DNA of 64,000 nucleotides from Achromobacter insuavis (lineage in GTDB: Bacteria; Pseudomonadota; Gammaproteobacteria; Burkholderiales; Burkholderiaceae_B). The translations under genes and the position numbers were made by a program. How positions within the stretch are numbered: position 1 is the stretch's first letter; every line of letters begins with the position of its first letter. The stretch spans positions 1-64,000 of the forward strand of contig NZ_CADIJR010000035.1 of the NCBI RefSeq assembly GCF_902859645.1. Direction: 5' to 3'. A model generated the notes under the pieces. It ran no database searches and had not been told where the DNA came from. It worked only from the letters and a program-made list of their open reading frames with translations. Below, in pieces: positions 1-64,000 of the stretch.

Positions 1-2
1 CG

Positions 3-1229
3 GCCGGGCGCGGGCTGCCGGGCGCGCCGGCCTGGCTGCCCGGGGTGGGCATGCTCGTGGCGGCCATGCTGTATGGCGGCGCGGCCGCCGCCAGTGAGTC
101 CTGCGCCAGTCCGGACGAACGCTGCCCCTTCGTTTCCGAACTGCTGCAGCAGCGCGAAGGCTATGGCGCCCGCGCCACGGGCGGCCTGGGCGGCAAGTTC
201 ATCGAGGTCACCTCCGACCAGGACGCCGGACCGGGCACGCTGCGCGCGGCGCTGGCGCAGGCCAAGAAGGGACCGACCTGGATCCGCTTCGCCTCGGACA
301 TGACGATCGTGCTGGATTCGCAGCTGCGGGTGCCGTCGAACACCACGATCGACGGCCGCGGCAAGCACGTGGCCCTGATCGACGACGGGCTGGGCGTGTA
401 TGGCAGCAAGAACGTCATCCTTACGCACCTGACCATCGACGGCCGCCTGAACCGGCTGACGCAGGCCGTGAACATCGCCAACGACAGCCGCGACGTGTGG
501 GTGGACCACATGGACCTGTCACGCATGTCCGACCGGCTGCTGAACGTGAAGAACGGCTCCACCGACGTCACGATCTCGTGGACCAAGTTCCACAATTCGA
601 ACAAGGTCATGCTGCTCAACAACATCACCTCGAAGAACCTGTTCGCGAACTACGAACGGGATGCCATCGCGCGCGTGACGCTGCACCACAATTATTTCTT
701 CAACACGGTGCAGCGCAATCCCCGCGGGCAATTCGGCACGTTCCACCTGTTCAACAACCTGCTGGAGAACTGGGATTTCTACGGCATGAGTTTCAGCCTG
801 GAGGCCAAGGCGCTGGTGGAAGGCAACATCTTCAACAATGACGCCAAGCGCCAATGCGTGGAGCCGGAATTCTTTCCCACGGTGGAGGGGGTGAAGGTGA
901 ACTACTGCCGTTATATCCCCACGGCCGCCAAGCGCAGCGCGCTGGACAACGGGGCGTCGGACGAGGGCGCCTACCAGGACTTGAAGGCGGTGCACGGCTA
1001 TACGCGCGACTTCAAGGCGTTCCTGCGCCTGAAGGACAACCTCTACCTGGGGGACGCCAAGCCCGTGCTGCAGGACTACCGTCCCGAGGCCGCGCCGACG
1101 CCGCCGTATTGCTATGGGTACGAGAAACCCTCGGCGGAATTGGCCGACCGGATCCGCAAGCATGCGGGCAACACCAGCGGCGATACGCCGCTGCCGGCAG
1201 CGCGCACCGGCGCGGGCTGCGGCGGCTGA
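3..1229 (+). CDS. Pectate lyase (polysaccharide lyase family 1), 5' end outside window
   Basis: Secreted pectate lyase that would cleave polygalacturonate by calcium-dependent beta-elimination. The right-handed beta-helix core is readable: DVWVDHMDLS carries the family's WxDH motif, followed by VTISWTKFH, then VTLHHNYF and QRNPRGQFGTFHLFNN, which match the conserved HHN and R-x-P regions. A hydrophobic stretch (MLVAAMLYGGAAAA) just before ASESC is the core of a signal peptide. The frame is open to the left edge, with candidate starts GTG at 45 and ATG at 51. Neither leaves a proper basic n-region, so the true start probably lies upstream of the window. About 394 residues are visible, a normal length. 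The first Arg of the R-x-P-R-x-R motif is kept, but the second is Gln (PRGQFG), which is unusual. Family assignment is firm; activity is uncertain. Confidence 0.88.
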   Translation, partial: AGRGLPGAPAWLPGVGMLVAAMLYGGAAAASESCASPDERCPFVSELLQQREGYGARATGGLGGKFIEVTSDQDAGPGTLRAALAQAKKGPTWIRFASDMTIVLDSQLRVPSNTTIDGRGKHVALIDDGLGVYGSKNVILTHLTIDGRLNRLTQAVNIANDSRDVWVDHMDLSRMSDRLLNVKNGSTDVTISWTKFHNSNKVMLLNNITSKNLFANYERDAIARVTLHHNYFFNTVQRNPRGQFGTFHLFNNLLENWDFYGMSFSLEAKALVEGNIFNNDAKRQCVEPEFFPTVEGVKVNYCRYIPTAAKRSALDNGASDEGAYQDLKAVHGYTRDFKAFLRLKDNLYLGDAKPVLQDYRPEAAPTPPYCYGYEKPSAELADRIRKHAGNTSGDTPLPAARTGAGCGG

Positions 1230-1238
1230 AACGACGGG

Positions 1239-1853
1239 TCAGGCCTGGTGCGACAGCGGCCGCTCGGGAATCGGCGCGATCCGCTCGGGCGGTGGCGACA
1301 CGCGCCACGAGGCGCGCCGGCGCAGCGCGCCGAACAGCTTGAGGCCTTGCGGCCAGTCTTCCAGGCCGCTGTCGGCGTTGATGTGGCCGGCGCCGGGGAT
1401 CACCACCACGCGGCTGCCCCAGTTCTCGGCAAAGGCGCGGGCGCGCTCCAGCCGACAGTAGGGGTCGTTGTCGCTGGCCACCACCACGCTCTGGAACGGC
1501 AGCGATTGGCGCGGGATCGGCGCGAAGCCGCGCAGACAGTCCGGCGCATCGGGACGCTCGACGTCGGCCGGCGCCACCAGCAGGGCGCCGGCGACCTTGG
1601 CGCGCAGCGGCACCGGCAGCGCCGCGCTGATCAGGCAGCCCAGGCTGTGGGCGACCAGCAGCACCGGGCTGCGGGCCTGGTCGACCAGGCCGGCCAGGGT
1701 GGATATCCATTCCGCGCTCACCGGGTTCTGCCAGTCGCGCTGCTGCACCCGCACCGCGTGCGGCAACAAGGCCGCCCAGCGCGATTGCCAGTGTTCGGGT
1801 CCGGAGTCTTTCCATCCGGGGACGATGATCGGTTGGAGTCTCATGGCGGCCAT
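1239..1853 (-). CDS. RBBP9/YdeN-family alpha/beta hydrolase
   Basis: Small single-domain serine hydrolase of about 204 residues. It begins with the family signature IIVPGWKDSGPEHWQSRW and has the nucleophile elbow VAHSLGC (Ser in HSLG). A DND acidic site follows, and the catalytic His sits in GAGHINADSG, so the triad looks complete. I start it at the ATG at 1853. An ATG at 1844 (MRLQPIIV) would also fit, while longer upstream extensions add a basic leader with no family match. It is convergent with the pectate lyase (9-base gap) and diverges from the livK-like gene. The natural substrate of this family is generally unknown and nothing here resolves it. Confidence 0.85.
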   Translation of the reverse strand: MAAMRLQPIIVPGWKDSGPEHWQSRWAALLPHAVRVQQRDWQNPVSAEWISTLAGLVDQARSPVLLVAHSLGCLISAALPVPLRAKVAGALLVAPADVERPDAPDCLRGFAPIPRQSLPFQSVVVASDNDPYCRLERARAFAENWGSRVVVIPGAGHINADSGLEDWPQGLKLFGALRRRASWRVSPPPERIAPIPERPLSHQA

Positions 1854-2113
1854 GATGCCGCGCCGCCTTAGTAACGCAAACGAATAAATCCGCTTTTGCA
1901 TATACGGTGGCGGGCATAAGGGCGGTGGCGCCCCTGATGCGGCACCGCAATATCGAAACCCCGCCCAAGACGGGCCGGAACCCCTGCAAAAGCCGCTATT
2001 TTTCAGTGTATGCTTGCCGTGCTAATGCAACGTAACGGGGCGTGACCAATGCGTTTCCGGCTGTCCGCCCGGTTCAAAAACCAACGATTACAAGCCATTA
2101 AGGGAGTCCACTC

Positions 2114-3241
2114 ATGAAGCAAGCATTTCGTCTGACCCCGATCATCGCGGCCCTGGGCGTCGCCGCGGGGTTGGCGTTCAGCGCCGGCGCGCACGCGCAG
2201 ACCATCAAGATCGGCGTGGTGGGCCCCACCACCGGCGCGGTCACCCAGTACGGCGACATGGTCCGTGAAGGCGTCGACACCGCGGTGGAACGCATCAACG
2301 CCGCCGGCGGCATCAACGGCAAGAAGCTGGAAACCGTGGTCATCGACGACGGCTGCGAACCCAAGCAGGGTCCGGTCGCCGCCAACCGCGTGGTCAACAG
2401 CAAGATCGGTTTCGTCGTGGGCCACGTCTGCTCGGGCGCCACCATCGCCGCCGCCGACATCTACAACAACGAAGGCGTGGTCATGGTCACGCCCTCGGCC
2501 ACGTCGCCGGCCCTGACCGACGGCAAGAACTACGAGTTCATCTTCCGCACCATCGGCCGCGACGACCAGCAGGGTCCCGCCGCCGCCAAGTTCATCCTGG
2601 ACAAGCTCAAGCCCAAGAAGGCCGCCGTGCTGCATGACAAGCAGTCGTATGGCCAGGGCATCGCCACCGCCGTCAAGAACGACCTCGAAAAGGGCGGCGT
2701 GCCCGTCGCCATCTTCGAAGGCATCAACGCCGGCGACAGCGACTACTCGGCCGTCATCACCAAGCTCAAGAGCCAGGGCGTGGACTTCGTCTACTACGGC
2801 GGCTACCACCCCGAAATGGGCCTGCTGCTGCGCCAGGCGGCCGAGCAGGGCGTGAAGGCCAAGTGGATGGGTCCGGAAGGCACGGGCAACCCGGACATCA
2901 ACGCCATCGCCGGCGACGCCGTCGAAGGCATGCTGCTGACGCTGCCGGCCGACTTCACCCAGAACGCCGCCAACGCCGAGATCGTCAAGGCCTTCGCCGC
3001 CAAGAAGCGCAACGCCAGCGGCGCGTTCCAGATGACGGCCTACACCGCCACCCAGGTCATCGCCGACGGCATCAAGGGCGCCGGCAGCGAAGACCCGACC
3101 AAGGTCGCCAAGTACCTGCACGCCAACACGTTCGACACCCCCATCGGCAAGGTGGCCTGGAACAAGCAGGGCGACCTGACGAACTTCCAGTTCGACGTCT
3201 TCGTGTGGCACAAGGACGGCTCGAAGTCCGTTTATAAATAA
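2114..3241 (+). CDS. Branched-chain amino acid ABC transporter substrate-binding protein (orphan LivK paralogue)
   Basis: Periplasmic binding protein of the leucine/isoleucine/valine family (peripla_BP_6), 375 residues. The signal peptide is cleaved after AHA near residue 28, and the mature protein starts QTIKIGVVGPTTG. It shares long identical blocks with the second LivK at 14.2 kb (IDDGCEPKQ, RTIGRDDQQGP, GDSDYSA-ITKLKS, GGYHPE-GLLLRQ), so the two are clear paralogues. A GGGAG ribosome site lies before the ATG. It is monocistronic, with its own terminator downstream and no permease or ATPase genes attached. It probably feeds the livHMGF permease encoded about 13 kb away. Ligand specificity cannot be read from sequence. 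Confidence 0.93.
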   Translation: MKQAFRLTPIIAALGVAAGLAFSAGAHAQTIKIGVVGPTTGAVTQYGDMVREGVDTAVERINAAGGINGKKLETVVIDDGCEPKQGPVAANRVVNSKIGFVVGHVCSGATIAAADIYNNEGVVMVTPSATSPALTDGKNYEFIFRTIGRDDQQGPAAAKFILDKLKPKKAAVLHDKQSYGQGIATAVKNDLEKGGVPVAIFEGINAGDSDYSAVITKLKSQGVDFVYYGGYHPEMGLLLRQAAEQGVKAKWMGPEGTGNPDINAIAGDAVEGMLLTLPADFTQNAANAEIVKAFAAKKRNASGAFQMTAYTATQVIADGIKGAGSEDPTKVAKYLHANTFDTPIGKVAWNKQGDLTNFQFDVFVWHKDGSKSVYK

Positions 3242-3250
3242 GGACTTGGC

Positions 3251-3286
3251 GCGCATCCGGGCGGCTTTCCAGCCGCCCGGATGCGC
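3251..3286 (+). terminator. Perfect 16-bp hairpin after the orphan livK
   Basis: GCGCATCCGGGCGGCT pairs perfectly with AGCCGCCCGGATGCGC across a four-base TTCC loop, starting 9 bases after the livK stop codon. No T tract follows directly, so it may protect the mRNA 3' end rather than terminate by itself. A canonical terminator follows 20 bases later. Confidence 0.7.
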
Positions 3287-3304
3287 CATCCGCCAGACCC
3301 CTCG

Positions 3305-3341
3305 GCCGGGCCGGAAGCGATGTCTTCCCGCCCGGCTTTTT
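3305..3341 (+). terminator. Rho-independent terminator between orphan livK and rstA
   Basis: GCCGGGC pairs with GCCCGGC, and an inner GGAAG/CTTCC stem continues it after a single C-C mismatch. Five Ts follow at 3337-3341. It separates livK transcription from rstAB. Confidence 0.8.
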
Positions 3342-3454
3342 CGTGGGCGCCGCCCGCCGGGAACCGAGCCGTCGCCGGCGGGGTCGAACGCCGCTCGCGC
3401 GGTTTTGCGTAGAATGCGGCGAAATCGCTCTCTCTTTTTCTGTCCGGACACCCC

Positions 3455-4156
3455 ATGACCAAGGCCTTGCTAGTCGAAGACGATCCGAAGCTGTCGCGCC
3501 TGATCGCGCAGTTCCTGGAGCAACACGGGTTCCAGGTCGCCCAGGCCTACCGCGGCGACCATGCGGTGGAGGCGTTCCGCCGCCACGACCCGGCCATCAC
3601 CATCCTCGACCTGATGCTGCCCGGGCGCGACGGCCTGCAGGTCTGCCGCGACCTGCGCGCCTTCTCGTCGGCGCCGATCCTGATGCTGACCGCCCGCGAG
3701 GACGACCTGGACCAGATCCTGGGCCTGGAATCGGGCGCGGACGATTACGTCATCAAGCCGGTCGAGCCGCGCGTGCTGCTGGCCCGCATCCGGGCGCTGC
3801 TGCGCCGTCACAGCCAGCTCGAGGAGCCGCCGGAGCGCCTGGAGTTCGGGCCGCTGGTCATCGACCGGCGCACCCGGGCGGTGATCCACGGCGGCGTCGA
3901 GGTCGACCTGACCACGATGGAATTCGAGATGCTGTGGGCGCTGGCCAGCCAGGCCGGCCAGGTGCTGACGCGCGACGACCTGCTCAACGCGGTGCGCGGC
4001 ATCGAGTTCAACGGGCTCGACCGCAGCGTCGACGTCTGCGTCAGCAAGCTGCGCCGCAAGCTGGACGACGACCCGCGCGATCCGGCGCGCATCAAGACCG
4101 TGTGGGGCAAGGGCTATCTGTTCTCGCCCAAGGCGCACGAGGGCAGCGATGATTAA
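3455..4156 (+). CDS. rstA: Response regulator, OmpR family, RstA-like
   Basis: DNA-binding response regulator of 233 residues. The receiver domain (about 1-115) has acidic residues D9/D10, phospho-acceptor D52 in LDLMLPGRDG and Lys101 in IKPVEP. The C-terminal winged helix (about 135-228) carries GIEFNGLDRSVDVCVSKLRR and ends VWGKGYLFSP, closely matching the E. coli RstA pattern. It overlaps the sensor kinase gene by 8 bases, so the two are co-translated. A TAGAAT -10-like hexamer lies at 3410. Target genes are not known; the pseudo-hydrolase downstream of the pair is a candidate. Confidence 0.92.
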   Translation: MTKALLVEDDPKLSRLIAQFLEQHGFQVAQAYRGDHAVEAFRRHDPAITILDLMLPGRDGLQVCRDLRAFSSAPILMLTAREDDLDQILGLESGADDYVIKPVEPRVLLARIRALLRRHSQLEEPPERLEFGPLVIDRRTRAVIHGGVEVDLTTMEFEMLWALASQAGQVLTRDDLLNAVRGIEFNGLDRSVDVCVSKLRRKLDDDPRDPARIKTVWGKGYLFSPKAHEGSDD

Positions 4157-5441
4157 ATTCGTCCTGCGGCTCTTCGTGGTGCTGGCGGTCGGCTTCGTGA
4201 TTTCCAACGAAGTCGTGGACCGTTCCGCCAACTACCTGTTCGAGCCGGTCAGCGACGCCTATACCCGCGAGTCGGTGCGCGGGCAGATCCATTCCCTGGT
4301 GCTGGAACTGTCGAAGGTCGAGCCGGGCGCGCGCGCGGCTTACATCGAAAAGCAGCTCAAGCCCTACTATGGCCTGGGCCTGCGCGTCTTCAATGCGTCG
4401 GACTACAACGCCAGCGACAGCGAACGGCGCATCGTCGCCCGCGGCGACTTCTTCATCCGCGACAAGATGCAGACCTTCGTGGCCGCGATTCCCGGCCCCG
4501 ACCACCAGTGGCTGGAGGTCAAGCTGCCGCCCGAGCCGTCGTTCGGCCCGTGGGTGGTGGCGGCGGTCTATTCGGCGCTGGGCCTGCTGCTGTGCGCCTT
4601 CATGCTGGTGTGGGCGCTGCCGATCTGGCGCGACCTGGAAGCCCTCAAGACCGCCGCCCTGCGCATGGGGCAGGGCGACCTGGAGGCCCGCGCGCGGCTG
4701 TCGCGGCATTCCAGCATCGGCAACCTGGGCGATACCTTCAACCTGATGTCCGAGCGCATCGCGGCGCTGATCGGCAACCAGCGCGAGCTGACCAACGCCG
4801 TTTCGCACGAGCTGCGCACGCCGATCGCGCGCCTGTCGTTCGAGCTCGACATGATCGGCCGCGCCGACGAGCCGGCCGAGCGCAAGCGCCTGATCGACGA
4901 CATGAAGAGCGACGTCGCCGAGCTCGACAGCATGGCGTCCGAGCTGCTGATGTACGCGCGCCTGGAGCACAAGGGCGATGGCGTCGCGCTGCAGCCGCAG
5001 GACGCCCGCAGCTGGCTCGATTCGGTGGTGCAGCACGCGGGCTTCGAGGCCGACCAGTCCGGCGTGCGCTGCGAGGTGGTGCTGTGCCAGGTGCGCGAGG
5101 TCCACCTGCACCAGCGCTACATGACGCGGGCGCTGCTGAACCTGCTGCAGAACGCCATCCGCTACGCCGGCGGCCGGGTCCAGGTCAGCCTGGTGTCGCC
5201 CGCGCCGCGCGAGTATGTGCTGATGGTCGACGACGACGGCCCGGGCATCCCGCAGGCCGACCGCGAACGCATTTTCGAGCCCTTCATCCGCCTGGACGAG
5301 AGCCGCGACCGCGGCACCGGCGGCACCGGGCTGGGGCTGGCCATCGTCAGCCGCGTGGCGCGCTGGCACAACGGCACCGCCGAGGCCACCGACAGCCCCT
5401 TGGGCGGGGCCCGTTTCATCATCAGCTGGAAGGCGGCCTGA
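4149..5441 (+). CDS. rstB: Sensor histidine kinase, RstB-like
   Basis: Membrane sensor kinase of 430 residues and partner of the preceding RstA-like regulator. TM1 lies at about residues 3-20. A periplasmic sensor of about 110 residues follows, then TM2 at about 135-157 and a HAMP segment. The dimerisation/phospho-acceptor box is NAVSHELRTPIARL with His220. The ATPase domain has the N box NLLQNAIRYA, G1 DDDGPGI and G2 GTGGTGLGLAIV, so it looks fully active. Its start overlaps rstA. The sensed signal is not evident; in enterobacteria RstB is tied to the PhoP/Mg2+ and acid responses, which need not hold here. Confidence 0.92.
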   Translation: MIKFVLRLFVVLAVGFVISNEVVDRSANYLFEPVSDAYTRESVRGQIHSLVLELSKVEPGARAAYIEKQLKPYYGLGLRVFNASDYNASDSERRIVARGDFFIRDKMQTFVAAIPGPDHQWLEVKLPPEPSFGPWVVAAVYSALGLLLCAFMLVWALPIWRDLEALKTAALRMGQGDLEARARLSRHSSIGNLGDTFNLMSERIAALIGNQRELTNAVSHELRTPIARLSFELDMIGRADEPAERKRLIDDMKSDVAELDSMASELLMYARLEHKGDGVALQPQDARSWLDSVVQHAGFEADQSGVRCEVVLCQVREVHLHQRYMTRALLNLLQNAIRYAGGRVQVSLVSPAPREYVLMVDDDGPGIPQADRERIFEPFIRLDESRDRGTGGTGLGLAIVSRVARWHNGTAEATDSPLGGARFIISWKAA

Positions 5442-5481
5442 GGCCGGGGACAGGGGCGCGCCGCATCGATCCGGCCCGCCT

Positions 5482-5499
5482 TTAACAAACTTAACAATC
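5482..5499 (+). promoter_or_regulatory. Tandem 9-bp repeat, candidate OmpR-family operator
   Basis: TTAACAAAC is followed immediately by TTAACAATC, a 9-bp direct repeat. A looser TTCACAAAC lies about 20 bases further on, in an AT-rich island upstream of the pseudo-hydrolase gene and just after rstB. OmpR-family regulators bind tandem repeats of about this period. That RstA binds here is inference. Confidence 0.4.
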
Positions 5500-5601
5500 T
5501 GTCCTTCCAATCTTCACAAACTCCATACAAAGCGGGAAAGATCGGGGACGCGTCCCTGTCTAGCATGACGGCAGTTCTCAAAAGAGGGTTGCCTGTTCGT
5601 C

Positions 5602-6705
5602 ATGTTTTCGCTCGCCCGCCTGGTCGCCGTCGCCATGCTCCTGATCGCCGCCGGCGGTTGCCAGGGCGGGGCCCCGGCCGCGCCGCCGACCATCGCCCGC
5701 GGCGACTATCCGGCGGTAGTGGCGTACCTGAAGCAGCGCATTGCCTATGACCTGGACGCGCAGCGGGTGCCGGGCCTGTCGATCGCCATCGTCGATGACC
5801 AGCGCACGGTCTGGAGCAGCGGCTTCGGCTATGCCGATTCGGCGCGCCATCGCAACGCCACCGGCGACACGCTCTACCGGGTAGGCGCCATCTCCAAGGT
5901 CGTGACCGCCGCGGGCGTGCTGCGCGCCGCCGACGACGGCCGCCTGTCGCTGGACATCCCCGCCGCCCAGGCGCTGCCGCAATCGGCGCTGGAGCCGCGC
6001 CGCGCCGCCATGCACTGGATGGGCACCTATCCCTTCACCGTCCGCCGCCTGCTGGCATTGCGTCCCGACACGCTGGGAGACACCATGGGCCGGGCCCGCG
6101 CCGACATGGGCTACGCCATGCTCGGCGACATGGTGGCGCACGCCGCCGACGAGCCCTTCGACGCCTACGTGCGCCGCACGCTGCTGCAGCCGCTGAACAT
6201 CTCGCGCGCCGGCTTCCGGCTGGCGGCCGCCGGCGACGACGCGCGTGAACTGCGCGCGGCCGGCTACCGCCGCGGCATCCCGTGGGTCGAACAGCCGCAG
6301 CCGAACGAGGCCGCGGAAGGCCTGTGGGCCAGTTCCGCCGAGATGGCGCGTTTCTCCAGCATGCTGTTCGGCGGCGGCACCTACCAGGGGCGCCGCATCC
6401 TCAACGACGAATCCGCGCTCACGCTGCTCAACCTGGAGACGGTGGCCAACGGCATGGACCTGGAGTGCCGCCTGGCGCTGTCGTGGCTGGCGGCGCCCTG
6501 CGATGCCGACTACATCGCCGGCGACGCGCTGCGCGACCACAGTGGCGCGACCGAAGCCTTCCATGCCCGCTGGCTGCTGGCGCCGCGCGAGAAGCTGGCG
6601 GTGCTGGTGATGAGCAATGCCGACAGCGCCGAGCCGCTGGTGGCCTCGGTCTCGACCCTCGCCATGAACCTGATGCGCCAGGCCAAGGGCGTGGCGCAAG
6701 AGTAG
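5602..6705 (+). CDS. Serine beta-lactamase-fold protein with catalytic residues replaced (probable pseudoenzyme)
   Basis: A 367-residue protein of the class C beta-lactamase/D-aminopeptidase (PF00144) family. The N-terminus MFSLARLVAVAMLLIAAGGC looks like a lipoprotein or Sec signal. The fold is clear: PGLSIAIVDD, DTLYRVGAISK, the MGYAMLGDMV helix, PLNISRAGF and HSG at 313-315. The SxxK motif, however, reads A-I-S-K: the nucleophilic Ser is Ala96 (codon GCC at 5887) while Lys99 is retained. The Y-x-N motif position reads R166-A-D168. Two of three catalytic motifs are therefore lost while the frame is intact, which suggests a binding or sensory role rather than decay. It lies 160 bases downstream of rstB. 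Confidence 0.85.
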   Translation: MFSLARLVAVAMLLIAAGGCQGGAPAAPPTIARGDYPAVVAYLKQRIAYDLDAQRVPGLSIAIVDDQRTVWSSGFGYADSARHRNATGDTLYRVGAISKVVTAAGVLRAADDGRLSLDIPAAQALPQSALEPRRAAMHWMGTYPFTVRRLLALRPDTLGDTMGRARADMGYAMLGDMVAHAADEPFDAYVRRTLLQPLNISRAGFRLAAAGDDARELRAAGYRRGIPWVEQPQPNEAAEGLWASSAEMARFSSMLFGGGTYQGRRILNDESALTLLNLETVANGMDLECRLALSWLAAPCDADYIAGDALRDHSGATEAFHARWLLAPREKLAVLVMSNADSAEPLVASVSTLAMNLMRQAKGVAQE

Positions 6706-6770
6706 GCATGCGCCGCGGCAGCCGCGGCGTGGCCCAGTTTTCCCCTCAACCTCGTTTCCCGGATGTTTTT

Positions 6771-7670
6771 ATGAAGCGAAATCTCTCTTTGTCCCTGATG
6801 CAGCGCCGCGCCGGCGCGGCGTGTTTGCTGGCCAGCCTGCCGGTGTTGTCGTTCGCCGCGGGCGGCCAGCAGGTCGCCGACAATTCGGTCTACGGTTCTC
6901 GCGGCGCCAGCTCGCGCGGCATCGAGGTCGCCACCGGCGCCGAGAAGCCGGCCGAGGAGTGGAAGTTCTACGGCACGCTGGGCGTCGGCTACGCGCCGCG
7001 CTACAGCGGCAGCGACGAGAGCTCGGCCCTGCCGATCTTCGGCCTGGGCATCCGCAGCCCGGGCGGCTTCTTCCTGGACACGGCCCACGGCCTGGGCTGG
7101 GAGACGCAGGCGCTCAGCAGCACTTTCCGCTTCTACGTCGCGCCCAGCGCCTCGCGCAAGGACCACAAGAAGGGATTCGAGGGCTCGAACAAGCTGCGCG
7201 GCATGGGCGACATCAAGAGCCGCGCGCAGATCGGCATGGATGCCGAGACGCAGCTAGGCCCGGTGACGCTGTCGGCCACGGTGGCGCACGCATTCAAGAA
7301 GGGCGACGACCGGGACGTGGGCAGCGCCTACACGCTGTTCAACCTGGGCGCCAGCACCACGGTGTACGAAGGTTCGGCGGGCGCGATCTCGCTGGCGCTG
7401 AGCAGCAACTTCGGCGACGGCAACTACATGCGCACTTGGTACGGCGTGAGCGATCGCCAGTCGGCCAACTCGGGCTACCGCCGCTACAACCCCAAGGGCG
7501 GCCTGGAAAGCATCGGCCTGGGCGCGACCTGGGCGCTGCCGTTGAGCAAGGAATGGTCGTGGTCGGTCGCGGCCGAGGCGCGCCGCCTGTATGGCGACGC
7601 GGCCGACAGCCCGATCGTGAAGGATCGCAACCAATACTCGATCGGCACGATGATCACCTACACGTACTGA
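6771..7670 (+). CDS. mipA: MipA/OmpV-family outer membrane protein
   Basis: Outer-membrane beta-barrel of 299 residues with a signal peptide ending near residue 30 (ASLPVLSFAAGG). The mature part has alternating hydrophobic strands, with WKFYGTLGVGYAPRYSGSDE at the start and a C-terminal strand ending in the aromatic pattern YSIGTMITYTY, as expected for BAM recognition. E. coli MipA scaffolds murein enzymes, and other members are antibiotic-responsive porins. ATG 6771 is chosen because the signal peptide begins there; the frame is open further upstream. It follows the pseudo-hydrolase by 65 bases and may share its transcript. Function here is by family only. Confidence 0.85.
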   Translation: MKRNLSLSLMQRRAGAACLLASLPVLSFAAGGQQVADNSVYGSRGASSRGIEVATGAEKPAEEWKFYGTLGVGYAPRYSGSDESSALPIFGLGIRSPGGFFLDTAHGLGWETQALSSTFRFYVAPSASRKDHKKGFEGSNKLRGMGDIKSRAQIGMDAETQLGPVTLSATVAHAFKKGDDRDVGSAYTLFNLGASTTVYEGSAGAISLALSSNFGDGNYMRTWYGVSDRQSANSGYRRYNPKGGLESIGLGATWALPLSKEWSWSVAAEARRLYGDAADSPIVKDRNQYSIGTMITYTY

Positions 7671-7685
7671 GTGTGTGGCGGTAAA

Positions 7686-7709
7686 CGCCCGCCCCGGGCG
7701 GGGCGGGCG
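7686..7709. terminator. GC hairpin between convergent mipA and ugpC
   Basis: CGCCCGCCCC pairs perfectly with GGGGCGGGCG around a GGGC loop. It lies 15 bases past the mipA stop and 53 bases past the ugpC stop, so it can serve both strands. No T tract is present. Confidence 0.55.
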
Positions 7710-7762
7710 GCTGGGGCGGTTCGGCGGGCCATGCGGCCGCCGACGCCGCCCGCGGGGGGGTA

Positions 7763-8851
<1,089 letters not shown>

Positions 8852-8897
8852 GAGTTATTCGTATCGGAGTCGTTGTCGGGTAGGCGATAGGGGAGGG

Positions 8898-9749
8898 TCA
8901 CTTTTCAGTGTCGACCAAGCCCTTGACGAACCATTTCTGCATCAGGATGACGACCAGCGCCGGCGGGATCATCGCCAGCATGGCGGTGGCCATGGTGATG
9001 TTCCATTCGGTCACGCTGTCGCCGCCGCTGATCATCCGCTTGATGCCGATGACGACGGGGTACATGTCTTCCTGCGTGGTCACCAGCAGCGGCCACAGGT
9101 ATTGGTTCCAGCCGTAGATGAACTGGATCACGAACAGCGCGGCGATGCTGGTCTTGGACAGCGGCAGCAGCACGTCGCGGAAGAAGCGCACCGGGCCGGC
9201 GCCGTCGATGCGGGCGGCCTCGATCAGTTCGTCCGGCACCGTCAGGAAGAACTGGCGGAACAGGAAGGTGGCCGTGGCCGAGGCGATCAGCGGCAGCGTC
9301 AGGCCGGCGTAGCTGTTGAGCAGGCCGAGGTCGGCCACCACCTTGTAGGTGGGCGCGATCCGCACTTCGACCGGCAGCATCAGCGTGACGAAGATCATCC
9401 AGAAAAAGAACATGCGGCCGGGGAAGCGGAAATACACCACCGCGAAGGCCGACAGCAGCGAGATCGCGATCTTGCCGATCGAAATCGCCAGCGCCATGAT
9501 CAGGCTGACGTACATCATGCGGCCCACCGGCGCGCCCGAGGAGCCGCCGGAAGAGCCGCCGAACAGCGCCTGCATGTAGTTGTCGACGAAGTGCGGACCG
9601 GGGATCAGCGACATCGGCGCGGAGGCCACTTCCTGCGCGGTCTGGGTCGACGCGACGAAAGTGACGTAGAGCGGAAAGGCCACCATCGCCACCCCGCACA
9701 GCAGGATGACGTGGGCCAGAATATCCAGCCAGGGACGGCGTTCAACCAT
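8898..9749 (-). CDS. ugpE: sn-Glycerol-3-phosphate ABC transporter permease
   Basis: Inner-membrane permease of 283 residues with about six transmembrane segments, starting near residue 12 ([20 protein letters not shown]). The EAA loop reads [24 protein letters not shown], typical of the carbohydrate MalG-type family and the contact point for UgpC. It starts 18 bases after ugpA and forms the heterodimeric channel with it. Confidence 0.92.
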
Positions 9750-9767
9750 TGTTATCTGCCTCGAAAA

Positions 9768-10649
9768 TCAATACTGCACTTTGCGGTCGACGTAGCGGAA
9801 CTGCACGACCGTCAAGGCAATCACAATGAACATCAGCACCACCGACTGGGCCGCGGACGAGCCGAGGTCCAGGCCACGGAAGCCGTCGCTGTACACCTTG
9901 TAGACCAGGATCGAGGTCGACGTGCCCGGGCCGCCCTGCGTGGTGGTGTCCACCACCGCGAAGGTGTCGAAGAAGGCGTAGATGATGTTGACCACCAGCA
10001 GGAAGAAGGTGGTGGGCGACAGCAGCGGGAACACGATGCTCCAGAAGCGGCGCGACGGGCTGGCGCCGTCGATCGCGGCGGCTTCGATGAGCGAGCGCGG
10101 AATCGACTGCAGGCCGGCCAGGAAGAACAGGAAGTTGTACGAGACCTGCTTCCAGACGGCGGCGATCAGCACCAGGATCATGGCCTGGTTGCCGTCCAGG
10201 CGCGGGTTCCAGTCGACGCCGGCCTGGCGCAGGGCCACGGCCAGGATGCCGACCGAGGGCGAGAACAGGAACAGCCACAGCACGCCGACCACGGCGGGCG
10301 CGACGGCGTAGGGCCAGATCAGCAGGGTCTTGTAGAGCCCGGCGCCGCGGATCACGCGGTCGGCCATGACGGCCAGCAGCAGCGAGACGCCCAGGCCGAC
10401 CACGGCGACCAGGATCGAGAACACCGCCGTGACACGGAAGGAATCGAGGTAGGCCTGTTGCGAGAACAGCTCCATGAAGTTGTCGAAACCGACGAACTCG
10501 GAGGACAGGCCGAAGGCATCTTCCAACCGCATCGACTGCCACATGGCCTGGCCGGCGGGAAGGAAGAAGAAGACCACGGTAATGACGATCTGCGGCAGGA
10601 GCAGCAGATAGGGCAGGGTCTTGTGCCCAAAGACAACACGTTTTTCCAT
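9768..10649 (-). CDS. ugpA: sn-Glycerol-3-phosphate ABC transporter permease
   Basis: Inner-membrane permease of 293 residues, MalF-type partner of UgpE. The first TM is at about residues 13-32 ([20 protein letters not shown]), and the EAA motif is [24 protein letters not shown]. It ends [10 protein letters not shown], which matches the UgpA C-terminus. It is separated from ugpB by 236 bases containing two strong inverted repeats. Confidence 0.92.
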
Positions 10650-10771
10650 AGGGGGAACCCAAGGTACGAAAAACGGCGGTTGGATTAACCGCCGCTTGAA
10701 ACCGCCGGCCGGGAAGCGGCACCGGCCTGGCTCGAGGCGCCCGAGGGCGCCGGCAACGCATAAGCACGATA

Positions 10772-10806
10772 GGCTTAAAGCCCCAAAATAACCAGGGCTT
10801 TAAGCC
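10772..10806 (-). promoter_or_regulatory. Hairpin in the ugpB-ugpA intergenic region
   Basis: GGCTTAAAGCCC and GGGCTTTAAGCC form a perfect 12-bp stem with an 11-base loop. A second, longer-range pair (CAAGCCCC at 10821, GGGGCTTG at 10857) lies next to it. Binding-protein genes are often followed by such hairpins, which stabilise the 5' cistron and dampen read-through. With no T tract, partial attenuation is the likely role (inference). Confidence 0.6.
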
Positions 10807-10885
10807 TCGCTTGAATCACGCAAGCCCCTGTCACGAAACGGAAATCGTGCGTGGCGGGGGCTTGTTCCGAGTCCCGGAACGGGCG

Positions 10886-12199
10886 TTACTTTACACTCTT
10901 CTCGAACTTTTCCAGCAGTTCGTTGCCGCGCTTGACGATGTTCTCGGCGCCGTCCTTGGCCGCGACCTTGCCGGCCACGATGCGTTCGATTTCGGCGTCC
11001 TCGATTTCACGGATCTGCGGCAGGAAGCCCAGGCGCAGGCCACGCGATTGCGCGGTGGTTTCGACGTTCAGCTGCTTGACGCCGACTTCGGTGCCGGGGT
11101 TCTTGTCGTAGAAGCCGTCTTTCTTGGTCAGCTCGTAGGCGGCCTTGGTGACGGGCACGTAGCCGGTCTGCTGGTGCCAGCGGGCGGCGATTTCCGGGCT
11201 GGCCAGGAACTTGAAGAACGCGGTCACGCCCTTGTAGGTTTCCGGCTTCTTGTTGGCGAAGACCCACAGCGAGGCGCCACCGATGATGGTGTTCTGCGGC
11301 GCGCCCTGCACGTCGGCGTAGTAGGGCACGGTCGAGGTGCCGAATTCGAACTTGGCGTTCTTGGCGATGTTGGCGCGCAGGCCCGACGAACCGGTGATCA
11401 TGGCGCACTTGCCGCTGATGAACAGCGAGTTCGGCTCGTCGCCGCGGCCGCCGTACATGAAGATGCCTTCCTTGCCCAGCTTGGCCAGGTTTTCCAGGTG
11501 GCGCACGTGCAGCGGGGTGTTGATGGCGATGCGGGCGTCCAGGCCGCCGAAGCCGTTGTCCTTGGTGGCGTACGGCACGTTGTGCCAGGCCGAGAACGTT
11601 TCCAGCTGGACCCACGACGGCCACGACGTGGTGTAGCCGCATTCCTGGCCCGCGGCCTTCAGCTTCTGGCCGGCGGCGGCCAGTTCTTCCCAGGTCTTGG
11701 GCGGCTTGTCGGCGTCCAGGCCGGCCTTCTTGAAGGCGTCCTTGTTGTAGTAGAACACCACGGTCGAGCTGTTGAAGGGCATCGACACCAGCTTGCCGTC
11801 GGCCGACGAATAGTAGCCGGCCACGGCGCCGATGAATTCCTTCGGATCGATCGGGTTGCCGACTTCTTCCGACATCTGCTGCACCGGCTTGATGGCGCCC
11901 TTGGCGTACATCATGGTGGCGGTGCCGACTTCGAACACCTGGAGGATGTCCGGGGCGTTGCCGGCGCGGAACGCGGCGATGCCGGCGTTCATGGATTCGC
12001 CATAATTGCCCTTGTAGACGGCCTTGACCTGGTAGTCGGGGTTCTTCTTGTTGAACTCGTCGACGAGGCCGTTCACGCGGTCGCCCAGCGCGCCTTCCAT
12101 CGAGTGCCAGAACGTGATTTCGGTGGCCGCGTGCGCGGAAGCGCCGGCGAAGGCCGCCATGACGGCGGCAAAGGTGAGGGCAATTCGGTGGGATCGCAT
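10886..12199 (-). CDS. ugpB: sn-Glycerol-3-phosphate-binding periplasmic protein
   Basis: Extracellular solute-binding protein (family 1) of 437 residues, first gene of the ugpBAEC operon. The signal peptide is MRSHRIALTFAAVMAAFAGASAHA, and the mature start ATEITFWHSMEGALGDRV is the UgpB hallmark. Further markers are MPFNSSTVVFYYNKDAF and GGASLWVF. The start at 12199 is chosen because a GGAGG site lies 8 bases upstream and the signal peptide begins there. A Pho-box-like tandem repeat lies 68-96 bases upstream, so phosphate-starvation control is likely. Ligands are expected to be glycerol-3-phosphate and glycerophosphodiesters. Confidence 0.93.
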   Translation of the reverse strand: MRSHRIALTFAAVMAAFAGASAHAATEITFWHSMEGALGDRVNGLVDEFNKKNPDYQVKAVYKGNYGESMNAGIAAFRAGNAPDILQVFEVGTATMMYAKGAIKPVQQMSEEVGNPIDPKEFIGAVAGYYSSADGKLVSMPFNSSTVVFYYNKDAFKKAGLDADKPPKTWEELAAAGQKLKAAGQECGYTTSWPSWVQLETFSAWHNVPYATKDNGFGGLDARIAINTPLHVRHLENLAKLGKEGIFMYGGRGDEPNSLFISGKCAMITGSSGLRANIAKNAKFEFGTSTVPYYADVQGAPQNTIIGGASLWVFANKKPETYKGVTAFFKFLASPEIAARWHQQTGYVPVTKAAYELTKKDGFYDKNPGTEVGVKQLNVETTAQSRGLRLGFLPQIREIEDAEIERIVAGKVAAKDGAENIVKRGNELLEKFEKSVK

Positions 12200-12266
12200 G
12201 AGAGGTTTCCTCCAGTTGGGCGTGTCGCGACCGGGATTGTCCGGGCGCGGAAAACACGTCACCTTA

Positions 12267-12295
12267 TGAATTGTTTGTGACAAAACCGTGACTTT
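12267..12295 (-). promoter_or_regulatory. Pho-box-like tandem repeat upstream of ugpB
   Basis: On the minus strand the sequence reads AAAGTCA-CGGT-TTTGTCA-CAAA-CAATTCA: three 7-bp units at exact 11-bp spacing, two carrying the GTCA core of the PhoB half-site. It is placed and oriented to replace the -35 of the ugpB promoter, with CATAAG as a possible -10. The spacing is seen directly; binding by PhoB is inferred from known ugp regulation in E. coli. Confidence 0.6.
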
Positions 12296-12393
12296 CACAT
12301 CACTTAAAACGCCTGTCAAATTGCGCGTTTTAGGCGCGAACGAACATTTTCTTTTTTTTCCCGCTGGAGCCGGCCGGTTTACAATCGCTTCCT

Positions 12394-13227
12394 ATGAAAA
12401 ACGAACTTTCGATTGCGTTCATCGGCGGCGGCAATATGGCCGCTGCCCTGGCCTCCGGCCTTGCGGGCAAAGTATGCCCCGCCGGCAGCATTCATGTCAT
12501 TGACATTAACCAGGATTCGCACGCCGCCTGGCAGGCCCGCGGCATGACCACCGCGACCGCTCCGGACGAGGCCCTGGCGCGCTGCCGCGTGTGGGTGTTC
12601 GCAGTCAAGCCACAGAACATGAAAGACGTTGTGGCTTCCACGCGTCAGTGGTTGCGCGACGACACATTGGTGGTAAGCGTGGCGGCCGGCATCCGCGCCG
12701 ATACGCTGGCCGGCTGGCTCGGCACGCCCGAGGCGCCGTGGCGCCGCCTGGTGCGCTGCATGCCCAATACCCCGGCGCTGGTCGGCGCCGGCATCACCGG
12801 CCTGGCGGCGCTCGACGGGGTGGGGCAGGCCGACCGTGACCTGGCCGCCAGCATGCTGGCCAGCGTCGGCGACGTGGTCTGGGTGGCCGACGACGCGGCG
12901 CTGGACGCCGTGACCGCGCTGTCGGGCAGCGGCCCGGCCTACGTCTTCCTGTTCCTGGAAGCCCTGATCGCCGGCGGCCAGAAGGTCGGCCTGACGGCCG
13001 AGCAGGCGCGCCAGCTGGCGCTGGGCACTTTTGCGGGCGCCACCAAGCTGGCGGCCGAATCGTCCGAGCCGCCGTCGGTGCTGCGCGAGCGCGTCACCTC
13101 CAAGGGCGGCACCACCGCCGCGGCGCTGGCCGCGTTCAATGCCGCCGGCTTTGCCGGCATCGTCGAGGACGCCATGGCCGCGGCCGCGCAGCGTTCGCGC
13201 GAGCTGGCCGAGGAGTTCGGCAAGTGA
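12394..13227 (+). CDS. proC: Pyrroline-5-carboxylate reductase
   Basis: Final enzyme of proline synthesis, reducing pyrroline-5-carboxylate with NAD(P)H; cytosolic, 277 residues. The Rossmann motif is FIGGGNMAAALASGL at the N-terminus. The active-site region ALSGSGPAYVFLFLEAL and the C-terminal VTSKGGTTAAAL are both diagnostic. A TACAAT hexamer ends only about 9 bases before the ATG, so if it is the -10 the transcript has almost no leader. It overlaps the next gene by 4 bases (GTGA). Confidence 0.94.
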   Translation: MKNELSIAFIGGGNMAAALASGLAGKVCPAGSIHVIDINQDSHAAWQARGMTTATAPDEALARCRVWVFAVKPQNMKDVVASTRQWLRDDTLVVSVAAGIRADTLAGWLGTPEAPWRRLVRCMPNTPALVGAGITGLAALDGVGQADRDLAASMLASVGDVVWVADDAALDAVTALSGSGPAYVFLFLEALIAGGQKVGLTAEQARQLALGTFAGATKLAAESSEPPSVLRERVTSKGGTTAAALAAFNAAGFAGIVEDAMAAAAQRSRELAEEFGK

Positions 13228-13778
13228 GCCAGGCCGCCGCGCGCTTTGCCCCCATGAGCCGGGCGCAGTTCGGCATCGCCGTGCTGTGCATGCTGCTGGT
13301 GGTGGTGGGCTCGAACATCCTGGTGCAGGTGCCGCTGAACGATTGGCTGACCTGGGGCGGCCTGTCGTATCCGGTGGCGTTCCTGGTGACCGACGTGCTC
13401 AATCGCCGGTTCGGCCCCGCGGCCGCGCGCCGGGTGGTGTGGTTCGGTTTCGCCGCGGCGCTGGCGGTGTCGGTGTGGGTGGCGTCGCCGCGCATCGCGC
13501 TGGCCTCGGGCCTGGCCTATATCTGCGCGCAGCTGGTCGACATCCAGGTGTTCGACCGCCTGCGCGACCAGCGCTGGTGGCGCGCGCCGCTGGTGTCAGG
13601 GGTGCTGGGCGCGATCCTCGACACCGCGGTGTTCTTCAGCGTGGCCTTCGCCGCCACCGGCACGCCCTGGGTGACCTGGATGATGGGCGACCTGGCGATC
13701 AAGCTGGTGGTCAACATCAGCATGCTGGCGCCGTTCCGCGCGCTGATGTGGAATCTGGCCAAACCTGCCAGCGTCTGA
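13224..13778 (+). CDS. yhhQ: VUT-family (DUF165) membrane protein, queuosine-precursor transporter-like
   Basis: Integral membrane protein of 184 residues with about five to six hydrophobic segments. It carries the family pattern LSYPVAFLVTDVLNRRFG and a conserved C-terminal part with LDTAVFFSVAFA and WMMGDLAIKLVV. E. coli YhhQ imports the queuosine precursors preQ0/preQ1. It starts with GTG inside the proC stop (GTGA overlap), so the two genes are translationally coupled. Queuosine-precursor uptake is inferred from family membership. Confidence 0.82.
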   Translation: MSQAAARFAPMSRAQFGIAVLCMLLVVVGSNILVQVPLNDWLTWGGLSYPVAFLVTDVLNRRFGPAAARRVVWFGFAAALAVSVWVASPRIALASGLAYICAQLVDIQVFDRLRDQRWWRAPLVSGVLGAILDTAVFFSVAFAATGTPWVTWMMGDLAIKLVVNISMLAPFRALMWNLAKPASV

Positions 13779-13807
13779 TTTTCGAAAATCGGTGATTATT
13801 ATTAACG

Positions 13808-13822
13808 GGATAATCATTATTC
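13808..13822. promoter_or_regulatory. Fur-box-like palindrome
   Basis: GGATAATCATTATTC contains GATAATCATTATT, which matches 12 of 13 positions of the 3' part of the classic Fur consensus GATAATGATAATCATTATC. It also fits the 7-1-7 model at 11 of 14 positions. It lies in an AT-rich island in otherwise GC-rich DNA. Fur binding is inference. Confidence 0.5.
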
Positions 13823-13910
13823 GTAAGACTCGCGTAAGTACTGTATGAAAATGCGAAGTCAAACGGCGTATTAATGATTATTCATATAAATCACCTGCCA
13901 TCGAATGCAT

Positions 13911-13950
13911 CGCGGCGCCATGGGAAATCCAAGGCGCCGCGCGGATTTTT
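13911..13950 (+). terminator. Intrinsic terminator with no gene in front of it
   Basis: CGCGGCGCC pairs perfectly with GGCGCCGCG around a 13-base loop, followed by CGGATTTTT. The T tract is on the plus strand only. The last plus-strand coding sequence ended 130 bases earlier, beyond the Fur-like element, so this may end a small RNA started at about 13825-13897. Confidence 0.6.
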
Positions 13951-14172
13951 CCTGCGTTTTCACATACTTGTCGCACCGATCCGTCACGATTAAAGGTTTC
14001 TCCTGAAATATTGGGGATTACACGCAGTGACAGTATGTCTGCTTGCTTCCAGAATACCGGCCACACCGTGTTTTTGCCCAAGAAGCCGGCGACGCGCGAT
14101 ACGGGTTGCGGGGTATCCACCCGACAGACCGGATCGAACAGAGCCGCTCAAAACCTCGCTGGAGAACTCCGC

Positions 14173-15288
14173 ATGAAGTTTCTGCATCGCCTTACCCCGG
14201 TAGCTATGGCATTCGGGGCGCTTGCCCTGGCAGGTTCCGTGCACGCCGCCGATACGATCAAGATCGGCATCCCGCAGCCCATGACGGGCCCCAACACCCA
14301 GTACGGCGACCAGATCCAGGCTGGCGCGCTGACTGCCATCGAGACCATCAACGCCAAGGGCGGCGTGAAGGGCAAGAAGCTCGAACCGATCCTCATCGAC
14401 GACGGCTGCGAACCGAAGCAGGCCGTGCCGGCCGCCAACCGCGTGGTCAACTCCGGCGCCAAGTTCGCCGTGGCCCATGCGTGCTCGGGTGTGACCGTGG
14501 CCGCCGTGAACGTCTACGAACAGGAAGGCATCGTCGGCATCACCCCGGGCGCGACGTCGCCGCTGGTCACCGACACGATCAAGCCGCATTACTTCTTCCG
14601 CACCATCGGCCGCGACGACCAGCAAGGTCCGTACGCCGCCCGCTACATCGCCAACACCCTCAAGCCCAAGAAGGTCGCCGTGCTGCACGACAAGCAGACC
14701 TACGGCTCGGGCGTGGCCACCCAGGTCAAGGACACCCTGACCAAGGAAGGCGTGAACGTGGCGCTGTTCGAAGGCATCAACGTCGGCGACAGCGATTACT
14801 CGGCCATCATCACCAAGCTCAAGTCGGCCGGCGTCGACCTGGTCTACTTCGGCGGCTACCACCCCGAACTCGGCCTGCTGCTGCGCCAGTCGCGTGAACA
14901 GGGCCTGAAGGTCCAGTTCATGGGTCCGGAAGGCACCGCCAACCAGGATCTGGTGGCGATCGCCGGCCCGGCCATCGAGGGCCTGCTGGTCACGCTGCCC
15001 GCCGACTTCACCAAGCTGCCGGGCAACGAAAGCATCGTCAAGGCCTTCAAGGACGCCAAGCGCGATCCGGACGGCGCCTTCCAGATGCCGGCCTACGCCG
15101 CGGTGCAGATCCTGGCCGACAGCATCACCGCCGTGGGCGAGGATCCCGCCAAGGTCGCCGACTACATGCACAAGACCACCTTCAACACCGGCATCGGCAA
15201 GGTCGAGTACGACGCCAAGGGCGATCTGAAGAACTTCGAGTTCGCCGTTTACAAATGGGACAAGAACGGCAAGAAGACCCAGCTGTAA
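14173..15288 (+). CDS. livK: Branched-chain amino acid ABC transporter substrate-binding protein
   Basis: Periplasmic binding protein of 371 residues, first gene of livKHMGF. The signal peptide MKFLHRLTPVAMAFGALALAGSVHA precedes ADTIKIGIPQPMTG. The start at 14173 is supported by GGAGA 8 bases upstream and by the signal peptide; the frame is open further upstream without coding character. It is a close paralogue of the orphan protein at 2.1 kb. A gap of about 190 bases separates it from livH. It delivers Leu/Ile/Val or related ligands to LivHM. Confidence 0.94.
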   Translation: MKFLHRLTPVAMAFGALALAGSVHAADTIKIGIPQPMTGPNTQYGDQIQAGALTAIETINAKGGVKGKKLEPILIDDGCEPKQAVPAANRVVNSGAKFAVAHACSGVTVAAVNVYEQEGIVGITPGATSPLVTDTIKPHYFFRTIGRDDQQGPYAARYIANTLKPKKVAVLHDKQTYGSGVATQVKDTLTKEGVNVALFEGINVGDSDYSAIITKLKSAGVDLVYFGGYHPELGLLLRQSREQGLKVQFMGPEGTANQDLVAIAGPAIEGLLVTLPADFTKLPGNESIVKAFKDAKRDPDGAFQMPAYAAVQILADSITAVGEDPAKVADYMHKTTFNTGIGKVEYDAKGDLKNFEFAVYKWDKNGKKTQL

Positions 15289-15479
15289 ACTCCCGCGATT
15301 CCGCCGGCGTGGTGCCGGCGTGAGGGCCTGTCGTCGTCGTTGTGTCGTAATCCGCGTAGCGATGCGCCAAAAGCGCTGTGCGGCCGGCACGCGATGATCA
15401 CAGGCCCTTAAAATACGCCCAGGTTTCCGGCTCCGGGTCTCTCTACCGGAGCCGGAACTATTTGGAGCACAGAGAAATA

Positions 15480-19107
<3,628 letters not shown>

Positions 19108-19144
19108 TCCGCTTGAAGGTTTTATTCCCCGCGAAGGGAAATTT

Positions 19145-19175
19145 GGGCGCTACTGCGAAGGGCGCCCTTTTTTTT
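19145..19175 (+). terminator. Rho-independent terminator of livKHMGF
   Basis: GGGCGC pairs with GCGCCC across an 11-base loop and is followed by eight Ts (19168-19175), 38 bases after the livF stop. Confidence 0.85.
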
Positions 19176-19666
19176 CGTCTTGATCGAGGCGGGGGGGGGG
19201 GCTTCGTGGGTCGCCCGAGGGGGGGGGGGGGGGGGCGCGACGGGCCAACGATTGCGGTCCGGAGCGTTCGCTCCGGACTGCCCCTTCGTCATCTTCGTCA
19301 CAGCCTGCGGCTGTTCCTTCAGATTCCCTCGGGCGCATCGACGGCCCGCCGCGCCCACCCGCCACCCGCCTCGGGCTGCGGATTGCGAGGCTTGTCGCGC
19401 TGCTGGAGCGTGGGGTAAGGGGCGGGTTTTGCGGGGCCCGCAAAGATTGGCCGCGCGGGCGGCCAATCTTGGCATACGCGGTGGGGGTGCGTCGGGAGGA
19501 TGGCGCTGCGCGCTGGGGGAGGGGGGACCCGCCTGGGGGGGGAGAGAGAGGGGCGGTCGCACTGTGCCAGACATGAAATCGGGTTAGAGGCCTTTGATTT
19601 CTGGCATTGGGATCGGGGGGGCCGAGCTTTTTCATAGCAACTCGACCGCCCTGTAGGGCTCGCGTA
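19176..19666. repeat. Non-coding G-tract and palindrome-rich region
   Basis: This 490-bp stretch holds homopolymer runs of 11 G (19191-19201) and 17 G (19219-19235), plus shorter G7-G8 runs near 19535 and 19614. It also holds three perfect inverted repeats: 19257-19278 (10-bp arms, TT spacer), 19428-19444 (8-bp arms around one G) and 19443-19470 (12-bp arms, GCGG loop). Open frames across it are very low-complexity (Gly/Arg-rich) and unconvincing. It resembles a dispersed intergenic repeat, but only one copy lies in this window. Confidence 0.6.
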
Positions 19667-20116
19667 TTACTTGTCCGCGGGGCCGAGGGCCTCTGCCCAG
19701 TTCTTTTTCATGGCGGCGATTCGGGCCTCGTAGGCGGATTTCAGGCAGGCGGCGTCGGGGCAACGGTCGCGCACGGTGGTGCGCCATTGCGTCTGTTCTT
19801 TTGCCACGGGATCGCGCCATTCGCCGGTTTCACCGTCACGGCCAGCGGTTTCGGACTGGATCTTGTCGTAGAGATCCTTCACCTGATCGTCCAGCCTGGA
19901 CAGCGACGGGTCGGCGCAGATCAGATGTTCGACATGGGTTTTCGCGGCCTTGCAGTCGAAGCCGGCGGCGTGGGCGGCTTTGACTGGCAGGAACGGAGCG
20001 CTGGCGAGGACGGCGCAGATTGCCGCATGCAGGATCGCATGTTTGCCTTGAGCGCTTTGCCGGCGCGGGCCTTTCATGATGGCGGTCGGCATTGCCGCGG
20101 GAACGGGGTTGCGCAC
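19667..20116 (-). CDS. LprI-like (DUF1311) exported protein
   Basis: Small secreted protein of about 149 residues in the lysozyme-inhibitor LprI/DUF1311 family. The mature part starts after AHA and reads GFDCKAAKTHVEHLICADPSL, then LDDQVKDLYDKI, the conserved Cys pair spacing and WRTTVRDRCPDAACLKSAYEARI. Four Cys probably form two disulfides. I chose GTG 20116 because AGGAG lies 8 bases upstream; ATG 20077 (MKGPRRQ) gives a more usual signal peptide and is a real alternative. It is monocistronic on the minus strand. Lysozyme inhibition is shown only for some family members. Confidence 0.75.
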   Translation of the reverse strand: MRNPVPAAMPTAIMKGPRRQSAQGKHAILHAAICAVLASAPFLPVKAAHAAGFDCKAAKTHVEHLICADPSLSRLDDQVKDLYDKIQSETAGRDGETGEWRDPVAKEQTQWRTTVRDRCPDAACLKSAYEARIAAMKKNWAEALGPADK

Positions 20117-20212
20117 GTCCTTGACTCCTGAATGATCCGCGGCCACCGATAGGGGGGGCCCGCGGGTCGATTCTCCCGGTTGTCGGGCGGTTGTGCAACT
20201 CGCGGGCCTTGC

Positions 20213-20956
20213 CTACGCGGCGATGCGTTGCTCGGGCTGGTCGGCCAGGTAGTGGGCGATGGCGGCGCGGGCCAGGGCGTCGATCGAGTCGGTCAGGGTG
20301 ATGCCCAGGCTGGGGCGCAGGGCGTGGGGCACGGCCAGCGGCAGCTCGGTGCAGCCCAGGACGACGGCGTCGGCGCCGCGGGCCTTGAGGCGGGCGATGC
20401 ATTCGGCGGCGGGGGCGAAGGCGGCTTCGAGCTGGTTGCCCTTGACGGCGCGGATCGAGGCCATGCAGTAGCGTTCGACTTCATCGTCGTCGGGGACGAT
20501 GCATTCGTAGCCCTGGGCTTCGAGGTGGCGCTGGTAGAGGCCGAGCTTGAGCGTGGCGGCGGTGCCCATCAGGCCGATGCGGCCCTGTTGCAGGCCGAGG
20601 CGGCGCAGGTCGTCGATGACGGCCTGGATGATGTGCAGCACGGGGCGCTGGGTGGCGGCGGCGATGTCGTCGTACCAGAGGTGCGCGGTGTTGCAGGGGA
20701 TGGCGATGAGCTGGGCGCCGGCGCGTTCCAGAAAGCGCACGCCTTCGACCATGTAGGGCAGGGGATTCTCGCCGCCGGCCATGTAGGCGCTGGAACGATC
20801 GGGGATGCGCGGATCGTTGCGAAGCAGGGTGGGGATGTGCTGCTGGTCCGCGTCGGCGGGCGTGAGCGCCGCGAGGCGGAGCGCGAAGGCGGCGCCGGCC
20901 ATGGGGCCCATGCCGCCCAAAACACCCAGGTAACAGCCCTGGGAATAGCTATTCAC
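20213..20956 (-). CDS. Aspartate/glutamate racemase-family protein
   Basis: Cofactor-independent racemase of about 247 residues. Both catalytic Cys motifs are present: IPCNTAH (about residue 80) and LGCTELPL (about residue 190). The N-terminus YLGVLGGMGPMAG is typical of the family. I start it at GTG 20956, which has GGAG 8 bases upstream and overlaps the D-aminoacylase stop by 8 bases. The ATG at 20980 lies deeper inside that gene. Translational coupling with the aminoacylase suggests it racemises the amino acid that enzyme releases, plausibly D-Asp or D-Glu (inference). Confidence 0.85.
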   Translation of the reverse strand: MNSYSQGCYLGVLGGMGPMAGAAFALRLAALTPADADQQHIPTLLRNDPRIPDRSSAYMAGGENPLPYMVEGVRFLERAGAQLIAIPCNTAHLWYDDIAAATQRPVLHIIQAVIDDLRRLGLQQGRIGLMGTAATLKLGLYQRHLEAQGYECIVPDDDEVERYCMASIRAVKGNQLEAAFAPAAECIARLKARGADAVVLGCTELPLAVPHALRPSLGITLTDSIDALARAAIAHYLADQPEQRIAA

Positions 20957-22445
20957 TTTGTTGACTCCAAGGTAATGCATCACCGGGTGCCAGTACCTGG
21001 CCCGGGCGCTCGGCGCCGGTCCGTTCCCCGTCCCACACCTGCCGGCCATTGACCCACACGCCGTGGATGCCCTGACTAACCTGAATGGGAGCTGAAAAAG
21101 TGGCCACATCTGTCACCGTGGCGGGATCGAACAGCACCAGATCAGCATGATACCCCTCACGCAGCAGGCCGCGCTCGGACAGGCCGTATTGGGCCGCCGC
21201 CAGGCCGGTCATCTTGTGGATGGCGGTTTCGAGCGACAGCAGCTGTTGTTCGCGCACCATGGTGCGCAGCACGTTGGTGAAGGTGCCCCACTGGCGCGGG
21301 TGCGGATGCGGGTCGAACGGCAGGCCATCGGAGCCGACCATGGTCAGCGGGTGGCTGAAGATGCGGTTGACGTCGGCCGGATCCATCAGAAAGTAGATGG
21401 CGCCGGCGGGCGCCAGGCGGGCCAGGGCGGCTTCGTCGTCCAGGCCCAGTTCGGCCATGACGTCGGCGAAGTCGCGGCCGGTGGCCTCGGGGTAGCCCTT
21501 GGACCAGGTGATCAGGGTGCGGCTGGCCAGGCGGGCGCGGTCCAGCCGCAGCATGGTCGAGGTGGCGGGATACGGGTGGCAGTCGAGGCAGACGCGCTGC
21601 GTGGCGGCGGCGCGGCTGATCATGTCCAGCGTTTCGCGGCTGCGCCCGTGGTTGCGTTCGCCGGCCAGCTTGTGGTGCGAGAACACCACGCGGCAGTCCA
21701 GTTCGCGGCCGATCAGCAGCGCCTCTTCCATGGCCGGCACGATGTGGTCGGCCTCGTCGCGCAGGTGGGTGGCGTAGATCGCGCCGGCGCGGCCGCGCAG
21801 CGGCTGGCAGACGTCGACGATCTCGTCGGTGGGCGCGGCGCTGGCGGGCGGGTAGAAGGTGCCGGTGGAGACGCCGAAGGCGCCGGCCTCCAGCGCCTCG
21901 TCGAGCAGGGCGCGCATGGCCTGGCGTTCGGCGTCGGTGGCGGCGCGGCCGGTGTCGTCCATGACCGCCACGCGCAGCGTGGTGTGGCCGACCAGCGGGA
22001 TGACGTTGACCGCGGCGGGCGCGTCGGCCAGGGCCTGGAGCCAGGCGCGGAAGGTTTCGAAGCGGAACAGCTCGGGCGGACCCAGCAGGTCCAGCGGCTG
22101 CGGGATCTCCTGGCGCGACAGCGGCGCCAGGCTGACGCCGCAGTTGCCGGTGACGACCGTGGTGATGCCTTGCGAGACCTTGGGCAGCATCTCGGGATGC
22201 GCCAGCAGGTAGCCGTCGTCGTGGGTGTGCGAGTCGATGAAGCCGGGCGCCAGCGCCAGGCCGCGGGCATCGATCACCGGCACGCCGGGGGCGTGGGCGA
22301 ATTCGCCCAGCGCCACGATGCGTCCGGCGCGCACCGCCAGGTCGCCCTGGCGCGACGGCCCGCCGCCGCCGTCGATGAGCGTGGCGCCGGCCACGATGAA
22401 GTCGACGCGCGGGGCGGGGTCCAGCCGGGTGCTGCGGTCCGTCAT
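20949..22445 (-). CDS. N-acyl-D-amino-acid deacylase (D-aminoacylase)
   Basis: Zinc amidohydrolase of 498 residues that hydrolyses N-acyl-D-amino acids to a carboxylate and a free D-amino acid. The N-terminal beta-sandwich FIVAGATLIDGGG leads into the metal motif DSHTHDDGYL, then TVVTGNCGVSLAP, FSHHKLAG, the CHPYPAT region and a C-terminal GLLREGYHADLVLFDPATV. Start ATG 22445 lies 8 bases after the Bug gene stop, and longer upstream starts overlap that gene. The operon order is Bug, deacylase, racemase, under a divergent LysR gene. Confidence 0.9.
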   Translation of the reverse strand: MTDRSTRLDPAPRVDFIVAGATLIDGGGGPSRQGDLAVRAGRIVALGEFAHAPGVPVIDARGLALAPGFIDSHTHDDGYLLAHPEMLPKVSQGITTVVTGNCGVSLAPLSRQEIPQPLDLLGPPELFRFETFRAWLQALADAPAAVNVIPLVGHTTLRVAVMDDTGRAATDAERQAMRALLDEALEAGAFGVSTGTFYPPASAAPTDEIVDVCQPLRGRAGAIYATHLRDEADHIVPAMEEALLIGRELDCRVVFSHHKLAGERNHGRSRETLDMISRAAATQRVCLDCHPYPATSTMLRLDRARLASRTLITWSKGYPEATGRDFADVMAELGLDDEAALARLAPAGAIYFLMDPADVNRIFSHPLTMVGSDGLPFDPHPHPRQWGTFTNVLRTMVREQQLLSLETAIHKMTGLAAAQYGLSERGLLREGYHADLVLFDPATVTDVATFSAPIQVSQGIHGVWVNGRQVWDGERTGAERPGQVLAPGDALPWSQQSE

Positions 22446-22453
22446 GGCGGGGC

Positions 22454-23434
22454 TCAGTCCAGTTTCTCGATGCCGGCGGTTTCGATGATCTGCTTCCACT
22501 TGGCGGTTTCGCGATCGATCAGCTGCTTGAATTCATCCGGCGCGCCGCTGGCGGGCACCGCGCCCAGCGTTTCCAGGCCGGTGCGGACCTCGGGGGCCTG
22601 CAGCGCCTTCTGGATGGCGGCATTGAGCTTGGCGACGACCTCGGGCGGGGTGCCCTTGGGCGCGACCACGCCGCCCCAGGCCACGGTTTCGTAGCCCTTC
22701 AGGCCGGCTTCGTCCAGCGTCGGCACGTCGGGCATCAGCGCCAGGCGCTTCAGGCTGCTGACGCCGATGGCGCGCACCTTGCCGCTCTTGACCAGCGGGG
22801 TGGCCTCGGAGGTGTTGACGAACAGGTAGTCCAGGCGCCCGCCCAGCAGGTCCTGGATGGCGGCGGGGCCGCCGTTGTACGGGATGAACATGACGTCGAC
22901 CTTGGCCATGCTCTTGAACAGTTCGCCGCCCATGTGGCCGGTGGTGCCGACGCCGGAAGCGCCGTACGACAGGCGGCCGGGCTCCTTGCGGGCGCGGTCG
23001 ATCAGGTCCTGCACGCTCTTGACGGGCGAGTCGGCCGGCACGATCAGCGCGTTGTACAGGTCGAACATGTGGGCCACGGGCGCCAGGTCCTGGTCGACGT
23101 CGTAGGGCAGGCGCTTGAACAGCGAGCGGTTGACCGCCAGCGTGTTGATGTTGCCGTAGCCCACCGTGTAGCCGTCGGGCGCGGCGCGCTTGACCAGCGC
23201 GATACCGATGTTGCCGGCGGCGCCGGGACGGTTTTCCACCACCAGGGTGGCGCCCGTGTCCTTGGAGATCTGGGTCGTGATCAGGCGCGACAGCACGTCG
23301 GGCGAACCGCCGGCGGCCGACGGCACGATGAAGGTGATGGGCTTGTCGGGATAGGCGCCGGCGGCCTGGGCGCCCGCGGTGAAGGTGGCGGCCAGCGCCA
23401 GGGCGGCGAGGCTGCGGATGAAGGTGCGTTGCAT
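22454..23434 (-). CDS. Bug-family (TctC-like) periplasmic solute-binding protein
   Basis: Extracytoplasmic receptor of 326 residues. The signal peptide ends in TFTAGAQAAGA, then AYPDKPITFIVPSAAGGSPD gives the family's first binding loop, and VVENRPGAAGNIG is the Bug signature. These proteins are massively expanded in Bordetella and Achromobacter and usually work without a dedicated TctAB permease, as here. Position at the head of the operon with D-aminoacylase suggests the ligand is an N-acyl amino acid or related carboxylate. That is inference from context. Confidence 0.9.
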   Translation of the reverse strand: MQRTFIRSLAALALAATFTAGAQAAGAYPDKPITFIVPSAAGGSPDVLSRLITTQISKDTGATLVVENRPGAAGNIGIALVKRAAPDGYTVGYGNINTLAVNRSLFKRLPYDVDQDLAPVAHMFDLYNALIVPADSPVKSVQDLIDRARKEPGRLSYGASGVGTTGHMGGELFKSMAKVDVMFIPYNGGPAAIQDLLGGRLDYLFVNTSEATPLVKSGKVRAIGVSSLKRLALMPDVPTLDEAGLKGYETVAWGGVVAPKGTPPEVVAKLNAAIQKALQAPEVRTGLETLGAVPASGAPDEFKQLIDRETAKWKQIIETAGIEKLD

Positions 23435-23497
23435 GCTGGATTCCCCTTGTTTTGTAGTGTGGAGGCCGGCAGATTAGCACCGGGCATGCGGCACCGC

Positions 23498-23526
23498 GTC
23501 ATCGAAAAATGTCGAAAACCTATAAT
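23498..23526 (+). promoter_or_regulatory. Promoter of the LysR gene
   Basis: A perfect -10 hexamer TATAAT lies at 23521-23526, 29 bases before the ATG. No good -35 is visible at the proper distance (GTCATC at 23498), as is common for regulated promoters. The divergent operon starts on the other side of this 120-bp gap. Confidence 0.5.
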
Positions 23527-23554
23527 CCGCCGTTATTGATCAAGGGGAACCAAC

Positions 23555-24508
23555 ATGGATGAGCAGGCCTATGCCGACGAGGTCGGGCCCAGCGCCGGCC
23601 GGCCGCTGAACCTGCGCCAGATCGAGGTGTTCCGCGCCATCATGATGGCCGGCTCGATCAGCGGCGCGGGGCGCATGCTGCACGTGTCGCAACCGGCGGT
23701 GAGCCGGGTGCTGGCGCTGACCGAGACGCGCCTGGGCTACCGGCTGTTCGAGCGGGTCAAGAGCCGGCTCTCGCCCACCGCCGAGGCGCGGCGCCTGTAT
23801 GCGGAGGTCGAGCAGGTCTATGGCGGCATCCAGCGCGTCAACGATCTGGCGGCCAGCCTCGGGCAGTCGGGCGCGGGCATGCTCAAGATCGTCGCCAGCG
23901 CCAGCTATGGCCAGCGGCTGGTGCCGATGGCGCTGGGCCGCTTTCGCGACCGCAATGCCGACGCGCGGGTCGATTACCGCAGCGTCACGTTCGACGAACT
24001 GGCCTCGTATTTCCTGTCGGGACAGGCCGATATCGGCATCTCGATGCGGCCGCCGGACCATCCCAACCTGGCCTCGACCCGGCTGGCGACGGTGCCGGTG
24101 ATCTGCGCGCTGCCCAAGGGCCATCCGCTGGCCGCGCACGAGGTGGTGCATCCGGAGGATTTCGCCTCGGCGGCCTGGATCGGCTATCCCCACGACACGC
24201 CGCTGGGACGCGCGCTGCAGTCGTTCTTCGGCGGCGCGCCGGCCTGCGCGGCGGCGGTCGAGGTGCATTCGCCGGTGACGGCCTGTTCGTTCGTGCAGCA
24301 GGGCCTGGGCCCGGCGCTGGTGGATGCCTGGTGCGTGTCGCCGGATCAGACCGACAGCATGGTGCTGCGGCCGATCGCGCCGGGCGCCAGCGTCGAGATC
24401 TGGGCCACGCATTCGAACCTGAGCGCGCCGCCGCTGCTGGCGCGGCGCTTCCTGGCGGCGGTCAAGAAGATCCTGGAGAGCGCGGCGCCGGCCGTGGCGG
24501 GGGCCTGA
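23555..24508 (+). CDS. LysR-family transcriptional regulator
   Basis: Regulator of 317 residues with an N-terminal winged helix-turn-helix (about 20-75, AGRMLHVSQPAVSRVLALTE) and a type 2 periplasmic-binding effector domain. It is divergent from the Bug/D-aminoacylase/racemase operon across 120 bases, the standard arrangement for a LysR protein controlling its neighbour. AAGGGG precedes the start. The effector is probably the compound carried or processed by that operon. Confidence 0.9.
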   Translation: MDEQAYADEVGPSAGRPLNLRQIEVFRAIMMAGSISGAGRMLHVSQPAVSRVLALTETRLGYRLFERVKSRLSPTAEARRLYAEVEQVYGGIQRVNDLAASLGQSGAGMLKIVASASYGQRLVPMALGRFRDRNADARVDYRSVTFDELASYFLSGQADIGISMRPPDHPNLASTRLATVPVICALPKGHPLAAHEVVHPEDFASAAWIGYPHDTPLGRALQSFFGGAPACAAAVEVHSPVTACSFVQQGLGPALVDAWCVSPDQTDSMVLRPIAPGASVEIWATHSNLSAPPLLARRFLAAVKKILESAAPAVAGA

Positions 24509-24543
24509 AAAAAGAACGCCCCGGCGTCCAGGACGGCCGGGGC
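24507..24543 (-). terminator. Rho-independent terminator of the glutathione transferase gene
   Basis: GCCCCGGC (24518-24525) and GCCGGGGC (24536-24543) form an 8-bp stem with a 10-base loop. On the minus strand a run of six Ts follows shortly after. It overlaps the end of the convergent lysR gene. Confidence 0.75.
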
Positions 24544-24575
24544 GATGGCGCGCGGGCAGGCCGGCGCCGATGCCG

Positions 24576-25190
24576 TCATGCCAGGCCTTCGGCCTTGAGC
24601 GCGGCCTTGACGCCGGCGTTGTCTTCCATGCGCTTGAAGAACGCGGCCAGGTGGTCCTGGCCCGCCAGGTCGACCTGCTTGGCGTGGGCCCAGCGCAGCA
24701 CCACGTAGAGGTAGGCGTCGGCGATCGACGGCGCCTCGCCGCCCAGGTAGGGTTGGTTGATGAGCTGGGCGTCCAGCAGCGCGAACAGTCGCGTCAGGAT
24801 CTTGGAGGCCGAGGCGGCCAGTTCCTGCTGCGGGCCTTCTTCGTTGAGGAAGCGGCCGGCGCCGAAGATCATCGAGAAGGTCTTGTGGATGTCGGAGTTG
24901 ATGAAGCCGAGCCAGCGGCGCACGTCGGCGCGCGAGCGGGCCGAGCCGTCGCCCAGCAGCTTGGCCTGCGGCGCCTGTTCGGCCAGGTATTCCAGAATCG
25001 CGACGTTCTGGGTCAGCGCGAAACCGTCGTCGACCAGCGCGGGCACGGCGCCCAGCGGATTGACCTTCAGGAACTCGGGACCCTTGAGTTCGTCGCGGCT
25101 GAGCTTGTGCGTGTCATAGGGCTTGCCGATCCATTCCAGCACGATGTGGGAGGCGAGCGAGCACGCGCCGGGCATGTAGTACAGTTTCAT
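24576..25190 (-). CDS. Glutathione S-transferase (bacterial beta class-like)
   Basis: Cytosolic GST of 204 residues. The thioredoxin-like N-domain begins MKLYYMPGACSLASHIVLE, with the beta-class Cys in PGACS at position 10. NPLGAVPALVDDG supplies the cis-Pro glutathione site, followed by the all-helical C-domain. It matches the GstA/PmGST beta-class pattern. AGGAG lies 10 bases upstream. It is divergent from the sugar dehydrogenase gene. Substrate is unknown. Confidence 0.9.
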   Translation of the reverse strand: MKLYYMPGACSLASHIVLEWIGKPYDTHKLSRDELKGPEFLKVNPLGAVPALVDDGFALTQNVAILEYLAEQAPQAKLLGDGSARSRADVRRWLGFINSDIHKTFSMIFGAGRFLNEEGPQQELAASASKILTRLFALLDAQLINQPYLGGEAPSIADAYLYVVLRWAHAKQVDLAGQDHLAAFFKRMEDNAGVKAALKAEGLA

Positions 25191-25308
25191 GTAAGGGAGT
25201 CTCCTGAGAGAAATGGACGGGCAGCCACCCGTCGCTGGCTCCTATGGTACGCCACCCGCAAGGCGCCGCGCCGTGCCGCCGCGCTTCACCCCGCCGCCGG
25301 AGATGTCC

Positions 25309-26481
25309 ATGCCGTCACGCCCGTCCGCGATCCGTCGCGCCTCGTCCCTGATCGCCTTCGCCGGCGCCGCGCTATGCGCGGCCAGCGTCTGGGCCACCCC
25401 GCAGAAAAGTCCCGACAGGCCGCCCGCCGCGCGCGCGCAGGTGACCGTCGTGGTGGGCGGCCTGGAGCATCCCTGGTCGATGGCCTTCCTGCCCGAGGGC
25501 GGCATGCTGATCACCGAGCGCCCCGGCAGCCTGCGGCTGCTGCGCATCCCGGGCGGCCTGTCCCAACCGCTGGCCGGCGTGCCCAAGGTGGCGGCGCAGG
25601 GGCAGGGCGGCCTGCTGGACGTGGCCCTGTCGCCGGGCTTCGCGCAGGACCGCTACGTCTATCTGTCATACGCCGAATCGGATGGCTCGCGCAGCGGCAC
25701 CGCCGTCGGCCGCGGCCGGCTGTCGGCCGACGCCACGGCGCTGGAGGACTTCCAGGTGCTGTTCCGCCAGGCGCCCAAGCTGTCGCAGGGCCTGCATTTC
25801 GGCTCGCGCCTGGTGTTCGACGGCAAGGGCCATCTGTTCATTTCACTGGGCGAGAACAACCAGCGCCCGACCGCGCAGGACCTCGACAAGCTGCAGGGCA
25901 AGGTGGTGCGCCTGAACGTCGACGGCTCGGTGCCGCCCGACAATCCCTTTGTCGGCAAGGCCGGCGCGCGGCCGGAAATCTGGTCGTACGGGCACCGCAA
26001 TCCGCAGGGCATGGCGATGAATCCGTGGAGCGGCGCGCTGTGGGAGCACGAGCACGGCCCGCGCGGCGGCGACGAGATCAACCTGGTGCAGCCCGGCAAG
26101 AACTACGGCTGGCCGCTGGCGACCTACGGCATCAATTACTCTGGCCAGCCGATTCCCGAGGCCAAGGGCGAGACGTTGCCGGGCATGGAATCGCCGCTGT
26201 ACTGGTGGGCCAAGTCGCCGGCCATCAGCGGCATGGCGTTCTACGATGCCGACCGCTTTCCCGCCTGGCGCCATTCGCTCTTCATCGGCGCGCTGGCCGA
26301 CCAGGACCTGATCCGGCTGACGCTGGACGGCGACAAGGTGGTGGCCGAGGAACGCCTGCTGGGCGAGCGCAAGGCCCGCATCCGCGACGTGCGGCAGGGG
26401 CCGGACGGATTTGTGTATGTGCTGACCGACGCGTCGCCGGGCGAGCTGCTGCGGCTGGCGCCGGCGCCAGCGGGAGGGTGA
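25309..26481 (+). CDS. PQQ-dependent soluble aldose sugar dehydrogenase-like protein (YliI family)
   Basis: Periplasmic six-bladed beta-propeller oxidoreductase of about 390 residues. A signal peptide (SSLIAFAGAALCAASVWA) is followed by VTVVVGGLEHPWSMAFLPEG, LHFGSRLVFDGKGHLFISLG, WSYGHRNPQGMAMNPWSGAL, EHGPRGGDEINLVQPGKNYG and the C-terminal IRDVRQGPDGFVYVLTD, all characteristic. ATG 25309 is preferred over 25303 because GGAG lies 6 bases before it. The GST gene follows after 4 bases, so the two are co-transcribed. No PQQ synthesis genes are visible nearby. Confidence 0.88.
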   Translation: MPSRPSAIRRASSLIAFAGAALCAASVWATPQKSPDRPPAARAQVTVVVGGLEHPWSMAFLPEGGMLITERPGSLRLLRIPGGLSQPLAGVPKVAAQGQGGLLDVALSPGFAQDRYVYLSYAESDGSRSGTAVGRGRLSADATALEDFQVLFRQAPKLSQGLHFGSRLVFDGKGHLFISLGENNQRPTAQDLDKLQGKVVRLNVDGSVPPDNPFVGKAGARPEIWSYGHRNPQGMAMNPWSGALWEHEHGPRGGDEINLVQPGKNYGWPLATYGINYSGQPIPEAKGETLPGMESPLYWWAKSPAISGMAFYDADRFPAWRHSLFIGALADQDLIRLTLDGDKVVAEERLLGERKARIRDVRQGPDGFVYVLTDASPGELLRLAPAPAGG

Positions 26482-26485
26482 TGTC

Positions 26486-27124
26486 ATGAAGACCTATGAA
26501 TTGATCGGCTCGCCCGGCTGCGGTTCGGCCGTGGTCGAGATGGCGCTGGCGCTGGCCAGCGTGCCGCACACGCTGACCGACGTGCCGTACCTCAAGCCCG
26601 GTCCCGAGCGCGACCGGCTGCTGCACCTCAATCCGCTGGGCCAGGTGCCGACGCTGATCACGCCGGACGGCGAAGTGATGACCGAAAGCGCGGCGATGGT
26701 GCTGCACCTGCACGACGTGGCGCCGCAGGCCGGCCTGGCGCCCGAGCCATCACGGCCCGAGCGGGCGCGTTTCCTGAACCTGCTGGTGCGGCTGGTGGCG
26801 GCGATCTACCCCACCTTCACCTACGGCGATGATCCGCCGCACTGGACCACGCCGGGCGCGGCGGCCGACCTGCTGCGCGAGCGGGTGCATACGCGGCGCG
26901 CGGAACTGTGGCTGGAACTGGAGCGCCAGGCCGGCGCGCCGCACATGCTGGGCCGGCGCTTTTCGGCGCTGGACCTGTACGTGACGGTGATGACGCACTG
27001 GCGGCCGGGCCGCGCCTGGTTCGAGGCCCACTGTCCGGCCTTGACGGCGGTCGCCGACCAGGCGGCGCTGGAGCCGACCGTGGCGGGCGTGCTGCGCCGT
27101 AATTTCCCGCCGCCGACCGAATAG
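26486..27124 (+). CDS. Glutathione S-transferase-family protein
   Basis: GST of 212 residues. The N-domain YELIGSPGCGSAVVEMALAL and the glutathione-site segment NPLGQVPTLITPDGEVMTESAAM are present, with a helical C-domain ending LEPTVAGVLRRNFPP. The possible catalytic residue is Ser or Cys in SPGCGS. It lies 4 bases downstream of the sugar dehydrogenase gene with GGAGGGTGATGTC before its ATG, so it is the second gene of that operon. It is only distantly similar to the GST at 24.6 kb. Confidence 0.85.
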   Translation: MKTYELIGSPGCGSAVVEMALALASVPHTLTDVPYLKPGPERDRLLHLNPLGQVPTLITPDGEVMTESAAMVLHLHDVAPQAGLAPEPSRPERARFLNLLVRLVAAIYPTFTYGDDPPHWTTPGAAADLLRERVHTRRAELWLELERQAGAPHMLGRRFSALDLYVTVMTHWRPGRAWFEAHCPALTAVADQAALEPTVAGVLRRNFPPPTE

Positions 27125-27181
27125 CGGGCGCGCCGCGCGGGGCCGACCATTGACCGCCGCGCGGCTTGGCCGGCCTGGCCG

Positions 27182-28090
27182 CTAGGCCTTGGCGCGCCGC
27201 TTGTGCGAGCCGCGCGCCTCGCGCACCGCGATGTAGACGCCGCTGCCGGCGATGAACAGCGCGCCCAGGTAGGCATAGGCGTCGGGCGCCTCGCGCCAGA
27301 AGATCCAGCCCAGCAGCGTGGCCCAGATCAGGCCGGTGTAGTCGAACGGCGCCACCACCGAGGCCGGCGCGATGCGAAAGCCCTGCGTGATCAGCGCCAG
27401 CCCGAGCGTGCTGAACAGCGCCACCGCCGCGAAATAGGGCAGGTCGACCATGGCCGGCGTGTGCCAGACCCAGGGCAGGGCCACCGCGCTGCACACCAGC
27501 TGGCCGGCGACGATGTAGAAGGTGGTGGTCAGCATGCCTTCACCGCGGCTGATGCCGCGCGCCGTGATCATCATGACGGCGTACAGGAAGGCGGTGGTCA
27601 GCGGCAGCAGGGTGGCGGCCTGGAAGGCGTCGGTGCCCGGCCGCACGATGATCAGCACGCCCGCGAACCCGGCCAGCACCGCCAGCCAGCGCCGGCCATC
27701 GACGCGCTCCTTCAGGATCAGCACCGACAGCGCGGTGACGAACAACGGCGCGGCGAACGCGATGGCGGTGGCCTCCGCCAGCGGCAGCGCGCGCAACCCC
27801 AGGTAGAAACAACAGGCCGAGACCACGTTGATGGCGCCGCGCGTCAGGTGCAGGCCGGGATGGGCCGTGCGCAGCACCCGGCGTCCGCCCAGCCAGACGG
27901 CCAGGGCGGTGACGAACGGCAGCGCGATCAGCGCGCGCAGGAACAGGATCTGCAGCGGGTTGTAGGAGGTGCCCAGCCATTTGGCGTTGGCGTCGCTGAG
28001 CGTCAGGAAGAAGATGCCTCCGGCGACACAGGCGATGCCCGTGAAGACGGAGTGGTCACGCGCGGCGGGAAAAACGGTAGAGGACGACAT
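27182..28090 (-). CDS. EamA/DMT-family transporter
   Basis: Inner-membrane drug/metabolite transporter of 302 residues with ten predicted TM helices in two EamA repeats. The first repeat has FFLTLSDANAKWL, ILFLRALIALPFV and GLRALPLAEATAIAFAAPLFV; the second has DYTGLIWATLLGWIFWRE, each followed by the conserved helix pattern. It ends with a basic tail REARGSHKRRAKA. Substrate is unknown. Many relatives export amino acids or metabolites. Confidence 0.87.
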   Translation of the reverse strand: MSSSTVFPAARDHSVFTGIACVAGGIFFLTLSDANAKWLGTSYNPLQILFLRALIALPFVTALAVWLGGRRVLRTAHPGLHLTRGAINVVSACCFYLGLRALPLAEATAIAFAAPLFVTALSVLILKERVDGRRWLAVLAGFAGVLIIVRPGTDAFQAATLLPLTTAFLYAVMMITARGISRGEGMLTTTFYIVAGQLVCSAVALPWVWHTPAMVDLPYFAAVALFSTLGLALITQGFRIAPASVVAPFDYTGLIWATLLGWIFWREAPDAYAYLGALFIAGSGVYIAVREARGSHKRRAKA

Positions 28091-28167
28091 CGGGGTTCAG
28101 CAGGAAAGGCGGCCGAGGCCGCCAGGAGGCAATGCGGGGGTGCCGGGCCGCGGCCCGGCGAGGGGGC

Positions 28168-28545
28168 TCAGCCCTGGGCGCGGTAGGCGGCCAGCGCCAC
28201 CATCGCCCAGGCGGCCAGGAAGGCCGCGCCGCCCACGGGCGTGATCGCGCCGAGCCAGTGGGTGCCGGTCAGGGTCAGGACGTACAGGCTACCTGAAAAC
28301 AGGACGATGCCGATGAACATCACCAGGCCGGCGGCCGACAGCAGCGGCGAACCGTAGCGCGCGCCGAGCAGCGCGATGATGAACAGGCCCAGGCCGTGGA
28401 TCAGATGGTACATGACGCCGGTCTGCCAGACCGCCAGCAGCTCGGGGGTCACCAGGCGCTTGAGGCCGTGCGCGCCGAAGGCGCCGGCGCCGACGGCGAT
28501 CAGCAGGTTGATGGCCGCGAGAATGGTGAGCTGGCGGTCGGTCAT
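28168..28545 (-). CDS. DUF423-family inner membrane protein
   Basis: Small membrane protein of 125 residues with four hydrophobic segments. It shows the family pattern INLLIAVGAGAFGAHGLK, WQTGVMYHLIHGLGLF, FSGSLYVLTLTGTHWLGAITPVGGAAFLAAW and a short polar C-terminus. The function of DUF423 (YgdD-like) proteins is unknown. It lies 77 bases before the EamA gene on the same strand and may share its transcript. Confidence 0.88.
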   Translation of the reverse strand: MTDRQLTILAAINLLIAVGAGAFGAHGLKRLVTPELLAVWQTGVMYHLIHGLGLFIIALLGARYGSPLLSAAGLVMFIGIVLFSGSLYVLTLTGTHWLGAITPVGGAAFLAAWAMVALAAYRAQG

Positions 28546-28624
28546 GCGGGATCCTTTGCGGGAAAGTGGGCGCGGTTGCGCAGGTGCCTATGATAGGCCC
28601 ATTCGCGGCGGCCCCGGCGGAGGA

Positions 28625-29686
28625 TCAATCCACCGTCAGCACCGCCCGGCCTAGCACCTTGCCGGCGCGCAGCGACGCCAGCACGCTGTCGGCCGCATCC
28701 AGCGGATAGCGGTGCACCGGCATCGGCGGCACCTTGCCGGCCCGCACCAGTTCCATCAGCTCGCGCAGTTCGGCCAGGTTGCCGACGTAGCTGCCGATGA
28801 TGGACATGGCCTTCATCGGAATCAGGGCGATCGGCCACGACGAGGCGCCGCCGAACAGCCCGACGATGATGAGCTTGCCGCCCTTGGTCAGGAAGTCGAA
28901 CGCCAGCGCGGTGGTGGACGGGGCGCCCACCAGGTCGATGGCCGCCTGCAGCGGCTTGCCGCCGGCGGCCTGGATGATCTGCCGCGCGGCGTCGGGCGCG
29001 GCGCCGTCGATGGCGGCCAGCGCGCCGGCCTCCAGCGCGGCCTGGCGCTTGGCCGGGTCGATGTCGACCACGATGCCGCCCTTGCCGCCCAGCGCCTTGA
29101 TCAGCGTCAGGCTCATCAGGCCCAGGCCGCCGGCGCCGAAGATGACCACGGGGTGCTCGCGGTAGACGGCCTCGCCGATCTTCCTGAGCGCCGAATAGGT
29201 GGTCAGGCCCGAGCAGGCGTAGGGGGCGATGCGGGCCGGATCGAGATCGCCGATGTCGATCAGGTAGCGCGGGTGCGGCACCAGCATCTGCTCGGCGTAG
29301 CCGCCGGCGCGATGGATGCCCAGGCAGGCGGGGGCGGTACAGTGGTTTTCCTGCCCGGACAGGCAGGTGGGGCAGGCGCCGCAGCCGATCCACGGATAGA
29401 CCAGGTAGTTGCGGCCGGTTTCGACGCCCGTGGCGTCGGGGCCGGCGGCGACCACGCTGCCGACCGTTTCATGGCCCATCGTCAGGGGCAGCGTCACGCC
29501 CCGTTCCTTGAGCGACAGGGTGCGGCCCTGGCCCAGGTCGTAGCCGCCTTCCCACAGGTGGATGTCGCTGTGGCAGACGCCCGCGGCGCGGACCTTCAGC
29601 AGCACCTGCGAGCCTTGCGGCGCGGCAATGGGCTGATCCATCTGCTGCAGCGGTTCGCGGAAATTGACGACGCAATAGCACTTCAT
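28625..29686 (-). CDS. Zinc-dependent alcohol dehydrogenase (NAD-dependent, MDR superfamily)
   Basis: Medium-chain dehydrogenase of 353 residues. Catalytic zinc ligands are CHSDIHLWEGG and GHETVG; the four-Cys structural zinc site lies in IGCGACPTCLSGQENHC. The NAD-binding Rossmann motif is VVIFGAGGLGLMSL, with VDIDPAKR following, which favours NAD over NADP. Start 29686 has GGAG 8 bases upstream. The preferred alcohol cannot be predicted. It stands alone between the DUF423 gene and arginase on the same strand. Confidence 0.9.
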   Translation of the reverse strand: MKCYCVVNFREPLQQMDQPIAAPQGSQVLLKVRAAGVCHSDIHLWEGGYDLGQGRTLSLKERGVTLPLTMGHETVGSVVAAGPDATGVETGRNYLVYPWIGCGACPTCLSGQENHCTAPACLGIHRAGGYAEQMLVPHPRYLIDIGDLDPARIAPYACSGLTTYSALRKIGEAVYREHPVVIFGAGGLGLMSLTLIKALGGKGGIVVDIDPAKRQAALEAGALAAIDGAAPDAARQIIQAAGGKPLQAAIDLVGAPSTTALAFDFLTKGGKLIIVGLFGGASSWPIALIPMKAMSIIGSYVGNLAELRELMELVRAGKVPPMPVHRYPLDAADSVLASLRAGKVLGRAVLTVD

Positions 29687-29793
29687 GGAATGTCTCCTCT
29701 GGGGGGCGGTTTCTTGCTCTACCAGGGGCATTCTCAATCAGTTCGGTGGCAATCGGCAACCCGTCCGCCGCCACCGCGTCTGGCAAGCGCGCG

Positions 29794-30732
29794 TCAGCCG
29801 CCGCGGCGCACCAGCGTCGACTTGCCGAACAGGCTCTCGATCAGGTCCACCGCCAGGTCGGCGGTCTTGTTGCGCACGTCGAAGGCCGGGTTCAGTTCGA
29901 CCACGTCGAGCGAGCGCATCAGGCCGGTGTCGGCGATCATCTCCATGCACAGCTGGGCCTCGCGGTAGGTCGGGCCGCCCATGACCGTGGTGCCGACGCC
30001 GGGCGCGATCTCCGGGTCGAGGAAGTCGACGTCGAAACTGACGTGCAGGTGGGTGTCGGCGTCCAGTCCGGCCAGCGCCGCTTCCATCGTCGCGCGCATG
30101 CCCATTTCGTCCAGGTAGCGCATGTCGAACACTTCCAGGCCGGCCTGGTGCACCAGGCGCTTCTCGCCGTCATCGACGCTGCGGATGCCGATCTGGCGCA
30201 CCCAGGCCGGATCGATGTCGGGCGTCTGGCCCGACATGCCGGTGATCTGGGCCGGGCCATGGCCGCAGAGGCAGGCCACCGGCATGCCGTGGATGTTGCC
30301 GGTGGGCGTGAGCGCGTTGGTGTTGAAGTCGGTGTGCGCGTCCAGCCACAGCACCCGCAGCTTCTTGCCGGTGTCGCGGCAATGGCGCGCCACCGCGCTG
30401 ATCGAGCCGATGCCCAGGCAGTGGTCGCCGCCCAGCAGGATCGGCAGCGAGCCCTGCGTCAGCGCCTCGTACATGGCGTCGTGCACGGCCTGGTTCCAGG
30501 CGGCCACCTCGTTCAGGTGACGGTAGCCGTCCACGGGCGGCTGCCAGGGGTTGGCCGGGCCGTAGAGGTTGCCGCGGTCGGTGACCTGGAATCCCTGGGC
30601 TTCGATGACGGGGCCGATGCCGGCCACGCGCAGCGCCTCGGGGCCCATCGAGGCGCCGCGGGCGCCCGCGCCGATGTCCGTGGGCGCGCCGATCAGGGTG
30701 ACATGCGGGGGCAGGGTAGCGGTGTTTTGCAA
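29794..30732 (-). CDS. rocF: Arginase
   Basis: Binuclear manganese ureohydrolase converting arginine to ornithine and urea; cytosolic, 312 residues. All metal motifs are present: GGDHCLG, DAHTDFN and SFDVDFLDPE, and the N-terminus has LIGAPTDIGAGARGASMGPEAL. C-terminal ELNPAFDVRNKTADLAVDL is also conserved. It is divergent from metQ. Arginase rather than agmatinase is indicated by the RocF-like N-terminal loop and overall length. Confidence 0.93.
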   Translation of the reverse strand: MQNTATLPPHVTLIGAPTDIGAGARGASMGPEALRVAGIGPVIEAQGFQVTDRGNLYGPANPWQPPVDGYRHLNEVAAWNQAVHDAMYEALTQGSLPILLGGDHCLGIGSISAVARHCRDTGKKLRVLWLDAHTDFNTNALTPTGNIHGMPVACLCGHGPAQITGMSGQTPDIDPAWVRQIGIRSVDDGEKRLVHQAGLEVFDMRYLDEMGMRATMEAALAGLDADTHLHVSFDVDFLDPEIAPGVGTTVMGGPTYREAQLCMEMIADTGLMRSLDVVELNPAFDVRNKTADLAVDLIESLFGKSTLVRRGG

Positions 30733-30886
30733 GGTCGGACTCCGTCATGCAGGGTTTCGGTATCGGGGTCGAGTGTAGCGCCGCGGCGTGACGCGATCGC
30801 CATGGCGCGGGCAAGGCCTTTGGCCGCGCGGGAACGGCGCTGCGGCACAATAGCCGGGCCGATCGAATTCTTTTCCGGATGATCCC

Positions 30887-31708
30887 ATGTCTTTGCAATC
30901 CCTGTTCCTGACCCTGGCGCGCGGCGCCGCCGCGGCCGCCCTGGGGCTGGCCTGCGCCAGCCCGGCGCTGGCGGCCGACAAGCCGCTGCGCATCGGCCTC
31001 ATCCCGAGCGTGGCCAATGCCGCCACCGAGCTGGCCGTGGCCGAGGCCCGCAAGGCCGGCCTGGAGGTCGAGCTGGTCGAATTCAACGACTGGGTATTGC
31101 CCAACATCGCGGTGGCCGACGGCTCGGTCGACGCCAATTTCTTCCAGCACGAACCGTTCCTGCAACTGTTCAACGCCCGCCGCGGCGCCAACCTGACGCC
31201 CATCGCCTACGGGTATTCGACCACCATCGGCCTGTTCTCCAAGAAGCTCAAGAAGGGCCAGCCGCTGCCGGACGGGGCCACCATCGCGGTGCCCAACGAT
31301 CCGGTCAACACCGGCCGCGCCTTGCTGCTGCTGGAGTCCATCGGCCTGATCAAGCTCAAGCCGGGCGTGGCGCACCAGGCCACGATCGAGGACGTGACCG
31401 ACAACCCCAAGAAGCTGAAGTTCGTGCAGATCGAGGGCTCGCAGTCGGCGCGCGTGTTCGACGACGTCACGGCGTCGGTCACGTACACCACCTTCGCCAA
31501 GCAGGCCGGCCTGGACGAAAAGGACGGCCTGGCGTTCGACAACACCGATCCGGCCAATGTGCGCCGCTACGCCATCCGCTGGGTCGCGCGGCCCGACCGC
31601 GCGCAGGACCCGCGCCTGCTGAAGTTCATCGCCATCTACCAGCAGTCGGCCGAGGTCAAGGCCAAGCTGCGCAGCCTGTACGGCGACCTGATCAGCTTCC
31701 CCTGGTAG
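30887..31708 (+). CDS. metQ: MetQ/NlpA-family methionine-binding protein (orphan)
   Basis: Binding protein of 273 residues for a D/L-methionine-type ABC importer. The N-terminal signal is LGLACASPALAADKPLRIG; cleavage may be at ALA-A or at the Cys as a lipoprotein, since the lipobox is imperfect. Family markers are VELVEFNDWVLPNIAVADG, DANFFQHEPFL, TIAVPNDPVNTGRALLLLE and an aromatic C-terminus. No metN or metI lies in the window, so it must use a transporter encoded elsewhere or act as an accessory receptor. Confidence 0.88.
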   Translation: MSLQSLFLTLARGAAAAALGLACASPALAADKPLRIGLIPSVANAATELAVAEARKAGLEVELVEFNDWVLPNIAVADGSVDANFFQHEPFLQLFNARRGANLTPIAYGYSTTIGLFSKKLKKGQPLPDGATIAVPNDPVNTGRALLLLESIGLIKLKPGVAHQATIEDVTDNPKKLKFVQIEGSQSARVFDDVTASVTYTTFAKQAGLDEKDGLAFDNTDPANVRRYAIRWVARPDRAQDPRLLKFIAIYQQSAEVKAKLRSLYGDLISFPW

Positions 31709-31856
31709 CGCGGGGCCGCTGCGGAGCGGGAGGGGCCCGGGCGGGCTTGACGTTTCTTGGCAATTGCCGCGCGGCCTTGACCGTATACTGGCCGCGCTTT
31801 GCACCCCCCGGGGCCGATCCGGCCCCGCCGTGACGCCTTTGCCCGCCCGCCACCCC

Positions 31857-32828
31857 ATGCGACTCGTTTCTTCGAATGACGCCCTGAATGCCTCGTCGCC
31901 GCGCCTTGCCGGCGGCGACCGCGCGGGCGCGCCGGACCCGCGCGACGAGGAACTGGCCCGCCTGCGCCAGGTGGTGGCCCAATACGAGGCCCTGTTCCAC
32001 AACGCCCCGGTGCTGATCAACGCGTTCGACGAGCGCGGCCAATGCCTGCTGTGGAACGACGCCTGCGAGCGCCGCTTCGGCTGGACCCGCGACGAGATCA
32101 ACCAGCATCCCGAACCGCTGGCGCTGTTCTATCCCGACCCGGAGATCCGCGCCCGGGTCGTCGAAAGCGTCGGGCGGACGCCGCAGCGCGGCTTTCGCGA
32201 ATGGCGGCCGCTGACGCGCGACGGCGAGCGCCTGTCGGTCATGTGGTCCAACGTGCGCCTGCCTGATGGCAGCGTCGTCAACATCGGCATGGACGTGACC
32301 GAGAACCGCCGCAACGAGGCCGCGCTGGCGCGCCTGGCCAAGGTCGACGGCCTGACCGGCTGCTGGACCCGCGCCGAGATCCTGCAGCGCATGAAGACGA
32401 TGCTGGAGGCGGCCCGGCATGGCGCCGGCCATACGGCGCTGATGCTGGACCTGGATTTTTTCAAGCAGGTCAACGACCGCTACGGCCACCTGGGCGGCGA
32501 TGCCGCCTTGCGCCATTTCTGCGACCAGTTGCGGGCCTGCCTGCGCGAGGGCGATTCGGTCGGACGCCTGGGCGGCGAGGAATTCGTGGTGCTGCTGGCG
32601 GACGCCGGCCAGGATGTGGCGCTGGCGGTCTGTGACCGGCTGCGCGCCAGCCTGCGCCAGCACCCGGCCAACATCGACGGCCACGCCGTGGTGCTGTCGG
32701 CCAGCGGCGGCATCACCGGTTTCCTGGAAACCGACGCCAGCATGTCGGACGTGCTGCGGCGCGCCGACCAGGCCTTGTATCAGGCCAAGCGCTCGGGCCG
32801 CGATTGCGCGGTGGTCCTGCCGTCCTGA
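31857..32828 (+). CDS. PAS-GGDEF diguanylate cyclase
   Basis: Cytosolic protein of about 323 residues that should synthesise cyclic di-GMP. A PAS domain at about 40-150 (ALFHNAPVLINAFDERGQCLLWND) ends with the PAC-type VNIGMDVTENRR. The GGDEF domain starts with KVDGLTGCWTR and carries LDLDFFKQVNDRYGH and an intact active site GGEEF. The inhibitory I-site RxxD (REGD) sits five residues before GGEEF, so product feedback is expected. ATG 31857 is preferred; an upstream start at 31764 adds 31 residues of low similarity. It ends 4 bases from the convergent MFS gene. Confidence 0.92.
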   Translation: MRLVSSNDALNASSPRLAGGDRAGAPDPRDEELARLRQVVAQYEALFHNAPVLINAFDERGQCLLWNDACERRFGWTRDEINQHPEPLALFYPDPEIRARVVESVGRTPQRGFREWRPLTRDGERLSVMWSNVRLPDGSVVNIGMDVTENRRNEAALARLAKVDGLTGCWTRAEILQRMKTMLEAARHGAGHTALMLDLDFFKQVNDRYGHLGGDAALRHFCDQLRACLREGDSVGRLGGEEFVVLLADAGQDVALAVCDRLRASLRQHPANIDGHAVVLSASGGITGFLETDASMSDVLRRADQALYQAKRSGRDCAVVLPS

Positions 32829-32832
32829 GGCG

Positions 32833-34044
32833 TCAGGCGGCGGCGCGGCGCTCGCCGGCGCGGCGGCCGTTCAGGCGCCAGTGCAGGGCCAGCGCGGCCA
32901 GGGCCACGGCGGCCGCGGCGGCCAGCCCCAGGCTCTCGAAGCCGGCGTGGGTGTAGAGCGTGCCGGCCACCGCGGTGCCGACGCTGGCGCCCAGGTAGGT
33001 GGTGCAGGTATTCAGTCCCAGCACCGCGCCGCGTTCGTCGGGCCGGGCCCGCGACAACAACAGCACCAGCAGGTTCAGGCTCAGTTGCGAGGCCGCGCCC
33101 CACAGCGCGGCCAGCGCCAGCACCGCCGTCAGCGCGTGCGCGGCCGGCAGCAGCGCCAGGTAGACCAGGGCGATGGCGGCCAGCGCCAGCGGCAGGGCGC
33201 GGCGCGGGCCCAGCCGCTCGATCAGCGGCGCGCCGCCCAGGCCGGCCAGCAGGAAGCCGGCGCCATAGGCGAAGGCGATGAAGCCGACCTGGCCCGCCGA
33301 CAGTCCCAGCAGGGTGCGCACGTGATCCGCCAGGAAGGCATAGACGCCGTAGAAGGCCGACGAGAACGCCAGGCAGCCCAGCAGCAGCACCGGCACGTCG
33401 CGGTACGACAGCGGCGCCAGCAGGCGCGACAGCCGCGGCGGCGCGGCGTGGGCGCTGCGGCGTTCCGGCAGCTTGCGCAGCCCCGCCAGCGCGACCGCGG
33501 CGCACAGGGCCAGCACGGCGTAGGTGGCGCGCCAGCCGACCGCGTCGGAGATCAGCGCCGACAGGGGCACGCCAGCCACCAGCGAGACCGACCAGCCCGA
33601 GATCACGCGCCCCAGCGCGCGGGTTTCCTGTCCGGCGGCGGCCACCAGCGAGGCCGAGCCGTAGGCCGCCGGCAGGATCACGCCCGCGGCGGCGCCGGCC
33701 AGCGCCTGGGCCACGGTCAGGACGATCCAGTGCGGCGCGGTGGCCGACAGCAGCAGCGCCGCGATCAGCACCGCCATGGCGATGAGGAGGGAACGGCGGA
33801 TGCCCCAGCGGTCGATGCGGGCCGCCAGCAGGAAGGCGCTGGCCGCGGTGGCCGCGCCGTAGGCCGAAATGGCGGTGCTGACGGTGAGGGCGGTGCTGCC
33901 GAACGAACGCGCCACGTCCGACAGGATCGGGCTGAGCGCCAGGCCGTTCGAGCCGACGACGCTGACGGCGAACATCAAGGCGGGGATGGCGGGGGGAAGC
34001 GGCTGGCGGCGCGACGGCGCGCGAGCGGTGTTGCGGTTCTGCAT
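32833..34044 (-). CDS. MFS transporter
   Basis: Twelve-TM major facilitator of 403 residues, with the cytoplasmic motif AARIDRWGIRRSLL between TM2 and TM3 and the antiporter-like motif PAAYGSASLVAAAGQ in TM5. Its pattern fits the drug:H+ antiporter/efflux group. It is divergent from the Lrp-type regulator across a 92-bp gap with an AT-rich palindrome, so Lrp probably controls it. Amino-acid or drug export is plausible from that pairing but unproven. Confidence 0.88.
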   Translation of the reverse strand: MQNRNTARAPSRRQPLPPAIPALMFAVSVVGSNGLALSPILSDVARSFGSTALTVSTAISAYGAATAASAFLLAARIDRWGIRRSLLIAMAVLIAALLLSATAPHWIVLTVAQALAGAAAGVILPAAYGSASLVAAAGQETRALGRVISGWSVSLVAGVPLSALISDAVGWRATYAVLALCAAVALAGLRKLPERRSAHAAPPRLSRLLAPLSYRDVPVLLLGCLAFSSAFYGVYAFLADHVRTLLGLSAGQVGFIAFAYGAGFLLAGLGGAPLIERLGPRRALPLALAAIALVYLALLPAAHALTAVLALAALWGAASQLSLNLLVLLLSRARPDERGAVLGLNTCTTYLGASVGTAVAGTLYTHAGFESLGLAAAAAVALAALALHWRLNGRRAGERRAAA

Positions 34045-34051
34045 CCGCGGA

Positions 34052-34069
34052 ATTTTATTGGAATAAAAT
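34052..34069. promoter_or_regulatory. AT-rich palindrome between MFS and Lrp genes
   Basis: ATTTTATT-GG-AATAAAAT is a perfect 8-bp inverted repeat, 8 bases in front of the MFS start codon and in the divergent promoter gap. It stands out against the GC-rich background and is a likely operator for the Lrp-family protein (inference). Confidence 0.5.
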
Positions 34070-34136
34070 AAGGGTTAATACCGATATTCCTTTATCCCGT
34101 AAAAGTTCGAATGCCGTTAGGCAGAACCAGATTCCA

Positions 34137-34592
34137 ATGCCAGATCTCGACGACCGCGACCGAAAACTATTAACGCTGCTGGCGGACGACGCCTCGCCGA
34201 GCTACGCCGAATTGGGCAAATTGCTGAACCTGTCGGCCCCCGCCGTGCACGAGCGGGTCAAGCGCCTCAAGCGCGACGGCCTCATCAAGGGCATCGCCGC
34301 GCGGCTGGACGGCGCCCGCATCGGCCGCCCGCTGCTGGCGTTCGTGCACGTGGACACCAACAACTGGAGCATCACCCAACAGGTGCTGGGCCTGGCCGAA
34401 CTGACCGAGGTCGAGGAGATCCACACCATCACCGGCAAGAGCGCCATGCTGCTCAAGGTGCGGGTGCGCGACACGCAGGCGCTGGAGGCGCTGCTGGCGC
34501 GCATCCACCAGATCGAGGGCATCACCAACACCACCAGCGATATCGCGCTGACCAGCTACCTGGAGCGCGGGCCGCTGCCGGACGACGCCTAG
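34137..34592 (+). CDS. Lrp/AsnC-family transcriptional regulator
   Basis: Regulator of 151 residues. An N-terminal winged helix-turn-helix (about 3-60: LDDRDRKLLTLLADDASPSY, AELGKLLNLSAPAVHERVKR) precedes a RAM ligand-binding domain (about 65-145, with GLAELTEVEEIHTITGKSAM). It is divergently transcribed from the MFS transporter, suggesting control of that exporter and of itself. Its stop is one base from that of the convergent metallophosphoesterase. Confidence 0.92.
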   Translation: MPDLDDRDRKLLTLLADDASPSYAELGKLLNLSAPAVHERVKRLKRDGLIKGIAARLDGARIGRPLLAFVHVDTNNWSITQQVLGLAELTEVEEIHTITGKSAMLLKVRVRDTQALEALLARIHQIEGITNTTSDIALTSYLERGPLPDDA

Positions 34593-34593
34593 T

Positions 34594-35757
34594 TCAGTGC
34601 ACCGGCCGCAATCGCAGGCGGGTGATCTCGGACGGCGCGCCCAGGCGCTTGGGCGGGCCCCAGTAGCCGGTGCCGCGGCTGATGTAGACCCACATGTCGC
34701 CCAGGCGGTGCAGGCCGGCCGTGTACGGCTGCTGGAAGCGCACGAAAAAGCCCCAGGGGAAGAACTGGCCGCCATGCGTGTGGCCCGACAGTTGCAGGGT
34801 GTAGCCCAGCGGCGCGGCCGCGGCCGCGCTGCGCGGCTGGTGCGCCAGCAGGATCTTGGGCAGCGCATCGGCCGGCGCGCCGGCCAGCGCCGCCGCGGGG
34901 TTGCTGCGCTGGCGCGGGTCGAACGCGCCGGCGCTGTAGTCGGTGACGCCGGCCACCACCACCGGCAGGCCGGCGGGATGGATCACGGCATGCTCGTTCA
35001 TCAGCACCCGCAAGCCCATGCGGCGGAATTCCGCCACCCAGGGCGCGGCGCCTGAATAATATTCATGGTTGCCGGTCACCAGGTACACGCCGAAGGGCGC
35101 GCGCAGCTGGCCCAGCGGGCTGGCCTGCGCCGCCAGCTGCTCGACGCTGCCGTCCACCACGTCGCCGGTGATGGCGATGACGTCGGGCGTCAGCTCGTTG
35201 ACCGCGTCGACGATGGCCTGCACGTAGCGCCGCTTGATCGTCGGCCCGACGTGGATGTCGCTGATCTGCACAATGGTGAAGCCGTCCAGGTCGGTCGGCA
35301 GGCCGCGGATCGGCACGTCGACCGTCACTACGCGGGCGCGCCGGCGGGCGTTGTAGAAGCCGACCAGCGTGGCCGCCAGCGCCAGTGCCGCGACGGCGAT
35401 CGCGCTGATGCGCCGCAAGTCGATCCAGGGCAGTCCCGGGCCCGTCGCCAGGCTCACCAGCCACGTCACCAGCAACAGCGCGTCGCGCAGCACCGTCAGC
35501 ACGAACAGCGACGAGAACAGCCCCATGGCGATCAGGCCGACCCAGGCGATGCGGTCGCCCCAGGGCGGGTGCACCGACGAGCGCGCCAGCATGCCCAGCG
35601 GAATCAGGATGCACGACAGGATCAGCAGCAGGATCGCGCTCGCCGAACCCGGGCCGTCCAGGCCGGCGTCGGGGATCAGGCGGGCGCCGACGTAGACGTG
35701 GGCCAGCGCGCCCAGGGTCAGAAAGCGCAGGAAAAACGAGGATTGGCGTAGAGACAC
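34594..35757 (-). CDS. Membrane-anchored metallophosphoesterase (YaeI/YkuE-like)
   Basis: Protein of 387 residues. The first 140 residues contain four hydrophobic helices, and a calcineurin-like phosphoesterase domain follows. Metal motifs are complete: QISDIHVGP, ITGDVVDG, TGNHEYY and SGHTHGGQFF. Family members act on phospholipid or UDP-sugar-lipid pyrophosphates or as phosphodiesterases at the membrane face. The exact substrate is not evident. Confidence 0.9.
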   Translation of the reverse strand: MSLRQSSFFLRFLTLGALAHVYVGARLIPDAGLDGPGSASAILLLILSCILIPLGMLARSSVHPPWGDRIAWVGLIAMGLFSSLFVLTVLRDALLLVTWLVSLATGPGLPWIDLRRISAIAVAALALAATLVGFYNARRRARVVTVDVPIRGLPTDLDGFTIVQISDIHVGPTIKRRYVQAIVDAVNELTPDVIAITGDVVDGSVEQLAAQASPLGQLRAPFGVYLVTGNHEYYSGAAPWVAEFRRMGLRVLMNEHAVIHPAGLPVVVAGVTDYSAGAFDPRQRSNPAAALAGAPADALPKILLAHQPRSAAAAAPLGYTLQLSGHTHGGQFFPWGFFVRFQQPYTAGLHRLGDMWVYISRGTGYWGPPKRLGAPSEITRLRLRPVH

Positions 35758-35901
35758 GGGCGGCGGGGCGGGGGCCGGCGCGAGGGGCGGCCCAACGGTA
35801 GCGAAGGAACCCCCATTCTATGCCCTGCGCGCACGGCATCCGGGATGGAAATGCCACGGGCGGCGCCAGATGGACGCCGCCGCTTGCGCGTGACGGCCGC
35901 C

Positions 35902-37107
35902 TCAGGCGGGCGTCAGCAGGCTGGCGTCCATCTGGTCCAGGCGGTTGATGCCGAGCATGGCCATGTTGCGGTCGACCTCGGCGCGCAGCAGGCCGATGGC
36001 GTGCGCCACGCCGGCCTGGCCGCCGACGGCCGCGGCATAGTTGAAGGGACGGCCGACGAACACGAAGCGCGCGCCCAGCGCCAGCGCCTTGAGCACGTCG
36101 CCGCCGCGACGCACGCCGCTGTCCATCATCACCGGCATGGCGCCGGCGGCCGCCACCACGCCGGGCAGGGCGCGCAGCGGCGAGATCGCGCCGTCGAGCT
36201 GGCGGCCGCCGTGGTTGGAGACGATGATGCCGTCGGCGCCGTGCTCGCGCGCCAGCCGCGCGTCGGCCGGGTGCAGGAGGCCCTTGATGATGAGCGCGCC
36301 CTGCCATTGCCGGCGGATGCGCGCCACGTGCTCCCAATTGAGGTGGTCGCGGGCGCTGAAATCACGCAGCACCGAGCCCGACACGATGGGCGCGCCGCGC
36401 GTGGCGAACGAATTCTCGAAGTGCGGCATGCCGTGGGCCAGCAGCGTGCGCAGGAAGGTGCCGGCGAGCCAGCGCGGCCGGGTCAGGCCGTCCCAGGCCA
36501 GCCGCAGGCTCGGCTTGAGCGGGGTGGAAAAGCCGGTGCGCACGTTGTTCTCGCGGTTGGCCGACACCGGGATGTCCACCGTCAGCACCAGGGTCTCGTA
36601 GCCGGCGCGGGCGGCGCGCGCCACCAGCGCGTCGATGCGCGCGGGGTCGCCGGGCAGGTAGGCCTGGAACCAGGTGCCGGGCGCGGCCTGGATGACGTCT
36701 TCCAGCGCGATCAGCGCGGTGCCGCTGAGGATGGCGGGAATGCCCTGTTCGTGCGCGGCCCGCGCCAGCACGATGTCGCCGCGATAGGCCGACAGCGCGC
36801 TGATGCCCATGGGTGCGATGCCGAACGGCGATTCGTAGCGGCGGCCGAACAGCTCGACCTGCTGCTGGCGGCGCGAGACGTCGACCAGCACGCGCGGCTG
36901 GAAGGCGTAGCGGCCGAAGGCCTCGCGATTGGCCCGCAGAGACTGGTTGTCCTCGGCGGCGCCGGCCACGTAACCGAAGATCGGACGCGGCAGGCGCCGG
37001 CGCGCGGCGGCCTCGAAGTCGTCCAGCGACAGCATGCGCGCCAGGGCGCGGGACGGGCGGCTCGGGGTGGCGGCGGGGGCGGCGGCGGGCAGGGCGGTGG
37101 TGGTCAT
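35902..37107 (-). CDS. FMN-dependent alpha-hydroxy-acid dehydrogenase (LldD/MdlB family)
   Basis: TIM-barrel flavoenzyme of 401 residues oxidising an L-2-hydroxy acid such as lactate, mandelate or glycolate. Markers are an N-terminal DFEAAARRRLPRPIFGYVAG, the FMN region PIFGYVAGAAEDN, GIAPMGISALS, and the active-site block VSNHGGRQLDGAISPL with the catalytic His. The C-terminal flavin-phosphate segment is MDSGVRRGGDVLKALALGA. No permease or regulator gene adjoins. A 10-bp inverted repeat lies 45-82 bases upstream of its start. Confidence 0.92.
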   Translation of the reverse strand: MTTTALPAAAPAATPSRPSRALARMLSLDDFEAAARRRLPRPIFGYVAGAAEDNQSLRANREAFGRYAFQPRVLVDVSRRQQQVELFGRRYESPFGIAPMGISALSAYRGDIVLARAAHEQGIPAILSGTALIALEDVIQAAPGTWFQAYLPGDPARIDALVARAARAGYETLVLTVDIPVSANRENNVRTGFSTPLKPSLRLAWDGLTRPRWLAGTFLRTLLAHGMPHFENSFATRGAPIVSGSVLRDFSARDHLNWEHVARIRRQWQGALIIKGLLHPADARLAREHGADGIIVSNHGGRQLDGAISPLRALPGVVAAAGAMPVMMDSGVRRGGDVLKALALGARFVFVGRPFNYAAAVGGQAGVAHAIGLLRAEVDRNMAMLGINRLDQMDASLLTPA

Positions 37108-37569
37108 GGCAGGTTCGAAAAAGCGCCAATCTACCCACGGTAGTTAGCCACATAAAGCGAATAAATTCTGAATTTCCTGTTCGCTTTATTGAAAGTAAGG
37201 TGCCGCCTGATCGGCGCATGGCGCGCCTCGGCGCCGCCGCGCGGCCGGGCCAAGGCGTCCGTCGCCTTCCAGGCGGCCGTCCGAGCGCGATTCGTTATCG
37301 GAACCTGAGAAATTGTGATAATTCGCATCATCACCGCGCATTCTCATTCTTTTGGCGCAATCCGCAGCGCCAGGGCTCCCGTCGATCCGCTGCTGCCGGC
37401 CGCGCGCGGGCATGCCCGGCGCGCCAAGATTTGGTTGCATATTACGCACAGCTGAATTTCCGGTCGGGCCAAGCCGGCGTGTTATTTCTCTTTGGCCCCG
37501 CTGTAGGACTGCGCATGGGAGACCCCTGACTGTGCCGGCTTCAACCCTGTTCCAGCGTTCCAGGCAGCC
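37108..37569. other. 462-bp intergenic region between the hydroxy-acid dehydrogenase and vgrG
   Basis: It contains the inverted repeat at 37152-37189 and an AT-rich island around 37300-37340 (GAGAAATTGTGATAATTCGC). It must hold promoters for both the minus-strand dehydrogenase and the plus-strand vgrG cluster. I found no convincing small gene. It marks the left border of the T6SS effector cluster. Confidence 0.5.
37152..37189. promoter_or_regulatory. 10-bp inverted repeat upstream of the hydroxy-acid dehydrogenase
   Basis: ATAAAGCGAA and TTCGCTTTAT are perfect inverted copies separated by 18 bases. The size and spacing suit a dimeric regulator operator in the promoter region of the divergent or adjacent gene. 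No cognate regulator is encoded next to it. Confidence 0.4.
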
Positions 37570-40404
37570 ATGAGCGGCAGCCTGTTCAATTCCGAGTCGC
37601 GCCTCTATCGCCTGCAGGGCGAGGGCGTGCTCGCGTCATTGCAGGTGGAGGGCTGGATCGCGCGCGAGGCGCTTTCCGGCGTCGGCCAGTTGCGCGTGGT
37701 GGCGCTGTCGGATGACGCCGGCCTGTCGCTGCAGGACATGATCTCGCGCCCGGTCACGTTGTGGACCACGCGCGCCGACGGCAGCCGCGCGGCGCGCAGC
37801 GGCGTGATCCGCGAGGCCGAGCTGCTGGCGGGCGACGCCGGCCTGGCGCGCTACCGGCTGACCGTCGTGCCGTGGCTGTGGCTGGCGACGCAGCGGCGCG
37901 CCAGCCGCGTGTTCGAGGGCAAGGCCGTGCTGGACATCGTGCGCCATGTGCTCGACGGCTATGAGGGCTATGTCTACCGCATCGCGGCCGACGTCGAAGG
38001 CGCGCTGGCCGACCTGGCGCCGCGTCCCTACACCACCCAATACCGTGAAACCGACTATGACTTCCTGATGCGCCTGCTGGCCGAGGCCGGCCTGGGCTGG
38101 ACCGTGCTGGAAGACGAAAGCGTGCCCGCGCGCCACGTGGTGCAGCTGTTCGCCGACAGCCGCAACCTGGCCGAGGACGCCGAGTCCGCGGGCGGCGGCA
38201 TCCGCTTCCAGCGCGCCGCCGCGACCGAATCGCGCGACACCGTGCAGGCGCTGGCGCGCCAGCGCCGCCGCACGCCCGACAGCATCACCGTGCTGGGCTG
38301 GCACGACAGCGGCAAGCGCGCCGTGGCCGCGCAGGCGCCGGTCAACCCGGCCAGCGGGCAGGACGACGCGGCGGGCCTGGACTGGTACGAGATCGCCGGC
38401 CATGGCGGCTTTGCCGACGAGGCGCAGGCCCGCCGGCAGGCGAACCTGGCGCGCGAGGCCGTGCGCGCCCGCGCCGAGACTTTCGCGGGCCGCGGGGTGG
38501 TGCGCACGTTCCGCTCGGGCACGCGCTTCACGCTGCGGGACCTGTCGTCGCTGGGGCCGGCGGGCGAGGTCGGCTTCGAGCCCGTCTTTGCGCTGGACTG
38601 GATCGAGCATGTGGGCATCAACAACCTGCCTCCGGAAACCCATGCTTCGCTGGCGCAGCGGCTGGGGGGGCTGGATGCGTATCTGATGCTGGATGGCGAG
38701 GCCGCGGCTTCGCAATCCCCCGATCCGGCGGTACTGGCCAAGGCGCGCGAGGTGGGCTACGCCAACCGCTTCGAAGCGGTGCGCTGCGACCGGCCGTGGC
38801 GGCCGCAGCTGGCGCATCAGCGCGGCGCGCGCCTGAGCGGCGCGCCGTCGGTGCACGGGGTGCACACGGCGGTCGTGACCGACGCCGAGGGCGGCACGCA
38901 GGTGAAAGAGCAGGACGAGATCCTGCGCAACAAGCGCGGCGACGTGCGCATCCGTTTCCATTGGCAGGCCAACGCCGCCGAGGGCGAGGCGGCCAGCCGC
39001 TGGGTGCGGGTGGCGCAGCGCCAGTCGGGCGCGGGCATGGGCATCAGCTTCGTGCCGCGCATCGGCCAGGAGGTGCTGGTGCGTTTTCTGGACGACGACA
39101 TCGACCAGCCGATCGTGGTGGGCGCGCTGTACAACGGCCGCGGCGAGGGCGGCACGCCCGCCACGCCGGGCGGACGCCCGGGCGCCAAGGCCGACACGCA
39201 GGTCTATGCCGCGGCGCGCGACAACGCGCCCAGCGCCCAGGCCAATCTGGCGGCGGGCAACGCGCCGGCCTGGCATGGGGCGGCCGGCGGCGACGAGAAC
39301 CACCGCAACGCGGCCGCGTTGAGCGGCTTCAAGAGCAAGGAATTCGGCGGCGCGGGCTACAACCAGATCGTGTTCGACGACACCGACGGCCAGCTGCGCA
39401 TGCAGGTCAAGAGCAGCCAGCAGGCCAGCGAGCTGAACCTGGGCCACCTGATCCACCAGGCGGGCAACTACCGCGGCGGCCTGCGCGGCCTGGGCGCCGA
39501 GCTGCGCACCGATGGCTACGGCGCGGTGCGCGGCGGCGCCGGCGTGTTGCTGAGCACCTACACCCCCCAGGACGGCGCCATCGGCGATGCGGCCGGGGTG
39601 CAGGCGCTGGCGGGCCAGACCGACCAGATGGCACGCTCGCTCGATGGCGTGGTAGGCGCGCACCAGGGGCTGCGGTTGGCGACGGTGCAGGGCACGCGCG
39701 GTCCGGGCGCCAGCGCGCTCGATGGCGACAAGGCGCCGCTGGCGGCGATGCACCGGGCGGTCTCGGGCACGGTGGCGGGCGACAGCGTGGACGGCGCGCG
39801 CGGCGACGCTTCGGCCAAGCATACCGACGCGGCGCAGGGCAAGGTGCCGCACGCGACCGATCCGGTGGTGCTGATGGCGGCGCGGGCGGGGCTGGCGCAG
39901 ATCGCCGGGCAGCACCTGCAGTACACCGCTGGCGAGGCCGTGCACTGGTCTTCGGGCAAGGACCAGAACCTGGCCGTGATGGGCGCGCTGCGCCTGCACA
40001 CGGGGCAGGGCCTGGGCATGGTGGCGGGCCTGCAGCAGGGCGGGGCGGGCTCGGGCCTGGACCTGATCTCGGCCAAGGGCAACGTCGACATCCAGGCCCA
40101 GCACGACATCCTGCGGGTGCAGGCGCAGCAGGACCTGACGGTCGGCAGCGCCCAGACCGCGGTGGAATACGCCGCGCCCAAGCGCATCCGCATCGCGACG
40201 GCGGCGGGCGCCAGCATCGTGCTCGAGGGCGGCAACATCACTGTCACCGCGCCCGGCCGCATCGACGTCAAGACCGGCAACAAGCAGTTCGCCGGGCCGG
40301 ACCAGCTGCCGTATCCCTTCCCGCAGTTCCCGCAGAGCGTCTGCGTCAGCTGCGCGGTGGAGGCGGCCGCGGGCGGTTCCGCCATGACGGTGAAGAATGC
40401 TTGA
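37570..40404 (+). CDS. vgrG: Type VI secretion system spike protein VgrG
   Basis: Trimeric T6SS tip protein of 944 residues. Residues about 1-390 form the gp27-like base (LQVEGWIAREALSGVGQLRV, TTQYRETDYDFLMRLLAEAG). An OB-fold gp5 region follows (DEILRNKRGDVRIRFHWQAN, IGQEVLVRFLDDDIDQPIVV). The C-terminal part is a long beta-helical spike extension with a DUF2345-like segment at about 720-900 (NVDIQAQHDILRVQAQQDLT). It heads a cluster with overlapping downstream genes for an adaptor and a lipase, the classic arrangement in which VgrG carries the effector. No T6SS sheath or baseplate genes are in the window. Confidence 0.93.
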   Translation: MSGSLFNSESRLYRLQGEGVLASLQVEGWIAREALSGVGQLRVVALSDDAGLSLQDMISRPVTLWTTRADGSRAARSGVIREAELLAGDAGLARYRLTVVPWLWLATQRRASRVFEGKAVLDIVRHVLDGYEGYVYRIAADVEGALADLAPRPYTTQYRETDYDFLMRLLAEAGLGWTVLEDESVPARHVVQLFADSRNLAEDAESAGGGIRFQRAAATESRDTVQALARQRRRTPDSITVLGWHDSGKRAVAAQAPVNPASGQDDAAGLDWYEIAGHGGFADEAQARRQANLAREAVRARAETFAGRGVVRTFRSGTRFTLRDLSSLGPAGEVGFEPVFALDWIEHVGINNLPPETHASLAQRLGGLDAYLMLDGEAAASQSPDPAVLAKAREVGYANRFEAVRCDRPWRPQLAHQRGARLSGAPSVHGVHTAVVTDAEGGTQVKEQDEILRNKRGDVRIRFHWQANAAEGEAASRWVRVAQRQSGAGMGISFVPRIGQEVLVRFLDDDIDQPIVVGALYNGRGEGGTPATPGGRPGAKADTQVYAAARDNAPSAQANLAAGNAPAWHGAAGGDENHRNAAALSGFKSKEFGGAGYNQIVFDDTDGQLRMQVKSSQQASELNLGHLIHQAGNYRGGLRGLGAELRTDGYGAVRGGAGVLLSTYTPQDGAIGDAAGVQALAGQTDQMARSLDGVVGAHQGLRLATVQGTRGPGASALDGDKAPLAAMHRAVSGTVAGDSVDGARGDASAKHTDAAQGKVPHATDPVVLMAARAGLAQIAGQHLQYTAGEAVHWSSGKDQNLAVMGALRLHTGQGLGMVAGLQQGGAGSGLDLISAKGNVDIQAQHDILRVQAQQDLTVGSAQTAVEYAAPKRIRIATAAGASIVLEGGNITVTAPGRIDVKTGNKQFAGPDQLPYPFPQFPQSVCVSCAVEAAAGGSAMTVKNA

Positions 40405-41263
40405 GGATCGCGACACCTGGATCGATCCCGCCGCGCCGGACGTGGCGCGGGCCTTGCACGACGCCGCCTGGAACCACCCGGACGCGCCGGAGCGCTACGT
40501 GCTGCTCGACGCCGCTTTCTCGCCGCGCCTGCCCGAGCGGCTGGCGCGCTGGCTGGACGCCGAGGACTACTGCTCACTCTACGCCGGCCGCTACCAGGGC
40601 GAGGGCCTGGACCAGGTGGCGCCGTATCTGTTGCGGCTGCCCTGGGTGCCGGCGCTGCGCGCGCCGCTGTGCGACAAGCTCCTGCAACTGACGCGGGGCC
40701 GGCCGATGTTGAGCCTGCTGACCACGCCGGCATCGCTGGCGCAATTGGCGGATCACCTGGGCCGGCAGATCGAGGCGGTCGACGCCGACGGCAAGGCGTA
40801 CCTGCTGCGCCTGGCCGACACGCGTTCCTTCGCCGCGCTGCTGGATGTGTTCGCGCCGGCCCAGCGCCAGCGGTTGCTGGCCGGCATCGAGCGCTGGTCG
40901 TACGTGGACCGCCACGGCGCGCTGCGGGTGGTGCAAGGGGATCCGCGCTTCGATCCGGCCGCGCCGACCGACCCCTATGTGATCGCCGCGGATCAGCAGC
41001 GCCATCTGCGCCTGCTGGCGCTGCCGGATGCGATCCTGCGCTTCGTGCAGTTGCGCGCGCCGTTGTTCGGCGCGTTGAATGGCCCGCCGTCGACCGCGTA
41101 CCAATTGATCCTGGAAGGCGTGCAGCGCCTGGCGCGGCGCGGGCTGGACAACGAAGCGCTGGCCTATCGGCACGCGCTGGCGTTGCTGCGCCGCCGCGGA
41201 ATGCTGGCGCCCGTCAATCCGATGCCGTCTCTGGCCGCTTCCAGCACGGAACTGTCCTCATGA
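40397..41263 (+). CDS. DUF4123-domain T6SS effector adaptor
   Basis: Cytosolic adaptor of 288 residues in the DUF4123 (Tap/TEC) family, which loads a specific effector onto its cognate VgrG. The domain spans about 25-150, with YVLLDAAFSPRLPERLARWL, the mid-domain LTTPASLAQLADHLGRQIEA and RLADTRSFAALLDVFAPAQ. It overlaps the end of vgrG by 8 bases and the lipase start by 4 bases (ATGA), so all three are translationally coupled. That strongly suggests it chaperones the downstream lipase onto the upstream VgrG. Confidence 0.88.
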   Translation: MLEDRDTWIDPAAPDVARALHDAAWNHPDAPERYVLLDAAFSPRLPERLARWLDAEDYCSLYAGRYQGEGLDQVAPYLLRLPWVPALRAPLCDKLLQLTRGRPMLSLLTTPASLAQLADHLGRQIEAVDADGKAYLLRLADTRSFAALLDVFAPAQRQRLLAGIERWSYVDRHGALRVVQGDPRFDPAAPTDPYVIAADQQRHLRLLALPDAILRFVQLRAPLFGALNGPPSTAYQLILEGVQRLARRGLDNEALAYRHALALLRRRGMLAPVNPMPSLAASSTELSS

Positions 41264-43416
41264 CTTTCAAATTCCGCTTCGCCGGCCCCTGCCGCGAGAT
41301 TCCCTCGGACCTGGATTTCCGCGAACAGCGCAAGGCCTGCCAGCGCATGGGGGAAAAGGCCGGCACCGACTGTTCGATCGAATTGTTCTTCGGCTTCTTC
41401 TTCGATGGGACGCGCAACAACATGTACATGTCGGAGCGGGCCGGCAACCACACGCAGACCAATGTCGCCCGGCTGTATTCCGTGTTCGACGACGCCGTTG
41501 ATCCCAGCTACAGCGCCCGTCAGCATCGTTTCCGGTCCTATGTCGAGGGCGTCGGCACCCCTTGTGTCGATAAGGTGGGCGATCCCGGCACAGGGGCCCA
41601 TGCGCAGGCCGGCGCCGCCGCCGGGTGGGGCGGCGAGGCTCGTATCAACTGGGCGTTGCTGGAGTTCCAGAACCACCTGCACCAGCACTTCACATCGCGC
41701 GCCTTGACGGCGGCTCTGGGCCAGGACACCCGCGCCCTCGTCCGGGAGATGAGCGCGGACATGTCCCTGTCGCGCCTGCAGATCGAGGACCTGGCCAAGG
41801 CCGCCAAGATCCCGTTGGCCGCCTATACCGGGATGAGTCCGGGCGATGGGGCCGATGTCCTGGCCCGGCGCACGCAGGGTTTTCTGGACACCTTGTTGCG
41901 TGTTCGGGAGGTCAACAACACCGAACCGAAGGACATGGGACGCTATACGGTGCTGGCGCGGCGCAACCGGGACCTGCGGACCCTGCTGGCAGGCTATCTG
42001 GACGCCAAGCCGAAGATCGAGCGCATCCGGGTATCCATCTTCGGTTTCTCGCGCGGCGCGGCGGAGGCCCGGGTCTTCGCCAACTGGCTCAAGGATGCGT
42101 GCGATCCGCCCGAGGGCATTTCGTTCTATCAGCCCCGCGGCGATGGCGTGCTGCGCCTGGCGGGCATCAAGGTCGACCTCGATTTCATGGGGTTGTTCGA
42201 TACCGTGGCGTCCGCGGGCATCGCCCAGAGCGTGAGCGAGGACGTCTGGGACGGCCACGGCGCCTGGGCGCGCAAGAAAGACCTGGAGATTCCGAACGCG
42301 GTGTCGCGCTGCGTTCACATGGTCGGCGCTCACGAAGTGCGCGGGTCTTTTCCGCTGGACCTGATCGATGGGCCGAGCTACGAGGAAATCGTCTATCCGG
42401 GCGTGCACTCGGACGTGGGCGGCGGCTATAAGCCGGCGGAGCAGGGCCGCGGCACGAGGGACAGCGACAAGCTGTCGCAGATCCCGCTGTGCGATATGTA
42501 CCGGGAAGCCGTGCAGGCCGGCGTTCCGCTGCGGCTTCATACCGCTCCCGGACCCGCGCAGGCCCGATTCCAGGTGTCGGCGGAACTGCGCGCCGCCTTC
42601 AACGCCTACGTGACCGCGACCGCCGACATTTCGCAGAAGCAGACGTCGACCCGGCGCATCATGTACAACCACTACGTGCAGTATCTGCGTTGGCGGCGCT
42701 TGCGCGCCGATCGCGGACCGGAGTGGATCGGCGGCATTCCCAGCTCGCTGCGGGCCAGGGCCAACTATCCGCAGGACTACGAAGACTTGGTGCGGGCCAA
42801 TGACGAACTGCTGCTGGAAGTGCGCAAGCTGACGACGGACAATGCGCTGGAGCGCACGTCGACGCCGACGGCCATGCCAGGCGCCGGGGGCGGAGGCGCC
42901 CGGCTCTACGACAGCGTCATGCTGCTGCTGCGAGGAAACAAGGAGAAGATGTGGCTCGATCAACTCCGCACCGTCTGGAATCTCCCCGGCCGTCCGGCCG
43001 CGGCGGTAATCGACCTGCTGGACAACTTCGTGCATGATTCGCGCGCCTGGTTCAAGCCGCTGGGCAAGGATGACGATGTCTGGATCGCGATGCAGAAGGA
43101 CCGCATCAAGCAGCTGGAAAAACGCGAGAAAGAGGCCGAGGAGTATGTTGCCGTCGGGCGTCCCGACCTGGCGCTGATCGCGCGCCCCAACAAGCAGGAA
43201 CAGGCGGAACTGGCACGCTACCGCGCCAACCCGGACGATCTGGTGTTGCAATCGGACGGGCGGGAGTTTTATTGGCAGTGGGGATATCTGCGCTGGCGTT
43301 CGGTTTACGCCAATCCCCAGGTTCGTGCGCAAAGGGAAGCGCAGCAGGACCGGGAGCAAACGCAGCGGGCCTTGCAGAACATGCCGATGAATTTCAACGC
43401 CTTGCCCCGGTTCTAG
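41260..43416 (+). CDS. T6SS phospholipase effector, Tle1-like (DUF2235)
   Basis: Predicted antibacterial lipase of 718 residues. DUF2235 begins at about residue 40 with ELFFGFFFDGTRNNMYM. The nucleophile elbow is IFGFSRGAAEARVF (G-x-S-x-G, Ser264), followed by MGLFDTVAS (Asp314) and GVHSDVGGGYKP (His383). The C-terminal 300 residues have no motif I recognise and may form a membrane-interacting module. There is no N-terminal signal peptide, as expected for VgrG-delivered cargo. The start overlaps the DUF4123 stop. Triad assignment is by pattern only. Confidence 0.88.
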   Translation: MTFKFRFAGPCREIPSDLDFREQRKACQRMGEKAGTDCSIELFFGFFFDGTRNNMYMSERAGNHTQTNVARLYSVFDDAVDPSYSARQHRFRSYVEGVGTPCVDKVGDPGTGAHAQAGAAAGWGGEARINWALLEFQNHLHQHFTSRALTAALGQDTRALVREMSADMSLSRLQIEDLAKAAKIPLAAYTGMSPGDGADVLARRTQGFLDTLLRVREVNNTEPKDMGRYTVLARRNRDLRTLLAGYLDAKPKIERIRVSIFGFSRGAAEARVFANWLKDACDPPEGISFYQPRGDGVLRLAGIKVDLDFMGLFDTVASAGIAQSVSEDVWDGHGAWARKKDLEIPNAVSRCVHMVGAHEVRGSFPLDLIDGPSYEEIVYPGVHSDVGGGYKPAEQGRGTRDSDKLSQIPLCDMYREAVQAGVPLRLHTAPGPAQARFQVSAELRAAFNAYVTATADISQKQTSTRRIMYNHYVQYLRWRRLRADRGPEWIGGIPSSLRARANYPQDYEDLVRANDELLLEVRKLTTDNALERTSTPTAMPGAGGGGARLYDSVMLLLRGNKEKMWLDQLRTVWNLPGRPAAAVIDLLDNFVHDSRAWFKPLGKDDDVWIAMQKDRIKQLEKREKEAEEYVAVGRPDLALIARPNKQEQAELARYRANPDDLVLQSDGREFYWQWGYLRWRSVYANPQVRAQREAQQDREQTQRALQNMPMNFNALPRF

Positions 43417-43418
43417 TC

Positions 43419-44000
43419 ATGCGGATATCAAGCGCGTCACGGAGTTGCTGGTTCACGCCGCGGGGCCTGATCGCCTCGGGCCGCTATGCGTTGGTCGGTG
43501 TCTTGCTGGCCGTTCAGGCGTGGGCGGGCCAGCCCGCATGGGCCCAGTCGATGCCGATACCCGAGACGCTTGGTGTCCGGCTCGGCATCATCAATTACCT
43601 TGGTGAAGGCCTGGATCCCGTGTATATCAATCAAGGCTGGGCCGGGAACGCCCGGCCGCGTTCTCATAGTTCGGGCACCTGCTGCGTTGCCATTCCAACG
43701 CAGTGGAAGCCCGGCATGACAATGCGCATCGAGTGGCGCACGGATTCCATGTTCAAGCGCGGGGAAACCCAACTGATGGTGCGTGATGCGCCCGTGCTGC
43801 CTTATGAACCCTTCCACGATGGCTATGCCTGGGCGGTGTTTCTGCCGGGCGGAGAGATCTTCGTGCAACCGTCCGACTACGGTCCGGGAGGCCCGGGTTT
43901 CCTGCAGGGGCTGCCGCAGCCGGCGGACGCGACCGAGGCGGACCTGAAGCGTTTCCTCGACAAGCACCCGCCGCCACCCGCCATGGCGCCGTCGCGCTAG
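43419..44000 (+). CDS. DUF3304-like exported protein, probable Tle1 immunity protein
   Basis: Protein of 193 residues starting 2 bases after the lipase stop. A basic N-terminus and a hydrophobic stretch (about 23-44, [19 protein letters not shown]) indicate export to the periplasm. The core reads [39 protein letters not shown] and [23 protein letters not shown], matching the DUF3304 pattern. Lipase effectors of the Tle families are paired with periplasmic immunity proteins encoded next door, so an immunity role is the best inference. Base composition is less GC-rich than flanking housekeeping genes. Its TAG stop shares a CTAG palindrome with the psd stop on the other strand. Confidence 0.75.
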
Positions 44001-44863
44001 CTCCGCGGCAGCGCCAGCAATTCACCCATGCGCACCGGTCCGCGCACCGACGGCGTGTCGGCCCAGCGCACCTTGTCCGGCCCGAACAGCACGATGGCGG
44101 TCGAACCCAGCTTGAAGCGGCCCATCTCGGCGCCCTTGTCCAGGTGGATCGGCGCGCGGGCGGCGTCGTCGTAACGCACCGCCTTGACGCGGCGCTTGTA
44201 CGGCGTGACCAGGCCGGCCCAGACGGTTTCGATCGAGGCCACGATCATGGCGCCGACCAGCACCACGGCCATGGGGCCGTGCTCGGTGTCGAAGATGCAG
44301 ACCACGCGTTCGTTGCGCGCGAACAGGCGCGGCACGTTGCGCGCGGTGAGCGGATTGACCGAGAACAGCCGGCCCGGCACGTGGATCATCTCGCGCAGCG
44401 TGCCGGCCACCGGCATGTGGACGCGGTGATAGTCCTTGGGCGACAGGTAGATGGTGGCGAATTCGCCGCCCTGGAACGGCGCGGCGCGCTCGCTGTCGCC
44501 GCCCAGCAGGTCGGTCAGGCCATAGCTGTGGCCCTTGGCCTGGAAGATGCGGCCATGCTCGATGGCGCCCATCTGGCTGATGGCGCCGTCCGCCGGGCAC
44601 AGCACGCCGCCGGGCTCATCGTCCAGCGGCCGCGCGTCCGGCTTGAGGGCGCGGGTGAAGAAATCGTTGAAGCACTCGTAGGCCAGCGCGTCTTCCTGCT
44701 CGGCTTCGCGCATGTCCACGCCATACTTGCGCACGAAGCGCGAGATCATCCAGTTCTTGACCGCGGGTTCCCGGCAGTCCGAGGCGTATCCGAAGAAACG
44801 CGACACCAGGTGATGCGGCGCGAGGTACTGGCTGGCGAGGAAGATCTGGTCTTTGATGGGCAT
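43997..44863 (-). CDS. psd: Phosphatidylserine decarboxylase proenzyme
   Basis: Pyruvoyl-dependent membrane enzyme forming phosphatidylethanolamine, 288 residues. The self-cleavage site LGST lies in [16 protein letters not shown] near the C-terminus, so beta and alpha chains are made by serinolysis. Other markers are [21 protein letters not shown]-like LCPADGAIS and [15 protein letters not shown]. It is convergent with the T6SS immunity gene, the two TAG stops overlapping. A terminator hairpin sits only 12 bases upstream of its ATG, and no good Shine-Dalgarno is visible. Confidence 0.94.
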
Positions 44864-44874
44864 CTAGGAGCGCT

Positions 44875-44903
44875 AAAAAACGCGTCCCGCGGACAGCGGG
44901 ACG
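44875..44903 (-). terminator. Intrinsic terminator between the AraC gene and psd
   Basis: On the minus strand CGTCCCGC-TGTCC-GCGGGACG forms an 8-bp stem followed by CG and six Ts. It ends 12 bases before the psd start codon. It may simply end the AraC transcript, or act as an attenuator in a psd leader. Confidence 0.75.
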
Positions 44904-45070
44904 TGGTTGGAGGTTGTCGCGCGCGGGGTGATGTCGATGGCTGCGTGGCCGATCGCGCCCGGGCGTGCAATTCGCGGGATTGTAACGCGTCCGGCCGCGA
45001 ATGGACCATGGGGCGGACAGCTTTCGTCGCGCGATTTGACGGTCCGCGGCGCGCTATGCCGGCCGTGCCG

Positions 45071-46012
45071 TTACGCCGCCTGGGCCGTATCGGCCGGCGC
45101 GACGCCATGGCGCCGGTAGGCGCCCGGCCCGGCGCCGAAATGCTGCTTGAAGGCGCGCGCGAACGCGGCTTCCGATTGGTAGCCGCATTCGGCGGCCACG
45201 CGCGCCACCGACCATTTGCGGCGCTCGAGCTGGCGCGCGGCGTGTTCCATGCGGATCGCGGTCAGCAGGCGCAGCGGCGTCAGGCCGCTGGCGCGGACGA
45301 ACTGGCGCGCGAAGGTGGCCCGCGACAGATGGCAGCGTTCGGCCAGCGACGCCAGGGTCCATGGCTCGGTGGGCGCCAGCAGCATCGACTGCATCGCGGG
45401 CGCCAGCCGCGCATCGGCCATCAGCGCCAGCAGGCCGCGGGTCTGCTGGCCGTCATGGACCAGGGCCCGCAGCACCAGCGTGAAGAGGGCGGTGGACAGC
45501 TGATTGATGATGGCCGCGCCGCCCAGCCGCGGCTGCTCGGCCTCGGCCCGCATCAACCCGAGCAGGGCGGCCAGCGCGGTGTTGCCGCCGACGGCCGCGG
45601 CCCGCAGCACCATGGCCTGCGGCAGCGCCATCAGCAGCAGGCCGCCGGCGCGGCCCAGCGTGAACACGCCGCACAGCATTTCCAGGCGCGGCCCCGGGCC
45701 TTCCTGGGTCAGTTCGGTCAGGACGCCGTTGTGGCGGATGTCGGCGGGCGGCGAGGCGGCCGGCGCGGTGTCGTCGATGCCGCGCAGCAGGTGCGAGGCG
45801 CCGTGCGGCAGCAGCAGGATGTCGCCGGCCCGCAGCGCCAGCTCGTCGCGCCCGACGCGGGCCACGCCTTCGCCTTGCAGGATGACGTGGTAGGGCACGT
45901 GGCCCGCCGGCGCCTGCGGGTGGTCGGCGCGCCAGCGGCCGCCGTAGCGGCACAGCAGGTCCACCGTGCCGGCGGGCTCGACCGTCGACAGGATCTGGCT
46001 CAGGCTGTCCAT
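45071..46012 (-). CDS. AraC-family regulator with N-terminal cupin domain
   Basis: Transcription factor of about 313 residues. A cupin_6-type sensor domain (about 5-190: DSLSQILSTVEPAGTVDLLC, GHVPYHVILQGEGVARVGRD, DILLLPHGASHLL) is followed by two AraC helix-turn-helix units (LASLAERCHLSRATFARQFV and VARVAAECGYQSEAAFARAF). I favour ATG 46012 (MDSLSQ) as typical of this subfamily; 46063 is an alternative. Such regulators often sense small organic or antibiotic-like effectors. Target genes are not evident from context. Confidence 0.88.
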   Translation of the reverse strand: MDSLSQILSTVEPAGTVDLLCRYGGRWRADHPQAPAGHVPYHVILQGEGVARVGRDELALRAGDILLLPHGASHLLRGIDDTAPAASPPADIRHNGVLTELTQEGPGPRLEMLCGVFTLGRAGGLLLMALPQAMVLRAAAVGGNTALAALLGLMRAEAEQPRLGGAAIINQLSTALFTLVLRALVHDGQQTRGLLALMADARLAPAMQSMLLAPTEPWTLASLAERCHLSRATFARQFVRASGLTPLRLLTAIRMEHAARQLERRKWSVARVAAECGYQSEAAFARAFKQHFGAGPGAYRRHGVAPADTAQAA

Positions 46013-46096
46013 GGGTTCAGGGCATGAGAAGGCGGGCGCGACCGCCGCGGCGCGGCGGGACATGCCTGCGATTCTATGCCGGTTCGGCGCGCGCGG

Positions 46097-47731
46097 TCAG
46101 GCCGCGGCCTTGGCCGACAGCTTGGTCTTGTAGAGCCAGTCCTTGTAGTCGTCCAGGTCGCCGTCGAACGGGCTGAAGCGGCCGTCGGCCACGATGATGA
46201 ACTGGTCGGTGGTGGCGCGCAGCAGGTGGCGGTCGTGCGACACCAGCACCAGCGTGCCTTCGAACTGCGCCAGCGCGGTGGTCAGCGCTTCGCGGGTCTC
46301 CAGGTCCAGGTGGTTGGTGGGCTCGTCCAGCAGCAGCAGGTTGGGGCGCTGCCAGACGATCAGCGCCAGCGCCAGGCGCGCCTTCTCGCCGCCGGAGAAC
46401 GGCGCGATCGAGCTGGTGGCCATGGCGCCGTTGAAATTGAAGCTGCCCAGGAAGTTGCGCAGTTCCTGTTCGCGCACAGTCGGCGCGATCTTGGTCATGT
46501 GCCACAACGGCGATTCGTCATGGCGCAGCATCTCGACCTGGTGCTGGGCGAAGTAGCCGATCGACAGGCCCTTGTTGAACTGGGTGTCGCCCGCCAGCGA
46601 TTGCAGCTCGCCGGCGATGGTCTTGATGAAGGTCGACTTGCCGGCGCCGTTGATGCCCAGCAGGCCCAGGCGCTGGCCCGCCTGCAGCGAGAAGTCGATG
46701 CCCGACACGATGATCTTGTCGGACGTGACGCCGCTGTCCTCGTCGGTGTTGCGGTAGCCGGCGCTGACCTTGTCCATCGTCAAGAGCGGATTGGGCGCGC
46801 GCAGCGGTTCGCGGAACTCGAACGAGAACTCGGCGGCGGCGCGCAGCGGCGCCACTTCCTCCATGCGGGCCAGCGCCTTGATGCGGCTCTGCGCCTGGCG
46901 CGCCTTGCTGGCCTGGGCCTTGAAGCGGTCGATGAACGACTGCAGGTGCGCGCGCTGGCGCATCTGCTTTTCCATCATGCCCTGCGCCAGCTCCAGCTGG
47001 GCGGCGCGCTGGCGCTCGAACGACGAGTAGTTGCCCGAATAGCGCTTGAGCTTGCGCTCGTCGATGTGGACGATGACGTTGACCACGCCGTCCAGGAAGT
47101 CGCGGTCGTGCGAGATGACGATGAGCGTGCCCGGATAGCGCTTGAGCCAGTCTTCCAGCCAGATGATGGCGTCCAGGTCCAGGTGGTTGGTGGGCTCGTC
47201 CAGCAGCAGCAGGTCGGACGGGCACATCAGGGCCTGCGCCAGGTTCAGGCGCATGCGCCAGCCGCCCGAGAAACTGGTCAGCGGCAACTGCATCTGCGCC
47301 TGCGTGAAGCCCAGGCCGGTCAGCAATTGTTCGGCGCGCGAATGCACGGTGTAGGCATCGGCGTCGGCCAGCGCGGCGTAGATGTCGGCCATGCGCAGGC
47401 CGTTCTCGGCGCTCTCGGGTTCCGCTTCCAGCGCGGCCAGCTCGGCTTCGAGCTTGCGCAGCGTGACGTCGCCGTCGATGGCGTATTCGATGGCGGGGCG
47501 GTCGAGCGCGGGCGTTTCCTGCGCCACGTAGGCCATGCGCCAGCTGGCGGGGTAGTCCAGGTCGCCCTGGTCGGCGTGCAGCGTGCCGCGCAGCAGGCCG
47601 AACAGGCTCGACTTGCCGGCGCCGTTGGCGCCGATCAGGCCGATCTTGTCGCCGGGGTTCAGGAGCAGGTCGACCTTGTCGAACAAGGGCTTGACGCCGC
47701 GCATCAGTGAAACTTGTTGGAAGCGGATCAT
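46097..47731 (-). CDS. yheS: ABC-F family ATPase YheS-like
   Basis: Cytosolic translation-associated ATPase of 544 residues with two ABC domains and no membrane domain. The start MIRFQQVSLMRGVKPLFDKV and VAQETPALDR are typical of YheS. Walker A motifs are GANGAGKSS and GINGAGKST, signatures LTSFSGGWRMRL and APFSGGEKARLAL, and Walker B LLLLDEPTNHLDLD occurs twice. The inter-domain P-site tRNA-interaction motif region is rich in Arg, Lys and Gln. Start 47731 gives the canonical N-terminus. ABC-F proteins act on stalled or antibiotic-bound ribosomes. Confidence 0.93.
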   Translation of the reverse strand: MIRFQQVSLMRGVKPLFDKVDLLLNPGDKIGLIGANGAGKSSLFGLLRGTLHADQGDLDYPASWRMAYVAQETPALDRPAIEYAIDGDVTLRKLEAELAALEAEPESAENGLRMADIYAALADADAYTVHSRAEQLLTGLGFTQAQMQLPLTSFSGGWRMRLNLAQALMCPSDLLLLDEPTNHLDLDAIIWLEDWLKRYPGTLIVISHDRDFLDGVVNVIVHIDERKLKRYSGNYSSFERQRAAQLELAQGMMEKQMRQRAHLQSFIDRFKAQASKARQAQSRIKALARMEEVAPLRAAAEFSFEFREPLRAPNPLLTMDKVSAGYRNTDEDSGVTSDKIIVSGIDFSLQAGQRLGLLGINGAGKSTFIKTIAGELQSLAGDTQFNKGLSIGYFAQHQVEMLRHDESPLWHMTKIAPTVREQELRNFLGSFNFNGAMATSSIAPFSGGEKARLALALIVWQRPNLLLLDEPTNHLDLETREALTTALAQFEGTLVLVSHDRHLLRATTDQFIIVADGRFSPFDGDLDDYKDWLYKTKLSAKAAA

Positions 47732-47970
47732 GAATCGTGTGGCTGGAGGGTGCCGACCGGGGTGGCGTGAAATAAGCGCGGCAAGGCTCCCGCCACAAAG
47801 TGCGGCGCAAAAAGAAGGAACCGTGGAGCGATCGCGCCGGCGGCGCGACATGCGGACCGCGTCGGGCGCGGCAGGCGGACGGGGCCGATGCCCATCCGAT
47901 CGCGGGCGCTATTGTAGCCGGCCGCGCGGACCCGCGCCCGAGGGCGGGTTCAGCCAGTCGTGGCGCGGCT

Positions 47971-48852
47971 TCAGGCCGGGGCCGAGCGCGCGGCGATGGC
48001 GTCGGCCAGGGCCAGCAGGCGTTCGGCCTCGCACGCGTGCAGGTTCTCGACCAGCGCGCCGTCCACCACCGCCACTCCCTGGCCGGCGGCCTGGGCGGCG
48101 CGCCAGGCATCGAGCCGCTTGCGCGCGCTGGCCAGTTCGGCATCGGTCGGCGCGAAGGCCGCGTTGGCGGCGGCGATCTGCTTCGGGTGGATCAAGGTCT
48201 TGCCATCGAAGCCCTGGTCGCGTCCCTGCCGGCAGGCGGCGGCCAGGCCGGCATCGTCATCGAGATCCAGGTGCACGCCATCCAGCACCGCCAGGCCATG
48301 GGCGCGCGCGGCCAGCACCGCCAGCGAGCGTGCCAGCAGCGTCTCGTGGCGTTCGGGCGTGTGGCGCGCGTGCAGGTCCTTGACCAGGTCGGAGGTGCCC
48401 ACCACGATGGCCGCGAGCCGCGCGTGGCCGCCGGCGATGGCGTCCAGGCGCAGGAAGCCCAGCGGGGTCTCGGCCATCGCCCACAGCGGCAGCGCGGCGG
48501 GCGCGCCGGCCGCGTCCAGCGCCTGCGCCAGGGTTTCCAGTTCGGCCGCCGATTGCACCTTGGGCAGCAACACCGCGTCGGCGCCGGCCTGCGCGATGGC
48601 GCGCACGTCGTCCAGGCCCCACGGCGTATCCAGCGCATTGACGCGCACCACGCATTCGCGCCGGCCATAGCCGCCGGCGCGCAGGGCCGCGGCGACCTGC
48701 TGGCGCGCCAGCGCCTTGGCGTCGGGCGCGACCGCGTCTTCCAGGTCCAGGATCAGCGTGTCGGCATCGAGGCTGCGCGCCTTGTCCAGCGCGCGCGCAT
48801 TGGCGCCCGGCATGTAGAGAACGGAACGGCGGGGACGGGCGGCGAGGGACAT
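47971..48852 (-). CDS. HpcH/HpaI aldolase, citrate lyase beta subunit-like (CitE family)
   Basis: TIM-barrel lyase of 293 residues. Family motifs are SVLYMPGANARALDKARSLD, LILDLEDAVAPDAK, VVRVNALDTPWGLDDV, VLLPKVQSAAELE and the C-terminal GKTLIHPKQIAAANAAF, with metal-binding Glu/Asp and Arg intact. CitE-like proteins cleave malyl-CoA, citramalyl-CoA or similar thioesters when not part of citrate lyase; no citDF genes are near. The gene sits 4 bases downstream of the response regulator gene on the same strand, so the two may be co-transcribed. Confidence 0.88.
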   Translation of the reverse strand: MSLAARPRRSVLYMPGANARALDKARSLDADTLILDLEDAVAPDAKALARQQVAAALRAGGYGRRECVVRVNALDTPWGLDDVRAIAQAGADAVLLPKVQSAAELETLAQALDAAGAPAALPLWAMAETPLGFLRLDAIAGGHARLAAIVVGTSDLVKDLHARHTPERHETLLARSLAVLAARAHGLAVLDGVHLDLDDDAGLAAACRQGRDQGFDGKTLIHPKQIAAANAAFAPTDAELASARKRLDAWRAAQAAGQGVAVVDGALVENLHACEAERLLALADAIAARSAPA

Positions 48853-48856
48853 GGAT

Positions 48857-49576
48857 TCAACTCTTGGGATTGCTGATGACCTGCACGGGCATGGTGCAGA
48901 CATAGCCGACGCCATACACCGTGCGGATGCCCATGTCGCCGCCGGCCTGCGCGCGCAGCTTGCGGCGCAGGCGATGCATGTGGGCGTCGAGCCGGTGGGT
49001 GTCGTAGGCTTCGGCGCTGGCGCCCAGCGCCTCGACCAGCCGGCCGCGCGACAGCGGCAGCGGCGCGGCCTGGATCAGCGCGCCGATCAGGCGGCTCTCG
49101 GTGTCGGTGATGTCGACATGGATGCGCTTGGGCGACACCAGCATGCGGCGCGCCGGATCGAAGCGCCAGACGTCGGCGCTGGGCGCCTCGGGGCTGTTGG
49201 CGGGCACCACGCGCAGGCGGCGCGACAGCGAGACGAGCGTCGCGCCCAGTTCGGCCAGGTTGACGGGCTTGGTCAGGTAATGGTCGGCGCCCAGGCTCAG
49301 GCCGGACACCTTGTCCTCGCTCAACAGGCGCCCGGTGAGCATGATAATGCCCATTGAGGGATAGGTGGTGCGCAGGTGGGACACGCGCGCCAGTCCGTCG
49401 CCGTCGGGCAGCATGGCATCCAGCACCAGGATGCCGGGGGTGACGCTCAGCAGCAGTTGGTCGAGTTCGGACAGCGAGCCCGCGGTGAGGATGGCTTCGC
49501 CCAGGCCGAGGTCGTGGATGAATTCGGCGATGGTGTCGCGCCAGTCCCCGTGATCGTCGACGATGATGATGGTCAC
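48857..49576 (-). CDS. Orphan response regulator, OmpR/PhoB type
   Basis: Response regulator of 239 residues. The receiver has D7/D8, phospho-acceptor D53 in VLDAMLPDGDG and Lys103 in YLTKPVNL. The C-terminal winged helix has ITDTESRLIGALIQ, DTHRLDAHMHRLRRKLRAQ and RTVYGVGYVCTM. No histidine kinase gene is adjacent, so its partner is elsewhere. The upstream region contains the DnaA-box palindrome about 310 bases away. The similar RstA-like regulator at 3.4 kb is only a family relative. Confidence 0.9.
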   Translation of the reverse strand: MTIIIVDDHGDWRDTIAEFIHDLGLGEAILTAGSLSELDQLLLSVTPGILVLDAMLPDGDGLARVSHLRTTYPSMGIIMLTGRLLSEDKVSGLSLGADHYLTKPVNLAELGATLVSLSRRLRVVPANSPEAPSADVWRFDPARRMLVSPKRIHVDITDTESRLIGALIQAAPLPLSRGRLVEALGASAEAYDTHRLDAHMHRLRRKLRAQAGGDMGIRTVYGVGYVCTMPVQVISNPKS

Positions 49577-49953
49577 GGCGCCGGTCGAGCAGGCGGTTGT
49601 GCGCGAGGCGCTCCAAGGGCAAACACGCTTTCCGCTCCTTTCATGCTACGGCTTCTTATTGGTGTGAGTGAGTCCGCCTGGCGCGGGCCGGATACGGCGC
49701 CATCGGTGTGATCCCCTCGAGGCGCTCTCGCGGAGAATATCATTATCGCCGTTGCGGCGGCGCGGCATATTGCGGTGCAGCGAACGCTGTTGCAAGGCGC
49801 CCCGAACCGCGCCCATGCCGGTGGTCAAAAAATGATCAGCCCCGTCAACGGCGCCGTAACGGCCAGCAGCCGTGCGCCCGCGAATTTCTTATCCACAGTT
49901 TCTGTGGATAAGAAAGCCGCCTGACAGTTGTTCAGCGGTTCAGCGCCGCCGGG
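49577..49953. other. 377-bp intergenic region with a DnaA-box palindrome
   Basis: It lies between the orphan response regulator and the unknown 168-residue gene, both on the minus strand. It holds the DnaA-box pair at 49885-49915, a weak Fur-like stretch GAATATCATTATC near 49736, and a short direct repeat GTTCAGCG/GTTCAGCG at 49930-49945. No coding frame is convincing. Confidence 0.5.
49885..49915. promoter_or_regulatory. Perfect palindrome made of two consensus DnaA boxes
   Basis: TTTCTTATCCACAG and CTGTGGATAAGAAA are perfect 14-bp inverted copies separated by TTT. Each arm contains the strongest DnaA box, TTATCCACA (49889-49897) and its complement TGTGGATAA (49903-49911), facing each other. 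It is 31 bases past the stop of the 168-residue gene and far from any dnaA, dnaN or parAB gene. Confidence 0.65.
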
Positions 49954-50460
49954 TCATTGCGGCGGCGTCGTCGAGTCCGCCAGGTATTCCACCGGCACGC
50001 CCTGCGGCACCGTGCGCACGCGATCGCGTTCGATGCGGGGCGGGGCGAAGCGCGTCTTGCGGGCCGCCGCGTTCTGCAGCAGCACCGACAGCACCGCGCC
50101 CTTGTCCTGGATCCATTGGGTCTTGCCGCGCAACAGCTTCATCGCGTTCTCGGCGGTTCCCAACTTGTAGGACATCGAGTTGATCTGAACGGAATTCTTG
50201 CCGTTGAAAGCGGACTCGTCCTGCTCGGCAATGGCCGCGGCGTCGAGGTTGCTGCTTTCGTGGTCGACGCGGTAGATGAACTTGAGGCCGCTGAACGGAT
50301 CCTGCACCACGACGAGCTTGTCCGAACCCGAGACGTCCGACAGCATGCCGATGACCAATGATTCCACCAGCTGGTTGCCCCGTTGTTCCTCGGTGTAGAT
50401 GAAGATGGTGCGCTGGTTGTGCCCGAGCGGCGAGGGCGGGGCGAGGGGAGAACGATCCAT
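49954..50460 (-). CDS. Unrecognised 168-residue protein
   Basis: I do not recognise this family. The frame has good coding character for the genome and little low complexity. The sequence is soluble, without signal peptide or TM helices. A Pro-rich start (PLAPPSPLGHN) is followed by an alternating hydrophobic segment RTIFIYTEEQRGNQLVESLV. Further on come KLVVVQDPFSGLKFIYRVDH and a polar helical part with AENAMKLLRGKTQWIQDKGA. It has only one or two aromatic clusters and no Cys. Base composition is lower in GC than neighbours. No clear Shine-Dalgarno precedes ATG 50460. It lies between the response regulator and the GNAT gene, same strand. Confidence 0.6.
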   Translation of the reverse strand: MDRSPLAPPSPLGHNQRTIFIYTEEQRGNQLVESLVIGMLSDVSGSDKLVVVQDPFSGLKFIYRVDHESSNLDAAAIAEQDESAFNGKNSVQINSMSYKLGTAENAMKLLRGKTQWIQDKGAVLSVLLQNAAARKTRFAPPRIERDRVRTVPQGVPVEYLADSTTPPQ

Positions 50461-50516
50461 ACCTGACTTGAAAGAGGCGGGGCGGGTGGAAACTTGCCCC
50501 GCGGTACTGCGTTAAC

Positions 50517-50544
50517 GGCGTCAAGTTGCGTGAACTTGAGCGCC
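50517..50544. promoter_or_regulatory. Bulged hairpin upstream of the 168-residue gene
   Basis: TCAAGTT (50521) and AACTTGA (50533) are perfect inverted copies with a GCGTG loop, extended by GGCG/GCGCC with a one-base bulge. It lies between the GNAT stop and the start of the unknown gene and could be an operator or GNAT 3'-end structure. Confidence 0.4.
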
Positions 50545-50581
50545 GGCCTTGATGTCAACAAAGAACAATGCCCCGCCCGGG

Positions 50582-51184
50582 CTACGGCGCGCGCCGCAGG
50601 CGTGCCAGCAGGCGCGCTTTGGCGGCGGGCCAATCCTCGTCGAGGATGGCGAAATAGACCATGTCGCGGGTGCGTCCGGACTGCGCGATGAGGTGCTTGC
50701 GGAACACCCCTTCCTCGACGCCGCCGATACGGAGAATGGCCTGCCGGGATTGCAGGTTGGTCACTTCCGTTTTGAACACAACCCGCATGATACCAATTGT
50801 TTCAAAGGCGTGCTGCAATAAAAGATATTTGGCTTCGGTGTTGGCGCCGCTGCGCTGGCTGGCGGGGGTGAGCCAGGTGGCGCCGATCTCCAGGCGCTTG
50901 TGCGGCAGGGCGATATCCATATAACGCGTGGTGCCGATGACCTGGCCGTCGGCGCGGCGCACGATGGCGAACGGCAGGCAGGCGCCGGCGGCCTGGCCAT
51001 CGAGCGCGCGCTCGACATAGCGGCGCATGTCGTCGGCCGATGCGACCGGTTCGGGTTGCAGCCGCCACAGTTCGGGATGCAGTCCGACCTCGGCCAGCGC
51101 GGCGGCGTGCGCCAGGGTCAGGGGTTCGAGCCGGACGATCTCGCCTTCCAGGGTGACGGGCGGCAGGCGGGCGGGGGAGGGCAT
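50582..51184 (-). CDS. GNAT-family N-acetyltransferase (RimJ/RimL-like)
   Basis: Acetyltransferase of 200 residues using acetyl-CoA. Family pattern: VTLEGEIVRLEPLTLAHAAA, PFAIVRRADGQVIGTTRYMD, LEIGATWLTPASQRSGANTE (the acetyl-CoA phosphate-binding turn), FKTEVTNLQSRQAILRIGGV and EGVFRKHLIAQSGRTRDMVY. The region coding FETIGIMRVVFKTEV is AT-rich relative to the rest. The acceptor may be a protein N-terminus or a small amine; it cannot be told. Confidence 0.9.
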   Translation of the reverse strand: MPSPARLPPVTLEGEIVRLEPLTLAHAAALAEVGLHPELWRLQPEPVASADDMRRYVERALDGQAAGACLPFAIVRRADGQVIGTTRYMDIALPHKRLEIGATWLTPASQRSGANTEAKYLLLQHAFETIGIMRVVFKTEVTNLQSRQAILRIGGVEEGVFRKHLIAQSGRTRDMVYFAILDEDWPAAKARLLARLRRAP

Positions 51185-51312
51185 GACGGGAGACTCCGCG
51201 GGCGCGTCGCGGTCGGGCGCGCGCCGTCATGGCGGCGTCCCGGACGCCCAGCGATTCTACGCCCGCCGTCGGCGGCTTGCCGAAGCCCGCGCCCGGGCGC
51301 AGAATGCGGCGC

Positions 51313-52548
51313 ATGAAAACAGACGTGGTTGTCCTGGGCGCGGGCATCATCGGGGTGAGCGCCGCGCTGCACCTGCAGGCGCGCGGCCGTTCGGTGGTCC
51401 TGCTGGACCGGCGCGGTCCCGGCGAGGAAACCAGCTACGGCAATGCCGGGCTGATCGAGCGCGCCAGCGTCATCCCCTACGCCTTTCCGCGCGACTGGCG
51501 CAGCCTGCTGCGCTATGCCGGCAACCGCACGCCGGACGTGCGTTACCACGCGCGTTTCCTGCCGCGCATCGCGCCCTGGCTGCTGCGCTATTGGTGGCAT
51601 TCGGCGCCGTCGCGGCTGGCGCGCGCCGCGGCCGCGATGCTGCCGCTGATCGAGCGCAGCGTGGCCGAGCACGATGCGCTCAAGGACGCCGCCGGCATCG
51701 GCGCGCTGTTCCGCCGCAACGGCTGGATCGACGGCATGCGCAGCCAGCAGAGCCTGGACCGCGCCGCGGCCGACGCCTCCGCGCTGGCCGATTACGGATT
51801 GGATTACCAGGTGCTGGACCGCCAGGCCCTGGCGGCCCTGGAACCGTCGTTGTCGCCGCGCATGGTGGGCGCGATTCACTGGCGCGACCCGGTCAACGTG
51901 TCGGATCCCGGCGCGGTGGCGCGCGGCTACGCGGCCCTGTTCCAGCAGCGCGGCGGCCAGTTGGCGCGGGGCGATGCGCGCAGCCTGGAAGCGGTGTCCG
52001 GCGGCTGGCGCGTGCGCGGCGTGACCGGGCCGGTCGAGGCGCGCGAGGCGGTGGTGGCGCTGGGGCCGTGGTCGCCCGACGTGCTGCGGCCACTGGGCTA
52101 TCGCGTGCCCATGGCGGTCAAGCGCGGCTATCACCAGCATTTCGCGTTGGAAGACGGGGCGGCGTTGTCGCATCCGGTGGCGGATATCGACAGCGGCTTT
52201 GTGATGTCGCCCATGACGCTGGGCCTGCGCCTGACCACCGGCGCCGAGTTCGCGCCGCGCGACGCGCCGCCGTCGCCGGTGCAGGTGGCGCGCACGCGGG
52301 CGCTGGCGGCGCAGTTGCTGCCGCTGGGCGAGGCGGTGGAGAAAACGCCCTGGATGGGCTGTCGGCCCTGCATGCCGGACATGCGTCCGGTGATCGGCGC
52401 GGCGCCGCGCCATGCGGGTCTGTGGCTGGCCTTCGGCCACGCGCACCACGGTTTCACGCTGGGGCCGGTGACCGGAAAGCTGCTGGCCTGCCTGATGACG
52501 GGACAGGCGCCGGACATGGATCCGGCGCCGTATGCATTGAACCGCTAG
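51313..52548 (+). CDS. FAD-dependent D-amino-acid dehydrogenase-like oxidoreductase (DadA family)
   Basis: DAO-fold flavoprotein of 411 residues. The dinucleotide-binding motif is VVVLGAGIIGVSAALHLQAR, then LLDRRGPGEETSYGNAGLIE, typical of DadA. The C-terminal block MGCRPCMPDMRPVIGAAPRH with GLWLAFGHAHHGFTLGPVTG closes the FAD site. It probably oxidises D-amino acids to 2-oxo acids. ATG 51313 begins directly before the FAD motif; 51304 is possible. No dadX or dadR gene is next to it. It is divergent from the GNAT gene. Confidence 0.88.
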   Translation: MKTDVVVLGAGIIGVSAALHLQARGRSVVLLDRRGPGEETSYGNAGLIERASVIPYAFPRDWRSLLRYAGNRTPDVRYHARFLPRIAPWLLRYWWHSAPSRLARAAAAMLPLIERSVAEHDALKDAAGIGALFRRNGWIDGMRSQQSLDRAAADASALADYGLDYQVLDRQALAALEPSLSPRMVGAIHWRDPVNVSDPGAVARGYAALFQQRGGQLARGDARSLEAVSGGWRVRGVTGPVEAREAVVALGPWSPDVLRPLGYRVPMAVKRGYHQHFALEDGAALSHPVADIDSGFVMSPMTLGLRLTTGAEFAPRDAPPSPVQVARTRALAAQLLPLGEAVEKTPWMGCRPCMPDMRPVIGAAPRHAGLWLAFGHAHHGFTLGPVTGKLLACLMTGQAPDMDPAPYALNR

Positions 52549-52633
52549 GCCCGCGCGGGACGCGGGCGGTTGCCGGGGGCCGCCCGGTGCGTGCGCCGCG
52601 ACGCGGCGCGGACCGGGGCGGCGGCAGGCCGCT

Positions 52634-53758
52634 TCAGGCGGCCTTGGCGCGGCGCTGGCGCACCGCGTCGGCCAGCAGGTCCAGCACCGGCAGGGTCTGG
52701 CTCCAGCCCAGGCAGGCGTCGGTGATCGACACGCCATGGCGCAGCGGCTGGCCGGGCTTGAGGTCCTGGCGGCCTTCCTCGAGATGGCTCTCGATCATCA
52801 CGCCGGTGATGCGGCTGTCGCCCTGGGACAGCTGGGCGGCGATGTCGCGGGCCACGTCGACCTGGCGCAGGTGCGACTTGTTGGAGTTGGCGTGCGAGCA
52901 GTCGATCATGACCTGTTCGCGCTGGCCGGCGGCGCGCAGCACGGCGCAACAGGCGTCGACGCTGGCCGCGTCGTAGTTGGGGCCTTGCTTGCCGCCGCGC
53001 AGGATCACGTGGGTGTCTTCGTTGCCGCGGGTTTCGAAGATGGCGGCCATGCCCATCTTGGTCATGCCCATGAAGGCGTGCTTGGCGCTGGCGGCGACGA
53101 TGGCGTCGGCCGCGATCTGCACGCCGCCGTCGGTGCCGTTCTTGAAGCCCAGCGGGCAGCTCAGGCCGGAGCTGAGCTGGCGGTGGCTGGGGCTTTCGGT
53201 GGTGCGCGCGCCGATGGCGCCCCAGGCGATCAGGTCGGCAATGTACTGCGGGCTGAGCAGGTCGAGGAATTCGGTGGCGATCGGCAGGCCCAGGCCGCTG
53301 ATGTCCAGCAGCAGTTCGCGGGCGCGGCGCAGGCCTTCGTTGATGCGGAAGCTGCCGTCCAGGCGCGGGTCGTTGATGTAGCCCTTCCAGCCGACGGTGG
53401 TGCGCGGCTTCTCGAAATACACGCGCATCACGATCAGCAGGTCGTCACGGTACTGGTCGGCGGCGGCGCGCAGCTGGCGCGCGTATTCCATGGCCTGGCC
53501 GTGGTCGTGGATCGAGCAGGGGCCGACCACCAGCACCAGGCGGTCGTCGCGGCCGTGCAGCACGTCGGCGATGCGGGCGCGGCTGTCCTCGACCAGCGTC
53601 TGGATCTCGGCCGACACCGGCAGCTCGTCCTGCAGCAGGGCGGGCGAGATCAGCGGACGCACGGCGCTGATGCGGGTGTCGTCCGTGCGGGTGTTGTCCT
53701 GGGTGGCGTCGGCCGTGCCGACCTCGCGGTCGTGCAGGGGATCGTCAATGCGGGTCAA
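52634..53758 (-). CDS. aroG: 3-Deoxy-7-phosphoheptulonate synthase (DAHP synthase)
   Basis: First enzyme of the shikimate pathway, condensing phosphoenolpyruvate and erythrose-4-phosphate; type I, 374 residues. Motifs: VLVVGPCSIHDHGQAMEYAR, MRVYFEKPRTTVGWKGYIND, GARTTESPSHRQLSSGLSCP, GFKNGTDG, ILRGGKQGPNYD and DCSHANSNKSH. The N-terminal extension of about 40 residues supports an allosteric AroF/G/H isozyme; AroG is the best guess, and which amino acid inhibits it is not certain. It is convergent with the DadA-like gene. Confidence 0.93.
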   Translation of the reverse strand: MTRIDDPLHDREVGTADATQDNTRTDDTRISAVRPLISPALLQDELPVSAEIQTLVEDSRARIADVLHGRDDRLVLVVGPCSIHDHGQAMEYARQLRAAADQYRDDLLIVMRVYFEKPRTTVGWKGYINDPRLDGSFRINEGLRRARELLLDISGLGLPIATEFLDLLSPQYIADLIAWGAIGARTTESPSHRQLSSGLSCPLGFKNGTDGGVQIAADAIVAASAKHAFMGMTKMGMAAIFETRGNEDTHVILRGGKQGPNYDAASVDACCAVLRAAGQREQVMIDCSHANSNKSHLRQVDVARDIAAQLSQGDSRITGVMIESHLEEGRQDLKPGQPLRHGVSITDACLGWSQTLPVLDLLADAVRQRRAKAA

Positions 53759-54012
53759 GGGAAGCTCCGTGCCGTAGATGCGGGAAAGACCGCCATTATC
53801 GCACCGGCGGGCGTCGTCCGTCCGGGCTATGTCCCCGTGTGCCCTAGGACGATCGATGGCGACCGGGCGGCAAATGGGCCTAGGACGTGTTCGGTGGCGC
53901 TACAGTGGGGGAAGATGCCTTAGCATTGACCCAACGCGTTCCCGCGACCGCGCCCCGGCCTGGCGGCCCAAGCCAGGGTCACCGCATGCCGATACGCCCG
54001 AGGACATGACCG

Positions 54013-55236
54013 ATGCCCAAATCCGACGCCGGCGCCTCTCGACGGATTCTCCTGGTGGAAGACCACCCGGTGGAGCGGGCGTATCTGCAGAACATGCTGC
54101 TGGCCCTGGGGTACCGGCGGGTGGCCGGGGTCGGCAGCAGCGCCGAGGCCATCGGCGCCCTGGCGCGCCAGGCCTACGATGTGGTGATCAGCGACATCGT
54201 CATGGGCGAGGGCGACGGCACCCGCCTGCCCAACGAACTGCGCCAGCTGGTTGACGGCGGCCGGCTCAAGAGCATGCCGCCGATCGTCTGGATCAGCAGC
54301 CTTTCCGACGAACTGTTGCAATCGCATGTGCGGCTGGCGCTGCAGGCCGGCTGCCCGTCGTCGCAGGCGCTGGCCAAGCCGGTGACGCGCACCGCCATGC
54401 AGCACGCCATCAAGACGGCGCTGCACAGCCTGGACGACGATACGGCGTCGCCGCGCCGCACCGCGGTGCGGCGCGAGGTGATCGAGGCCGAGCTGGGCCG
54501 CGCGCTCAATTCCGGCGACGGCATGAGCGTGGTGCTGCAGCCGCAGGTGGACCTGACCACCGGCCGCGCGGTGGCGGCCGAGGCGCTGTCGCGCTGGGAT
54601 CATCCGACGCTGGGCGCCATTCCGGCGGTCGACTTCGTGCCGGCGGCGCACCGCCTGGGGCTGGACCGGACGCTGTTCAATCGCGTGGCCGACTGCGTGG
54701 TCGAGGTGCTGGCCGAGATGCACGCCGAAGGCATCGCGGTGCCGATCGCGATCAATGCCTCGGCCTCGACGCTGTGCGCGCCGGGGCTGCCGGACGGCCT
54801 GGAGCAGCGGGTGGCGCAGGCCGGGCTGCCAGCGCGGCTGGTCAAGGTGGAACTGACGGAGGACGAGCCGGTCACCGACTGGCTGGCCCTGTCGTCGGCC
54901 CTGAACCTGTTGCGGGTGCGCGGCTTCGAGCTGGCCATGGACGATTTCGGCGCGGGCATCGCCTCGATGCGGCTGTTCTCGGCCATGCCGTTCACCGAAC
55001 TGAAGATCGACCGCGACTTCATCGTCCACATGCACCGCGAGCCGGCCTCGCGCGCGGTGGTGGCGGCGGCCATCGAGATGGGGCGGGTGCTGGGACGGCG
55101 GGTGGTGGCCGAAGGGGTCGAGCAGGAGCGCGACATCCTGCTGCTGCGCGAGCTGGGGTGCACGCTGGCGCAGGGCTACGGCATTTCGATGCCGCTGGCC
55201 CCGGCCGATTTCATCGCATTCTGCCGCCGGCAATGA
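54013..55236 (+). CDS. REC-EAL response regulator, cyclic di-GMP phosphodiesterase
   Basis: Two-domain protein of 407 residues. The receiver (about 10-130) has phospho-acceptor Asp61 in VVISDIVMGEGDG and Lys122 in LAKPVTRT. The EAL domain (about 155-405) retains its catalytic set: VAAEALSRW, IAINASA, KVELTEDEP, MDDFGAGIASM, LKIDRDFI and VVAEGVEQERD. It is therefore expected to hydrolyse cyclic di-GMP when phosphorylated, like RocR. No kinase gene adjoins. DDFGAG replaces the commoner DDFGTG. Confidence 0.92.
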   Translation: MPKSDAGASRRILLVEDHPVERAYLQNMLLALGYRRVAGVGSSAEAIGALARQAYDVVISDIVMGEGDGTRLPNELRQLVDGGRLKSMPPIVWISSLSDELLQSHVRLALQAGCPSSQALAKPVTRTAMQHAIKTALHSLDDDTASPRRTAVRREVIEAELGRALNSGDGMSVVLQPQVDLTTGRAVAAEALSRWDHPTLGAIPAVDFVPAAHRLGLDRTLFNRVADCVVEVLAEMHAEGIAVPIAINASASTLCAPGLPDGLEQRVAQAGLPARLVKVELTEDEPVTDWLALSSALNLLRVRGFELAMDDFGAGIASMRLFSAMPFTELKIDRDFIVHMHREPASRAVVAAAIEMGRVLGRRVVAEGVEQERDILLLRELGCTLAQGYGISMPLAPADFIAFCRRQ

Positions 55237-55264
55237 GGCCGGCCGGCGGCGCCGCGATCGCCGC

Positions 55265-56911
55265 TCAGAGACCGGCCACGTCGATGTCGCCCGGATAGTC
55301 GACCGAGAACTTGAGCACCGCGTCGCGCGACTTGCCGGGCTCCATGTCCCAGTTCCACACCAGCACGCCATCGTCTTCGCGCTTGATGTCGCGGTCGGCC
55401 GGCGACAGCAGCTTGACCTCGATCTTCTCGTTGCGCGAGATCGGCAGACGGTCCTTGAAGCTCACCTGTTCCTTGGTGGCCTTGTTGTTCTTGACCGTGA
55501 TCTTGTATTCGTAGGTCACGCGCTTGCCGTTGCCGGAGAAGCCGGTGCTTTCGGTGAACCGGTTGACCAGCTGGCGCTTGATCGAGATGCCGTCGTCGGC
55601 GCCCAGGGCCAGCTCGACCTTTTCGCCGGGCATCACCGGCTTCATGGACGAGGCGGCCACGAAGGCGTCCTCCAGGAAGGTGTTGAGCGTGCCCGCCAGG
55701 AACGGGTATTCGGTGTTGTTGTTGGCCAGCGCGGTCAGAAAGGCGGCCTCGCGCAGCGCCGGGGTGGACTGGTATTGCAGCGTGGCCGGCAGCTTGGCGG
55801 TGGTGATGGCGACGCGCTGCGTGCTGTTGTCGGACGGCAGCGTGGCGGGCTGGCGGATCTGGAACGAGGCGCTGGTGGCCTCGGACTGGACCTCGGCGGT
55901 CGAGACCTTGGCCTCTTCCAGGACGGGCGCCATGTCGGCGGCGGCCGCCTCGGCGTAGGCCGCCTTGGGGCTCTGGCGGGCCCGCGGCTCGGGGCGCATG
56001 GCCGGCGCCGCGGCCGCCACCGGGGCCGGCATCGGCGGGGGCGGCGCCGCCACGTCGATGATCCACGGATTCAGCTTGGGCGCGCCGCCGCCCAGCGCCG
56101 GGCGGGCGGTGGACAGGGTCAGCTTGACGTTGTTCCAGTCTTCGCCGGTGTTCTGGCGGATCACGCCGAAATAGCCGAGATCGACGCTGCGGTCGGCCGG
56201 ACGCAGGCGCGCATCGTAGGACGGCGTCCAGCGCGCGCCCGCCACCGCATAGGACACGTTCAGATCGAGCTTGCCGGCGCGCGCCAGGTTGACGCGCAGC
56301 GTGACCGTCTTGGTGCGGCGGTTGAGTTGGCCCTGCAACTGGCCCAGCTCGCCTTGCGCGGCGGACAGCTGGCGCTCCAGGTCGTCGCGCTGCTCGGCCA
56401 CGCGGCGCAGGCCGGCGAGCGTGCGGCTGAGCGTGTCGGCGCTGAGGGCCTGGATCGCCTTGAGCTCGTCCAGCGTCGGGCGCGGGCCGTCCTTGGCCGG
56501 CTCGGTGGCACCGCGCTGCATCATCGCCACCAGCTCGCGCTGGTTGTCCAGCACCGCCGCCTCGTCGTCCAGCGCGGCCTGCTGGCCCTGGAGCTTGCGG
56601 ATCTGGTCTTCCAGCTGCTTGACGCGCTCGTTGGCGGTATCGGCCTGGAAGGCATCACGCACCCGCACGTCCAGCAGGGTGGCCTGGCCGCTGCTCTTGG
56701 CCGAGACCTGCAGCGAGTTTTCCTGCAGGCTGGCGGGCAGCTTTTCCAGGACCAGCTCGTGTTCGCCGGCCGGCAGTTCGCTGCTGGCGGCGCGGGTGAC
56801 GACAGCGCGGTCCTGGTAGACCGTCACCGCGCCGATGGAGGAGGCCAGCCCGGCCGCCGCGGCCAGACCGGGGAGCGTGGCGATGGCCACGGCCAGAAGA
56901 GTACGTTGCAC
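55265..56911 (-). CDS. DUF4139 domain protein (MuiA-like), exported
   Basis: Protein of about 548 residues with a signal peptide (TLLAVAIATLPGLAAAAG) and a DUF4140-type N-domain at about 25-125 (IGAVTVYQDRAVVTRAASSE). A coiled coil follows (ANERVKQLEDQIRKLQGQQA and RRVAEQRDDLERQLSAAQGE), then a DUF4139 beta-rich domain from about 210 to the end (YAVAGARWTPSYDARLRPAD, WNNVKLTLSTARP). An Ala/Pro-rich linker of about 60 residues interrupts it. I use GTG 56911, preceded by AGGT; longer frames add a Cys/Arg-rich leader. The family includes the mucoidy inhibitor MuiA; its biochemical role is unknown. Confidence 0.85.
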   Translation of the reverse strand: MQRTLLAVAIATLPGLAAAAGLASSIGAVTVYQDRAVVTRAASSELPAGEHELVLEKLPASLQENSLQVSAKSSGQATLLDVRVRDAFQADTANERVKQLEDQIRKLQGQQAALDDEAAVLDNQRELVAMMQRGATEPAKDGPRPTLDELKAIQALSADTLSRTLAGLRRVAEQRDDLERQLSAAQGELGQLQGQLNRRTKTVTLRVNLARAGKLDLNVSYAVAGARWTPSYDARLRPADRSVDLGYFGVIRQNTGEDWNNVKLTLSTARPALGGGAPKLNPWIIDVAAPPPPMPAPVAAAAPAMRPEPRARQSPKAAYAEAAAADMAPVLEEAKVSTAEVQSEATSASFQIRQPATLPSDNSTQRVAITTAKLPATLQYQSTPALREAAFLTALANNNTEYPFLAGTLNTFLEDAFVAASSMKPVMPGEKVELALGADDGISIKRQLVNRFTESTGFSGNGKRVTYEYKITVKNNKATKEQVSFKDRLPISRNEKIEVKLLSPADRDIKREDDGVLVWNWDMEPGKSRDAVLKFSVDYPGDIDVAGL

Positions 56912-57052
56912 GTGTGCACCTATAGGCAGGTTGCGCCGGCCGGCCTTCCGGTGAAGAGGGTCGCAGCGGCGATAGCGCGACAATTTACAGGGCGCGGCGG
57001 GGCACGGGTTTACAGAAGATGACAAAAGCGACAGGGCGATACCGCCCTGTTT

Positions 57053-57961
57053 TCAGGCGGGCGCGGACGGCTCGGGATGCGCCAGCCGCCGCAGCATCTC
57101 GACCGCGTTGCGCGCGGCGACGGAGCGGTCGTGGCGGCGGTAGGCCATGTCCAGCAGAGCGTGGGGCGCGTCGCCCTTGATCGGCCGGTACTCGATGCCT
57201 TGGGCGCCCATGTGGCGCATGGCGGCGGGCACGATCGAGATGCCGACGCCGGCCGCCACCAGGCTGACGATCGAGGCCATCTGCGGCGCTTCCTGGATGA
57301 CGCGCGGCGTGAACCCGGCGCGCAGGCAGGCGTTCTGGATCGCGTCGTACAGGCCGGCGCCGATGGGGCGGGGGTACAGCACGAAATCCTGGTCGGCCAG
57401 CGCGGCGATCGGCACGCTGCGCTTGCGGCTGAGCGGATGGTCGGGCGGCAGGGCGATCAGCATGGGTTCGTCGAGCACGCGCTCGGCCTCGAATTCCGGA
57501 TCCAGCACGTACGGCGGCCGCACGAAGGCGACGTCGACGGCGTTCTCGCGCAGGCCGCGCAGCAGGCTGACGGTGTTGCTTTCGGTGAGGCTGATGCGCA
57601 CGTCCGGATAGCGGTCGCGGAAGGCGCGGATAGCGCGCGGCAGGTAAGGGTGGAACACGGCCGAGGCGGTGAAGCCCACCGTGATGGCGCCGTGCTCGCC
57701 GCGTCCCAGGCGGCGGGCCGTGTCGATGGCGCGGTCGGCGCTGGCCAGGATGGCGCGGGCGTCTTCCAGGAACTGCGCGCCGGCCTCGGTCAGCTCGACC
57801 CCGCGCGGCAGGCGCAGGAACAGCGCGGTGCCGATCTCGCGCTCGAGCTGCTGGATCTGCTGGCTCAGCGGCGGCTGGCCGATGCCCAGCCGGGCGGCGG
57901 CGCGGGTGAAGTGCAGTTCTTCCGCGACCACGGTGAAATAGCGCAGGTGCCTGAGTTCCAT
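57053..57961 (-). CDS. LysR-family transcriptional regulator
   Basis: Regulator of 302 residues with the BenM/CatM-type N-terminus MELRHLRYFTVVAEELHFTR, the recognition helix region LGIGQPPLSQQIQQLEREIG and a PBP2 effector domain (ALPPDHPLSRKRSVPIAALA). It is divergent from an MFS exporter, with an ATAT-N7-ATAT LysR box in between, so it probably controls that transporter. Confidence 0.92.
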   Translation of the reverse strand: MELRHLRYFTVVAEELHFTRAAARLGIGQPPLSQQIQQLEREIGTALFLRLPRGVELTEAGAQFLEDARAILASADRAIDTARRLGRGEHGAITVGFTASAVFHPYLPRAIRAFRDRYPDVRISLTESNTVSLLRGLRENAVDVAFVRPPYVLDPEFEAERVLDEPMLIALPPDHPLSRKRSVPIAALADQDFVLYPRPIGAGLYDAIQNACLRAGFTPRVIQEAPQMASIVSLVAAGVGISIVPAAMRHMGAQGIEYRPIKGDAPHALLDMAYRRHDRSVAARNAVEMLRRLAHPEPSAPA

Positions 57962-57989
57962 CGTTTTAAAATATAGGGAGTGCCGGTTT

Positions 57990-58006
57990 CATATATTGGA
58001 CATATG
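57990..58006. promoter_or_regulatory. LysR-type box between lysR and the MFS gene
   Basis: CATAT-ATTGGAC-ATATG is a palindrome with the classical T-N11-A core (ATAT-N7-ATAT). It lies 29 bases before the lysR start on one side and 60 bases before the MFS start on the other. Confidence 0.6.
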
Positions 58007-58065
58007 CAGGGGAAAAGTCTACCTTGATCGCACGGGTCCGTTGCCCGATGTTTTCGAGAATTCCG

Positions 58066-59349
58066 ATGTCCACCGCCTCAGCCGTTCCCCCATCTTCCTC
58101 CGCCGCGCCCCAGGCCGAATACCTGGCGCGCGGCACGCCGGCCTTGCGGCGCGCCCAGTGGGCGCTGTTCGCGGCCGGCTTTTCCACGTTTTCGCTGCTG
58201 TATTGCGTGCAGCCGCTGATGCCGCTGTTCACCCAGGCCTTCGGCGTGTCGCCGGCCCAGAGCAGCCTGGTGCTGTCGCTCTGTACCGGCCTGCTGGCCG
58301 TGGCGATCTTCCTGGTGGGGCTGTTTTCGCAGGCGCTGCCGCGCAAGCGCATCATGGCGCTGTCGCTGTTCGCCTCGGCCGTGCTGGGCACGGCGGCGGC
58401 GGTGGCGCCCGACTGGCACAGCCTGCTGGTGCTGCGCGCGTTGCAGGGCGTGGCGATGGGCGGGGTGCCGGCGGTGGCCATGGCCTACCTGGCCGAAGAG
58501 GTCGAACCCGACACGCTCGGTTTCGTCATGGGGCTGTACATCAGCGGCAGCGCCTTCGGCGGCCTGTCCGGGCGCGTCATCACGGGCCTGGTGTCCGATC
58601 ATTTCGGCTGGCGCGCGGCGCTGGGCACGCTGGGCTTGCTGGGCATTGTCGCGGCGCTGCTGTTCATCTGGCTGCTGCCGGCCTCTCGCCGGTTCACGCC
58701 GCAGCGTTCGCGCGGCTGGGCCGGCGTGGCCGGCGACGTGCGCGACGGCATCGGCGCGCACCTGCGCAATGGCCCGCTGTGCGGCCTGTTCGCCATGGGC
58801 GGGTTGCTGATGGGCGCCTTCGTCACCGTCTACAACTACGTCGGCTTCCGCCTGCTGGCGCCGCCGTTCTCGCTGAGCCAGACCTTCATCGGCTTCATCT
58901 TCGTGGTGTACCTGGTCGGCATCTTCGCCTCGACCTACTTCGGCCGCCTGGCCGATCGCCACGGCCGCGGCGCGATGCTGGCGGCGGGCACCGGCATTGC
59001 GCTGGCGGGCCTGCTGCTGACCCTGTCGGACACGCTGGTGGTGCTGGTCGCCGGCATCGTCGTCTTCACCTTCGGCTTCTTCGCCGCGCACGCGGTGGCC
59101 AGCGGCTGGGTCGGCCAGATGTCGCGCGGCTACAAGGCGCTGGCGGCCGCGCTGTACCTGCTGGTGTACTACGTAGGTTCCAGCGTGCTGGGCTCGCTGG
59201 GCGGCCACTTCTGGACCGATGGCGGCTGGCCCGGCGTGGCGGCCATGGCCGGCAGCCTGCTGACGGCGGCGTTGGCCATCAGCGCGGCGCTCTACTGGCG
59301 CACGGCGCGCGTGCCGCCGGCCTCCGCGGTGGAGCGGGGCGCGTCCTGA
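58066..59349 (+). CDS. MFS transporter, YnfM-like
   Basis: Twelve-TM major facilitator of about 427 residues. TM1 reads WALFAAGFSTFSLLYCVQPL, followed by MPLFTQAFGVSPAQSSLVLS, the loop motif SQALPRKRIMALS, VAMAYLAEEVEPDTLGFVMG and LYISGSAFGGLSGRV, a pattern typical of YnfM/arabinose-efflux-like permeases. The start at 58066 (MSTASAV) fits best; 58024 and 58048 are alternatives. It is paired with the divergent LysR gene. Substrate is unknown. Confidence 0.88.
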   Translation: MSTASAVPPSSSAAPQAEYLARGTPALRRAQWALFAAGFSTFSLLYCVQPLMPLFTQAFGVSPAQSSLVLSLCTGLLAVAIFLVGLFSQALPRKRIMALSLFASAVLGTAAAVAPDWHSLLVLRALQGVAMGGVPAVAMAYLAEEVEPDTLGFVMGLYISGSAFGGLSGRVITGLVSDHFGWRAALGTLGLLGIVAALLFIWLLPASRRFTPQRSRGWAGVAGDVRDGIGAHLRNGPLCGLFAMGGLLMGAFVTVYNYVGFRLLAPPFSLSQTFIGFIFVVYLVGIFASTYFGRLADRHGRGAMLAAGTGIALAGLLLTLSDTLVVLVAGIVVFTFGFFAAHAVASGWVGQMSRGYKALAAALYLLVYYVGSSVLGSLGGHFWTDGGWPGVAAMAGSLLTAALAISAALYWRTARVPPASAVERGAS

Positions 59350-59389
59350 GCGTCCTGGATGTCCCGTTGACGGGCGGGCATGCGTCGCC

Positions 59390-59415
59390 GGCCACGTGCC
59401 TTCGGGCGCGTGGCC
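59390..59415. terminator. UUCG-loop hairpin between convergent MFS and flhD-like genes
   Basis: GGCCACGTGCC and GGCGCGTGGCC pair over 11 positions (one G-T wobble) around a TTCG tetraloop. A second GGCGCC/GGCGCC pair follows. It lies 40 bases past the MFS stop and 47 bases past the flhD-like stop. There is no T tract. Confidence 0.5.
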
Positions 59416-59461
59416 ATCGCGCCTTTCGGCGTCGGCGCCATCGGCCTTTCGGCGCCGGCAA

Positions 59462-59767
59462 CTAGGCTGGGGTGCGGACCGGCGGCGCCTCGACCGGGGC
59501 CTCGGCGGCCAGGGTGGCCTCCATGCCCTGGCTGAGCGTCGCCAGCAGCAGGTGCGGCGCCAGGTTCAGCTGGGCCAGCACCACGCTGCTTTTGGCCAGC
59601 CGCGCCAGCTCCTCGTGTTTCAGGCCTGCCAGCCATTGACAGGCGCGTTCCGATATCTGCATGCCCGCCATCGCCGGCAGGTTGCCGGTGCGGGCCATCC
59701 GCTGCAGCAGCAGATACATCAGATTGGTTTCGTGGATATCGCGCAGAAGTTCGGTTGATCGCGGCAT
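59462..59767 (-). CDS. flhD: FlhD-like transcriptional regulator, orphan (no flhC)
   Basis: Small all-helical protein of 101 residues. It resembles FlhD, the partner subunit of the flagellar master regulator FlhD4C2: STELLRDIHETNLMYLLLQR matches the FlhD N-terminal dimerisation helix, then GISERA-like GMQISERACQWLAGL and EELARLAKSSVVLAQLNL. The C-terminal tail is short and Ala/Pro-rich. In flagellar operons flhC follows flhD directly; here the next gene downstream is a convergent MFS gene, so no flhC is present. It may join a FlhC encoded elsewhere or act alone. Confidence 0.75.
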   Translation of the reverse strand: MPRSTELLRDIHETNLMYLLLQRMARTGNLPAMAGMQISERACQWLAGLKHEELARLAKSSVVLAQLNLAPHLLLATLSQGMEATLAAEAPVEAPPVRTPA

Positions 59768-59965
59768 CGGGTGCCCCTCACTTCATTGAATCCGCGACCC
59801 GGCGGTTGCACGGGCCAGGAACAGGCAAGGCGCGAGGCGTCCTGTATGGGCGTCTAGTCAAGCCCGCGAGGGCTTGCGTGCCGATATGGTTTGTCGATCA
59901 TATTTAAGCGATCAGGGGCCGTCAGTAATGGATTTCCCTGTACTCGGATTCGGCATATCCTCATA

Positions 59966-59995
59966 TTCTGAAACAGACGCATTCTCATTTATAAT
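59966..59995 (+). promoter_or_regulatory. Promoter of the DUF2325 gene
   Basis: A perfect TATAAT -10 hexamer lies at 59990-59995, 66 bases before the ATG, inside an AT-rich stretch of about 110 bases. The best -35 is TTCTGA at 59966 (18-base spacing), which matches only in part. The flhD-like gene diverges from the same 293-bp gap. Confidence 0.55.
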
Positions 59996-60060
59996 GCCCA
60001 GCACGTTGGACGGCGCATCACCCGCGTCCGCCTGTAGTCCGCCACCCCGAGAGGCCCACG

Positions 60061-60774
60061 ATGACCCTAGCATTCCAGGAGCCCAATTCGCTGCAGCGCG
60101 AACACGCGGCGCTGCTCGCCGCCTATGGCCAGGCGCAGGGCCGCTGCAGCCGCCTGCTCAGCGCCCAGGCGCAGCGCATCCAGCACCTGGAAGGCGAGGT
60201 CCTCAAGCTGCGGGCCGCGGTCATCCAGCGCGACACCGCGCTGGCCTGGGCGCGCGAAGACCGCGCCGCGCTCGAGGGCGCGATTCCGGGGCTGCCCAAG
60301 CGCGTGGCGCTGGCCCGGCGCGTCACGCAGCTGATGGAACGGGTGCAGAGCCTGATGCGCGAGCGCCTGGCCTGGCAGGACCGCGCCGCCGCCGCGCGCG
60401 CGCGTCCGCTCGACAGCGCCGCCGAGCCCGCCGTGGCGCCCGCGGTGATCGCCGCCGCGACCTTGCGCGAGAAGTCCGTGCTGTGCGTGGGCGAGGACGC
60501 CATGGCCCTGATGCTGACGCGCAAGGTGGTGGAAATGGCCGGCGGCCGCTACCTGGGCCACTGCGGCGGCGAAGGCGCCGACGGCGACACGTTGGAAGCC
60601 AGCCTGGTCGCCGCCGACCTGGTGATCTGCCAGACCGGCTGCGTCAGCCATGGCGCCTACTGGCGCGTCAAGGATCACTGCACCCGCACCGGCAAGCAAT
60701 GCGTGCTGGTCGACAAGCCCGAGGCGCTCACGGCGCTGGGACTGGCGCGCGAAAGCGCTGATCTGCCGCGCTGA
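60061..60774 (+). CDS. DUF2325 domain protein with N-terminal coiled coil
   Basis: Cytosolic protein of 237 residues. The first 130 residues are helical and coiled-coil-like (RLLSAQAQRIQHLEGEVLKL, VTQLMERVQSLMRERLAWQD). The C-terminal 100 residues form a Rossmann-like DUF2325 domain: KSVLCVGEDAMALMLTRKVV, GGRYLGHCGGEGADGDTLEA, DLVICQTGCVSHGAYWRVKD and HCTRTGKQCVLVDKP. The conserved Cys and His may bind metal or nucleotide. The function of DUF2325 is unknown. It is divergent from the orphan flhD-like gene and convergent with the ABC pair. Confidence 0.85.
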   Translation: MTLAFQEPNSLQREHAALLAAYGQAQGRCSRLLSAQAQRIQHLEGEVLKLRAAVIQRDTALAWAREDRAALEGAIPGLPKRVALARRVTQLMERVQSLMRERLAWQDRAAAARARPLDSAAEPAVAPAVIAAATLREKSVLCVGEDAMALMLTRKVVEMAGGRYLGHCGGEGADGDTLEASLVAADLVICQTGCVSHGAYWRVKDHCTRTGKQCVLVDKPEALTALGLARESADLPR

Positions 60775-60788
60775 ACGCGTCCGCGGCA

Positions 60789-62501
60789 TCAATCCGGCGC
60801 CTGCGCGCGCCAGAGCCGGGCGTATTCCCCGTTGGCCGCGAGCAGCGCGGCGTGGCGGCCGCGTTCGACGATACGACCGTCGCGCATCACCCAGATGGCG
60901 TCGGCATCGACCACGCTGCGCAGTTGATGCGCGATCGCCAGCACGGTTCGGCCACGCGCCAATTCGTCCAGCGCTCGCTGGATCTCCCAGGCATTTTCAG
61001 GATCGACGCTGGCCAGGGCTTCATCCAGCACCAGGATGGGCGCGTTCTTGAGCAGGGCGCGGGCGATTGCCAGGCGCTGGCGTTCGCCGCCGGACAGGCG
61101 GATCACGGATTCGTCCAGCACCGTCTCGTAGCCTTGCGGCAGCCGCTCGATGAACCCATGGGCATGGGCGGCGCGGGCGGCGGCCATGACTTCGTCCAGG
61201 CTGGCATCGGGCCGGCCCAGCCGCAGGTTGTCGGCGACGCTGGCGCGGAATAGCGCGACCTCCTGCAGCATCAGCGCGACGCGCTGGTTGAGCGTCCGCG
61301 CCGCCATGTCGCGCAGGTCGACGCCACCGATGCGGATGGCGCCGCGGTCGGGGTCCCACATGCGCGCCAGCAGGCTGGCCAGCGTGGACTTGCCGCTGCC
61401 CGACGCGCCCACCAGGGCCACCCGCTGGCCCTCGGTCACGACGCCATCGATGCCGTCCAGCGCCGGCCGCGCCGCGCCGTGATGGCACAGGCCGACGCCT
61501 TCAAGCGTGAGGGTATTGCCGACGGGCATGCGTGGCGCGGCCGGCTGCGGCAGCGGCGGCTCGGCCGCCAGGGCGCGGATATGGGCCAGCGTGTCGCGCG
61601 CGTGGCGCAATTCGGCCAGGTTCAGGCCCAGGTCGCCCAGCGCGCGAAAGTAGCGCAGCGACACCACCAGGAATACCAGGAAATCGACCGGCGCCAGACG
61701 GACGCCGAGCCCCAGCGCCGCCGCCAGCGCCACGGCGGCAAAGCCCGCCTGCAGCATGCAGCCGAACAGCAGCAACGCCGGCGCGGGCGCCAGCTCGGCA
61801 CGCATCTGTTCGCGCCGCAACCGGTCCAGCAAGTCCAGGGCGCGCGCCAACCGCGCCCCGCGCCGGTCGAACTGGCGCAGGTCGCGCTGGCATTCGGCCT
61901 GTTCGAGCAGCGCCGCCACGGTCTGCTCGCGCAGGGCCGCCAGCCGCGTATCGGCCCTCGACAGCAGCCGATGGGACCAGGGGATGACAAGATAGGCGGC
62001 GGGACCCAGCACGGCGCACAGCAGCGCCAGCGCGGGCTGCAGGGCGCACAACAGCAGCCACAGGAACAGCGGCACGGCGGCATTGGCGACCGACAGCCCC
62101 CAGACCCGCGCCACGATCTCCTGATAGTGGGTATAGCGGCCGGTCAGCAGTTCGACGATGGCGGCCCGGCGGCGTTGTTGCAGCCGGCCCAGCGGCAGCC
62201 GGCCGAGTCCATCGGCCATCCGTAGCCGCGCGTCGGCCGCCAGTGTGTATACCGCGCCGAAATTGAGGACGTTGGCGCGCGCCTTCAGCCACACCAGGGC
62301 GCCATTGCAGGCCGCCAGCGCCAGCAACACCTGCAGCGCGAGGCTCGCGCTGGCGCTGCCCGCCATGACGCGGCCGAGCGCGTGGTACAGCACCAGATAC
62401 GGCAGCGTCTCGACCAGGGCCGCCAGGATGCCGCAGGCCAGCCCGCGCGCCAGGCGCGGGTCCTTGCGGCCGGCCAGGTCGAAACCGAAGTCGGGCATCA
62501 T
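60789..62501 (-). CDS. ABC exporter half-transporter (second gene of a heterodimeric pair)
   Basis: Fused permease-ATPase of 570 residues. An N-terminal six-TM type IV exporter domain spans about 1-310. The ATPase follows, with Walker A VALVGASGSGKST, Q-loop LMLQEVALF, signature RLSGGERQRLAIARAL, Walker B ILVLDEALASVDP and switch IAHQLRS, all intact. Start 62501 overlaps the previous gene's stop (ATGA), so it forms a pair with it. Tandem exporter-fold pairs of this kind include YbtPQ/IrtAB siderophore importers and many exporters; substrate is not known. Confidence 0.88.
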   Translation of the reverse strand: MMPDFGFDLAGRKDPRLARGLACGILAALVETLPYLVLYHALGRVMAGSASASLALQVLLALAACNGALVWLKARANVLNFGAVYTLAADARLRMADGLGRLPLGRLQQRRRAAIVELLTGRYTHYQEIVARVWGLSVANAAVPLFLWLLLCALQPALALLCAVLGPAAYLVIPWSHRLLSRADTRLAALREQTVAALLEQAECQRDLRQFDRRGARLARALDLLDRLRREQMRAELAPAPALLLFGCMLQAGFAAVALAAALGLGVRLAPVDFLVFLVVSLRYFRALGDLGLNLAELRHARDTLAHIRALAAEPPLPQPAAPRMPVGNTLTLEGVGLCHHGAARPALDGIDGVVTEGQRVALVGASGSGKSTLASLLARMWDPDRGAIRIGGVDLRDMAARTLNQRVALMLQEVALFRASVADNLRLGRPDASLDEVMAAARAAHAHGFIERLPQGYETVLDESVIRLSGGERQRLAIARALLKNAPILVLDEALASVDPENAWEIQRALDELARGRTVLAIAHQLRSVVDADAIWVMRDGRIVERGRHAALLAANGEYARLWRAQAPD

Positions 62502-64000
62502 GGCGCGCTCGCGCCGGACGGCGCCGGTTCGGCGCGCGCCAGTGTCCACGCCGGGGCGCGGGCCTGGGCCCGCCACAAGCGCCGGTACACGGCACAGTCC
62601 GCCAGCAGCTCGGCGTGCGTGCCGATGCCCTGGATCCGGCCTGCGTCCAGCACGATGATGCGGTCGGCCGCGGGCGCCTGCGCCAACCGGTGCGACACGG
62701 CAATCACGGTCCGATCCGCGGCCAGGCGCCGCAGCGCTCGCTGGATGCCGCGCTCGGTGGCCGGGTCGGCGGCGGAGGTGGCCTCGTCCAGCAACAGCAC
62801 CGGCGTGTCGGCCAGCAGGGCGCGAGCCAGCGCCAGGCGTTGCCGCTCGCCACCGGACAGGCTGGCGCCGCGTTCCGCCACGGGCGTGTCCAGGCCTTGC
62901 GGCAGGCGCGCCAGCAGGGTCTCCAGACCGGCCGCGCGGACGGCCCGCGCGATGGCGTCGGCGGATGCGTCCGGACAGGCGATCAGCAGGTTTTCGCGCA
63001 GGGTGCCGGCAAAGACCAGTATGTCCTGGAACACGCACGACACCCATTCGGCGCGGCTGGCGGCGGGCACCTCGAACCAGGATACGCCGCCCACCTCGAG
63101 TCGTCCGGCGCGCTGTTCGCAGGCGCCATACAACAGGCCCAGCAGGCTGCTCTTGCCCGCGCCGCTGGGGCCGACGATCAGCGTATAGCCGGGGCTGGGG
63201 GCCGCCAGCGTCAGGTCGTGCAGGGTGTCGGGACCGTCGGCCGGACCGGCATGCACGTGTTCGAGGCGCAGGTCGAAACGGGGCGGCCGCGCCCGCGGCG
63301 CAGGAGCGGGCGGCACGGCCTGGTCGAGCAAGGCGACGACGCGGCGCGTGCCCAGCATCTGCCTGCGCAGCGCGCCGAAAGCGCCCAGCAAGCGCAGCAG
63401 CGGCGCGGTCAGGCCCGCGCCCAGGGTCACGAACAGCAGCAGGCCGGCGGGCGACAGGCTACCCTGCGCGGCCAGCAGGATGCCGGCGGGCAGTACCACC
63501 GCCAGGTTGGTCGACAGGGCGACGAAGAACAATGCATAGGGAATGGCGGTGCGGCGTGTCACGTCGTGGGCCAGCGTCGCCAGCGCATGCACCGCCTGGC
63601 GCAGCGCCGTCATGGAGGTCGCGGCGCGGTCGTGGGCCTTGAGCGTGGCGATGCCGTTGATGTGTTCCAGCAGCGCGTCGTTCGCGGCGGCGTCGGCGGC
63701 ATGCCATTGCCGCAGGATGGGGTCCAGCCCGCGGAAGCTGCGGCGATAGGCCCACAAGGCCAGCGGCAGCAGCGCCAGCGAGGCCAGCGCCATGCGCCAG
63801 TCCAGCGCGAACAGCCCGGCCGCCGCCAGCAGCGGCACCGCCAGGCCGGCGACCGCGTCGGGCAGCGTATGGCCGATCACGCTCTCCAGGCCATTGATGT
63901 CGTCCACCAGGGTCTTCTTCAGGGCGCCAGCCCGCCCGTGCGAGGCGGACAATGGCAGCCGGCCGAGCTGGCGCAGCAGGTCGGCGCGCAGCCGCGCCTG
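62498..64000 (-). CDS. ABC exporter half-transporter (first gene), 5' end outside window
   Basis: Partial permease-ATPase of about 500 visible residues. The frame is open to the right edge (upstream residues read QARLRADLLRQLGRLPLS before SASHGRAGALKKTLVDDING), so the start lies beyond 64000. The TM domain is followed by an ATPase with Walker A IVGPSGAGKSS, signature SLSGGERQRLALARAL, Walker B VLLLDEATSAADP and switch VSHRLAQ. It is coupled to the following half-transporter by an ATGA overlap; both ATP sites look competent. Confidence 0.88.
   Translation of the reverse strand, partial: QARLRADLLRQLGRLPLSASHGRAGALKKTLVDDINGLESVIGHTLPDAVAGLAVPLLAAAGLFALDWRMALASLALLPLALWAYRRSFRGLDPILRQWHAADAAANDALLEHINGIATLKAHDRAATSMTALRQAVHALATLAHDVTRRTAIPYALFFVALSTNLAVVLPAGILLAAQGSLSPAGLLLFVTLGAGLTAPLLRLLGAFGALRRQMLGTRRVVALLDQAVPPAPAPRARPPRFDLRLEHVHAGPADGPDTLHDLTLAAPSPGYTLIVGPSGAGKSSLLGLLYGACEQRAGRLEVGGVSWFEVPAASRAEWVSCVFQDILVFAGTLRENLLIACPDASADAIARAVRAAGLETLLARLPQGLDTPVAERGASLSGGERQRLALARALLADTPVLLLDEATSAADPATERGIQRALRRLAADRTVIAVSHRLAQAPAADRIIVLDAGRIQGIGTHAELLADCAVYRRLWRAQARAPAWTLARAEPAPSGASAP

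What the first reader, a model, noticed from the sequence alone, without database searches (positions are those of the whole stretch)
5602..6705. Catalytically dead beta-lactamase-fold protein next to an RstAB two-component system
The SxxK nucleophile is replaced by Ala (A96-I-S-K99) and the Y-x-N position reads R-A-D, while the HSG motif and the overall fold are kept over 367 residues with an intact frame. A gene under decay would normally show frameshifts. A preserved fold without chemistry suggests a ligand-binding or envelope-sensing role, perhaps linked to RstB or to the MipA-like protein encoded just downstream.
Basis: partly seen in the sequence, partly recalled or inferred. Interest (0 to 1): 0.7.

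Follow-up and report, generated by a model that had tools for sequence, protein, structure and literature searches.

The report
Dead beta-lactamase-fold envelope sensor lipoprotein
A protein shaped like a beta-lactamase but without its cutting chemistry sits in Achromobacter between a two-component sensor and an outer-membrane barrel, and is most likely a shortened relative of MipB, the polymyxin co-sensor lipoprotein of Pseudomonas aeruginosa.

Summary
Window 5602-6705 encodes a 367-aa lipoprotein with a Pfam Beta-lactamase match (3.5e-35) in an Achromobacter species. Position 96 is Ala, Lys99 is kept, Y-x-N reads R-A-D, H-S-G is kept. Among 32 orthologues position 96 is Ala in 28, Thr in 2, Ser in 2, the latter nested among Ala lineages. 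Median dN/dS is about 0.24: a conserved pseudoenzyme, not a decaying gene.

The surroundings explain it. The unit rstA-rstB-this gene-mipA matches the published P. aeruginosa parRS-mipB-mipA locus, whose MipB also lacks SxxK. Six of seven Pseudomonadaceae loci fetched hold homologues of all four genes, three in the same order. Promoters share one layout in 39 of 39 sequences. The Achromobacter form lacks MipB's two C-terminal domains and about 30 residues before Y-x-N; its MipA has an N-terminal tail absent in the Pseudomonadaceae MipA compared. Against: orthology with MipB is unresolved, and 3 of 16 Pseudomonadaceae relatives keep the catalytic motifs. Most likely role: non-catalytic co-sensor feeding RstB. 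Paper searches showed me no experiment in Achromobacter.

The parts
3455..4156 (+). rstA-like response regulator (OmpR family), 233 aa
   Evidence: PF00072 + PF00486; best NCBIfam RstA 256.3 bits, below cut-off 330; 62-65% identical to the regulator near mipB in seven Pseudomonadaceae loci
4149..5441 (+). rstB-like sensor histidine kinase, 430 aa, overlaps rstA by 8 bases
   Evidence: HAMP, HisKA, HATPase_c; best NCBIfam RstB 290.5 bits, below cut-off 478; 44-49% identical to the kinase near mipB in seven Pseudomonadaceae loci, apart from one short piece at 42%
5513..5533 (+). putative regulator box TTCACAAACTCCATACAAAGC upstream of the beta-lactamase-fold gene
   Evidence: same layout in 22 of 22 Achromobacter and 17 of 17 Pseudomonadaceae intervals; only place in the genome that fits the box pattern without mismatch; binding by RstA inferred
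5561..5566 (+). TAGCAT, -10-like element 27 bases after the box
   Evidence: -10 role inferred
5602..6705 (+). catalytically dead beta-lactamase-fold (S12) lipoprotein, short MipB-like protein, 367 aa
5659..5661 (+). Cys20 codon of the lipobox (A-G-G-C)
   Evidence: invariant in the 26 rows and the 22 rows; lipid anchor inferred
5887..5889 (+). codon of Ala96, at the place of the catalytic Ser of SxxK
6097..6105 (+). R166-A167-D168 at the place of Y-x-N, inside the conserved stretch D160-T-M-G-R-A-R-a-D-M169
6538..6546 (+). H313-S314-G315 at the place of K-T-G
   Evidence: H and G in 32 of 32, S in 30 of 32
6771..7670 (+). mipA, MipA/OmpV-family outer-membrane barrel with an N-terminal tail
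   Evidence: PF06629 E 3.6e-38 (on the longer frame 6282-7670); start 6771 chosen by eye from the signal peptide, 6708 is also possible

Best explanation
The gene encodes a short MipB-type lipoprotein: a beta-lactamase/S12 fold that no longer does serine chemistry and serves as a periplasmic co-sensor. In the model, RstA (a ParR-like regulator) activates the promoter between rstB and this gene, so the lipoprotein and MipA are made together when the envelope is disturbed. The lipoprotein, anchored by its lipidated Cys20 and mostly paired with the MipA barrel, reports outer-membrane damage or binding of cationic peptides such as polymyxins to the periplasmic domain of RstB, which then phosphorylates RstA. 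Shown here by sequence: loss of the catalytic motifs, purifying selection, the linked module, the homologous module and promoter layout in Pseudomonadaceae. Inferred: lipid anchoring, RstA binding to the box, contact with RstB and MipA, the ligand, and absence of all enzyme activity.
For: Catalytic Ser absent in 30 of 32 orthologues, and the Y-x-N position is R-(A/S)-D in 32 of 32. Median NG86 dN/dS 0.24 over 496 pairs; on 21 named loci it is 0.237, against 0.193 for rstB and 0.189 for mipA. Of 43 genus genomes all 32 carriers have RstB, none of the 8 RstB-less ones has the gene, and 25 of the 32 have mipA next to it. rstAB plus this gene stay together in at least two surroundings. Of seven Pseudomonadaceae loci fetched (of 17 genomes with a match), six (L122-L126, L128) hold a regulator (62-65%), a kinase (44-49%), a MipB-like protein and a MipA, three in the window's order. 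In 13 of 16 Pseudomonadaceae MipB-like proteins the catalytic Ser is Ala (7) or Gly (6). Shared promoter layout in 39 of 39 intervals; 0 of 100 shuffles in the window. Published MipB lacks SxxK and co-purifies with MipA, and mipBA deletion weakens ParRS signalling to polymyxin B (PMC10936184).
Against: The two C-terminal domains that the published model places at the MipA interface are absent here. One clade of Achromobacter and Pseudomonadaceae proteins is only 'not rejected' (AU p 0.411; 4 of the 32 Achromobacter sequences were in that tree), so orthology to MipB is not shown. Window RstB is slightly closer to RstB-like kinases elsewhere in Achromobacter (47-52%) than to the Pseudomonadaceae kinases (44-49%), and groups with them under midpoint rooting. 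Three of 16 Pseudomonadaceae MipB-like proteins (L104, L107, L110) keep Ser-x-x-Lys, Y-S-N and H-S-G while lying in the module (loci L125, L124, L123), so the module does not exclude an active protein. Seven of 32 carriers lack an adjacent mipA; three of 29 loci keep rstAB without the gene. No further targets of the box stand out: 5 places with up to 3 mismatches, the perfect one included, against 9 for the reversed control. The ParR consensus of the paper is in a figure that is not held, so box identity is inferred.
Confidence: 0.7

Rival explanations
1. A ligand-binding pseudoenzyme for peptidoglycan or beta-lactams: the old active-site cleft still binds muropeptides or penicillin without turnover and tells RstB about cell-wall damage rather than about cationic peptides.
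For: Lys99, H313 and G315 are in 32 of 32 although the nucleophile is not, so the cleft is partly preserved. D160-T-M-G-R-A-R is invariant. NCBIfam AmpH, a D-Ala-D-Ala carboxypeptidase/endopeptidase, is its second profile by E-value, far below its cut-off (44.5 of 266 bits).
Against: The Tyr and Asn of Y-x-N and the segment before it are gone, which normally shape the ligand site (recalled). The nearest characterised system is a proposed polymyxin sensor (PMC10936184).
Confidence: 0.15
2. The protein is still an enzyme with another nucleophile or an altered mechanism (esterase, amidase or transferase).
For: Lys99 and the H-S-G strand are kept. Ser recurs at position 96 in 2 of 32 and Thr in 2 of 32. 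Three of 16 Pseudomonadaceae relatives keep all three motifs. The family is catalytically versatile (recalled).
Against: 30 of 32 have no Ser at 96; position 98 is Ser in 25 and Thr in 7 of 32; Y-x-N is replaced in 32 of 32.
Confidence: 0.07
3. A gene in slow decay: a former hydrolase that is being lost and is only carried along in the rstAB operon.
For: Absent from 11 of 43 genus genomes. dN/dS is higher than for the neighbours livK and ugpC, 0.073 and 0.063. In-frame insertions occur in some species (L033, L034).
Against: No stop inside any of the 32 copies and frames of 364-406 aa. Median dN/dS 0.24, and 0.221 in the clade without mipA against 0.270 in mipA carriers with dS under 0.8. 127 of 367 columns are invariant. 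The promoter is conserved.
Confidence: 0.05

Closest known systems
MipB of Pseudomonas aeruginosa (PA1797; ParRS-MipBA polymyxin co-sensor, PMC10936184)
   Same: Lipoprotein with a beta-lactamase fold lacking SxxK, encoded beside an OmpR-family two-component system and, in some strains, upstream of mipA; mipA lost in some lineages while mipB stays; similar promoter layout in Pseudomonadaceae homologues.
   Different: MipB has about 220 extra C-terminal residues (two beta-barrel domains) that the Achromobacter protein lacks. The Pseudomonadaceae homologues keep Y-S-N (16 of 16); here it is R-A-D and about 30 residues before it are missing.
Serine beta-lactamase / S12 family (Pfam PF00144; AmpC, AmpH, PDB 2qmi)
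   Same: Profile match over residues 45-345; best solved relative 2qmi; Lys of SxxK and the H-x-G strand kept.
   Different: No catalytic Ser in 30 of 32, no Tyr or Asn of Y-x-N in any of 32; below the cut-off of each of the 25 NCBIfam models shown, of 42 matched.
NlpE-CpxA and similar outer-membrane-lipoprotein to kinase sensing systems
   Same: A lipoprotein reporting on the outer membrane to a sensor kinase; the MipB paper draws the same comparison (section 10 read).
   Different: Different fold, and the C-terminal barrel that the paper likens to NlpE is not present here; contact with RstB is not shown.

Membership tests
Active serine beta-lactamase / S12 enzyme | Catalytic Ser and Lys of S-x-x-K | tested here: not met
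   Ala96 in the window; Ser in only 2 of 32 orthologues; Lys99 in 32 of 32
Active serine beta-lactamase / S12 enzyme | Y-x-N motif | tested here: not met
   R-(A/S)-D in 32 of 32
Active serine beta-lactamase / S12 enzyme | K-T-G or H-x-G strand | tested here: met
   H-S-G in 30 of 32, H-R-G in 2 of 32
PF00144 beta-lactamase fold | Profile score above the curated cut-off | tested here: met
   122.2 bits against 27
MipB (P. aeruginosa type) | Lipoprotein signal with lipobox Cys | tested here: met
   A-G-G-C20, Cys20 in 26 of 26 and 22 of 22 rows; by eye, no signal predictor run
MipB (P. aeruginosa type) | Beta-lactamase fold lacking S-x-x-K | tested here: met
MipB (P. aeruginosa type) | Two C-terminal beta-barrel domains (about 220 residues) | tested here: not met
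   ORF ends at residue 367; the 16 Pseudomonadaceae homologues have frames of 603-622 aa
MipB (P. aeruginosa type) | Gene beside a ParRS-type two-component system and mipA | tested here: met
   rstAB in 32 of 32 carriers, mipA in 25 of 32; matching Pseudomonadaceae loci
MipB (P. aeruginosa type) | One clade with MipB to the exclusion of other S12 proteins | tested here: inconclusive
   AU p 0.411 for one clade; backbone unresolved and long branches present; no named P. aeruginosa MipB in the tree
MipB (P. aeruginosa type) | Binds MipA and is needed for kinase signalling to polymyxin | not testable with these tools
   -
RstA/RstB (E. coli type) | NCBIfam equivalog cut-offs | tested here: not met
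   RstA 256.3 of 330 bits, RstB 290.5 of 478; the regulators and kinases of loci L122 and L123 score alike

The most novel reading that the evidence does not exclude
The Achromobacter module is a rebuilt MipBA sensor. The lipoprotein lost the two C-terminal barrels that the published model uses to grip MipA, while Achromobacter MipA carries an N-terminal periplasmic tail (S-V-Y-G-x-R-G-A-S-S-R-G in most), present in 20 of 20 Achromobacter MipA compared and absent in 6 of 6 Pseudomonadaceae ones (in-frame stops 27-48 residues upstream leave no room for it). The contact would have moved from MipB's C-terminus to MipA's N-terminus, and the dead beta-lactamase domain alone, through its new conserved loop D-T-M-G-R-A-R-a-D-M, would be the part that talks to the kinase.
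Probability: 0.3. Interest if true: 0.65.

Novelty: new variant of a known kind. Interest (0 to 1): 0.52.

Why it matters
A 2024 paper described MipA/MipB as polymyxin co-sensors in P. [quoted passage not shown] The evidence here ties that short gene to the same module through its neighbours, its dead active site and its promoter layout. That would extend the sensor to a second genus of opportunistic bacteria, and it gives a natural minimal version in which to ask which part of MipB signals. It also warns against annotating this gene as a beta-lactamase or serine hydrolase.

Tried and rejected
Recent inactivation: rejected, since Ala is the prevailing state in the genus tree and the two Ser cases (different codons) and the Thr pair are nested, three changes in all. 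Acquired or plasmid-borne resistance gene: no close plasmid match, 86 records, all under 60% identity. True RstAB: below cut-offs. Broader regulon of the box: no support beyond the control, except one weaker look-alike before an RstB-like kinase. Looking for a named P. aeruginosa mipB in the plasmid collection gave nothing useful (1156 records, all under 60%). A literature search for pseudoenzyme + 'beta-lactamase fold' + histidine kinase gave 0 papers. Searches returned 4, 2, 9 and 3 papers; of these I read parts of PMC10936184 (abstract, sections 7 and 10, passages) and saw passages of PMC12057347 and PMC12607733; the rest I saw as listings only. The first orthologue alignment had minus-strand loci read on the wrong strand and was discarded. 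NG86 dN/dS on a high-GC genus is rough, and pairs are not independent. Two pieces of a broken mipB (L120, L121) were left out of the tree and of the 16 counted; L121 is one of the 17 Pseudomonadaceae rows. The TTsACA part of the promoter layout was read by eye from the printout, whose script asked only for ACAAA(G/C)C and TAGCAT.

Full report
WHAT IS THERE. Window 5602-6705 (+) is an open frame of 367 aa with a lipobox-like A-G-G-C20 and a Pfam Beta-lactamase match over residues 45-345, E 3.5e-35. The closest solved relatives by sequence are serine hydrolases and beta-lactamases of this family, with PDB 2qmi first. Orthologues lie in Achromobacter; of the loci that one search returned, the nearest named are A. 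dolens, 93%, and A. ruhlandii, 90%. In the genus group of the genome search, 32 of 43 genomes carry the gene. In the wider family search (268 genomes) the only other matches at E <= 1e-15 were five distant proteins with open frames of 607-745 aa.

THE ACTIVE SITE. In 32 orthologues position 96 is Ala 28, Thr 2, Ser 2; Lys99 32 of 32; R166 and D168 32 of 32 at the place of Tyr and Asn of Y-x-N; H313 and G315 32 of 32. Of the 13 more distant homologues set beside them, 11 keep Ser-x-x-Lys and two (L095, L096) have lost both residues. About 30 residues before Y-x-N are missing in Achromobacter. On a tree built without codon 96 the non-Ala states need three changes, nested among Ala lineages. So the loss is old in the genus, and a later Ser in two species did not bring back the other motif.

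SELECTION. Median NG86 dN/dS is 0.243 over 496 pairs. On 21 named loci: this gene 0.237, rstB 0.193, mipA 0.189 (16 sequences), rstA 0.042, livK 0.073 and ugpC 0.063 (18 each). In the clade without adjacent mipA it is 0.221 over 15 pairs, in mipA carriers with dS under 0.8 it is 0.270 over 203 pairs, so selection does not visibly relax without mipA. 127 of 367 columns are invariant, among them D160-T-M-G-R-A-R and D168-M169 that stand in the Y-x-N region. I read this as a functional protein with a new conserved surface; that last step is inference.

THE MODULE. rstA and rstB overlap by 8 bases; 160 bases separate rstB from this gene; mipA follows 65 bases after it if its start is 6771. RstB orthologues (72% or more) occur in 35 of 43 genus genomes and include all 32 carriers; the gene occurs in none of the 8 RstB-less genomes, two of which (G028, G033) are incomplete. 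mipA is adjacent in 25 of 32. Of the 29 loci compared, 19 have rstA-rstB-gene-mipA between livK and ugpC; L063 has rstAB plus the gene there without mipA; L075 and L076 have only rstAB there; six (L061, L064, L065, L078-L080) have rstAB plus the gene with none of these flanks and no mipA in the stretch; L077 has rstAB alone, also without these flanks. mipA adjacency needs two changes on the gene tree. The gene therefore goes with rstAB more tightly than with mipA.

THE SAME MODULE IN PSEUDOMONADACEAE. Starting from a genome picked by its OprF match (1 of 369), 17 of 348 genomes of its family hold a MipB-like match at E <= 1e-35. I fetched seven of the 17 loci. Six (L122-L126, L128) contain a regulator 62-65% identical to window RstA, a kinase 44-49% identical to RstB (one short piece in L124 at 42%), a MipB-like protein of about 600 aa and a MipA; L122-L124 have the window's gene order, in the other three mipB and mipA lie beside the two-component pair on the opposite strand. 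The seventh (L127) has a broken mipB and no mipA match. Among the 16 MipB-like proteins of normal length the catalytic Ser is Ala in 7, Gly in 6 and Ser in 3; Y-S-N is kept in 16 and H-S-G in 15; the Lys is lost in L117. The three with Ser also keep the other motifs and lie in loci L123-L125, so an active protein is not excluded there.

THE PAPER. PMC10936184 (abstract, sections 7 and 10 and passages read) reports that P. aeruginosa MipB is a lipoprotein with a beta-lactamase fold lacking SxxK, with degenerate Y-x-N and K-T-G, and two C-terminal barrels; that it co-purifies with MipA; that mipBA is activated by ParR; that deletion of mipBA weakens ParRS signalling to polymyxin B; and that PAO1 and PA14 have mipB but only a remnant of mipA. 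[quoted passage not shown]

PROMOTER. The interval between rstB and the gene holds a conserved box. The layout TTsACA-N8-ACAAAsC, then 27 or 28 bases, then TAGCAT, is found in 22 of 22 Achromobacter and 17 of 17 Pseudomonadaceae intervals. In the window neither pattern arises in 100 shuffles; the genome has one place (the reversed control also has one, on the other strand). A looser search gives 5 places, the perfect one included, against 9 for the control, so no wider regulon is claimed. That RstA binds here is inferred.

WHAT DIFFERS. The Achromobacter protein lacks the C-terminal domains of MipB. Its MipA has an N-terminal tail in 20 of 20 sequences that is absent in 6 of 6 Pseudomonadaceae MipA (upstream in-frame stops exclude a missed start). 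This could be a moved interface; it is the most novel reading and is untested. The protein tree neither joins nor separates the Achromobacter and Pseudomonadaceae proteins (AU p 0.411). Window RstB is slightly closer to other Achromobacter RstB-like kinases (47-52%) than to the Pseudomonadaceae ones, and the RstB tree has no outgroup.

VERDICT. A conserved pseudoenzyme and most likely a short MipB-type co-sensor of an RstAB/ParRS-like system: a new variant of a system first described in 2024.

Noticed in passing
L135 (own genome, C78:9000-16000), about 2913-4326: An RstB-like kinase (about 50% identical to window RstB) with no RstA match beside it, preceded by CTTCACAATTTCCATACAAAA, a near copy of the box at window 5513. 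Four further RstB-like loci (L136, L138-L140) also gave no RstA match at E 1e-5 in the stretches fetched.
   Followed up: partly
L095 (G324) and L096 (G343): S12 proteins of 591 and 688 aa frames with G-A-L-T-T and G-A-L-S-T in place of S-x-x-K: a separate case of lost Ser and Lys, with Y-S-N kept; no RstA, RstB or MipA matches in the stretches fetched.
   Followed up: partly
L033 (G013) and L034 (G006): In-frame low-complexity insertions of roughly 25-40 residues in the loop after the S-S-M-L-F segment of the orthologue.
   Followed up: no
L127 (G780), about 5690-7433: A mipB broken into two frames with no mipA match, beside a regulator and a kinase, in a Pseudomonadaceae genome.
   Followed up: no
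L083 (G278), 5478-10637: An S12 lipoprotein with intact catalytic motifs lies between an OmpW-family protein and a SlipAM surface-lipoprotein modifier followed by a TbpB-like protein.
   Followed up: no
window 45-1229: A pectate lyase domain protein (PF00544, E 6.2e-23).
   Followed up: no
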